From Clavelina lepadiformis (Eukaryota; Chordata; Ascidiacea; Aplousobranchia; Clavelinidae), in assembly GCF_947623445.1 (NCBI RefSeq), contig NC_135243.1, positions 8,062,501-8,126,500 on the forward strand: DNA of 64,000 bases, in the 5' to 3' direction. Shown in pieces: positions 1 through 64,000 of this stretch. Positions within the stretch are counted from its first letter, which is position 1. Every line of letters starts with the position of its first letter. Made by a program: the position numbers and the translations under genes. The notes under the pieces are model-generated. The model was given only the letters and a program-made list of their open reading frames with translations. It was not told the origin of the DNA and searched no databases.

Positions 1-3000
1 TTAAACTGTTTGGCAGCTTCTTTGAAAGCAGTGTAGTGAGCGTTGAATTCTGTGCTTGCTTTGGAGACAAAGAGAAGATTGTGGACTTGGATTTCCCCAC
101 CAAAGATTTTGGGTGCAGTCTTTTGAAAAAATACTTGTAAGCAAGGTATTATTGGAATAAGATGGTAACCGAAGACAAAATTTCATGCTAGATTTACAAC
201 TTTTGCTATAGTCGACTACTTCTTCTAACTACTGGAAACAATAAACCCAAGTGTATGTAATAAATTTTTAACTACCGCTGACAACCATAATCAAACTATA
301 AAAGGTTCTTTCAGGAACATTTAATGGGTTGTCAAACATTACCTCAGCAGTGAATTCAGAAACCAGACGGAGTTGATTTTCTTTAATAAACTTTGTCATG
401 TCGGCGTCAGCCGTAATGTCACCATCGTAGTCCATGCGCCCTTCATCAAACTAACACCAAAATATCTCTAAGTATACGCTACATCAACATGCATTCCCAT
501 AACCAAATCACAAAAAATGAGCCGTTAAGTACACAGAGATTTGCCAATCAAACCATAGTTCTAAGACCCTCCTACACTAGCACATGCTTCGCGGAGCATA
601 TGCTTACCGACTCCTTCATTTCTTGAACTAATGGGGACGTTTCTCTAATTACCCAAGCAACAAGTTTTGGAGTATCGAGGGTGGTCTCTAATTTTTGTAA
701 CTTACCAGCTTCATCCTTTAATTGTAGTAACAAGCCTTACAGTTTGTTCCAATTTCAACCAAAGCCGCAACGTTATAGGTTGCAAGTGATTGGCGATTGT
801 TCACATATATATATACCTGTTTGAAGATGACAACTTTGTTCATTTCAACTTCAGCACTAGCGGCAACTTCGGGATTGTAAATAACACCGAACGGGACGTC
901 ATCGATGGCACCAGCGACATTCTCGTAATTCTTGAAGTTAGCATGATCTGGACCCTGAAAAATATTTGCCATATTACAAGTCACACTATTAGATGCCAAA
1001 AGCGTGCCAAAGCCACTGTTTATAATATACTAACACCTAAATAATTACGCCAAAAAATGGTACAAAACAAGAGTAAGAAACTGGACGGAAATGTTAATGG
1101 AATATGCAAAATGAACTTACTTCATAATGAGCAATAACGACCACGTCGCTGCCTTCTTTCAATGATTTAACCTCTTCTGCAGAAGCCAGTACTTTGCATG
1201 GAGGACCTGTTTTCTTTTTCAACCAGCTTACAATATCAGGAGCTTGTCTTCCTCCTGTTATAAATGACAGGTTTGAAGACGAAAGTATTTTGCAAACAGC
1301 AAATGTTCTACAACATGCAACGAACATGCCATATCAACAGAAAGCTATATACAGAGCCTACACCATATTTAGCAACTAAATAACCTGTCTAAAAATACAC
1401 CAAAATCTACTCCCACAGGAACTTCTGTATCCCACGCCCTATTTGGAAAACTAAACCTAAACCCTAAATGCTATAGGGTCATGCATATCTTGCCAGTGTA
1501 AGTGAAAGTGGCAGATCCCTTCTGTCTCGAGTAAATTATGGACGGATAGCCATTGATTTGCATGGCTTTTACAAGTTTCTCTTCCTGACTCCCATCAACT
1601 TTAGCCAGCCTAACATTGGGCAACTGTTGCTTTAGCATTTCAGCAGCCTTGACCCATTCTTTTGCTAATTGCAAACACGGGAGACACCAAGGGGCATCTA
1701 GACAAATAAGAAGGAAAAGTTATTTACCTTGATATTCTAATGCGTTTCCATTTTTCATAAACTTAAGCGTGGGATAACCACGGACTTCGTATTTTTTAGC
1801 AAGGTCGGCTTCAACAGTTGCGTCAACTTTGGCCAGTTTGATGGGTGACCCTTCCTCGTTCAACTGGGTTGCAGCTTTTGCAAATTCAGGAGCAAGGGAT
1901 TTACAATGCCCACACCATGGTGCGTCTTAAACAAAGGCTACAAATATTAGCATAAACTAGCCAACACATTAATATAACTATGTACCAAATACTTGCTGAT
2001 TTAGCACTGATATTACAAGTGGTTGCCAAACATTAAAATCTCTACAGGCTATTATGCCATAAAAAGTCACAAACCAATAAAATTATTATTTAAATCATTC
2101 TTTAGCTGAAGGCAAATTCATTTCACAGTGAAAATTTACAACACCATGTGTGTAAAAGGTCTCCATTAAGACCATTATCAAGATATTAAGTTTTTAAGGT
2201 GTTGAACGAAAACTGAACCTAAACCTTTTAAACCCAGTTAAGTGGATGTTTTCAGGAAACCAAACCACAATCAAAACCTATGTTAACTTTATCTGAACCC
2301 AAACCTAACCCGAACTTTTGGAAGGAAAGGAGACAAAAACCTGAACCGACTCGAACCATTTTCAATCGTAACCATTTTTTAGTACAAGGATTTTAACCAA
2401 GAGTTAGGCCTATACAAAACATGTTTTATTTTTTTTAAATGGAGAAGTCCTGAACTAAAAACATCCACTCCTGATGAGCTCCTTCAGCTAAAGAATTGCT
2501 AGTTAAGCAGTGTAGTAGAAGACATTTAACCAGCAATGAGCTAGATAATGTCATTTACAACCGAAGCGAACCATTCACTACCAAGCTTGCTTAACCATAA
2601 ACCTGAAGTAGAATAAATGTGCACACCCGATGCAAACCTAAACCAGATTAGACCAGGTAAAATAAAATTTTGTAAAACCTAAACTGGGGTTAAACTATTC
2701 GTAATTGCAATTCGACTTCCTGCTTAATTTAGAAAAACACTTTCACTAAAATCATACATTAACAACGATAAACGACACAATTTTCTGTACATTAATTATA
2801 GCATATTAAATAAACTTTTGTCTTACATACAGTCATTGGCTCAGCCACTTTTTATGATAATTTTAAATTTGTCATAAGTTTGGCACTTTAAGACATCAGA
2901 AAATCTTCGTAGAAAAAATAGGTGCAGTAAATTTGTTTTAGATTGACTGGTAACATTTTTAAAGCACCTAACTAGAAGCTACTTACAAAATTCGACCAAT

Positions 3001-3146
3001 ACGTGTTCGTTATTCTTCAGTACGTATTCAAAATTCTTTTCATTGAGAACTAAAACACCCTCTTCTTCTTCGACAGCTGGGCCATCGTCACAACGAACGA
3101 AATTTACAAGTAGACACAAGGCAAAAACTTTGAAAAACGTATTCAT
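1..3146 (-). CDS. P4HB: protein disulfide isomerase, PDIA1/P4HB type (5' part; 3' end beyond window)
   Basis: This gene encodes the ER-lumen thiol oxidoreductase that forms and rearranges disulfides and also serves as the prolyl 4-hydroxylase beta subunit. Exons on the minus strand are 2987-3146, 1728-1925 (or 1494-1697), 1121-1254, 817-954, 343-450 and 1-119, and all join in phase. The start [19 protein letters not shown] is a signal peptide followed by an acidic stretch. The a domain carries APWCGHCK and the cis-proline motif RGYPT. The b domain follows ([11 protein letters not shown]), then b' begins with [10 protein letters not shown] and [10 protein letters not shown], which closely match vertebrate P4HB. 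The b' remainder, the a' domain and the ER-retention tail lie beyond base 1. A second a-domain exon is described separately. The assignment to PDIA1 rather than PDIA2/A3 rests on the [10 protein letters not shown] segment. Confidence 0.95.
1494..1697 (-). other. P4HB: PDI alternative exon 2b, active site CLPC
   Basis: This 204-bp exon is a diverged copy of exon 2a. It has the same phases at both ends (1 and 1), and the joint codon with exon 1 again gives Tyr, making YAPWCLPC. It keeps the fold landmarks LAKVDGS and the cis-proline loop NGYPS, but the active site is CLPC instead of CGHC. Its donor is the non-standard ACTG|gcaaga (GC-AG class), and joining to 1121-1254 gives TGGRQAPDI, in frame. 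Only 30 bp (1698-1727) separate it from exon 2a, which is very short for a spliceable intron, so mutually exclusive use is inferred. A proline before the second Cys, as in thioredoxin CGPC, suggests a more reducing site. Confidence 0.75.
1728..1925 (-). other. P4HB: PDI alternative exon 2a, active site CGHC
   Basis: This 198-bp exon encodes the thioredoxin-fold core of the a domain with the standard PDI active site CGHC and the cis-proline loop GYPT. It enters and leaves in phase 1. The preceding exon leaves a single T, so the joint codon is TAC (Tyr of FYAPWC). The donor CAAG|gtaaat is a normal GT donor. Joined to exon 1121-1254 it gives the expected [11 protein letters not shown] sequence, so this is the canonical form. 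Confidence 0.9.
2190..2700. repeat. degenerate AACCTAAACC-rich tract in PDI intron 1
   Basis: The stretch repeatedly shows short words such as gaacctaaacc, aaacccagtt, gaacccaaacct and aacctaaacc, mixed with unrelated sequence. It looks like a decayed simple repeat inside the 1-kb first intron of the PDI gene. A shorter patch of the same word lies at about 1450-1467. No coding signal was found here. Confidence 0.4.
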
Positions 3147-3284
3147 TGTTGTACTTTCGGAACGACTTGACCCGTTGAAAAGTTTACTGAAAACTTGTAC
3201 AACTACCGAGACGACACCAAACCGTAAAGAGGACTACAATGTTTCAACGTCTGAAGACAACTCATGCGTGAGAAAAAAGCATCG

Positions 3285-3293
3285 AGACGTGGC
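3285..3293. promoter_or_regulatory. possible unfolded-protein-response element upstream of PDI
   Basis: The string AGACGTGGC lies about 140 bp upstream of the PDI start codon. It contains the ACGTGG core bound by XBP1/ATF6-type bZIP factors, which commonly drive PDI genes. A CCAAT box (minus strand) lies about 70 bp further upstream, not at the 9-bp spacing of a classical ERSE. A short match like this could arise by chance. Confidence 0.3.
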
Positions 3294-3599
3294 GCATAAA
3301 AGTGCTTAGTCACGATTTCTTATATTACGTCAAAAGCGCCATTATCCGTGTGCGTATATGATTGGCTGGTTGAAGCTTTACTTGAAATAGGCTGAGTCAT
3401 GTCAACAACAACGCAAAGAGTGTTCATTTAACGACACGCCTCTAACCGGAGGCGCTGTTTTGGAAAGCTATACTTAATCGTGATTAGATTTTAATTATAA
3501 ACTTTACGGACACGTTGCAAACTGTCATTCGTTCTTTTTGAAGGTAAGCTAATTTATATCGTGACTACGCATAGTTTTGCAATTTCTCTTTCCTTATAT

Positions 3600-3895
3600 C
3601 ACTACAATGGTATCGGCCATGTGTGTCTCTGAAAGCTTTTAAACGAGTAAACCCGGCAAATATTCCTCATCCATCGAGACCAAGCCTTTGTAATCGTCAC
3701 AAATTTCTTTTGGGCGTGTGTCCCGAACTTTGAACTGTCCACCACGTCCACTGAACAGGAGCAAGTGTCGTTAATGCCTTGCCTAGCATTACAACGATAT
3801 GGCGCCACCTGGCATCGAACACGAAACCTGAGCCGCATTCATAACGAGGCCAGGGCTCGAACCACTTGGCTATCCTGCTGACAATAACAACTCTT
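3600..3895 (-). repeat. tRNA-derived SINE, copy 1
   Basis: Read on the minus strand, the head shows an A-box-like TAGCCAAGTGG and a B-box-like GTTCGATGCC. The shared body is TGTAATGCTAGGCAAGGCATTAACG then CTCCTGTTCAGTGGAC (read as two parts), and the tail ends GATACCATTGTAG. Four other copies lie at about 5285, 22675, 46625 and 58620. The exact ends are approximate because no clear flanking duplication was found. Confidence 0.65.
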
Positions 3896-4185
3896 CAACT
3901 CGAATCTCTTATTTCGTCACATTTCTTGATTAAGAAAGATCAACGGATGCTACAAATAGTATTACGGATTAATTAAGATGTGTTCTTGAACACATGTTTG
4001 TTAAAATTTTGAACCAATCACGCATAATAAACAATAATTAATAAGTACCGAGTACCGTGACTAACAGAAATTTCTTGAAAAAAAGAATTCAGTACAGAGA
4101 ATCGGTTTTCTCAAATACGGTACTGGTATCGGCTCTAAAAAATATCGCTTTACAGTAATTCGGTACTGCCCACCTATGCCTATAC
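3896..4185 (+). repeat. partial copy of a CGGTAC-rich repeat
   Basis: This segment matches the right part of the element at 29190-29695. Shared blocks include a run around GATCAACGG, GGATTAATTAA, TTTCTTGAAAAAA and the terminal TTCGGTACTGCCCAC. It is diverged and lacks the left half, so it is an old truncated copy. The superfamily is not determined. Confidence 0.5.
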
Positions 4186-5284
4186 CATCTTTAACCGCCA
4201 TTATCTCCGTTTTTTCTGCTTCATCGATTGTTTACGAGGATGCCTTTTCCTTTTTTGTAACGGTTAGCAATGCTTGCAGTAGTGTAGCCTATACTTTTTA
4301 CTCGGCACAGTTTATGGAAAATTATAAACCGTATTTGGTAGAAACTGTAATTGTTTGTTCAATCCAACCAATAAATGACCCTAAAACACCACAACCACCA
4401 CAGCCAACTTTTGAATTCCGATAAACGGCATCACTGGATGAAAAGTAGGCCATTTTAGACGAGTAAACTATTGCAACAAACAATGTCAAATTGTACAACT
4501 TTGTTGCTGCTTTATTGACCCCGTTTTGTAGATGTACAGCGTATAACACTTCGCCGTGAATTTTCAATAGTTTTAACTTATATTTTCTGGGATCGAACAC
4601 ATCCATTTTTTCCCCAAAATCATTTTGTGGGATTCAAAACCCAAAAGTTTTTTCCAACTGTGAGCTTGTACTTTACAAGCATGAATGTATAATTATGTAG
4701 GTTAATTCCACGGTAGTCTATACGCTATAGGTGTAGACTGTAGGAAACGTTTGCACAGTGCACACTGTCGTGAATTAAATTGTGTTTGTTTGTTGACTGC
4801 ATGCTGCTGTGCAATAAACTAGACGGGGTTGTTTTTTATATGAGTTGCTGTTCCCTCTCCACCATGGACCTAGTTTGCTAAAAAACTTTGGAGTGGACAA
4901 ATTTGGTGTGCTATGCATTGGAAGTTGCAGAATACAGTTCCAATTGTGATAATAATTGTTCAAAAGTTAGGGTACATGCACCCCGTCTCTCTTGAAACGA
5001 GGTTCCTGCTCACCACTCCAGGTAGGTGTCGTTAGAGGAGTCGAACTGCAACTGGGTAGTGCTGTCTTCCAAACCTTACGAAAGCTACCACGTTTTCTGT
5101 GGGGGCTACGGTAGATGAAACCATACTAACTTAAAAAATTGGATCATATATAAACTCATATATTACTAGCAATATTTTACATTTTTTTTACTTTAATAAG
5201 CACTTGAGAAGCAGGTAGGCACCGGTGTTATACTTTACACTCTACAGGGTTGTAGGTTATCTTATAAGATAAGCCTGGTGTGTC
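4186..5284. other. no gene seen
   Basis: Short open frames here lack splice-signal support, family motifs or codon regularity. No RNA gene or clear repeat was recognised in this stretch. Confidence 0.5.
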
Positions 5285-5605
5285 TTTTGTATGATGGTAC
5301 AATATGGTAACACGATCTTTATCCTGAAATCTTCTCACGGTTTGAACTTATCAATGATTCCTAATGGTTCGAGCTCCGGTTACCGAGCTTTGGTTTGTGT
5401 TTATTTGGTTTTAAACAATTTTTTTGTTAAATTGCCCGAATGTTTAACTATACTCACCAGAACCACTGAACAGAAGCAAACAACGTTCCTATCTTGCTCA
5501 ATGGTATGACTAGTGTACCGCAACTGGGAACCGAACCCGCCTCACAAATAGGCCTAAATAAGCCAGGCTCGGTGACCTTTCCTTCATCGAGCTGACAATG
5601 CAGTG
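5285..5605 (-). repeat. tRNA-derived SINE, copy 2
   Basis: On the minus strand the copy shows a B-box-like GGTTCGGTTCCC, then the family body with TCTGTTCAGTGG and a CGAGCTCGG-like block, then GGATAAAGAT and a tail of TACCATATTGTACCATCATAC-like repeats (about 21 bases, variants of one 10-mer). This tail resembles the decamer satellite at 58911-59380. The copy is diverged and its edges are approximate. Confidence 0.6.
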
Positions 5606-6007
5606 GTAGTTAGCAGAAATGGTGTTAGTATTGATATGGCTGACGAAAAATGAAATCAAATAGGCTTTTCGCTATGCACAGAAACATCTCATTATAGACC
5701 TATAACACCGCTCTCAATAACTTAACGTAAGTTAGCCTTATCAATTGCACACCAACGATCTCCCACGAAAAACTAATCATGAAAGAACTATTTGCCGCAA
5801 AAACACCTTGATTTTTTTCAGTCACATACGTAGTGCCAAATAGCCTACAGGACGTCTAATATAAGTACACAATGTTAATATTGTACCTAAACAAATTAAA
5901 ACGATTTTCTGGTCCCCATACAACAGCACGTGCAATCATGTAACAGCACATGCAAGTTACAGACAGAAGGAATTGTTTGAAGATAACTTGTTTTGTAATG
6001 TAATGTC

Positions 6008-6676
6008 TAGGGCAACCAGTTTTTTGACCTAAAAATTTTAAATTTTGACCTTAAAATTTGCAAATTTTGACCTCATTTTGACCTAAAAAGTTTACATTTT
6101 GACCTTATTTTGACCTAAAAAGTTTACATTTTGACCTTATTTTGACCTAAAACGTTTAAATTTTTACCTTATTTTGAAAAACGCTATACTGATAGTCTCT
6201 ACACTGTCTACAGCAACTTTCTAATCTAAAGCTGCATTTAAAAATGACAAAATGCTTTTCTAGTGTTGACTTTTTTTTCGTTTCTGCGTATTAAGATTGA
6301 CAACTTGCAGTTTCAAATGCAATGCTGTCACATCGTGACGTCACCAAACGCGCTGAAAAGCCTTCCCTCTCTTTGTGTCTTTGGTTCTAAGTAAAATTTG
6401 CGGGACTGGAATTGTTTGCGGTACAAGAAAAGAGAAAAACGGAAGAATAATATTACAAAATGGTTACAAAATTACAAGTTTAATAGATTTTGACCTAAAA
6501 AAAAGACCTAACGAAACAATTTGACCGTATTTTGACCTAACGTAACATTTTGACTTTATCTGACCTAATAACTTCTATACCACACGTCGTAGAAAGCTGA
6601 AATTTGTTTTGTGCTTGTTTCATAGCATTCTGAGCAGGTAAAAAAAAATTGACCATATTGACTTTTGGTTGCCCTA
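6008..6676. mobile_element. non-autonomous hAT-type DNA transposon with TTTTGACCT repeats
   Basis: The element is flanked by a perfect 8-bp duplication GTAATGTC (6000-6007 and 6677-6684). Its ends are inverted repeats starting TAGGGCAACCA and ending TGGTTGCCCTA. The interior contains many copies of TTTTGACCT and variants near both ends. No transposase frame is visible. The 8-bp duplication is characteristic of hAT elements. Confidence 0.8.
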
Positions 6677-7603
6677 GTAATGTCTTATTTAATCTTCTTA
6701 CACAGGGCATTATAGTCTATTACAAACAATAATTTTAATGCTACCAAGCACTTAAAAATTTCCCTGCAGTGCATGCCAACTTAAAATTGTCCAATGCGAT
6801 GGATTATTTGATGCCGACCAATTCAACATGTGCGTTTGAATGTAGCTCATCGAAGTATGATGAATTCAGGATGGTTTGCTGTAAGCTTCAGTACAGTATG
6901 CTGTAAGCTTATACGCTTTCTGTCATATTCGAGCAAGTGACGTTTCCGTTTGGGAGTTCCAGGATAACTGAAACTGCGCCCGTCGCCTTATGATTAATGG
7001 CTTCTTTTATCTTTCCAGTTAGCGAAAATGCTCTGCTTAACTTTCCCCAAAGTCAACGCTTACGTGGCCCTGGTAACCTGTCTTTTCACCATACAAAATT
7101 AACTTCAAAATTCACTTCACCGTATAGCATACAAACATGGATTTTTTTCTAACAACAAGGCGCCGATAAACAAGTTGATAGGCCTATCAACATGTTTAAT
7201 GGGCCAAACTCCAAATTGACAAAATCGATCCAAAAAATGTGTGTGCAGATAACTGCATTTGAGTTGTAGCAGGTGCTGTATGTTGGCGTAGAAACAGTTC
7301 AACCACAGCGTTAGCGGGGAAGTCAATGTGACAAGTTTTGTCATGTTATAGCTATATTATTTACTCACACTTTAAACTATGGGTATTTACACTTTTAAAG
7401 TATAGCCTATAGTTGAACAGCTGTTGAGTCGATCGTGTTTAACGGTAAACGTCTTGTCGGTTCCAGTATCAACTCACTCAGCGAATTTTAATAATTTGAA
7501 AGATCAGTGAACGTTTTACTTGAAGGTCAATTACAATCTACACAGGTGGGCCACAGTTAAATTGTTGCGGCCCGCTTGTTAAATTTTAGTGTTTTGTTTA
7601 ATG

Positions 7604-7806
7604 CAGGGATGTCCAACCTTTTATTATAGTCGGCCGCATTGTCACTTGAAATAATTCAATGGGCCGCAGAACCAATTAAATTTCAAGAAAAATGGGTGCA
7701 TAAAGTACATAGTTACATACTTTTGGAGTGAAAATGACTAGCGGGCCGCACAAAAATCTCAGGCGGGCCGCACTGTGGCCCGCGGGCCGCAGGTTGGACA
7801 TCCCTT
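7604..7806. mobile_element. non-autonomous hAT-type element (203 bp)
   Basis: The perfect 8-bp duplication GTTTAATG lies at 7596-7603 and 7807-7814. The terminal inverted repeats are CAGGGATGTCCAACC and GGTTGGACATCCCTT. The interior is rich in GGCCGC/GCGGGCC words. It has no coding capacity. Confidence 0.85.
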
Positions 7807-7814
7807 GTTTAATG

Positions 7815-8702
7815 CCAACGCTTTCGTATTTCTTCGCAATGTTCGGTTTAAAGGTTGGATGACGCGCATGCTTTTTGATTTTGAGATTCTGATCCATGAG
7901 ATTGGTGGTTGATTGCCAGCCATGAGGTTCGCAAAACACTTCACTAGGCAAATAGTGTGTTTGTAACTGCAGAAACGTAGGCTGATGAAGTTAGTCGAAT
8001 CTCCACGTTCCCTAACATTGTCCAACAAGATTGATTTTCCTTAATCTATCAATGTAACGGGCAACTTTTTTGAGGCTCAGTAGGCTACATTGTAATTGCA
8101 AGAGGCTGCTGTGTACAAACTATTCATTACACTTCTTTTATTAGCGAGTAAATGATATTTCTCTTTCAATTGTTTTTTGAAAAGTGGAAATGATCACAGT
8201 TGCGTCGTAATTAATGCTTTCCGCTATCTTTACAGTCTGTGGAAATTAATCTTGGCGATGAATTATTGGCTAAACTTATCGCATACGTGGCCCACGGTGA
8301 ACCTGTCTGAACTATGAACAAAATATATTTCCTTATTGAACTCGCCACACCTTGACATACAAACATGAATTTTATTTCAAAACTTCAACTAGAAAAGTAG
8401 ATTACAGTCGCCTGGAAACGTTAACACACTTTCTTTTTTCACCTGACGAATGAACCATAAGTGGATTTCTGACAAAGGATAAACATCTGTATAAACTCCA
8501 ATTTTTTATCAGCATACCGTTGACAACCATATAGAATGAATTGCCTTATGGTCGAAGTTTTTGCGCAAGAATGATTTAAAAGAGTCAAATATTGAACGGT
8601 ACCATATCAAGTAGAAATTCGAGACGAGTGGTTCTCCAGGCGAACTATCTCTCAAAGGCTTACAATTGGCAGTGAATGACTTTTTGCAGAAACTTTCGAG
8701 TT
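7815..8702. other. SUPT16H 3' flank, no gene seen
   Basis: This is AT-rich sequence downstream of the SUPT16H stop. No exon with splice sites or family motif was recognised, and open frames are short. Confidence 0.5.
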
Positions 8703-20019
<11,317 letters not shown>

Positions 20020-20294
20020 GGTCTCTATCTACAGCTCTAGCTTCACTTTCAATACAGCTCTATAAGACTTTATACAATTAATATAATTGCTAATATATAA
20101 TGAAGAAATTTATTGTTGGTTCCTAAAATGAATAATACATCATAAAACTCTTCGTTTCCCTGTTTGTTTCAATTTAACTCAATTGATATTCTTGTGATTT
20201 TGTTAACTGTGTGTTTTTTCTTGATTTAGTTAAAAAACAAATTCTACCAAGTAAGAACGTTTTTTAGTTTGGTGGCTGTGCCGTTGGTATAGCA

Positions 20295-20610
20295 CAGGGG
20301 TCGGCAACCTTTTGCACTTAAAGAGCCATTTTAACCGATATTCCACAAAATAAAAATCACTGGGAGCCGCAAAACTATTTTCACAATAAAACGAAAACGA
20401 CACTCTGTAACAAAACTGTCATGTGTCGCATTTATAAAAGCAGTTAATTCAGTAAGATTTAATTAATGTGATTACTATAATGTGCTCAGTGAGATAAAGA
20501 CGCGAGTGTTCTTCTGTTTGTTTCTACTGTAGCAATAAAATTAATAAGAGCCGCATCAGAAGGATGAAAGAGCCGCATGCGGCTCCGGAGCCGCAGGTTG
20601 CCGACCCTTG
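20295..20610. mobile_element. non-autonomous hAT-type element (316 bp)
   Basis: The perfect 8-bp duplication GTATAGCA lies at 20287-20294 and 20611-20618. The ends are CAGGGGTCGGCAACC and GGTTGCCGACCCTTG, with GAGCCGC words repeated inside. It has no transposase. Confidence 0.9.
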
Positions 20611-20734
20611 GTATAGCACAAGGGCTGGGAATGTAGCCGGTTTTCTTTAGCCTTTAGCTGTTATAGTTGCTAAATGGCAAGTCACACTGTTCACTGCAAG
20701 TAAACCTACTGTTTATTCGAGGCATGGTATAAAG

Positions 20735-21016
20735 CAGGGGTGTTCAAATGATTTCTGCCATGATCCACCACAGCTAAACCTGACAAAGTGATGATCCACT
20801 AAATACGAATAGTAAACATATTGGACATGCTTTAATTTTTATGGTGCTTTATTTATGTAAATGTACCCTACATTGTAGAGCCTACAACATATTTAACTTT
20901 GTAAAAGTCAAAAGTGAAGTGTGCTACAGCTGCAAGATTGTTTCAAGACTACATTAGAAGATCCACACAAAACCTTGAAAAGATCCGGATCGAGATCCGC
21001 CAATTGAACACCCCCG
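20735..21016. mobile_element. non-autonomous hAT-type element (282 bp)
   Basis: The perfect 8-bp duplication GTATAAAG lies at 20727-20734 and 21017-21024. The inverted ends are CAGGGGTGTTCAAAT and ATTGAACACCCCCG. It carries GATCC-rich subterminal words. It lies only 116 bp from the preceding hAT element. Confidence 0.88.
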
Positions 21017-21024
21017 GTATAAAG

Positions 21025-22674
21025 TGTTGCATTAACAACATATGTCATGTTAGAGTTCAAATTTCATCAAGAAAACAAACTAAATGATTAACACACCTGT
21101 ATGTTTTCGGACAATAAAATGTTAAGTAGCTAGCTTTTAGCCAGGTAAATTTTCCCAGCCCTATATAACAATGCCTGCTGTGCAGTTAACATCTAGCACA
21201 TTTTACGCTTTCGGGCTTTGCAGCTTTTTCCCATTCTTAGATTAGTATTTGTTTCTGAGGATATTTCTTGTTATGTTTTGGTATAACAATTCCAGAACCA
21301 TTCTTTTCGCTCCCCACAGTCAGTGCCAAAAAATAAATGATTGGATACACTGGATACTGTGGGCATCATTGCAATGTTATTTATAATTTGTACCAATATT
21401 AACCACTTGCCTTACCAATTTTTTTCGAGATTGGTGGTCAAAAATGCCTATTTATTTTATTGCATTTTTTTTATGTAGTACATTGAGATGAAACACTGTG
21501 CAAACTTTTTTGGACCAAAATCAATATTTTTCGAGATATTCAGATTTTAATTTGGAATATACAAAGCATAAAAAGTGGTCAACGAAATCCCCTAAACAGC
21601 ACAAAATCGACACCAACATTTTGTTTTCACACAAAAACACAAGTAACATCAATAGTTATCTGATTCACTGCAGTTTGTTGTGTAATTGTTCTTAGAAATC
21701 AAATTTTGTGTGGTTCACTTGAAAACAAGGAGAAACACACAAGTAACTTCACACTCTGCGCTAGTTATCACTATCAGACTCTTCGCCCAACTAGTACAGT
21801 TACATTATCACTACTACCGTCAAAGTCAGCCATTACAGTATATCACTCTGTATAAAAACACAATAACCACTCTTTCTATTCGCCTGAAAACTGCTGAAAA
21901 GAGCAGCCTGAAAACAGCTTCATATTCGCTATGCTTTTGGCTCTTGCGCTAGACTAGCGGTGAAAATAACGAAAAGATAAATTGCAGATGACGCTATTGA
22001 TTAAAATCTACCACACTGCCCACACTGCGGCGGGAATGACAAAAAGACAGATTGCAGATGGAACTATTAATTTAAAACTACAATTAAATAGCTAAACAAA
22101 TTTATTCTAGCACATGTGAGCGTTTTTGTCCTAAAAACAAGTTAACTTGGGATATCCAATTTTTTACCGTCGAGCGATTCGGAGTTAACTCGGGTTAGTA
22201 AGACAAGTGGTTAAATGAACACTATAATAATATAATAATAATACACACTAAAATAATTGAGTTAAAGTCAACTTGAACAAACCACATATTGCCATTAGTT
22301 ATACTACAGCCTATTGACGCAGTAGCTTATATAACTGTAATATCACGTGTATGGAAAGCTTGTATTTTATCACAGGAAAATGTTTCATGCAATGCCAATA
22401 TTAAAACTCTAATTTTTTTTGACCGCAACTAGGCATAGCCGAATTTTTAGTTTAATGAATAGAACCAATTGGAAACACGCCGGCTTGCACTTGCAATTTT
22501 TGCATGCTCGTTTCTTTTTACACGATTTTGTGACGCCAAGCCGTAAGTTGATACTTAAAAATTTTTACTCCTTTGCCAAACTGTAGATCTCCAGCGTATC
22601 ATACAATCTTTCCATACAGGAATAGACAGATAGGGAAGGTGGGTATTCTGTCCTAGATAAGGAAGAAAAATACA
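21025..22674. other. no gene seen
   Basis: This is AT-rich anonymous sequence with a short ATA/TAA simple tract near 22220-22240. No exon, RNA gene or clear repeat was recognised. Confidence 0.5.
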
Positions 22675-23015
22675 GTTTGTAACCGAGTGGTTGGTGGTTC
22701 GAGCACTAGCATGGCAATAAATGTGGCTTGTGTTTCATACCACGTCACACTGAGCTATGCCTACAGTATTGTTGTGACGCCTTTCGGCAAGGCATTAACA
22801 GATTAACTTGCTCCTGTTCAATGAACCCTACGAACAGTTCTGAACTCTGGGGGTAGGCTTAACCAATCAAAAAACGAATTAAAAGTGTTGCAATTTGGAA
22901 CTTGCACAAAGGCTATCTTGATAACTAGGGTTGAGCGATGAGGAATCATCGCTGGGTCCAAGTTGTGCAAAGACTTCCCTCAGTCTGAGGATAAAGATTA
23001 TCATATCAAGTATGG
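22675..23015 (+). repeat. tRNA-derived SINE, copy 3
   Basis: The copy shows a head with AACCGAGTGGTT and GGTTCGAGC, and the body CGGCAAGGCATTAACAG followed by GCTCCTGTTCAATG. It then shows GAGCGATGAGGAATCATCGC, TCCAAGTTGTGCAAAGACTT and the 3' block TCAGTCTGAGGATAAAGATT with a short tail TATCATATCAAG. It is the most complete plus-strand copy in the window. Confidence 0.65.
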
Positions 23016-25049
23016 CCTAGGCAAATTGTCTGCTGCCTGGCCAGACTGCAGAGTATGGACGTTTTCAGCAAGATCTTGGGACTGCCCAACAACCAAAATT
23101 GACAAATGAAATGGGCAAAAATTCTCAGATGCAATGGAACTGCGCATTTAGTATACTTTACACACAGTAAAGTATACAGTTTGACTTATTCAACCTCTAA
23201 GTCAATTGAAAATTGATTCAACACATAGGCCTAAGTTCTGTCCAAATCATTAAATGCAAAATAACCCAACTTAAGTGCGGCACTGAGGTTCATTAAAAGC
23301 AATATTGAGTGCACCTATGCCAAACTCTACAGTCTAGCAGCCTGGCAATAAAAAAAAATCTGTAGGCCGTAGTGAAAAGAGTGCCACCTGCAAACGCAGG
23401 AGGTTCAGCAACGTGCGCGCCAAACCTTTTCATCTTCACGCCGATTTAATAAATAAACTTTGGTTGTTTGAACGCTAATTTATAATAAATAAATAAATAA
23501 TTGAGCCTTTCGTGTACGCCAAAACTTGCGTCTTTGTACGCATGATTTCCCGTCGAAAACTGCCATATTTTCCAGCCAGGCTGTCAGGTTGTAGCCCATA
23601 TAGCCTAGGCCTAACCTGACGACTCCATAGCCTAAATAAATATAATGGTAAACTCGCCGTGCAAAAACTATAGGCTGGTTAGGTTATACAAAATACTTCA
23701 ATACATCAAACAGGTTTTCTTTATGTAGCCTAACATGCGTACTTAAAGTTTTGCAATGCTTAAGCGCGCCAAACCTAATCGGGAAATTTCTTAGATTTTG
23801 ATGCTTGGTCAACATGACTTTTACGTTAACACTTTTTTTCACAAAGCAAAATCTTCCTGAATTTCTTCCGTGCAAACTTGTACAAAATAATTAATACTAA
23901 TAAACTTTACGTTTACTTTTTTGCCAAAGCTTGAGTTTTGAAAAGCTTTCTTTCTATTTACAGTGGTTTAATGTACGGAAAATTCTCATCAACCAATAGG
24001 GTTATTTTAAAACTGTGATTTTTATCCCTGTCATGCTTGTAGATCATAAAATAATGACTTGCAGATCGGAAGCGTAAAATGTAATACAGTAGCTGTTGAG
24101 TTAAATAAACTATCAAGACTGATTGAGTCCACATGCACAGCAAATATCAGGGCCAGGGTTATAACCTACCATCTGCAAGACTCCATGCGAAATGTGATAA
24201 CTGATTATCTGTAATGTAAAATCTTAAGAAGCGAACAAAACCCGCGAAAAAAGTATTGCAGCACTCTATACTGCAGAAACTTGCAGCAATCCGCCTGTTG
24301 CTACCTCATTGAATGAATGATTGGTTATTGCATAATGTGATTTTATAAACAATCGTTTTTATGACTTTTGGAATGTTTACGTATATCAAGTTATCACTAG
24401 CTATCGTGGCAGCTTGTAAGGACCATCCCACATGTAACAAAGCACATACGCATTTCAATCTAATTAAAAACCTGGTAGTAGAATTATTTTTTCTGGTTTT
24501 AAAAAATAAGTCCTTAACATTAGGCTTAAAAGGAATAACTCATAAATAAAACCTGATAATCTCACTTACATAAGCTGATTTCATTTGGAAACTAAAAATG
24601 TACCTAATAAGGTAAGTTGTCATCCACATATCACAATAGCGATGGAACAAACATCTATGAATCACTAAATCATCTTTAATCATGTCCAGCATCAAATGAA
24701 TGTAAAAAAATACAGAGATTCGGGATACAGCACTGAAATTGGTAATTTAATTTAGATTTGCGGAAAAATACAATATACTTCTACATGCATGGAAAACCAC
24801 TGTTTATAATATTAGTACAATACAACAACAATATTTTAAATTTCACATTTGCATAATCAATGAAATAGCAAAAACAACAGTATCTACAAGTGATTGAAGG
24901 TAGCAAGCAAACAACAATCAAGTCTGAATTAAGCTTGTAATATTAAATACCAGATGCAAGCTCTATGTGGGTAGAACAGCAATCTCAGTAACTAAATTTC
25001 TGCTTCAATTAAACATATGATAAGTCGGTCATAAAGACGAGTCTATCCT
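23016..25049. other. no gene seen
   Basis: Anonymous AT-rich sequence. Short open frames have no splice or family support. A small AATA repeat lies near 23480-23500. Confidence 0.5.
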
Positions 25050-26306
25050 TTAGTTACTGATGACTGCAAAATTTATTCTGTTTCTTTGGAGTCGATTGAT
25101 CAAAGTTGTCTTGCAGAATGCTGCACCAGGTGGAAAAACACCTCCTTTTGGCGGTAGACACTCTGTTTCTTTGAGAATCACCAAAGCTGCTTGTACTAGG
25201 CATATAGGTGTGGCTATGTAACCAGGCTCTGGTGCCGATATGCGAACCGTCATCTTCTTGTCAGGTTTATCTTTTCTTCCTAGATCAGGATTACCATCAG
25301 AATAACCTTCTCCATACATGGTAAGGGTGAAGCTGGTTTCTTCCATCTGCTTTCTTGACGGCCCTTCGTGTGAACACCTACCACCCGTAAAGAACTTTGG
25401 ATGTTTCAGCAGCAGCGACCTACCCCAGGCACTTTTTGCAAGCATCATGAAAATGCTGCCGAATATGACCATTTTAATGACACTCCAAATGCTTCCAACA
25501 CAACTGTACATTGAATATTGGACTGGTGGTTCATCAAAGGTTTCATAGATAATCCGCTGTGAGCGTCTAACCACTGCTGCATCTGCACCAAGAAAGTGCA
25601 TTGCATAGCATCTCAAGGGAGAAGAATAATGAAACATGCCTTCTAGCTTCAGCTTTGGGCCCACCAGTGGCAATGGCTTAAAACCAAATGCTCTGCGGAT
25701 TTTCTTCAATGATGACACATCACTGATACCATACACAGCGCTTTCATACGTTGCAAAGTGCAAACCTGCACCACGTGGGCCAGACAGAATGTTGAGATAG
25801 CTTTTAATGCTATTCAACGTTCCAGGAAACTGCTGCTTAGTGAAAAGTGCACCCATGTCACTTGGTATGCTATCGAATCCACACGCTCCAACAATGTAAA
25901 CACCAGCTGCTTCTGCCATATCATTATACTTTAGCTGCATATTTTCCAGAAACTGCGGCTCACCCGAAATGTCCACATAATTTGCTTTAGCTTCTACGCA
26001 AGCCCGCACCACTTGTTCACCAAAAAACCTGTATGGTCCGACACAGTCCAAGACGATTTTAGCTCGTTTGCACATTACCAGTAATGACTGAAAGTCATTC
26101 ACATCAGCCATTATGATATCATTGGACAAATTTTCCAAACCGGTTTCTTGAAGTACTTGGATAAGCTTACTTCTGTTTCTTCCTGCAATCGTAAAACTCA
26201 CACTCTCTTCAGCAGAAATTCGCTTCACTTCTTCGACAACGAATTTTCCTGTGAAGCCAGTGGCTCCAAAGATGACCATGTCATAATCTTTTTGTTCGAA
26301 AGCCAT
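25050..26306 (-). CDS. SCCPDH: saccharopine dehydrogenase-like oxidoreductase (SCCPDH type), intronless
   Basis: The single-exon frame of 418 residues matches the usual length of SCCPDH (human 429). The N-terminal NAD(P)-binding Rossmann motif is IFGATGFTGKFVVEEV at about residues 12-27. Family landmarks include VLDCVGPYRFFGEQVV, YVDISGEP, GACGFDSIPSDMG and SGPRGAG. A hydrophobic segment at about residues 265-285 (VIKMVIFGSIFMMLAKSAW) fits the membrane or lipid-droplet association of SCCPDH. Despite the name, animal SCCPDH is not the lysine-pathway enzyme, and its substrate is not settled. The gene has no intron, unlike most neighbours, and lies 395 bp downstream of the BAG1-like gene on the same strand. 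Confidence 0.93.
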   Translation of the reverse strand: MAFEQKDYDMVIFGATGFTGKFVVEEVKRISAEESVSFTIAGRNRSKLIQVLQETGLENLSNDIIMADVNDFQSLLVMCKRAKIVLDCVGPYRFFGEQVVRACVEAKANYVDISGEPQFLENMQLKYNDMAEAAGVYIVGACGFDSIPSDMGALFTKQQFPGTLNSIKSYLNILSGPRGAGLHFATYESAVYGISDVSSLKKIRRAFGFKPLPLVGPKLKLEGMFHYSSPLRCYAMHFLGADAAVVRRSQRIIYETFDEPPVQYSMYSCVGSIWSVIKMVIFGSIFMMLAKSAWGRSLLLKHPKFFTGGRCSHEGPSRKQMEETSFTLTMYGEGYSDGNPDLGRKDKPDKKMTVRISAPEPGYIATPICLVQAALVILKETECLPPKGGVFPPGAAFCKTTLINRLQRNRINFAVISN

Positions 26307-26701
26307 TTAAATAGATGCAGTCAAAATCTATATTATTTTTAAGTAGATCTGTATTAAGTAGTGAAAAAAATTGTTTAGCTACAAAAAATGTTTGGACAAA
26401 ATGTTAAAAAGAAAGAAGTATTTAACGTGGTTATAGTACAAGCATCAAAAATGGTTCCGTAAATAAAACAATAGCTTACGCATAATTATAGCGTATATTT
26501 TTTTCTAAAATTCAAAACTATTCATTTTAAATAATCTAAGGAAATGCAAGAAACAAACATTTAACAAAAGCACTTGTTCTAGACAATTGTATTCACCATA
26601 CACGTATATTAACACTAAGCATGCATTGCCAAATGACAGAAATACATATATATATAGGGAAAGACATGAAATTATAAATACAGTGAAATCTGAAAATGTC
26701 T

Positions 26702-27265
26702 CTACTTCTGCTCATTGTCAATTAAGTGAAGAGCAAAATCACATTTATCCAAGTGTTTTTGTATTTTGTCAACAACAACTTTTCTTTTTATCCTGGCATC
26801 TTTGAAGTCAGAAACAACAGTCATAGAATCTATATTTTCAAGATGTTTCATTAATGAATGAGAATGAGCGAGTATTTCCTTCTCGATTTTTTGATATGCT
26901 TCGGCTTTATGTTTCTGATCCATGAATCCTTTCAAAATGCTATCAACATGTTTTTCGATATCTGCAATCAATTGACCGGTTTTGCTGACATCCCTTTCGA
27001 TGCTTTGAAATTTGTTCAATGCCTCCTCCTCATCTGGATTATAACGTTTCCCTACCACCATGATCTTGCTTCCGGATTTTATCCCAGATTCGGATAGGAG
27101 TTTGTCTGGATCTTTTGTCAATGTGACGCCTTTAAATATGAGTTTTTGACGATGCTCCGGGATTTCACTTTTTTCCTCTACAATGTGCATCAACTCCTGA
27201 ACAGTCGCATCCAGAGATGCTGTTACTTTGTGCCTTGTAGCTCCCACAGATATTGTCAGTTCCAT
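26702..27265 (-). CDS. BAG1: BAG1-like Hsp70 nucleotide-exchange co-chaperone, intronless
   Basis: The 187-residue single-exon frame begins MELTISVGATRHKV. Residues 1 to about 75 form a ubiquitin-like domain (VQELMHIVEEKSEIPEHRQKL, read in parts, and KLIFKGVTL). Residues about 95-180 form a helical BAG domain with QLIADIEKHVD and RKVVVDKIQKHLDKCD. This UBL-BAG order matches short BAG1 isoforms, which stimulate ADP release from Hsc70/Hsp70 and link it to the proteasome. No second exon is needed. No signal peptide is present, so it should be cytosolic or nuclear. Confidence 0.92.
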   Translation of the reverse strand: MELTISVGATRHKVTASLDATVQELMHIVEEKSEIPEHRQKLIFKGVTLTKDPDKLLSESGIKSGSKIMVVGKRYNPDEEEALNKFQSIERDVSKTGQLIADIEKHVDSILKGFMDQKHKAEAYQKIEKEILAHSHSLMKHLENIDSMTVVSDFKDARIKRKVVVDKIQKHLDKCDFALHLIDNEQK

Positions 27266-27452
27266 AATTACTTAATATAACACTTTGTCATGAAATATTT
27301 CTAAATGCGAATAGCCAAAAGGTATGCATTTTCACACTTCTGGTGCTGCTCAGTGAACAGATTGTTTCAGAATGAGCTTTGATTTTTTTTAATCTACCAC
27401 AAAATACTATGTTGCACCAACTATAAAACAAATCCACCCATATAGCAAATAC

Positions 27453-27554
27453 GGGTCTAGTATAGAAGTGCACAACCAGATGGCGTCACAATTTGAGTAG
27501 CTGTGGTCTAGTATACAAAGGCATCCTGTGGTTGTGCACTTGTATACTAGACCC
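27453..27554. mobile_element. hairpin MITE, copy 1
   Basis: The 102-bp element starts GGGTCTAGTATAGAAGTGCA and ends with nearly the reverse complement, so it could fold into a long hairpin. The middle contains GTCACAATTTGAGTAGCTG. A second copy lies 235 bp downstream. It is too short to code for protein. Confidence 0.65.
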
Positions 27555-27788
27555 GACCCGAAATGTTGGCCCATATTAATTTATTTTACTTGCCAGACAC
27601 TGTTCAGTAGCTTGACTCAGGTATGCCCTTCTTTTTATGTAGCTTTCATGAAAAGATTGAATTAAAAAAGAGTGAAATTTTACAAGTACCACATGAATCT
27701 ACTAGTCCTACTGTTAAATATATAGCCTAAATGTATGTATATGTGACTGTATTTGATAACTGAAATACATAGGCTAGTAGTATTTGCA

Positions 27789-27888
27789 GGTCTAGTATAC
27801 AAATGTATAACCAAATGACGTCACAATTTGAGTAGCTGGGGTCTCGTATACAAATGCATCTGTGGTTGTAAACTTCTGCACTAGACCC
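27789..27888. mobile_element. hairpin MITE, copy 2
   Basis: This copy shares GGTCTAGTATACAAATGTAT, GTCACAATTTGAGTAGCTG and the closing CACTAGACC with copy 1, in the same orientation. Moderate divergence between the two copies suggests separate insertions or an old duplication. Confidence 0.6.
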
Positions 27889-28439
27889 GGCTACACATTA
27901 TGCAAACGAATTGCTATTTCTTTGGACAAGTACTAGTCAGCCGTCAGGATTGGTCTTGGCAACGCCGTACATACGTACCACTGCAGCCATACATAGGCCT
28001 ACGTAGCCTAATTAATGACTATAAATACTGAATTAAAATTCAATTCTGGAAAAAATAGGGCGAGCCGGGGTGAAAGGGTAAAAGTAGGCACTTTTTAACA
28101 CCAAAAAGGCCCACCTGACTGCGTTTGCACAACACGCATGATGACGAAATTAACATGAGGCCAACTGGCAACATTAGCAGTTAAGTTACTAGTTTAGTAG
28201 TTACTATCTCACGTTACATGGCAAAGATGGCACACACTTATACATTGGCGACGCGTGACGTCATAGAACATTTGATAAAATGGCGCACATTATTCATTCG
28301 TTACAAAAAGTCAAAGTTAGAGCAATACAGTATATTTAGCAATGTTGCAGTATTGTATATTGTATGGTTTTTTGCTGTTATAACAGGCTATAGAAACTAA
28401 AATGTAGTATTAAACAGATCTACAGTGATAACTTAACAG

Positions 28440-28538
28440 CGAAGGCTTGCCTTGGCCAAAACTCCAGTGGAAATTAAAGCAGCGCAGTATATTGACCACC
28501 TGGAATCAACGTTGAGGCGTTTACGATTACAAGGCAAG
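28440..28538 (+). other. possible orphan exon
   Basis: A 33-codon open segment lies between an AACAG acceptor and an AAG|gtgttt donor. It encodes KTPVEIKAAQYIDHLESTL followed by RRLRLQGK, with a regular amphipathic pattern typical of coding helices. No partner exon was recognised on either side and I do not recognise the family. It could be a relic or chance. Confidence 0.25.
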
Positions 28539-28712
28539 GTGTTTTCGTTTCTTTTGATCTGAGGGTGGTATCAAGTCTATAAGGCTTCAAACTTTTATTC
28601 ATCGTAACGTTTATGTATCATATACTTATTAGACACAATATTTATTTCATTTACGTCGTGTTTTTATATTATTTATGTAGTACGTTCATATATTATTGGA
28701 TTGGCGAAATAA

Positions 28713-28760
<48 letters not shown>

Positions 28761-28761
28761 C
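28713..28761. repeat. (CT)n-(GT)n microsatellite
   Basis: An uninterrupted run of CT dinucleotides passes directly into a short GT run. It is a simple repeat with no gene around it. Confidence 0.95.
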
Positions 28762-29189
28762 TCGTAAAATTCATGACAGTTGTCTATCTTTTCGTATTCC
28801 TGAACACTTGCTTATTATTTAATCATAACTGAGCCGCCCTGAAGCTTGACAAGGTACGCTTATGTCATAGTTACCAGAAACTATAAATAAGGCATCAAAT
28901 CATACCAAAACACTAAAGCAGTCACGTTTAAACTCCAAAGTGTTATTTAAATTATGCTGCAATATCACACAATTACCTGTAAGCCTCTTTGTGACTTTTT
29001 GGAAACACCTGTTTTTGCTTTTCTTATTCTTATACGTAGTAGGCTACATTCTTAAAGTAAACTTAAGTTAAGTTAGGATTATAAACATGTTGCAAGAAGG
29101 GTGCCCGGTAGAGTTTATGTCTCGTACACTCAATAAATGTGAGCAACATTATCCGTCTGTTGTGACCCCAAAGGGATAACATTTACACA

Positions 29190-29695
29190 GAGGAAGGCAG
29201 TCGGTACTTTGAAAGTATCGTCGGTAACGTCACCGGTACTTGGCAAAGAATGTAGCGACGGTTCCGGTATTCGGTACTATTTTAAAAAAGTAGTTCGGTA
29301 CTTTGTCGGTACTCGTTATCGGTACGTTTTGTGTAAAAGATTCTGCTGCAAATGCAATGCGCTATTATGCCCCGGTAAAGGTTACTCCAGGTCAAAACAT
29401 ATAAGACGTTAATCATTTGCAATTTTGCTTGACATTTCTCAATTAAAAAAGATCAACAGTTGCCAAAATAAAGTATTAAGGATTAATTAAAATGTATTTT
29501 TGAAAACCTATTTCTTGAAATTTGGAAATTTTCTTAGTCCCGGGACGGATTGAAATTTCTTGAAAAAAGTAATTCGGTACAGAGATTCGATACTTTTTTC
29601 AAAAGCACCGACGGTACCGGTATCGGTATCGGTAGTGAAAATGTACCGCGATACAGTAATTCGGTACTATAGTACTGCGGTACTGCCCACTTTTG
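29190..29695. repeat. CGGTAC-rich interspersed repeat
   Basis: The words CGGTAC, TCGGTA and CCGGTA recur densely in both halves around an AT-rich centre. The outer edges are roughly inverted (GGCAGTCGGTAC on the left, GTACTGCCCAC on the right). A truncated copy lies at 3896-4185. No target duplication was seen, so the superfamily is unassigned. Confidence 0.55.
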
Positions 29696-29759
29696 CATTC
29701 ACATTAGTAACGGCTCTGTATGGTAATCAGTAATGGTAATTAATAATGTAATGCTAATT

Positions 29760-29965
29760 AGTAATGGCTCTGTTGGTTTCCTTTAGATTAAGCGAAACCA
29801 ACCGAGGAAAAATCAAAAACAACAAAATACTGATGTGTCGTCTGCAACTGAGTCCTTTCCTCTACGAAATTCGGTACACGCCAGAGAACGAAATTGTTGT
29901 CCCTGATGCCCTTAAGAGTTTCTGCCGTGATAGATTGCCAAAAAGATTTGTCATTGCTTCATGAT
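29760..29965 (+). mobile_element. Ty3/gypsy-type LTR retroelement relic (pol fragment)
   Basis: About 65 codons resemble the tail of the reverse transcriptase-RNase H region of Ty3/gypsy elements, with the recognisable IRYTPENEIVVPDAL block. No LTR, gag, integrase or other part was recognised nearby, so this is an old broken fragment. Confidence 0.6.
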
Positions 29966-30264
29966 TCCCTTGGACAGCACCAACATAATCCTTAGGTTGG
30001 CTGGGCGTTGGCGCTGCTGAGTCCAATCGTAACGCATTGGCGTCACCACGTGCTTAAAATTGCATGTCGACGGCGTGTTCTTACGCAGCCTTTCTTTTGA
30101 TTTGAAGGTGTTCTGTGGAACAAAGCAAATTCCTCTAGCGGCAGTAAAAAGTATATTACAGTATTTGTAAAATCTATAACATTGCGTTGTAGGTTATCTT
30201 TAAAACCCAACTGTCTTATTACACCAGAACTTGTAAATGCGCTATAGCGTTGCAAAACTTGTAA

Positions 30265-31065
30265 GGTACCTGTACCGAATAAGGCCCGGTCCCTAATAAG
30301 GCCCATTGCTCATATTTCGCAAACCCGTGCAAATAAATAAAGGATTTTGTCCCTACATAAAAACTAATATAAATTCATGATGGTTTACCAGATTTCATCC
30401 TTGTCACGTGATCAACCGATTCGCTAGAGCACAACAAAAATTTGATATTTGGAGTTAAGGTGGTTTTGTTAATTTAGAAAAAAAGTAAGTGAGAATTTGG
30501 CCGGGTAAATGAACTGTTGTCAGCCGGCTGAAGTTTTCATGTAACAACCAACTTAGTATTGAAAAGGATAATGCACTTTTTTTTGCTAAAATTTTTCTGA
30601 TGATAAAAATGTGACGTTTTTTTCGTTGATGCCACATACGCCTAATAAGGCCCATACAAGATGCCTGGCTAATTGATGTCCAGACTTCAAGAGTGGTTCC
30701 AGTCATCAGTTGGCAAATTGCTGCAGTTACTTTGATGCGCCTAGTGGAATCCTTTTAAATGTTTGTACAACTTAAAATGTGTAATTTTTAATAATGTTAT
30801 ATGTTGTCTATTACTATGTTTTGAATCAAAATACTCACAAAATTGGTGGGCCTTATTAGGAACCTATGCTCCTAATAAGGCCCATTTTTTGGAATTTTTA
30901 ATTTCTTTATAAAAATTTTTGGGGGGGTTGTCAGGTATTGTAGTTTTAATATGTTGTAGTCATATACCCTCACTAATAGAATACGATTTTTCAGTCTATT
31001 CTCATTTATGGTTCTTGAGTTATTTTCAAAAAAGTGTTAGGTGGGCCTTATTCGGTACAGGTACC
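30265..31065. mobile_element. unclassified DNA transposon with about 23-bp inverted ends
   Basis: The ends are perfect inverted repeats: GGTACCTGTACCGAATAAGG on the left and CCTTATTCGGTACAGGTACC on the right, each continuing into GCCC/GGGC. The motif CCTAATAAGGCCCA recurs inside in both orientations (near 30291, 30640, 30845 and 30872). No transposase was found. The flanks CTTGTA and CTTATA are similar but not identical. Confidence 0.65.
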
Positions 31066-31670
31066 CTTATAGATCCGTTTTTCGGGACACTCATCATTTA
31101 ATGCAAAATCCATAGAGAACAATTTAGCTTAAAACTTTCAGTTTTTTTTCTCTGAAACTAGATATAATAAACAAACACTTTTATAGAAGTACAACAAAGT
31201 GTCGAGCAGGACACACAGGACAGTTCAGTTTCATAAACCAAATTTCTTCCAAAATTTCTTAGAAATTCTGGAACTGTAGCCTATGTTGGAAACAACGCCT
31301 CGATGTTTAAAACAGGAGATAAGTGCACATTCAAATAGCAGACAATCAATCATAGCTTAAGCGGAAGGAAGTAGAATCGTTATAGCTGCCGGACGTGCCT
31401 AATTTGTCACGATAAAACCGCTTCTTCCGAAAAACAGGAGAATTTTGTTTTCAAACCAGAAAATCAATTTAGCTCCAAAACTTAAGAGAGAATATACAGC
31501 AATTGATTTGATCAGTTCTTAATTCAGGCATTAAAGGGTTAACAATTGTAATTATGCTGATTAAGATTTAGCTACTGTACAATAGTTATTTAACATTTTT
31601 TACCTACGTTTTAACACAGGGAGACATATTTCTAGCATTACAGGTTACATTACAGCATTACACAAAAATT

Positions 31671-33567
31671 ATGTACGAAAAAGAAATGGTCAATAAAGAA
31701 TATTACGGACTGACAATGGCTGCACTTGGTACGGTAGGCCTATTTTATTGTTGTTTATGTTTCAGCATTTAGTAGCAATCCACCCACGTTACAGAAAATG
31801 TTGTAATTTTAAGTTATACATTATGGCTGGATCCACGCGGAAATATTTAATGAGAGGATGTTACGTTCCTTCATCTTAACCGAGCGTTTGATGCGCGAGC
31901 AGGCTAAGTTAAATAGTCAACTCGCGAGAAATCATCGGAATGAGAATATGATATACTTATGACAGATGATCGGTAAAACCCATTAGATAATCGTTGTGTA
32001 ATATTTTAGGGTCATTTTGCCTTTTGGGTCATGGCTTGATTGCACTGGCTATTCGAAGCAAGCCTTCGCTGAAGGAAAGAACGTTTTTTCTGAGATCTTT
32101 AGGGCTTTCTGACATTTTTGTCACAATCCACATTTTTATGAGCGCTTGGGCAGCATTTCAAAAAACGTGGGTGTTTGGGAAAATCGGCTGTCAGGTAAGA
32201 AGAAAAAAAGTTAAGTAAATAATTCCATTTGTATATCATTAAAACTCTTGCTACTAAACATGATTGTGCGTTTATTAGTTGGATGCTTACATCGGTATGG
32301 CCTTTGCATTGGCAAGCATTTCTAATGCAGCCTGGATTGCAAAAGACAAGTATTACTACGCTTGTGAATCCAGAAAATGTAAGAACTTTGAAGTGTGCTC
32401 AGGGAAAATAGTTTTAAAGTTTCTTAGAGATCGGAATAGATATCGTTTTCGAAAGCACAGTAATATTTTTTCAGGGGGCCAAAACTACTCCAAATGTGCA
32501 ATGATTCTATGGTTAAGTGCTATAGGATTCGCAGCACTGCCCTTTTTAGGTGTTGGAAGTTACGGGTTTGAAACTTCGGATCCTTTCTGGCAGACTGGTT
32601 GTATGCTCGATTTCCATCACGTGGGCGTGTAAGTACATATGCGAGTTTATTTATTCGCCTGATTGCATAATTATTTTGTATACTATGTGGTTATAAATAC
32701 TATAGAAATTTCTGTTTACTTTGATTCAAACAAACTGGTTTAAGCATTGTTTCAATGTAAAGAGTTAATTTATATAGTTGCGTTAGTTCAGCAAGAAAAT
32801 AAAAGTGTGAGATACTGCAATCATGCGCAAACCTGTTGTTTTAGGAAATATACATTGTACATCATCATATTGTCGCTTGTTTGGTTCGCTTTGCCTCTCT
32901 ACCATATCATTTGGTATTATAAGAAGATTAGAGACGCAGAAAAGGCCACGCTTCCGGTATAAGTTTCCGTTTTTCTTTTATTTAAATTAACAATACTTTT
33001 TGCAATACATCCCACAGGAGTTTATCCAACTTTTATGATTTCAAAACATTAGACTATTCAATACTGACATAAAGTTGGGTTCCATTATCTTTTTACAGAT
33101 GGAATACATTGTACCTGCACAAATGATAGCGTCGTGGCTTCCATACGCAGCTTATGCTATGCTGTCGATCACACTTGGAACCAGTGTAGTGCCGTTTTAT
33201 GTAACAGCTATCAACAACGTAAGCATGTGACGATTGTGACGTATTTATATTGATAGACTTTGAGCTTGTGTAGAAACAAAAATCAATTATCGTTCATACC
33301 AAACAAAAGAGAAGAAATTTTATACACGAATGCTCGGGATCATGAAAGAATAAAGCAAGAGACGCTGTACTGTAAATAAGCAAATCTTTGAGACAATTGT
33401 TTAATGAAAAGCCATTTTGACTTGTTTGTTTTTCATACAAAAAGGTTGCAGCAAAGATTTTCTTTGCCACCAACCCTTTTCTATACATGTGGAGCGACGA
33501 CGAGTTGGGAAAGGCCTGCATTGAAGTTATTACTGGGAAGAAAGGAATAAAGGAAGCAAGCGAATAG
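31671..33567 (+). CDS. RGR/retinochrome-type opsin A
   Basis: This seven-helix GPCR has 283 residues from exons 31671-31728, 32010-32194, 32279-32378, 32475-32628, 32845-32956, 33099-33218 and 33445-33567, all in phase. The retinal-binding lysine is K247, five residues before NPFLY in helix 7 (VAAKIFFATNPFLY), the spacing of rhodopsin K296. Helix 3 starts after GCQ and ends AKDKYY, so the DRY position reads DKY. The GVGSYGFE loop with TGC supplies the second disulfide cysteine. Short length and the CQ..GM.ALASI pattern resemble RGR, and ascidian Ci-opsin3 is of that group. Such opsins usually bind all-trans-retinal and photoisomerise it. An AATAAA lies at 33786. It is paired with opsin B downstream. 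Confidence 0.88.
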
Positions 33568-34557
33568 TTTAACCATTTCTTTACTGAATTAAGGCATCAT
33601 GTTGTTGTGTGAACGAAAAATCTGTAACCAAGTGATGGCAGTAAACCAAGTTTATGTTTATATTGTTGTTTTTAGTATTTATTTTGCCTGACATGCTGAT
33701 ACTATACGTAATAATTTATTATCGATATCATCAAAATCGTTATTACTTACATACAACATAAAATGTTTATGAAAAGTTTATAATTAATAAATAAAAAAAT
33801 TCAAAATAAATCTTTGGAACATTTATCAACAATGTCAGTCTTATTTATATGCGGTAAATTGCAATATCGTTAATTTATTGAGTGAGTTTATCGTATCATT
33901 TGTTTTTCAAATATGTTTGTTATACTTGCTAGTTTTGCCAATATGCAGTTTATGATCTCACCTATACATGGATCAATAATAGCACAATGCAATCAGCAAG
34001 AGTTTGGTTATACAGCATCGCTCAGTCACTATAGTCAGCTGGTTTGACTTCTGAAATGGAATGATTAAACGCCATTATGCCAGTTGAACGCTACAAAACA
34101 AACATTTTATACTTTTTCCGTAAAGTGAAGTTGCTAGCCACAACACAAGTTCGAGGCCGAGGCAGTGTAGCGAACAGCGATGAAAATGACATTACGTCAT
34201 TATAGGTCAACCAATTTGTGAATTTCGGTGTGAATTTCGGTAGTTCATTCGTTTAATTCCCGGCCTATCACCAAGAAACTTCTGCAGCGATTTTCAAAAT
34301 CGGGAGTAGTATTTAATTCCCAATAACAATTACCGGTACACCTTAGGACATTACGGAAGCCTATTTTCATAAATACATTACAAGTTGCAGGTAGGTCTAT
34401 TTCGAAATTGCAGGTATTTCGAAATTTCCAAAACTTTATAAATTGTGTGTACAGTATCTGGTTATCTTGCTGACTTGTTTGCTCTGGCTGTCAATGATGC
34501 TTGTTCTCGCATTTCGCTGCAATCGGACGTCTTGTTTTTGTCAAGTCCGCTCTAATG
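33568..34557. other. opsin A 3' region, no further gene seen
   Basis: This contains the probable opsin A 3' UTR with AATAAA at 33786-33791, then anonymous sequence. No exon was recognised. Confidence 0.5.
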
Positions 34558-35196
34558 CAATGGTTTTTAACCTGGGGGTCGGGACCTGCGGGTGGGTCGT
34601 TTGCCTTTTCTCTGGGTGTCGCGAAGACGACAATTAAATACCAATCACTATTACGAGAATGCCAATTAATTACCATAATAAATTAACTGTAATGATATTA
34701 GTGAATGTTGTTGACAGTGAATGTTGTTGACAGTGAATGTTCAAACAGTTGAATAAAAGTTGAATGTTGAAACAGTGAGCAGCCAGGAAGCAAGTTGCGA
34801 GATAGACTATTATTTTGGCAGCAGATGATAGCCTAGGCAAGCCGCGATTGAGTTCCTTACTATTGAGTTCCCGGTATCAATCATAGGAATAAACTCATAG
34901 TAGAGCCAGATCTATGGTGTGCTCTCGCAATAACAGCGCCACGCATAGACAAGCTTGTCGCCAAGATGCAACACCAGCCATCTCACTGATGCTGAATTGT
35001 GCATAAATTCAATAAATGAGTATATTTTTCAACAGAGTGGTATCATAATTTATGTTATTTTTAATTATATTTTTTTGTGCTATTGCGCATACACAAATGT
35101 ATTACATGTGCCTGAATCAAAATTTTTGGAAGGGTGTCGTTAGTTACATTGGGTTGTTAAAATGGGTCGCAGTATGAAAAAGGTTGAAAACCACTG
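34558..35196. mobile_element. non-autonomous hAT-type element (639 bp)
   Basis: The perfect 8-bp duplication CTCTAATG lies at 34550-34557 and 35197-35204. The ends are CAATGGTTTTTAACC and GGTTGAAAACCACTG. A GTGAATGTTGTTGACA duplication lies inside. It has no transposase. Confidence 0.85.
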
Positions 35197-35342
35197 CTCT
35201 AATGTATAAAGTATCTTGGTTGGATTACCTGAAGATATAACTCAATTCACTGCTTTAATTTATTTAACCCGTTGTTTGGTCTGTTGTACGTCATAGGACA
35301 AACCTAGAACAAGAGCACGATAATAAAACTTATATGTTTATA

Positions 35343-35906
35343 CAGTAGAATTCGCCTAAATCGACACCTCAGTGGGATGAAGAAAAAGTGTCGATATAGG
35401 CGAAGTTTCGATATAGACGAATCAATATAAATTGTTCCTAAATTCCGGTTTTGGTTCAATTTAATGGCCAGGTAAGGGTTAAATGTGTACTCTAATCAGC
35501 ACCGCCGCTTAATTTTATGTTTTCGCGTACACTACGGCAAAGAACAACACAAACAAGATCGTGAAAAATAATGGTAGTGGTATTTACACATTATACGCAC
35601 GCAGATGTTACTGATGCGGAGCAATATGGCGTTACTACACTAAGGTACAGTGCAGTATTTACTTCTTGCAAAAAGCACTAATTTTTTTATGTTTAAGTAA
35701 AAAGAAGAGCTGTCACTATAAACGAACAAAATACTCTGGGGGATCAAAAAAGGTGTACATATAGGCGAACTATCGATATAGCCGAAGTCGCTATAGGCGA
35801 ACTCGAATGTACGTAAAAGATATAGGAATTTGCCGGGACCAGCGAAAAAGTGTCGATATATGCGAACTGTCGATATAGCTGAAGTCTATATTTGCGAATT
35901 CTACTG
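35343..35906. mobile_element. Tc1/mariner (pogo-like) MITE
   Basis: The 13-bp inverted ends CAGTAGAATTCGC and GCGAATTCTACTG are flanked by TA on each side (35341-35342 and 35907-35908). The subterminal parts repeat the words TCGATATAGGCGAA and TCGATATAGCCGAA. The TA duplication and CAGTAGAA ends suit pogo/Tigger-like elements. No transposase was found. Confidence 0.75.
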
Positions 35907-35908
35907 TA

Positions 35909-37357
35909 TAAAAAACAATTTGTAGCAACCTTTTGATCTACAGGCGTTGATGTACAAGTACTGACTATTGAGGCTGTCAAAATAACTGGGCATTAAATAA
36001 CCATGCAGTTAACCTGAAATGTTACAGCGCACACGATTCTTATATTGCGTATGGAATCGGAAGTGATTGCCTATGACATCATTTTTACAGCCGCGTACCA
36101 GCAATGACCAAATCTTAAAGGACACATGTACATTTTACAAGCAACCGCAAAGTCTATTCATTGCATGGACCGCTGTTCATAGCAACGGAAACAAACGATT
36201 GTTTTGGCGTAAGTTTTTGTGAAAATCTCTGCTATGACGTAATTTTAGCAGCACAACAGAACTACAGGAAGGTTTTAATAAACTTAAAAAGTAATAACTA
36301 TACTTAATAATCTTCTTTTTTGTTTCTTTGACACCATATGCTTTCCTCTGCTGTAGCGTGATGTAATTTATTTCATCAGACAATCAATAAGCGCTTTACC
36401 AAGCATCAATAAAAGCTTGCAATGTCACTGACATGTGAAAGCTGATAGGATTGTTTGCTTTGCTACTTCATACATAGAAGTGAAATAGCTTTTAAAAAAA
36501 TGAGCAATAACTGGATAATCCTCTTTTTATTGCTCGCTATAGGCTTTAACTATTTCTATTCAGGCGAACTGAGGACATTTCGAAATGAATCAAGAACATT
36601 GCTTCAGTTCTCTTCATTTTGAAAATGCATAACTGGCTGGATGCGCGAATGAATTGCCACTATAAATACCCCGCGCATTGCCATTTACAAGTCACATATT
36701 GATCTGGCTATAGACGGAAATACAACAACAGATTTACGTGGCATGGTGTTGTTGGCATTTCGGTGGTGAACCATGTTGTCTTATTCCGCAAGCATTTTTC
36801 CGCAATTGACTGCATTTGTAGTGCAAAGAAAATGTTTTAAGTCAAAATCCTTGTTCCATCACCAACCCAATTTACAAGAATGGAAAAGGTTAGGCCAGCT
36901 TTACCTTTGATCATGCTAGCTGTTTTTTATCAGAGTTTGGCTTAAGGATGATATTACGGTAAAGGAACAGTTTAAAGGATATCAAAACAAGAAGAAAGCT
37001 TAGGTATATAGGTGTATTGTGAATGAAGTGAAGTAATCGACATTTATTGAACATTAAACTATTCATCCCTCGTGTTTTTACGAGCCCGAGCTTTTTACAG
37101 TTTACCATCCTATATCCATTATGCAGTTATAGTTTTAATTTTGGTGAAATTTTACCACCTTAATCTTAATCCGGGTAAGATAACCTGCTGAGGTTTCTCA
37201 TACTCCAACATTCCTTGTTTGAATTTATTTGTACATGAATTTATGGCCAAGACATCTTTTCTTCTGACTTGTGAAGTGTCTCATGGAGTTTTATCCCCAT
37301 AACAATCTTTCAGGTTACTCTGTAGAGTTGCTGTTACTGTTACTGTACTCTGTAGAG
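35909..37357. other. no gene seen
   Basis: Anonymous sequence between two transposons. No exon, RNA gene or repeat was recognised. Confidence 0.5.
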
Positions 37358-37657
37358 CAGGGGTGGGCAAACTACGGCCCGCCGGCACTTGCAGAAACTC
37401 CTACTCATCACTTATTGTTTTAATTAAACAGGTTAATTAAACAGTGAACAGTTGCACAAGTCTCATTAACTTTTGTGATGATGATTGCATAGCTTTAAAC
37501 GTAACTGAGTGTGAAATACAAAAATTGTGTTTAATATGAATATGCGTTTATTTACACACCGGGTAAGTTTTCCTACTTTGTAATGAAAGTGTGCGGCCCG
37601 CCGGCTGCAACATTTCTTCAAATGTGGCCCTCAGTACAAAAAGTTTGCCCACCCCTG
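37358..37657. mobile_element. non-autonomous hAT-type element (300 bp)
   Basis: The perfect 8-bp duplication CTGTAGAG lies at 37350-37357 and 37658-37665. The ends CAGGGGTGGGCAAACT and AGTTTGCCCACCCCTG are near-perfect inverted repeats, with CGGCCCGCCGGC words just inside. It has no coding capacity. Confidence 0.92.
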
Positions 37658-38404
37658 CTGTAGAGTATCTTGTACCTCAAGTTACCTAAGGTGCTAGGTT
37701 GGTAGTATGTCCATTTGAATACAAGAAAATATTTCTTTTCTTTTTTGCGTTTCTCGTTTTGCTTACAAAATACCCTAGCCTTCGTCTATTTTGTTTGACT
37801 AAGAAAACGGGCATTTTAGATACCAGCTGCCTGAAGGGAACTGTAATGTTTTTGTTTAAATATGTGTCAAGTATATATATTTTCAGCCAAAAATCGCCAG
37901 AATAAGTGGCAATACTTTGCATTTATTATATTTTGAAGCATTATTAGCTAATGAAGCGAAAAAAACACAATTTTTGTCACCTTTACTCAGGGGTTCCTAT
38001 GGGTTACTTTTCTTTGGGTTATGTCTTACCCCAGGTTATGTCAGTAGTATATGTCTTATCCATTACAGTAGACGAAACGTTGCTTTGCCTATATCTAGGG
38101 TTAATTTGACGGGGTTTGCCACAGAGAAATTCAGATCTGACATTTGGCCTTGCATGCAGGATAAATCATTCATGGGTATTGCACACCGACATGAAAAAGA
38201 CCATGTTGGCGAATTGTGGTTACTTGTTATTTGTAGCATTTTGCGTTGTAAATTTCTAACTGATAGGTTTTTGGCCGTGTTTTTGGGCGGCTTTAACTTT
38301 TTATAGTATACAATTATAGCGCAATGTTTTTCTAGATAAATGTTTCTCACTTGTTACCTTTTATATAGGCTTTTTAAAACATTCTAAATTCAGAGTAATA
38401 TAAT

Positions 38405-41400
38405 ATGGGCGGTTTTACAACAAAAGAGTATTATGGCCTGACGATGGCTGGATTTGGTATGTATTTGTTTGTTTGTTTTTTATAATAATCTTAAGCAATT
38501 TATTTTTCTTGTTTTGCTTGCACGTAAAAACACCCTTACAATACATAAAGTATGAATGTATAACTTATTAGAATGATAAGCTATAAGTAAATTATAATTG
38601 ATTTTTGCAAGTATTTTGTCATTAATTATTCTTATAGATACATTGCAAAAATTTACATAATGGACATAAATTCAAAAATCGATATTGATTGATTACCAAA
38701 TTCCCGGCTTGCACGACTTGCACGGCTTTAGCCCTAGTTATCTTATTTATATGGATATAATCAATTCTGCATGCTATTCAAATTAGAATAAAAGTTATAG
38801 AAATGGAACAAATCGCCAACGATCCCGATCATTTGCATGATCAGTCTTTTTCATGATTGCATTTCCTGCAACAGTTTCGTGATTTGAAACCTAGATCGCG
38901 TAATGCCATTATCTGTGTTCGATTTACGCCCAAACGCATCGGGCACTCCTGAAAATGTTGCATTTGAAGAATGAATATTAGAAATGTTTCAAAGCGAAAA
39001 TTCGAATATTAAATGTTGGATAACATTGGAGACTACACTCAGTGGATTACACAGTAGCCTACACTCGGACAAAATTAGACCTGCAGTTATTTGTAACAAG
39101 TTTCTTTTCAACTCCTCTGTGGGCTACTGCCTTGTCGTGGCGGAGCTTGGATACCTTGTTCACCTTTCTACCTTAACTGCAGGAGAAAAAATTTCTAAAA
39201 AGAAAACTCATTTCGCGGGAGGTCGACAGGTGAGAACAAAAGAGGTCTTCAGCCACCAATTAATTACATAAATATGAACAAGAATGTCAATCATATCGCA
39301 TCGTTGGTCGCGCGAGTTTGCAAGAAGCGCATGCAAGGGCAGAGGGGTTCGTTCAAAAATAAGTGACAAATAAGTTTTACATCACGAGCCGCCCGTTATC
39401 GGAAGCCCACCAATGCTATTGCTACGCATTTTGGAAGGCGACTGGATAAGAGTTACAGAAATTTTACCCATGGTGATCCAATGCACACAATCGCTCACGA
39501 AACTGTCAAAGGCAAACAGTTGGATACTAGAATGTCTTCTCTTTGATGGAAAAGAAGCAGAAGGTACTCGAAGAATGTAAGCGTTATCAGTTGGAAATTG
39601 TAGAAATCTCTTCAACAAAGAGCCGTCGCTTATGGGAGCTTTAAATAAATGAAAGGCGACAAAGTTTAACAAACAAACACAAATATGGTACACAATGGGC
39701 GTGGTTATATAAATACGCACAATCGAATCGTTAAAACTTATAGCAACAACAAAAACAGCAAACACGACAAATAAATGCAATTGACGAGGCGTATGGGTCA
39801 AAAAATAAGATTTATCTGATTTCTTAAGACTCTTAGGTTGGACTTAAAAAACCTGTTTAAATCAGAAGGCAGCATGGTTGTTATTGTTTTCTAGCCTGGT
39901 AATTCCCCTAGAATTTGGCGCGTTTCAACGTTCTAGGTTGTTCGGAATACTTGGATAGAAATTGCCATGAAAAAGTGGAAAATGTGTATGTATTTATGCC
40001 CAAAAATCCACTTTTGACTTTGGGCCTAAGTAACGGGATATAGAAATAAGTGATTTTTGCTGTTTTCCAGCATGAGATAGCATCAGGCAAGCCTAGTTCA
40101 CATGCAAAATTTCCGGGATTCCCATGGAGCGATTTTCTAGCAATTGCATTTTTAATAATTTTACTACATATAGAAATAAACAAAGAAATGGACCTTTTTT
40201 TGAAACTCATACGCATCTTCAAAGCCAACGTGCAACATCAACTCCGTGCATGCATGATGTACGCTGACCTCATACTGCCAATACATAGTTACAGCAGTAA
40301 TCAACAGGAACAGAATTCTTCACAATGTTTGATAACTTCTATAACCCATGTTAAACAACATTGCCGCGATGACAAATTTGGTCAGTTACAGTAGTAGTAA
40401 CTAGTAACCAATAAAAAGAGAAATGTTACCCTAAGATACTATACAATAACCGTAAACGTCATTAATCTTTATGCTTTTTTGTTGCAGGAATAATGTGTTG
40501 TTTGGGCCACCTCATGATCGCTTTGGCCCATCGAACAAAGCCGTCAATGAAAGAAAGGAATTTCTTTTTGAGGTCGTTGGGAGTTTCAGACATGCTGGTA
40601 TGTGTTCACACGTTTTTGAACGCTTGGGCAGCATTTCAAAATTCGTGGGTTTTTGGAGACATCGGCTGTCAGGTAAGAAAAATAAACTTGACGAAAAACA
40701 GCATCTACAAAGATTTAAATGAGATTTGAATGTAATTATATTTGTCTACTGATCAGGTCGACGCTTACTTGGGTATGGCTTTCACGTTGGCGAGCATTTC
40801 AAACGTTGTCTGGATTGCGAAAGACAAGTACTACAACGTTCACAATTCTAGAGAATGTAAGAGTTGTTTTCAAGTGAAAACTTAGCGTTTTCAAACTAAT
40901 AAAAAACAAAGGTTTCCTCACACATGAAATTTTACTCATTCCCCAATGCAATATGTTGGATTTTGGAGATGTCGTATTCACCTTTCAGCCTTAACACGTA
41001 ACTTCTAATTATTGCGCTTTGAAAAGTAAAAGCTTCATATATACATGTCTAAAGGGAACCAAAATTATAACTACCATGCAATGATGCTGTGGATAAGTGC
41101 TATGGTAGTAGGAGGACTGCCCCTTCTAGGCTTTGGAAGTTATGGATTTGAAACTTCGGATCCATTCTGGCAGACTGGGTGCTTGCTTGACTTCCATTAT
41201 GTGGGCTTGTGAGTAGTTGCCGGATTATTTATACCGCGCTCTGTGGGTCAAAACCAGTATTAATTTATCAAACGCAAGATTTTTTCAAAGTTGTTTTATA
41301 TATTTACTGTACATTTCTTTAACTAATTGTTTTAGTTGATTAAGGCTCAGTGTAATAGGGAGCAATTCTCAGTTGTCTCAACGTTTGCTTGTAAATACTG

Positions 41401-42169
41401 TAGTGTTACACAATCTGCATACCACCATAACAAATGCATTATGAGCTTGACCATAGAAGTCTGTTAATTGTAGTAAATACACCTTCTACATAATTGCGAT
41501 ATCTATTTACTGGTTTGCTGTTCCGGTCTATCGTGTCACGTGGTATTACAAGAAAATCAATGACGCAGGGAAAGCTAACCTCCCAGTAAGTAATCGTCTT
41601 TGCAATAAATGACATAATTAACCAATAAAGCAGCCTGAGAAATTTTATTAAGCTTTCAAGATTTAAAACATCCAGCACATGTTGAATGCTAATCGGATTT
41701 AAATGTTTCTTGCAGTTAGAATACATTGTACCTGCACAAATGATAACGTCATTAACGCCGTACGCCGTATATGCTTTGCTTTCGGTCACAATTGGAGCCG
41801 GTGCCGTGCCGTTTTACGTAACCGCTATCAATAACGTAAGTGTGGGTTTATACTTGTAAGTTATTTGAAATATACAAATGTGGTTTTAAGCAAGGTAAAC
41901 ATATACACAGCGTATTTTCAGTTATTATAATGTATTTACGCGCGTTAAATACTTGAAGCGAAAAGTATCGTTGCGTGTGATTCAGGAAACAAGAAAATAG
42001 CTTAATACAAGCCTTTAACTGAACATTTACATCGACAAAGGTTGCAGCAAAGATCTTTATAGCCACCAACCCCTTCCTATACGTGTGGAGCGACGAAGAA
42101 CTGAGAGAGACCTGCATCAAGCTTTTCACTGAAAAGCACGAAGTCAAGAAATCAAAGAAACTAAACTAA
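38405..42169 (+). CDS. RGR/retinochrome-type opsin B (tandem paralogue)
   Basis: Exons 38405-38456, 40488-40672, 40757-40856, 41055-41208, 41474-41585, 41716-41835 and 42041-42169 join in phase to 283 residues. Exons 2 to 6 have exactly the same lengths as in opsin A (185, 100, 154, 112, 120 bp). The retinal lysine is K245 in VAAKIFIATNPFLY. Helix 3 again ends AKDKYY. The extracellular loop GSYGFETSDPFWQTGC is identical in both copies. Differences cluster in helices 5 and 6 (ITSLTPYAVYALLS against IASWLPYAAYAMLS). Intron 1 is long (2 kb). A poly(A) signal AATAAA lies at 42508-42513. Likely role is retinal photoisomerase or photoreceptor, as for opsin A, and expression may differ. Confidence 0.88.
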
Positions 42170-45100
42170 TCCTCCCGGCCTATCTGTATGAAGGCATGTC
42201 ATATATTAACTTTTCATTGTACTGTAATAATCCTATCTCTGTTTGGTCGCTGTATAGTATTGTACATTGTTAGCGTTATTGTCATTTATAATCATTACAC
42301 CACCATTGGCTACAGCTCTAACTTTACTGCAAAACGACGTGATAATCAAAGTGTCTTGCAGAGCTCTGTCCCGTGTACGTGGATTATTGTATATAATTAT
42401 ATTGCTATGTTTATTCAATCGTTTGCTGGTTATCACACTTTATTATGATTTATCACGCAGCTTAACTCAACTGTCCGTGATATATCATGTTATCTGTGAA
42501 ATATCTGAATAAATCTGAATAATATCTGAAAAAACTGTTATTGAACTGTTAAAAAAATGTTATCCATTATAACGCCACAATTTTGATCCCAATAGCGGGA
42601 CTGGTTTTGATACAAACGTTACACAGACTTTGATTCTACTTTAAAAATTGTGATATCACTGTGACAAGTAACGAATATATGGCAGCTAATATAAATACTA
42701 AAACGATAGTGCATCGAAAATACTGAAAAAAGCGGCAGTTGAGATTAAAAAACAACATGAAAAATGGAATGAAATTTAGTTAAGTAAATCGCTTGGTGCT
42801 TCCTTAACGTTTTTCTGCTAGTAAAACCCGATTTATGTAGGAATGCATGGCCTGCGTGTTTTCAATGACAGCACGATGTAGATTGTAGAGACTTCTCGAT
42901 TCTTGCTGCCTCGACAACGATAGCTTGGTAACTGGATACCTTCTGGCTCAATTGGCGATTACGACGACGCCGTTCTAACGTGTTTCGAAACCATCCACTA
43001 TACATGCCAAAATAAACAACCCTTCTTTATTAAAATAATAGAAACATTTTACTAAAAATTGTTGGTGGTAGGTTAAAAGATTAATTTCTTCCAACTTGTT
43101 GAGATTTCATACACACGTATAGGTTACGACGAAATATTCTACGAAGCGGCTAATTCACGGTATATACACGTGAGATAGTGACAGTCAAAATTCTATCGTA
43201 ATTGTTTTCTACGTAGAGTCGTACGAGCTGCAAAGGGGTGCGAATAATACCAAATAACAGCGTCTTTGAGTCATAAAAGTTTAATAATAATATCAGATGA
43301 ATCAGATATATCATTTGCGAAGGACTCTTTTAAATCGAGTGCTATTTACACAATTTTTCTAAGTGTTGTCTGATGTTCATTCTCGACTGAAGCTCCCGCC
43401 GACCATGAATAAGCTGCATCGATCACAAAGAAAGAAATGTTGAACCCTGATTGCAACATTGAATGTACCTTGCCTTCGTCGACCCCACCAGGTCAATGAA
43501 CATAGCTTTTGTCGTTCTATCCTTTACCTTCGCTTTGTGTGTATCTGGCAAACCCCTTTTGTCAATTTTATTTCATTTGACTCAAATTTCGTTGGTTTCT
43601 GAAGGGATGGCGAACCACAGTATACACAGTGACAAATTTTGGTACATTGTATAGATTCTTTGCTTTTGTCGTTTTTAGCGGAGGTTTACCAGAAATTAAC
43701 TTTGTTCGTTTGTTTGTTGCCTTTTTCGTGTGTGAACGCAGCCTAATTTGAATTTGAACAGCTTTTTGTCAACATTTGGCTGCGTATTGCGTTATGTGTT
43801 CATTAGTGCATAGCTGTCTAAACTAGGGTTGAACTTGAACTGAAGAACTAGTTTGTAAGGAGCTCCCACATCAGGACATTTCGCCAATACAGTAGCAGGT
43901 TGTCTTTTCCGATTACTTTCTGTAGCAAGTTAACTATGTCAGGAAATTTCAAAACAATGAGAGAGGTGTAAATTTAACTCTAACTTTAATTGCTACAAAT
44001 GCTTGTTCAAAGGTCGGTAGATTTATGTTTTAGATGTACAGAATTTACGACACTCAAAGCTTTTTCTTTGTACGTTAGCCTGTATGTATCATAGTATAAT
44101 AGATTAGACGATATGTATGTTACGGCACGTTTTAACTTGCGCACTGCTCACCTAAAATTCCGTTATGCTATTGCTCCAAACAGGGTCAGGTTCTCTTAAA
44201 CAACAAACAACAGAATTTCTGTGAACCATAACGTTTTATTGTGCAAGAGGAGAGATAAAATTTACCACTCGTATTTCATAACGTAGGGTACATGTAAAGA
44301 CTATTTACAGTGAAAAAATTCATGTTTATTTTGCCATAAGATATTTGATTTTCTTAAGAAGATATTTAACAAATCAACGTGGTCGCATTAAACATTGTTG
44401 CTGTTTTATTGATATAGTGAGTCTAGGTCTCTATGAGGTCAATAAATGAAGACATAAAACTGAAAACGCAAAATAGTTTTTAGTTGATACAAGCGCTTTG
44501 TTTACGATTGCCACATATAGTAGTCTGAAAGCCATATTAAAACTACAGTATAAAGAATGCAACAAGGCAACGCGTGAACATCTCAAATTGATATCGGTGG
44601 GCACGGAAAATTTTTTAGACACTGCTGTTGCAGCTTTTTGCTTAATTACATATAGGCTTTGCATTTCAGGGAAGCGAGACGTAACGCAAGTTTACTGTAC
44701 GAATAAGAGCCCAAATTGGCCGTTAAAGTTATAGTTCAACGAACATGAATGAGTGTCATATATTCAGGTTTGTTTCCTCAATTCAATTCGTTTCTGCCGC
44801 ATTGAGATAACAAATAAAGGGTTGGGTGTGTGTGCTACTGTAGGTGAATACACAGAGTAAGCGGATAATGGGTTAAAATATACGCCATATCCCTTTGGTG
44901 TCTGAAACAGGAAGTTATAACCTACTACATCCAGTGACTTTTACGTTTAGCAGAATAAGCCTAAACCTTGTCACAGTTACTTACAGGTTACCCACCAGAA
45001 GGATAGGTTCTGAAAGTAAAGGTCATTTCTTTGCAGGAATTAGTTGAATATCCCAATTTTTAATATGGAGGCATTGTTGCGCAGAGTGCAACATCATTGA

Positions 45101-45389
45101 GAAATGTGAAATCCCAACGTTTATAAGTAAACCTTCAAACATCTTGCTGTAAACTTTGGATGCAGACCATTTGTTACAGATTAAAGGCACTATATTGATT
45201 TCTGTTTACTTTTTATTTATCTATTAGAGCAACTGGCACCGTTGTAGGCACGAAAAGGTTAGGCTTAAGTTTACTTTGGTGTAGTTGAAAGGACTGATAT
45301 CATTGTAAGTAGCTGGAAACAATTTTAAGTTTGTTTCAAAGTTTTCATTTTTTTCTGTGGGTCTTAACTGCTGATTCAAGAACGTAATA
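42170..45389. other. intergenic, no gene established
   Basis: The opsin B 3' UTR is followed by anonymous AT-rich sequence. One short frame at 43496-43558 encodes MNIAFVVLSFTFALCVSG, which looks like a signal peptide, but no downstream exon was found. No repeat with clear ends was recognised. Confidence 0.5.
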
Positions 45390-48300
45390 ATGTCGAAGCT
45401 ATATCCTGGAACGTCTCCGATTCAACAGCACGAAGGAGGTATGTACTGTAGTAGAGCAAATTTAGGCTGAACTGAAATTATTGTATATTGTGTGCGTGTC
45501 ACTGTGCAATTTGTGACCACAGCTAAATGCTTGGTCCGATGATCCTCGGATAATGGGCTATTGTAGTGCATGTTACGGTTACTTACGGATTGTATTGATA
45601 CTCTACGCTACGCTACGGTACTCTACGCTACGGTACTCTGCGCTACGGTCACCCGTTGTTATTTTCATTTTTAGTGGATTTCGACGATTCGCAGAGCGGA
45701 ACGTACCAGACGAAGAAGAATGCCCCAGTTCAAATGGAACTTAAGGTAGATGTCGATCAGCTGGGACCCTTCTCAAAAACGACTGATTGCATCAGTGGAG
45801 TGTTGACTCGAAAGTCCAAATCTATCTGGTAAGTTCATGCCATGAAGATACTGACCGCTGTTTGGGCTATCTGAAGTTTAGGAAACTTTTTCCGTGATTC
45901 GTTTAAAACTTGACTTTTTGTATGATATTGTGATAATTTTAAATGTTATTGGCAAAAATTCACTTTTTTGTTAAAATTTTTACCCATGCCTTCATCTTAA
46001 TGTCATTGTTGTAACGGAAAACGTCCAGGCTGGCCCTAATTCAGTGAGCTTTGGTTTAAAGAAAGAGCACGTTGTGATATGTGAAGAAATTTTTCCCTTA
46101 TCAATTGGCAGGCTTGTCCATGGGACATTTTTTTCTGTCCCATCCCATCCTATCCCATAGCAATTCATGCCTGTCCCATCCCATCCCATCCCATCCCATC
46201 CCATGGGATTCCCATCAAAATACAATTCAATAAATGTTATTAAATTTATGGAAATTTAAGTCTAATGTCTATTAGAATTGACTACATGTACAAAGAGAGA
46301 TACAAAACGACAAAATTTATTGACTTTGTTAACTTTAAAGTTCAGAAAAGTTGTCTATCTATGACAATTTATTATCATTGGTACTCATATTCCGAGTCAT
46401 GGGAATTGCAATTCGTTCTGTTCCATCCCATCCCATCCCATGGGACATTTCCCATGGGATTCCCGTGGGAATCCCATTCCCATGGACAAGCCTGTCAATT
46501 GGACCACCACGGCATGTAGAAAACTAAAGGCCCGAGTTACCTGGAAGAACCGACCAAAAACGTTTCTCTCGTTTTATTGTACAAATTTGTTATTCGTCTG
46601 AAGTCGGCCAACTCATGCATTCGCTATATATGGGCATGGTATGATAATATTTATCCTCGGACTGAGCGAAGTATTTACACGACTTAAACCAGGCGATGAC
46701 TTTTCATCGCTCGAGCCCCGGTTACCGAGCTGGCTTTTGTGCAAGTTCGATTGTCACACAGTTTTTTGTTTTTAGATTTTGTATATCGTATAGCCCGAAT
46801 TTGAAACTGTTCACCAGGTTCACTGGGCATTAAAATTCAACCATTACGTTCATTAAGACGAAGGTAATCGTCGTTAGTGCCTTGCCGAGGGTATTACAAA
46901 GGTCGAGCCATTGGCAATCCAACACGGGTAGCATTATTGTGAGCCTAACGCCCTAACTACTCGGCTGCTAAGCCGACAAAGTGCATGTTCGTGTTCTGTA
47001 TAAGTGTATATATTCTTCAAATCGCGCATTCGTCAAACCTATGAGATACTCCAGTTTCCCAACAAACTGTAAGTAGAGGCAAACAAAGTTACAATCAGTT
47101 TTCTTTATAAAATGTCTGATATGGTGTTAGGTCTGGGAATGCGTCAAAAGCTTACTTCAGGTCTTACTTTGGCTCCGGCGTGCAATACGATGGCCAAAAA
47201 ATCCACGCAGTCATTTACGTGTTGCTAAGCGACGGGGGAAAACGAGATGGCCAAGTAGAAATAAGCGTGAAGTCGTCACGTTCGGGTTTGGTGTGTGACG
47301 TCAAGTTTAAAATCGAATCGTCCACTGTTACAATCAACGGTGCGGAACGGATCAGTCAGGTGAAACCCGCCTCAGCAAGTACAATATTGTTCTTAATTAC
47401 TTTGCGAAATAAATAAGTTCCCTTTGTTTCACTGAAGTACAGTATTTTGGTGATGTCACGTTGGACATTGACTTTGTGGAGAAAGTCATTTGGCCTGTGA
47501 TCAGATTGGAGAATTATACTGGAACAAATGCAAGCATGAAATCAAGAGAACTGGATCTCTTTTCAGTGTTTAAAGATGCAGGCTTAAAGCTGTACTTCGT
47601 CGACGAAAACAGCCAAAAGGTTAGAACAAAATGTTTAACATCTGAAAAGACTCTTATAGCTATATCAACAAGCCAGAGTTCACAATAAAAAAATTGTAAC
47701 TGGGTAACTGCTCATATTGCGCATTTTGGTGCATTTTATTCTATTACCATAACAAAAAAATCTTCAAAGTTATCTCCCGAAATAGGATTTTGTAGAATTG
47801 TACTTTCGACAATGGATATTCCGTTTGTTTAATATGACCACATATTGATCAAAAGATATTGCAGTATTTATATTAAAGTGGGTTATACTTAAATCTTTAA
47901 GGTTAGAATTTGCTCTTAATGCTTCAAAATAAATGGGTGTACATTAAATAATGCAAAGAGACATTCTGTTCAGATCTGACAGCACATTTTTTTCCAGGTC
48001 GAAGATCCCACTCCAGACACAAGGTGGACAAAAGCGGACATGTATGCGGTGATGAAGGATTACTTCGACGGCTACAAGGGCAAAGGCTTTAATATCTGGT
48101 GTCTCTTGGCACAAAGGCCTCCAGATTCAAGATACATGGGATATTCTTTTGACCAAGATGGGAAAAAAGGATTTGGTTTATTTACTGGGTATATAGGAGA
48201 CTTGTGTTTACTTGACATGCTTTAGTGCCTATTCAATGCATCTTGTACAATTCTTATCTTATTATCATCGGTCAGTAGAGTTATCGACAAAGCATTACCA

Positions 48301-51300
48301 GATTGTTCTACAAGTGAAAAAATTTTATTGATACTTTTTCCGCAGACACACGTCGTTCAACGGGATGGACAGTGATGACCCCAAGGTAAAGGCAACTGCA
48401 AACAGGCGGTTTCTCCACTACATGGTGCACGAGTGTGGTCATTGTCTGGGACTGATTCATCCATTTGAAGATGGTTAGAAACATATGTTAGGGTATATGA
48501 AGGTATAGCGCAGGGGTTTCTCAGTCGGGGACCAATTTTACGTTCTACCGTTGTCGAGCTATACCGAGCTATAGTATAGTAGTATGGGAAGATGAGGCAA
48601 AGCGGGACACAAGTCTTTCATGTTTTCGTGCTTGTTGTGCAACACTAGCTAAGCGAAGGCTAGTGCACACGCAGTAGTGAAGTAAAAAGTGTTTTGCAAT
48701 CAACAATCGACATTTTTTTATTGATGAGCAGGGGGCCACGTATTTTGAGGGTCACTGTAAGGGGGCCACGAGCTATGAAAGCTTGAGAACCACTTGTATA
48801 GCGTATATAGGCAAAAGTATTTATTTTACTGCAAGGATATTTTACCTCGTAAAGTAACTCCCATAGTCATCAATTTGCTTTTGAAACCAGCTTGTTTAAT
48901 AGTAATAGAACAAAAGATATTTCTGGGTCATAGGGAACTCGGATTCTCTATCCTGGATGAATTATGCTTGGAAGTATGACTCACTCCACGGACCTGGAAC
49001 CTTTTACGACAATTTCGAATATTCTTTTTCTGACGACGAGCTAATAACTCTACGTCATCAACCGAATAAGGTTTCTCATTTGTGGCTAGAATTTTATTGA
49101 AAAAAAAAAATTAAGACTGAATGCAGTTATCAGTTATAACTTATGTCGTTTAAGGAATTCGTAAATACGTACGAAGTGGAATCTGGGGAGAAATTCGATG
49201 TACTCGATGCACCGAAAGCAACACCACCTGATCTTGGAGAGTCCGATGATGATGATGAAAACGATGAAGAAGTCCATAGAGGCGGGAGGCCAAAGTCAAA
49301 CAGGAAGATCTCGTTCAAGATCAAAGTCAGAAGTCAGCCCTATTTTAAAGTAAGCTTTATTTTCAATGCATTTTTGTAATATCTTCAACATAATCCTCCT
49401 AATCGATGTTAGCAGGTTGTAGCATATATACGTAGGGTACAATGCTCGATATATTTTGTTCGACAGGGTGATACAGTCGAGTTTGAAGCTATCTTATGCA
49501 ACTCTGGAAGATTGCCTTGCAGAATAGATCCGGATTTGAGCTTGGGTGGCGGGAATATTTCCGTTTACATTACCGATCCGCTTGGCGGTGTGCAGGTGCA
49601 GTACGTACTGTTTTACTAAAACTAGAGGTTTGTGTCTCAAAAGTTGGAGATATCGAAATTTCGATCTAATGATTGATGTTCATTTTTTCTTTGTGAGACA
49701 CTCTACAAGGAACGATTATTAGAATGGAAAATACCAAATACGTTAAAAAGATTTAAAACTGGTTATGCTTCACATGAATATTCAAATACACATACATAGA
49801 TGAGTCAAGTGTTTTACAAACGTTTGAAAGCCTGTTATATATATTCACTTCTATTCTCGTTTCGTAGGTGGCTAAGCCGTTTGTTCAAGAAATTGATTCC
49901 CCAACACGTCGCTACCTGACTCTGGGAAAAGCAGGAAGTCGTGAGAATTCTGACGTGTACAGAGAGATTGTTCCGTTGATCCAATCCAACCGAGGAACTA
50001 TGTTTAGAACTTCAGGAAGTTACCAAATAAACGCGGTATACGAAGGCAGTGGAATGACAATTCCTTCAGGTAAGGACAAGCACTCGCCGGACTTAAAGAC
50101 GTGCGTTTTTTGTGAAGTTTTATTAGATCCAAAAATCTCTAAAATTTAAGGCAAAACATTTTACAACTGGACGTAGTGAAGGTCACCAACAAATCAAGGA
50201 AAGCTAAATTAAAAACATGTTCATAAATTACTTCTTTTTCAAACATACATGTACGCAATTGTAGAAGTTGGCTGAGATTTTTAACATTCCGTCCAATATT
50301 TAGAGTAATGGAAACCTAAAACTCTACGGAGTCTATATATGCGAGTGTATACTACATAGTGCATACTATGCCACAAACTACATAAAATGCTGAAAATTTA
50401 TTAATTGTTTTAATCAGATACGGCAGAAGTAACAATAGAGGACGATCGAGAAGACGACGCATCTAAGGACGAGGTGACTGGATCAGAGCTCCTCTATATA
50501 CCATTTACGTTTGTTCACACATTACTTTAAAAGTTTTGACTAAGTGAAAATTAATGCCGTGGTTGCGTTGCTTATTGCTGAATGAGACTAATAATATGGT
50601 ACGATTACCTATTGGATTGATAAAATTTCACCCAGGGTTAACTTAACCCACGGATAAGATTACCTGTCGTAAAACTTGTCTTTTATCCATCTCTTATGTG
50701 CACCGGCATAGGCTCGAATATCGATATCAGTCGACGGATCGCTGTCGGACTCGCAAAAACAAGTCATGGATTTCTGGATGAGTCTGATGAAGAAACCCAT
50801 CCAAGCAAAGCTGAAAAGGATTCAAATGATAACCCAGCTCCTCCGAGGGATCAACAATGGAGGAGTGAAAGTAACAGGAAAGAAAGATGCTCTTCGAAGT
50901 CGGAAGAAGCATCTAAAAATTGAGAGAAGTCAACCTTTGAGATCAGCAAAAGATTCGATCTTGGATACCACAGACATTGCCCAATACTTCAAGAGGAATG
51001 TGAGCGAAACAAAATGTATAGCAGTAAATTTCGTGACTGGTTAAAACTGTTAAAGAAATCCTACTCGACATGGCTATGCAATAAGTTTAATCGACAGCAA
51101 AATTTAATGTTGCAATTTTCACTGTACTTCTACCAATCTACCGTAAACTTACTGGAAATCGTTTTAAAGCAAAGTGATCTCAATTCATTTCTGCCTATGG
51201 TGAAGCAGTAAGAAATTCCTTTGTTTATGCAGTATGGTGATGATCTTGTGGATGATCTTCACTATGTCAACTTTGTTCTCACAAGAGGAAAGATCCTTTG

Positions 51301-54300
51301 CGGGATGAAAGATTTTAACCAAGCTGATGTAGAATATAATCAACTGGTTGCAGATTTGCTGTCAGGGAGCGCAGATTTCGACTTCATGAAAAGAACAGCC
51401 AACAAATGGGAAAGCATCCGAAACCCGTCAGGTTTGTGGACGACCTTATTTTAGAGAGGTAGGCTTTTTACAATAATATATCTTGGATTTACTTTCTAAT
51501 TCCCTGTACATTGAGTCGTTTATTGTGTGTTATTGCGTTTACAGTAAAAGAAATATTTTGTTACATATCTTACCACACAGCTTCGTCAGAAGCTTTGAGT
51601 GGAAATTACCAGGAGAGAGTGGAAAAGTTAATTGATTGGATGCCCGAAGAAGAAATCGTGAACGAAGAAGACAAGTCGGGCCTTGGCCTTGGCCGGTAAG
51701 TCAAATACATGCTGCAATTTAAAAATTCAAGTTATTAGTAAATTGCATCCGTGTTGATGATAGTTTGCCAACGTCAGCTATGAGTGGTTGCCTTTGGAAA
51801 CGTTGTTTCATATGCTTTTGTTACTACAGCGTTTGGTAAACGTAAGAAAGTTAGTTTCCAACATGTTTGAAACAATCATTAAACAAGTCATTTTATAGCT
51901 TTACCATTTCATTTACCATACCATTTACTATTCTTCACATTTAATCTACACAGCTGTTTGTAAACGGGTTTTCCCAGCAAACGTTCCTTGTTCATGTCAT
52001 TTAACCATTCCAACTTCCAAAAATGTCTTATCGTATATGCTCTGCTAAGTTAACCTACAGGCGCAATTGTGGTATTACAGTAGCACATATCACAATTTTG
52101 CAACAGTTTTCAAATAACTACAGGCATGCGACGAATTATTTTATTATCTGTTCACCAGACATATAAATTTTACAGGCCTTTCAACAATTTCGACGACAGA
52201 CATCTCCATTTGGCCTTTAAATTTGCAGAAGACCTTGAAAAGATGGAGGAAAATACAGATGACATTGACGCAGTCCTCGATTACGCCGAAGGAGTCATGA
52301 AAAGTCTAGAAGTCAATACGGGAGTTTGTAAGTGGGCTTTGGAGACGTTTATCGTTCACAGCAAACTGGCAAAGAAGCATCGTATCAGGTGAGAGGCGAT
52401 GAATCGAAAGCCTATATAGGCTACTTGTACTTGGCTTAATCTACGCTGGCTTTGCTTCTGCTTGTTTCATTGTATAACCACCAAAAGAAAAGGTTTGCTT
52501 AATTGGATTTAATTGTTCTCGTAAAGTTAAACTCTTTAATTTGACTTTTTAACAATCTGCTTAACGAAAACAGATACCCGGACCCACCCAAGCGTGACCC
52601 TAAAATGACGTCAATGGCCGCGATCGTAGAAACGAAGAGAGTCGGGAAGCCGGAGGAATCGTGGATGCACTACTGGAGATGCGACGCTGACTTTAACTAT
52701 CATCATCGGTATGATTTGAGAAGTTCTACAGAGCTATATACCGTTAGCCTACAAACTTTTACTAATCCGGTGTAGCGTAATACGTAATTGATCTTTCTAC
52801 GGGACAAAGGTTGTTTTTTTTCAAACAATTTCACTTTTTTTATGTTAAATTTCACTTTACAGTTACGCTATTATCAGAACGTAAATCAACATTAATTTAG
52901 CCTATGCTGTTCCCTGTATCTCGTTAGCTAACTCTTACCTTGCATGGCATAACCGTTAATAACTGAAGATATGTAAGTCTGTCTTGTTGGACATTTTTAC
53001 CCAGCATCACCTATAAGTTAAGAATAAAAAAATCCATCGGTGAAGTAGTCATCTACTCCTGCGATACAACTGCAATCGATTAACAGTCGCGTTTATTTTT
53101 GTGCGCCAGGCACTGGCATGCTGTTTACCGCGGAGTGAGATCCTTCGATTTAAAGGAAAGGAACGCTCGGCAAGGAGAGCTCTTTGGTTACATGCACACA
53201 CAGATGCTGGCAAGATATGACGCAGATAGAGAATCCTGGGGCCTGGATCCGGTTGCTGTATGTTGGAGTTTGATACTTTCCTGAAACGACTCTTTTATAC
53301 GTCTATTAATAGTGTGGAACTACTTTTTCTTGTCTAAAGCAACTTCGACAGTCCAACGTATAGCTGCAAAAGAAATTTAGTCACAGCCCAATTCAGTCTT
53401 CCGTACTCATAACCAAATCCTTATAAAGTCAAAATTTTTACAAACAATAATTTCGTTACAAGATTTAGCAATCTACACAGTTAACTTGTATTAGACATTG
53501 TTTGTCTTTCAGCCGTATGCATTTTCTGAAAAAGAGCCCCACGGATTTGACGCTGGATGGGAGTTTCATGAGGCTCGTTCTCATCGTGAGTTTGCACCAC
53601 GTCCTTCTGGCGAAACTTGGTCGTCCAATTTTAAAAACAACCTTGAGGATTGTGAAAATGCTATTCGGCACTATTTTAAAATCGGAGAATTGCCAACAAG
53701 AAGTGGTGGAAAGTGAGTTCGACAAATCTTGATCAAGCAGATGAATAATAAACTGTGATAAACGTCAGAAATATAGCTCAAAGTTGCACAAAATTTACAA
53801 ACCTAACGTCTTAAACGATCCAAGTTATTTTTGCTTTAATTACAAATATGTCAAAGCATTTTTTTATTTTATTTTAGTCTTAAAATCGATACGAACGTTG
53901 CCGGTCACATCATTGAAGCGACGAGTGACGAATGGGGTCACATATTTGGCAGTTTTCATAATGAGGGTCACATGGCCTTTTGCTACACCAAAAACATACC
54001 AAGAGGCGTAAATTATAATAGACGTTTCATTCATATTTTTATGAGTTCTAATAAGTGACGTAATAATTTTATAAAGTGCTAAATTATAGACAAGACAACG
54101 TTTAACATCTGGCTAAGATTTTCTCAGCTGCAATAATTTAAGGATTTGGTTTTGGGAAGTCTGTTGCGGTGAAAACGACTTTGATATTTGCTTCAGAAAA
54201 CAACATACATGGGATCGTCGCTGACTGCTGTCCGTGATCCAATCTTTTTCCGTTGGCATAAGAGAGTAGACAACTTATATCAAGAATTTAATGACACAAT

Positions 54301-57108
54301 CAAGCAAGAAGTAAGCGAGGATGCCCCCGGAGTTGTCATCCACCCGGAGGACATCGTTATTCTTCCTGGAACGGAGGCTCCGGACGGATTTCATGAGTAC
54401 GAAATAGGCTAAGCAGTTTGCAAATATTTATAGTGTGAAGTTTTGGTGTATCTATAAATATAAGACTTTGTCATGAAGATTTTATTCTGTAGGCTATTTT
54501 GTTGAAAGACATTTTATTATTTAAGTCAATAATTGCCTATGCTTAAGAACAAAGCTAATTAAAGTCGTGCGATGTCTCCTTTGCAGATTCAAAGGTTCAG
54601 GCTGGAAAAATAAAAATTTCAAAAGCGGTCGGATTCAAACTTATCTCCGGAAACCTACCCTTGCTTTTGAATGGGACAACAAGCTAGACCACGAACCTTT
54701 CAGCTACCACATTCGGATTGCAAGAAAGCCCGGGGTGGAAGGTATATAAATTTTTGAAAAATTTTATTTTGCAAAAGTGAATACAACTATAGACCCGCTG
54801 GTAGCGTCACAGCAGAAATCATCGCACAAATAGCTTTATCAACAAAGGCTGACAATGCTAGCTATATTCGTACTTTTTGATCTTTCGTTTCTGTTTTAAA
54901 TTAAATTTAATGAATTTAGACCTACAGACGTTTTAATGTAAAGTTAAGTAGTTTTACTTTAAACAAAGTAAAACTTAATTGTTTATTTACATTCCGACAT
55001 CTGATTTTTAGGCGTACTGCCCTTAACTGTAAGGGTGTTTATCTGCCAAGAAAGACATGTGAACAATAGGAGGTCTTGGATTGAAATGGACAAGTTTGTC
55101 CATGTGTAAGTGTTTTAATAAGAAATTCTTTTTCTATACCAGAGAACTTACCAGCATGTTGGTTTTACCTGCATTATCTCCTTCATAAAAACTATCCAGT
55201 AATAATTATCCAATTCTGACCTTTAATTTTGTCCAGGATGCAAGAAAATGAAACACATTCAGTTTTGAAACGTCTGGACAAGGAAAGTTCGGTAATCAAG
55301 CGTATGAAAGAGGATGCAATAAAGAGCAAAGAGACGCAGTTTGTCCCAACTGTCCCAGGAAATTGCGAATGCGGTTGGCCATACTCTATGTTGCTTCCTC
55401 GCGGAGTCAAGGTTTGTTATAACGTTGCGACTAAAGCAGTTATTCAGTTAATTGTACCTGATAGGATATTGTACAAAGTAAATCATATAGTAATTTTTGA
55501 CATGTTTTTTTTTTATCGCAGATCGATTTTAAGCTATAACCTGTAAAATTTTAAGGTTTAATATATATAATAATAGTATGTAAAAATTAAAAATAAATAG
55601 TTAACCCTATAGAGTTGTTGTTATGTATGTTTTTAAAATTGTACTGTAAAATCTTGTGAGCTACAATTTGTCAGAATATATTGCAACAGGGACACGACAT
55701 GAAATATGTTGCAGGGCGGAGAAAAATGGGTACTTGGCGTGTTTATCAGTGACAACAAACACGACGGGATTAAACTAACCACCTCCTGCGGGAGCATGAG
55801 TTACTGTGGAACCAGAGATCTGGACTACCCTGACAGCAGGACCATGGGTTATCCATTTTCAATGCCTATTTGCATTGGAAAGAATTTGGTATGTTTCAAA
55901 ACCCATGGGTTATAAATTTAGTTATAGTTGGCTATATGAATTAAAAGTTAAAACTTTTCATAGTAATATACGTTAAAAAGTTACTGCATTTGGCTAGAAT
56001 GCACTTCTGATACCAGTTAGAATAACAACATGACATTAAAATGAAAGAAGTTGGCAAAACGTGTTTCACTCTGAGAGCAATTCGTTCAAGATGGTTCTCT
56101 ATATAGCACTATCAAGCAGTTTACTAAAACGAAGACAACTCCTTGCAGGTAAAAATAACAGAAGCCGCCGAAAAGCTCACTAATTTCAGTCTATCTCCTT
56201 TCCAAATCAACAACGATTTCGAAATGGAAAAGCTGCCAATTGACGTTCAATCTCCGTCACAAAATAACATGGTTTGGGCGCCCTACAGGATGGTCGGTTC
56301 AACAGGCATTGGCATATACAAGTAAGAGCAGTCTTCGGGAATCGGCAAATGATGGTTTAATTTTTGCAACCCTATAGAAACGTCGAGTTCTTCTCTGCCT
56401 TATATTGGTATATGCAGACGAACAAAACGATACTGTAGGTCTTACACGTCAGGTTAAAGAAAATCTAACCCGAAAACAGTTTTTATAAAAAAAAAAACAT
56501 TTTAAAAAAATAAACAGCAAATATTTGGAACAAGTATTAGTGTTCATTTATGTTTATGCAGTAAAAGCAGATTGACCGGTCGCTTTCGAGTTCGATTGGA
56601 TGACAAAGATTTCCGAAAAATGTCGTCTTCTCGGATTCGTATTCGATTTGCTGGACGTCCTGACTCTTCTTACAACATGAGCGACGTCAGAATAGGTCTG
56701 AGAAAGGGCAACACAATCGACATCGATACACGTTGCAACTTACCGGTGACTTTCAACACTGCAAATGGAGTAGTTGTCACCAAAGATGGTGTGACAAGCG
56801 ACGAGATATTTCTTCCGTGAGAAACGCTTCTTCCTGTTGTTTTGTCAATGCTTCTCCCTACAAAGTGTAACGATAATTTTCTAACACACAGAGTCAAGAC
56901 AGGCAAGGGCAATGATTACTTCGTCACTTTTACCCTGAAAAGCCCGGGATGCTACGTTCATTCACCTGCAAAAAAAGCAACCGTCAGCATCTATATTCCA
57001 ATGTCTGCAGCGAAGGAAGCGACGAATCAGGATCAGTGGACAACGCTGAAGCCTTTAATTGGCAAAAGATACCGCAGTCTCTACTGCGTTCAATGTGTTG
57101 TAGAATAA
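45390..57108 (+). CDS. metzincin-like zinc protease fused to arthropod-type phenoloxidase
   Basis: Twenty-seven exons join in one frame to 1,505 residues: 45390-45438, 45675-45828, 47131-47359, 47443-47619, 47998-48188, 48346-48473, 48934-49070, 49155-49349, 49467-49595, 49868-50069, 50418-50473, 50712-50999, 51233-51431, 51581-51695, 52176-52388, 52574-52708, 53110-53257, 53513-53712, 53878-54007, 54197-54396, 54587-54741, 55012-55105, 55237-55411, 55715-55888, 56149-56321, 56562-56816, 56892-57108. The first half has HECGHCLGLIH (zinc ligands H295, H299, H305; catalytic E296) and a Met-turn-like SWMNY (M318), then an Ig-like beta domain (about 385-540). The second half is a hemocyanin-superfamily phenoloxidase: CuA H865, H869, H895; CuB H1009, H1013, H1046; C-terminal domain CECGWP and YPDSRTMGYPF. 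It should oxidise phenols to quinones. No signal peptide is seen, as in arthropod proPO. Two separate genes remain possible. Confidence 0.85.
45600..45652. repeat. CTACG/GGTACT simple repeat
   Basis: Short iterations of CTACGCTACGGTACT lie in the first intron of the protease-phenoloxidase gene, just before its second exon. It is a minor satellite-like tract. Confidence 0.75.
46109..46494. mobile_element. non-autonomous hAT-type element with TCCCA arrays (386 bp)
   Basis: The perfect 8-bp duplication TCAATTGG lies at 46101-46108 and 46495-46502. The ends are CAGGCTTGTCCATGGGA and TCCCATGGACAAGCCTG. Both arms carry tandem TCCCA pentamers. It sits in intron 2 of the protease-phenoloxidase gene. 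Confidence 0.9.
46625..46985 (-). repeat. tRNA-derived SINE, copy 4
   Basis: On the minus strand it reads a tRNA-like head (GGCTTAGCAGCCGAGTAGTT), the body TGTAATACCCTCGGCAAGGC and ACTAACGACG, and the GATGAAAAGTCATCGCC block. The 3' block is CAGTCCGAGGATAAATATTA with tail TCATACCATG. It lies in intron 2 of the protease-phenoloxidase gene, 130 bp from the hAT element. Confidence 0.65.
48511..48795. mobile_element. non-autonomous hAT-type element (285 bp)
   Basis: The perfect 8-bp duplication GTATAGCG lies at 48503-48510 and 48796-48803. The ends are CAGGGGTTTCTCAG and CTTGAGAACCACTT, and GGGGGCCACG repeats inside. It is inserted in the intron between the HEXXH exon and the Met-turn exon of the protease-phenoloxidase gene. 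Confidence 0.85.
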
Positions 57109-57386
57109 AGAGTGACTCACTTGATGTCAAGTATAAACCCTGCCCTGGCTATTGTACGAACATAGCAACAGTAACTACTATAGCTATTACTTGGATTAGG
57201 CTTGAATGTAGATCATTTTCGGTATAACCATATAACCAAGTAGAAAATATATTATGAAAACTTACTGCGTAGCCTGTACCTCTTAAAACAACCCATAGGG
57301 CAACAGCTGGTTATGGGTTTGCTTAACATTGCTGTTTGCTTGTTTATTTAACGGTTATTTGCGCACTAACACAATGCGCTAGTTTA

Positions 57387-57392
57387 AATAAA
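57387..57392 (+). terminator. probable poly(A) signal of the protease-phenoloxidase gene
   Basis: AATAAA lies 279 bp after the stop codon. Another AATAAA overlaps the stop itself (57104-57109), which is less likely to be the main signal. Confidence 0.4.
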
Positions 57393-58619
57393 GCATAGTT
57401 CCCGTATACTTTCGTCTGAATCAAAAACCACGCTGCAGTAAAACACTCTATACTCTAATTACGCTACACGATTGTATGCTGGTAAACAAAAAGAACTAAA
57501 CGCACTTAAATCATGTAGAGTGTTGTTACAAGAAGCGCTTGAGCCGCAGATAACTATAACTTAAGCTTACAATAGTCATAGCTTTTTATTACTCAAATTA
57601 TTAGGCTTAAATTTATTAATCAAAGCATATTGTTGAAGTACATTGTCTTGCTATTTGCTGTTGTTGTTTGCTCGCTTTGCTGGTTTAGCTGTTTATCGAA
57701 GCATAAGCTGTATAAAATAACACAAACATCAGTCGACTTGACTTAACCGTATAAGTCATGGTTATAGAAATCTGCTTTGCCCCTGTTTTCTTTTCAAACA
57801 TGCTCGCACATACCTATGTCATTATCATGTTTACGCGTATTTCCGCCAAAAATAACGAGTCTTTGCAACATGAAATTCTGCGCTCAATATTAGAACTTTG
57901 CAAATGTTTGTGTAGCCGAGATGCCTATTCAAAATATAACTGTATAATGCAATTAAACCATGTCGTGGTGTTTGCAGGACAGGGTGTATGGGCTATATAA
58001 CAGAACTGTGATCTTACCATTAAACTAAATTTTTATATATTTGATAGGTTTGTGGCAAACTGAAATTTAATTAAAGCCTTACTAAATGTTAAAACAGTAT
58101 CAAGCCAACTGAACTTTACCAACAGGCGCTTAGTAAGTCGATTTGTTTTTATTGTATATTACTTTGCGCTACAATAAAATACATATAGCCTATAGCGTTA
58201 TTTTATATAAGTATAAGAATTTATATAAGAGATATTACCATAAATAATTATTCCATAATTTCACAGCCTTCGCAGCAACTTAATTTGCAAATCAAGTTAA
58301 TAGAAAACGAATAGACCGAAAATAATCAGGAGTAGACTCACCGGCAACCTGCCAGCAACCAGTGTCAAGTTACTATACCGCTTGTAAACATCTCTATGCT
58401 TTTAGTAACTTCAGCGTGTATTTGGTCAGTTCGGTTTACAATTAATGTCGTGCTTAAAATACCTTTCTAATAAAAAATTATAAAAGGTAATCGCATTAAT
58501 TAAACACGCTTTAAGATAACATCAGCAATCCTTCGAGTTCCGAAATAGAATCATTTCCAATAGAAGAATATAAAAGCATTGTGAAAATATTTACATGAAA
58601 ATCACAGGACACGTAAAAT
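57393..58619. other. no gene seen
   Basis: Anonymous AT-rich intergenic sequence. No exon with splice or family support was recognised. Confidence 0.5.
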
Positions 58620-58910
58620 CGTCAGTTCTGTTGCACAACGGTATGAAGTGGCTTCATTTATAATATGCGCACCTGATTCGATTCCCAGATGGGCTAACGT
58701 TGTAATACCCTGGACCAGGGTATGAAAGGCGCTTGCTCCTGTTCAGTGGTCTTTCAAAACAGTTTAAAAATCGGGCAATACAATATGCAAAAAATATTGA
58801 ATAAAAGAATATGTGTGTGACAATCGGAACTGCAAAAAGACAAGCTCTGTAGCCTGCACCGGGGCTCGAGCGATGAGGAACAATTTCTCAGCCCAAGCAT
58901 TTGTGATACC
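58620..58910 (+). repeat. tRNA-derived SINE, copy 5
   Basis: The head contains GATTCGATTCCCAGATGGGC (B-box-like). The body has TTGTAATACCCTGGACCAGG, then GCTTGCTCCTGTTCAGTGG, then GGGCTCGAGCGATGAGGAAC. The 3' tail passes directly into the 10-bp satellite. Confidence 0.65.
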
Positions 58911-59380
58911 ATATCATACCATATCATACCATATCATACCATATCATACCATATCATACCATATCATACCATATCATACCATATCATACCATATCATACC
59001 ATATCATACCATATCATACCATATCATACCATATCATACCATATCATACCATATCATACCATATCATACCATATCATACCATATCATACCATATCATACC
59101 ATATCATACCATATCATACCATATCATACCATATCATACCATATCATACCATATCATACCATATCATACCATATCATACCATATCATACCATATCATACC
59201 ATATCATACCATATCATACCATATCATACCATATCATACCATATCATACCATATCATACCATATCATACCATATCATACCATATCATACCATATCATACC
59301 ATATCATACCATATCATACCATATCATACCATATCATACCATATCATACCATATCATACCATATCATACCATATCATACC
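58911..59380. repeat. decamer satellite, 47 perfect copies of ATATCATACC
   Basis: The unit repeats without a visible change for 470 bp, flanked by GTGATACC on the left and ATGTTGTATC on the right. It keeps a 203-codon frame open only because the 30-bp period contains no stop. The unit resembles the 3' tails of the SINE family (TATCATACCATG in copy 4), and copy 5 abuts it. Confidence 0.97.
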
Positions 59381-59581
59381 ATGTTGTATCATTTCGTTGC
59401 AAGATTGAGGAAATTCGTACATGACATTGTAGAGTTTTAGATAAAATCATATTGCAACGCAAAATCAACGTTGTTTCGAACAAACTCTTAAGTATTTAGT
59501 TGCTTAAAATAGAACCTTTGTTACATCAAGAAACGCAATAATGTTTTCCTAAAGATTAAATGGCTTTTAATGTAAGTCATC

Positions 59582-61335
59582 TCAAGTTGGTCTCATCTTC
59601 ATCTCAACCATCTTCAGAGAGTAGCAACTTCCCCGACCAAACCCACTCCATCGTATTCCATCACAGTCGTCTACTCCTCCCCTGAGATATTGACCATTCA
59701 AGTTTGCAGAATGACAAGCTCCGTACCACCAAGCTCCGTGAAATTGCTCGGCACAGTTCAATGTGCGATGAACATCATGTTCTTGATCCCACGACGAAAA
59801 TGGTTTTTTGTTATGTCCAGCCAAAGCATTACCTGAAACAAATCACATATAACATAGGTTGGAAAATTATAAAAATCAGTTTGAATTGTCTTCAAACTTT
59901 CAAAACTTTACAACTCAAATATTATGCTAGGGTTAGTTAGTTTAGATGACTTTCATAGTTATTACGACCAGCGTAAACCTGCATTTCCTGAGTATCCAGA
60001 TACTAACAAAGGGTAGTTCGTATCTTCAGAACCAACCGAAAACGAACTGAAAGCAACAGAAATTATATTCATATAATGAGAACTTATTCCAATATACACA
60101 CGAAGTTTTGTAGTTTAGTTTTATATGCCTGTTATACTTGAAGCAAAACATAACACCGGCAGTAGACATTTTTTACGTTTTATAGGTTGTTTTAGCAATC
60201 ATATAATATTGAAATTAATAGTATGAAAAAATAAAGATAAGAAAATGGTATCCTGTCACCTGTATTTAGCAAAAGCCGAGTTAAAATCAAAATCTTGGAT
60301 GTCCACCCGAAGTTCATAATTTCCACTGCTCGTTATTGTGTGAAGATTTTCTAAACCTGTTAATATTTCTTTTTTATAGCATAACTTAACTTATTAGTCA
60401 TAACTTAATATAATTAATATATTTAGACATAATTTAAAACATAGTAATTCAAAACATAGTTTTGTAGACGTTAAAGGTATATATAAGCTTACAAAGAAAT
60501 GCTAAAGAAAGATTTGCATGCTCAATGCTTAACAAAACAACCACCAACCAAACCAAAACTCTTTGTTGATGTCTCCGAATCCTCTGCGATAAAACTCCCA
60601 GGTTTTATAGAAATCTAAATTTCCATCGATTCGTCGTTGAAATACCTGAATGTCGTTGATATAAATATATGCACAACGATCAGTTCAAGAAAATTATGAG
60701 AAATGAAACAAATAATTGATTTCGACGAATAACAACGTTGCGGTAAAGTGTTACTATTATAGGCTGTTTAAGCGTCGCGTCGTCGAAAATGCGATAAAAA
60801 ACTAAAATTATAAAATTGAAAAAACTCTATACCATCCAACCACCGCCATCCGTTTCCATGTCGCAATAAACTTTGACCAATCTCCCGCTGATGTTCAACG
60901 AATAAACTCCGCTAAATACTTCGCCGTTGTTCATGATGTCTCGGCAGTTTTTGGGCTTGAACTGTTCTAAAGGAATGGTGACCGTTAAAAGCATGACTCA
61001 AGATTCTTAGGCGTAACTTATATTTTAAAACAATTTACGTTAAATGCACAACTGAAAAAATATCAGACGTGTATAATTTTGCCTCGTTCGTTTCTTTCCA
61101 ATGCATCAATCCTCTCCATGGAGCTCTCAACTGCTTCCATCCAACCATCGTTCTCTCCGGGTTCTCCTTTGATGCCCTGGACCCCTGGATCACCACGGGG
61201 ACCTTTCTTACCCGCTGGTCCAGCAGGACCTCGTACTGCTACGTCATCACCACCACATGTCAAAGTCACTTCACGCGATGCTTCACATGTTGACCAAACG
61301 ATGACGACAAGAAATATAAACTTAAAAGTAACCAT
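59582..61335 (-). CDS. ficolin-like collagen-fibrinogen lectin
   Basis: Six exons (61083-61335, 60833-60966, 60549-60645, 60260-60356, 59979-60046, 59582-59832) give 299 residues in one frame. A signal peptide (residues 1-19, FKFIFLVVIVWSTCEA) is followed by nine Gly-X-Y collagen triplets (GPAGPAGKKGPRGDPGVQG and onward), a short helix (MEAVESSMERIDALERN) and a complete fibrinogen C-terminal domain. Landmarks are CRDIMNNGEVFSGVYSL, GGGWMVFQRRIDGNLDFYKT, WEFYRRGFGD, EFWFGLENLH, YELRVDIQDF, GYSGNAGNALAGHNKKPFSS, WDQEHD (calcium-site region), CHSANLNG and YSLKMVEMKMRP. This architecture is that of ficolins, secreted lectins that bind acetylated sugars and trigger the lectin complement pathway, also known in ascidians. 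The first intron uses a GC donor (GAG|gcaaaa). Confidence 0.93.
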
Positions 61336-62084
61336 TTTACTAAACTTATGAATTGCAAGGAACCCGAAATCTATACTACTGCAGTGTTTTCTTAAAAACT
61401 GAAAGCTATTGCATTAATTATTTAATTGTCTCATTTAATGATTAAACCGCGGACTAGCTCAGCTCGAACGAAATTAACAAAATCATGACACGGTTCACAA
61501 CTGCAATCAGCAAACTATCAAACGCTTTGCATCTGTAGTAAGACCTCACTGATCCGAAGGTAAATTATGTTGTGAGTTTTATAGGAAAACGTTTGTCTTT
61601 AAATAGGTTGAATGAAAGCGAGAAAATGCGTAAAGATAAAGTGTCAATGTCAAAAACAACACTTGTTGTTTTACAAGAAAAACGTTTTTTTCAGTCACAG
61701 AGCATTTGCATGACCTTTAAGACCTCAAACAGTGAAGTAAACAGCTTAAAGGCTGACTTAGGTACTGACTTTGGCGCCTAGACGGCGGCTTATTCATGAG
61801 AAGAGCATTTCTATGACTACTCACGAAAAGGTAATTTAAGTAAAGATTTGTTTGACTTCATCTGTGTTGGTTGTTTTTCTCTTTAAGTCGTATTAGCTTA
61901 ATCGTCGGGATTGCTCGTGTAATTACCCCTTCAATACGCTTATTAAACATGTTTTGTCTGGAATTAGCGGAGAAAGACACAAAAGCGCTTGATTCTTGAA
62001 ACGAAATGAAAAGCACTCCTTGTTGAAGACTTTCTTTTTAGTCACTAGTTTAAATTTTTAAAGTAAGCCTAAAATATTTTATGC
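61336..62084. other. upstream region of the ficolin-like gene
   Basis: No additional exon was recognised. The sequence presumably holds the promoter of the minus-strand lectin gene, but no specific element was identified. Confidence 0.45.
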
Positions 62085-62300
62085 CGGTCTCATCTTTATC
62101 TCCACCATCTTCAGCGAGTAGCAGTTTGTCCGATCAAATGATCCTCTCCATCTTATACCATCACAGTTGTCTACTCTTCCTCTGAGATATTGTCCATTCA
62201 AGTTTCCATTGTGGCAGGCTCTGTACCATCAAGCTCGGTTGTCATTATTTTTTTTCGGTCCTTTGTCGAAAACGTTTTTTGTCCAGCAAAGCGTCACCTA
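62085..62300 (-). pseudogene. dead copy of the ficolin-like last exon
   Basis: The minus strand reads CHNGNLNGQYLRGRVDNCDG and NCYSLKMVEIKMRP, closely matching the terminal exon 59582-59832 of the neighbouring gene. The first Trp of its WWY motif is a TGA stop, and the upstream half (GDALLDKKRF) has lost the frame in places. No other fibrinogen-domain exon was found further upstream, so this is a partial tandem duplication that decayed. Confidence 0.85.
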
Positions 62301-64000
62301 ATACAGAAGTCACATAATATCGATTGGTTAGTTATAAAAATCATTTTCAGTTGTTATAAAATTTTCAGAAATTTTCTGGTCAGATTGATGTTAATTTCTT
62401 GATTTAATTAGGCTAATGTTCGTATCATTGTCCGCATTGCTGCATTCCTTTTGCCAAAATGCACAAATCTTACAGTGTATTCCTTTTCCCAGTACACCTG
62501 AAGAAGCAAGCTCATGCTTGCGAAAGCTCGTGTAGAAAAATATAAAGTTAACCTTCAGATTGCCAAACTATATCCTGTTTTTTAGTGTTCTAACAATTTC
62601 AATTGTTTCTCTTTGTTTGACTCATATTTCACAGTCTGCGTTGTTGTTCTTATTTCAACCAGATGCGATTCAGTTTTAGATTGGGCTATATAGGCCTATA
62701 TATGTTTATTAAAAAAACTAAATAGGCCTATTGGGTCTAAATCTCAATTTAATCCATAAAAAATATCATTACTCTAACTCATATTAATTTATACAACAAC
62801 AAATGTTTTAAGTTTGAAAGAATATTCCATTTCAACAAGAATCCTGAACCTTTAATCTGGCAACGGCATTGTGCCCATATGTGGGTTATAATAGGTAACT
62901 AGTCACGAAATGACACCCATGTGGGTGTTGCAGTTGTATCTTGCGGAAAGGCGTTATTTTACACAAAAAGCAAAACATTATGAGTTCAAGTTCAAGGTTT
63001 CACAGCTTATGCACATAGTTCATGCTTAAAATTTGCTTTACAATTACTGTGAACAATTTATCACTTCCGACTGCGTTAGGTGTTATTGTGGTTACGTTTT
63101 TATACGGTGGGTGTGTTATTATGAGGAAATTTGCTGCGTGGAACTTCGCTGAAACAACGTACCTTGGAAAAACAGGTGCTTTGCCAAATTTAGATTTAGT
63201 TGCGCTTATAAAGATACGGCATGGTCTGAACTCATGTCCCTATAAATATTCTATGAGTTCATGGAATTAATTTTGGGTCTACTTCTATGCGAATGCAGCT
63301 CGGTGTTTATTCTCATCCAAATTCAGCGAAAAAGAACGAACAGGCTGAAAAGCCACCGCATGATATCACACACCGTCAAACAGATACTGGCCGTGTTTCC
63401 AATTGGGAAGTTGTTTCGTGTGTTCTAAGTTTTCTACAGTATCATCTCTCCGCAACAAAGCCACTGTGAAAACTCTGGGCCCGACAATGGATTGCTTTCA
63501 CTTGAAAACCGATCACGCTTCTGTTCCGGGGTTAAAATGCAAACTGCTAAATCCTTATACCTCGCAGTTTACCATAGCACAAAACGTTTCATATTGTCCT
63601 TCGAAGTCATGGCAGGAAATTAAAAAATGATACAAAAATCGCTCAAACGTTCGTTTGGTTCAAGCAGCGGATTCGACAGAATTATCAATAAGATTCTTGC
63701 TTTTAATTTCGAAGAAAAAGATCAAGCATTGCCAATTACACAAGACTACAAAGCTTAATATATTAAACTATACAAAAACTGCAGCTTAACGAAGATATAG
63801 AATCTTTAATAGAATAAAAATCGACGGGAACTCGAAGATAGCAGTCAATTTGTACCTCACTGCAACCAATTTTTACATAACGTGTACAGTACAAGTTTGG
63901 TAATAATAAAAAGGGCTCCAATTTCAAATTAAGTGAAACGGTACCACGATTTCCATTGGAATAATACACTCTATTTGGCCAATTTATTTCACCTGTTAAA
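62301..64000. other. no gene established at right end
   Basis: Short frames at 63022-63270 and 63287-63630 show no family motif or convincing splice context. A block at about 62500-62560 (GAAGCAAGCTCATGCTTGCG then AAAGCTCGTGTAG) resembles the tails of some interspersed repeats but could not be assigned. Confidence 0.4.

Follow-up and report, generated by a model that had tools for sequence, protein, structure and literature searches.

Arthropod prophenoloxidase is released from hemocytes and not secreted; it is held inactive, is cut in its N-terminal region and is activated by separate serine proteases. Phenoloxidase is a main effector of ascidian inflammation, where the usual picture of its activation is modelled on the arthropod serine-protease cascade. 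The Ciona enzymes CinPO1 and CinPO2, reportedly of 794 and 774 aa, are ascidian oxidases of the hemocyanin superfamily, as is the oxidase described below. In arthropod prophenoloxidase and hemocyanin (PDB 3hhs, 3ixv) the copper motifs are conserved as they are in the ascidian oxidase half; however, no protease is present in the same chain. Two arthropod-type phenoloxidase sequences are given for Ciona in the accessible part of PMC9395347, and the genome studied here likewise holds two genes; no mention of a protease part of CinPO1 or CinPO2 was found in that part of the article. The same accessible text describes tuphoxin of ascidian blood cells, a relative of phenol oxidases that bears further domains, TSP1 among them (PMC9395347). 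Tuphoxin thus resembles the protein analyzed here in being an ascidian phenol oxidase relative that bears additional domains, but it is an alpha-tyrosinase, lies outside the hemocyanin superfamily and is described in those pages with no mention of a protease (PMC9395347). Ascidian proPO itself is placed in hemocyte granules and is said to be activated by serine proteases in the available portion of a review (PMC5465252). No description of a protease-phenoloxidase layout was found among the best-ranked papers on hemocyanin or phenoloxidase combined with metalloprotease or gene fusion, many subscription papers being beyond reach, and the layout is absent from the accessible parts of PMC9395347, PMC5465252, PMC7401272 and PMC11310991. 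As far as the literature searched reaches, the parts of the protein described below are of known or recognisable kinds, whilst their combination and the protease family are undescribed.

The window, a stretch of 64,000 nucleotides of Clavelina lepadiformis DNA (C4:8062501-8126500), belongs to a genome of 209 Mb in 95 contigs. A sequence-only reading of the window had proposed that a single 27-exon frame with in-phase GT-AG boundaries joins a zinc metalloprotease to an arthropod-type phenoloxidase. When the exons were rebuilt from the DNA by script, with splice sites chosen by hand in this gene and in its paralogue, the frame was recovered as 27 exons at 45390-57108 (+) with GT...AG at 26/26 introns and an unbroken reading of 1517 aa plus stop. 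The predicted chain has a mass of 172.6 kDa, and an in-frame TGA lies just 5' of the ATG (start 45390; stop 57108). Both enzymes had been described as intact, and the corresponding motifs were all found: HECGHCLGLIH at aa 295-305, SWMNY at aa 316-320 and the copper motifs HHRHWH, GYMH, HNEGH and RWH. The features of the gene, in window coordinates, are as follows.

45390..45438, + strand: exon 1 with the start codon, without a hydrophobic signal-peptide-like stretch at the N-terminus
45675..47619, + strand: exons 2-4, N-terminal domain of the putative protease protein (aa 17-203), with an LKVDVD...SG motif common to the prokaryotic relatives
47998..49070, + strand: exons 5-7, metzincin-like catalytic domain (aa 204-355), from the nine-sequence alignment A5
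48428..48460, + strand: zinc-binding motif HECGHCLGLIH (HEXXHXXGXXH)
48951..48965, + strand: Met-turn SWMNY
49155..50473, + strand: exons 8-11, acidic linker and Ig-like domain, exon 11 corresponding to the last strand of the prokaryotic Ig-like domain with few identities
50712..51431, + strand: exons 12-13, probable C-terminal TPR-like tail of the protease protein, with good support for exon 13 and weaker support for exon 12
51432..51544, + strand: intron 13, 113 bp, phase 1, the likely seam; a Val codon is split G/TA, no ATG lies within, and if unspliced an in-frame stop follows 7 codons past exon 13
51545..52708, + strand: exons 14-16, N-terminal part of the hemocyanin-type oxidase (aa 712-877), ending inside the first copper motif
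52574..54396, + strand: exons 16-20, Hemocyanin_M copper domain with HHRHWH, GYMH, HNEGH and RWH (Pfam 3e-30)
54587..55888, + strand: exons 21-24, Hemocyanin_C Ig-like domain (Pfam 4.6e-21)
56149..57108, + strand: exons 25-27, C-terminal domain of ~215 aa and stop codon, 33% identical to the second copy

The maximum mean KD over 11 aa within the first 40 aa of the window protein was -0.08, and a hydrophobic N-terminus was absent from both copies as judged by the KD hydropathy of the N-terminal residues, which is not a signal-peptide predictor; arthropod prophenoloxidase is alike in this respect.

Residues 1-549 of the window protein matched no Pfam family above cut-off, M66 (0.045) and M10 (0.061) both falling below it. 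HEXXHXXGXXH followed by a Met-turn was found in both copies, and across alignment A5, which comprises the two ascidian copies and seven bacterial and archaeal loci (L009-L014 and L046; L047-L049 were left out of the alignments, and the wrongly chosen ORFs L016_3662 and L015_4503 were discarded), residues H295, E296, G298, H299, H305, M318 and N319 are invariant. The A5 profile reached known metzincins weakly (MMP-14 0.005, serralysin 0.012, ulilysin 0.015), with little aligned beyond the zinc-motif region, and a match to Reprolysin_4 at 1.2e-4 was made by only one of the nine A5 members. The prokaryotic proteins L009 and L010 reached no Pfam or NCBIfam cut-off, and an AlphaFold model of one bacterial relative had a mean pLDDT of 34.3. 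Alignment of the protease part with proteins of Motilibacter deserti and a Geodermatophilaceae bacterium gave 24% identity in each case (E 2e-21 and 1e-18, values relative to candidate stretches only), and the Geodermatophilaceae protein in turn matched six plasmid-collection records, from Nonomuraea (an 11.8-Mb record), Embleya, Arthrobacter, Rhizobium leguminosarum, Methylobacterium and the archaeon Halocatena. These prokaryotic one-piece proteases align collinearly across exons 2-13, through the N-terminal, catalytic and Ig-like domains and, in most of them, a C-terminal tail that is largely absent or diverged in L012 and L013. The metzincin-like proteins of Motilibacter, Geodermatophilaceae, Nonomuraea, Embleya, Arthrobacter, Rhizobium, Methylobacterium and Halocatena are like the ascidian protease half in domain order, HEXXH...H and Met-turn, but differ in carrying HEXXHXXNXXH (7/7 aligned, against G in both ascidian copies) and in having no attached oxidase.

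The bacterial protease family is rare, with matches in 4/396 genomes of the phylum of genome G002, a count that includes the query's own genome and one marginal case. Hemocyanin_M was above cut-off in 0/396 of the same genomes, with one sub-threshold match. Among nine further genomes or records (L014 being left out) Hemocyanin_M was present in two, both the hemocyanin records themselves, and in none of the other seven (two genomes and five single plasmid records). No bacterial or viral protein with the same fusion was found in the genome and record searches or in viral pattern scans, which were without relatives, and no consistent partner was seen among those gene neighbours of the bacterial protease that were examined. 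Residues 1-711 (exons 1-13) appear, from sequence comparison, to constitute a complete prokaryote-type metzincin-like protease protein, and this half defines an unnamed protease family spanning bacteria, an archaeon and an animal.

The crossing from protease to oxidase had originally been placed between exons 11 and 12, a position that has to be abandoned: in the prokaryotic proteins, exon 11 has its counterpart in the Ig-like domain and exons 12 and 13 have theirs in the tail. The accompanying observation that the 238-bp intron 11 keeps frame was correct, and a scan for eight polyA-signal variants found one GATAAA and no AATAAA or ATTAAA there. In most bacterial relatives the Ig-like domain is followed by a tail in which TPR signals are weak. 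An HMM built from seven such tails (L009-L011, L014-L016 and L046) was compared with the two ascidian proteins and matched residues 650-712 of the C6 copy with a domain E of 2.2e-5 and residues 628-689 of the window copy with an E of 0.0039 (both for a two-sequence database); the real scores were reached by 0/1000 shuffles for each copy. The same HMM was run against a background of 1347 ORFs of at least 60 aa (from the window and the fetched loci, protease-family loci excluded) plus two exon 12-13 peptides, and the eight top rows listed were all exon 12-13 peptides or ORFs holding exon 13, namely the two peptides and two genomic ORFs with exon 13, each in three overlapping loci. Profile-profile comparison of exons 12-13 with the tail scored 31.2, with a probability of only 41%; of 100 column shuffles none came up to this score (0/100), the highest giving 17.7. 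The assignment of exon 12 to the tail rests on collinearity. Prokaryotic proteins that keep the tail run ~10-45 residues beyond the last aligned block, i.e. where exon 13 ends. Since one-piece prokaryotic proteases have counterparts of exons 11-13 in their Ig-like domain and tail, the crossing most likely lies at exon 13|14, and intron 13, where a codon is split in both genes (G|TA in the window, G|AG in C6), is the most likely seam between the two enzymes. With exons 12-13 most likely belonging to the protease, a product across exons 11-12 would not bear on the fusion, whereas one across exons 13-14 (51233-51695) would.

In the window copy, the oxidase half gave Pfam matches to Hemocyanin_M at 105.8 bits (cut-off 20.8) and Hemocyanin_C at 75.7 bits (cut-off 26.4), with Hemocyanin_N unreported at E <= 1. 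A two-sequence oxidase profile matched hemocyanin 3ixv (E 3.5e-61) and phenoloxidase subunit 3hhs_B (E 1.5e-59) in the PDB and the fungal AsqI more weakly, and the profile alignment with 3ixv extends back to column 212 of alignment A3, approximately the start of exon 15. The copper motifs of both copies align with those of 3ixv and contain the six histidines, in two sites, that we take to be the copper ligands. When the 196-residue stretch from exon 14 on was used in a single-sequence search, AsqI ranked first, so that the description 'arthropod-type' is to be read as hemocyanin superfamily; it is apt in that arthropod hemocyanins and prophenoloxidases are the best solved relatives by profile, and too narrow in that the superfamily also has fungal (AsqI) and bacterial members. 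A PDB search with the C-terminal domain (exons 25-27) gave one row (E 0.99), which was taken as chance. Residues 712-1517 (exons 14-27) are best read as a hemocyanin-superfamily phenoloxidase with an additional C-terminal domain, the part from exon 14 measuring 806 aa in the window and 809 aa in C6. CinPO1 and CinPO2 may be either the C-terminal parts of such chains or evidence of a separately made oxidase.

A paralogue at C6:1832827-1842669 has protease exons followed by oxidase exons, as in the window gene, and was modelled as 28 exons encoding 1531 aa. Its zinc and copper motifs are intact, as are those of the window copy. The model contains one additional 5' intron relative to the window gene, its first two exons being tentative with little similarity behind them, and the acceptor of its exon 4 was taken as an AG 8 bases upstream of a frame-breaking alternative, a choice that restores frame and makes the exon 177 bp in both copies. 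Intron phase is identical at 26/26 shared introns, including the phase-1 intron 13, and exon length is equal in 11 of the 27 paired exons; exon 11 is 56 bp in both genes and exon 12 is 288 bp in the window and 285 bp in C6. Overall identity is ~40% (579/1456 aligned residues, summed over aligned segments), amounting to 41% for the first 549 residues less exon 1, 41% for exons 12-24 and 33% for the last domain, with low values for exon 11 (2/18) and exon 12 (18/95). Genome-wide, all three Hemocyanin_M matches and the one Hemocyanin_C match lay in these two genes (best candidates scored), as did 15/15 scored matches to the window protease half and 27/27 scored matches to the C6 oxidase half in protein searches; no standalone relative of either half was present among the scored matches in the 209-Mb genome, scoring being confined to the best candidates. 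As a paralogue on another contig repeats the layout, the arrangement is not a chance one, and the fusion would most simply be older than the duplication that made both copies.

These comparisons make it very probable that protease and oxidase are made as one chain. The single-frame fusion as first read now has firmer support than the first reading could give it: the second copy, although diverged, keeps the exon phases, and the C6 oxidase on its own has no usable start codon, there being no ATG in intron 13 of either copy and no in-frame ATG before codon 111 of the C6 oxidase part. The explanation that we consider reasonably likely as a whole is that one ascidian gene encodes one polypeptide of ~173 kDa whose protease part processes its own oxidase, both a single mRNA and protease activity being implied. 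Hemocytes would store such a protein, which would lack a signal peptide. The protease part, joined on the N-terminal side of the oxidase, would cut within the seam region, either in its own chain or in an identical one next to it, and an oxidase of ~93 kDa would be released. The fusion has outlasted a duplication and ~60% divergence, the motifs of both active sites being intact. Self-processing is the simplest role of the protease that would account for this; tethering without activation accounts for it too, and we put the self-processing role forward tentatively.

Somewhat short of an even chance is that the fused protein is real and its protease does not activate the oxidase but acts elsewhere, for instance on tunic matrix or on microbial proteins, or serves as a scaffold, with the fusion keeping both enzymes together at a wound. 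Nothing in the data argues against this directly, although the position of the protease on the N-terminal side, where arthropod zymogens are cut, is suggestive of activation. In its favor, a hemocyanin partner seems not to be needed by the prokaryotic relatives, since none of the seven protease-bearing entries searched, two genomes and five plasmid records, contains Hemocyanin_M. A cleavage site was not identified at the seam, where no site common to the two copies is visible, and ascidian phenoloxidase is described in the available part of the review as activated by serine proteases and not by a metalloprotease (PMC5465252).

If the protease does process the chain, the protein could be an immune zymogen of a chordate that brings its activator with it, in which a whole prokaryote-type metalloprotease acts on the chain upon hemocyte release and bypasses or supplements the serine-protease cascade. 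On this view, each phenoloxidase known from Ciona may be the C-terminal half of a protein of this kind; this full version is doubtful at present. A single protein would in any case have a possible activator or partner built into the immune enzyme. Were both arthropod-type oxidase genes of an ascidian the C-terminal parts of protease-oxidase chains, phenoloxidase gene annotation, antibodies and size assignments would need rechecking, and activation would become directly testable in one protein.

It is also conceivable, if unlikely, that both kinds of product are made, with a full-length fusion accompanied by a protease-only isoform generated by retention of intron 13 or polyadenylation within it, the ratio of the two regulating activity. 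Read-through into intron 13 is short and ends after exon 13 in both copies (...NPSGLWTTLF* in the window and ...LSEPGKKAKL* in C6), and the C6 intron contains the variant signal TATAAA. However, a stop in the read-through frame is ordinary, being held by 52/53 introns of the two genes, and intron 13 of the window gene holds 0/5 scanned signal variants.

The serious rival to a single chain is an arrangement of two genes in an operon with spliced-leader trans-splicing, in which a protease cistron ends in or just before intron 13 and the oxidase is trans-spliced at exon 14; it is improbable. The accessible part of PMC2760879 states that about one fifth of Ciona genes lie in operons; neighbouring members have no spacer between them, and gene prediction often fuses them wrongly (PMC2760879). 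A reading that joins exons could make such a mistake here. The Ciona spliced leader followed by GT occurs as 1422 exact copies in the present genome (808 + 614) against 0 for a reversed control. Unspliced intron 13 gives an in-frame stop 7 (window) or 6 (C6) codons past exon 13, the length of exons 14-27 is close to that reported for the CinPO proteins, an in-frame Met inside exon 14 of the window gene could in principle start the oxidase, and an alternative first exon could still rescue two genes. Against these points, the oxidase could not be started from within intron 13 in either copy for want of an ATG, and the window oxidase would have to begin at the Met of DWMPEEE, within exon 14. In C6, exons 14-15 contain no complete in-frame ATG, the first occurring at codon 111 across the exon 15/16 join and being preceded by three out-of-frame ATGs. 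The seam codon is split in phase 1 in both copies, a phase that a cistron boundary has no reason to keep, and AATAAA and ATTAAA are absent from intron 13 in both, C6 having the one TATAAA. An operon with its boundary at intron 11 fares worse, as in C6, where this intron is 72 bp, no in-frame stop is met from exon 11 through exon 12.

A separate oxidase start at MDFWMS in exon 12, which has a good Kozak context, was rejected because this Met has no counterpart in the aligned C6 sequence, where an out-of-frame ATG comes first. An assembly artefact or haplotype copy was ruled out, the two copies being on different contigs and only ~40% identical. The splice sites of intron 11 are ordinary to weak, the donor ranking 20 (window) and 38 (C6) and the acceptor 48 (window) and 38 (C6) among the 53 introns of the two genes. 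Many of the listed spliced-leader copies form a tandem array on C6 with a spacing of 745 bp.

The region after Hemocyanin_C in the probable protease-phenoloxidase fusion gene encodes a C-terminal domain of approximately 215 residues that is shared, at 33% identity, with the second, diverged copy on contig C6:

Window 56149-57108 (exons 25-27), C-terminal domain, window copy
C6:1841757-1842669, C-terminal domain, C6 copy

A Pfam search with the domain of the window copy gave no match, and a PDB search with the approximately 215-residue domain gave no convincing relative; it may resemble the accessory beta-sandwich found in certain GDSL-type lipases. A short distance past the 3' end of the gene, the 10-mer ATACCATATC is repeated in perfect tandem (window 58906-59382; 47.7 copies, matches 100%). 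Three long overlapping open frames arise from this array, and these had no Pfam family at E 0.01.

In the protease half, both ascidian copies carry the usual metzincin glycine at the position occupied by asparagine in the prokaryotic family, where HEXXHXXNXXH was present in all seven aligned sequences (L009-L014 and L046). Among the bacterial loci holding relatives of either half were the following:

L011:718-8232, Rhizobium leguminosarum plasmid pRL9b4, protease relative and neighbours
L017:8111-13611, Rhizobium indicum plasmid pPR13E04 (also L018), region of a protein with Hemocyanin_M and Hemocyanin_C matches

At L011 the protease relative is adjoined by a BNR and ferritin-like (PF12902) protein, with a LodA_N protein close by; no consistent neighbour was observed at the remaining loci examined. 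The L017/L018 protein combines Hemocyanin_M (6e-35) and Hemocyanin_C (5e-27) in a single chain, its annotated gene being shorter in L018, and is preceded by an S8 subtilase and an MBL-fold hydrolase in operon-like order. This places a phenoloxidase-like bacterial gene beside that of a protease.

Exact matches to the Ciona spliced leader followed by GT numbered 808 forward and 614 reverse genome-wide, and a large spliced-leader gene array (C6, approximately 12.14-12.23 Mb) had a spacing of 745 bp among the matches listed. Within the window, two long same-strand ORFs form a candidate spliced-leader operon:

Window 25053-27271, minus strand, ORF pair
Window 26705-27271, minus strand, BAG1-like protein (ubiquitin and BAG), first of the pair
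Window 25053-26306, minus strand, saccharopine dehydrogenase-like protein, following the BAG1-like ORF
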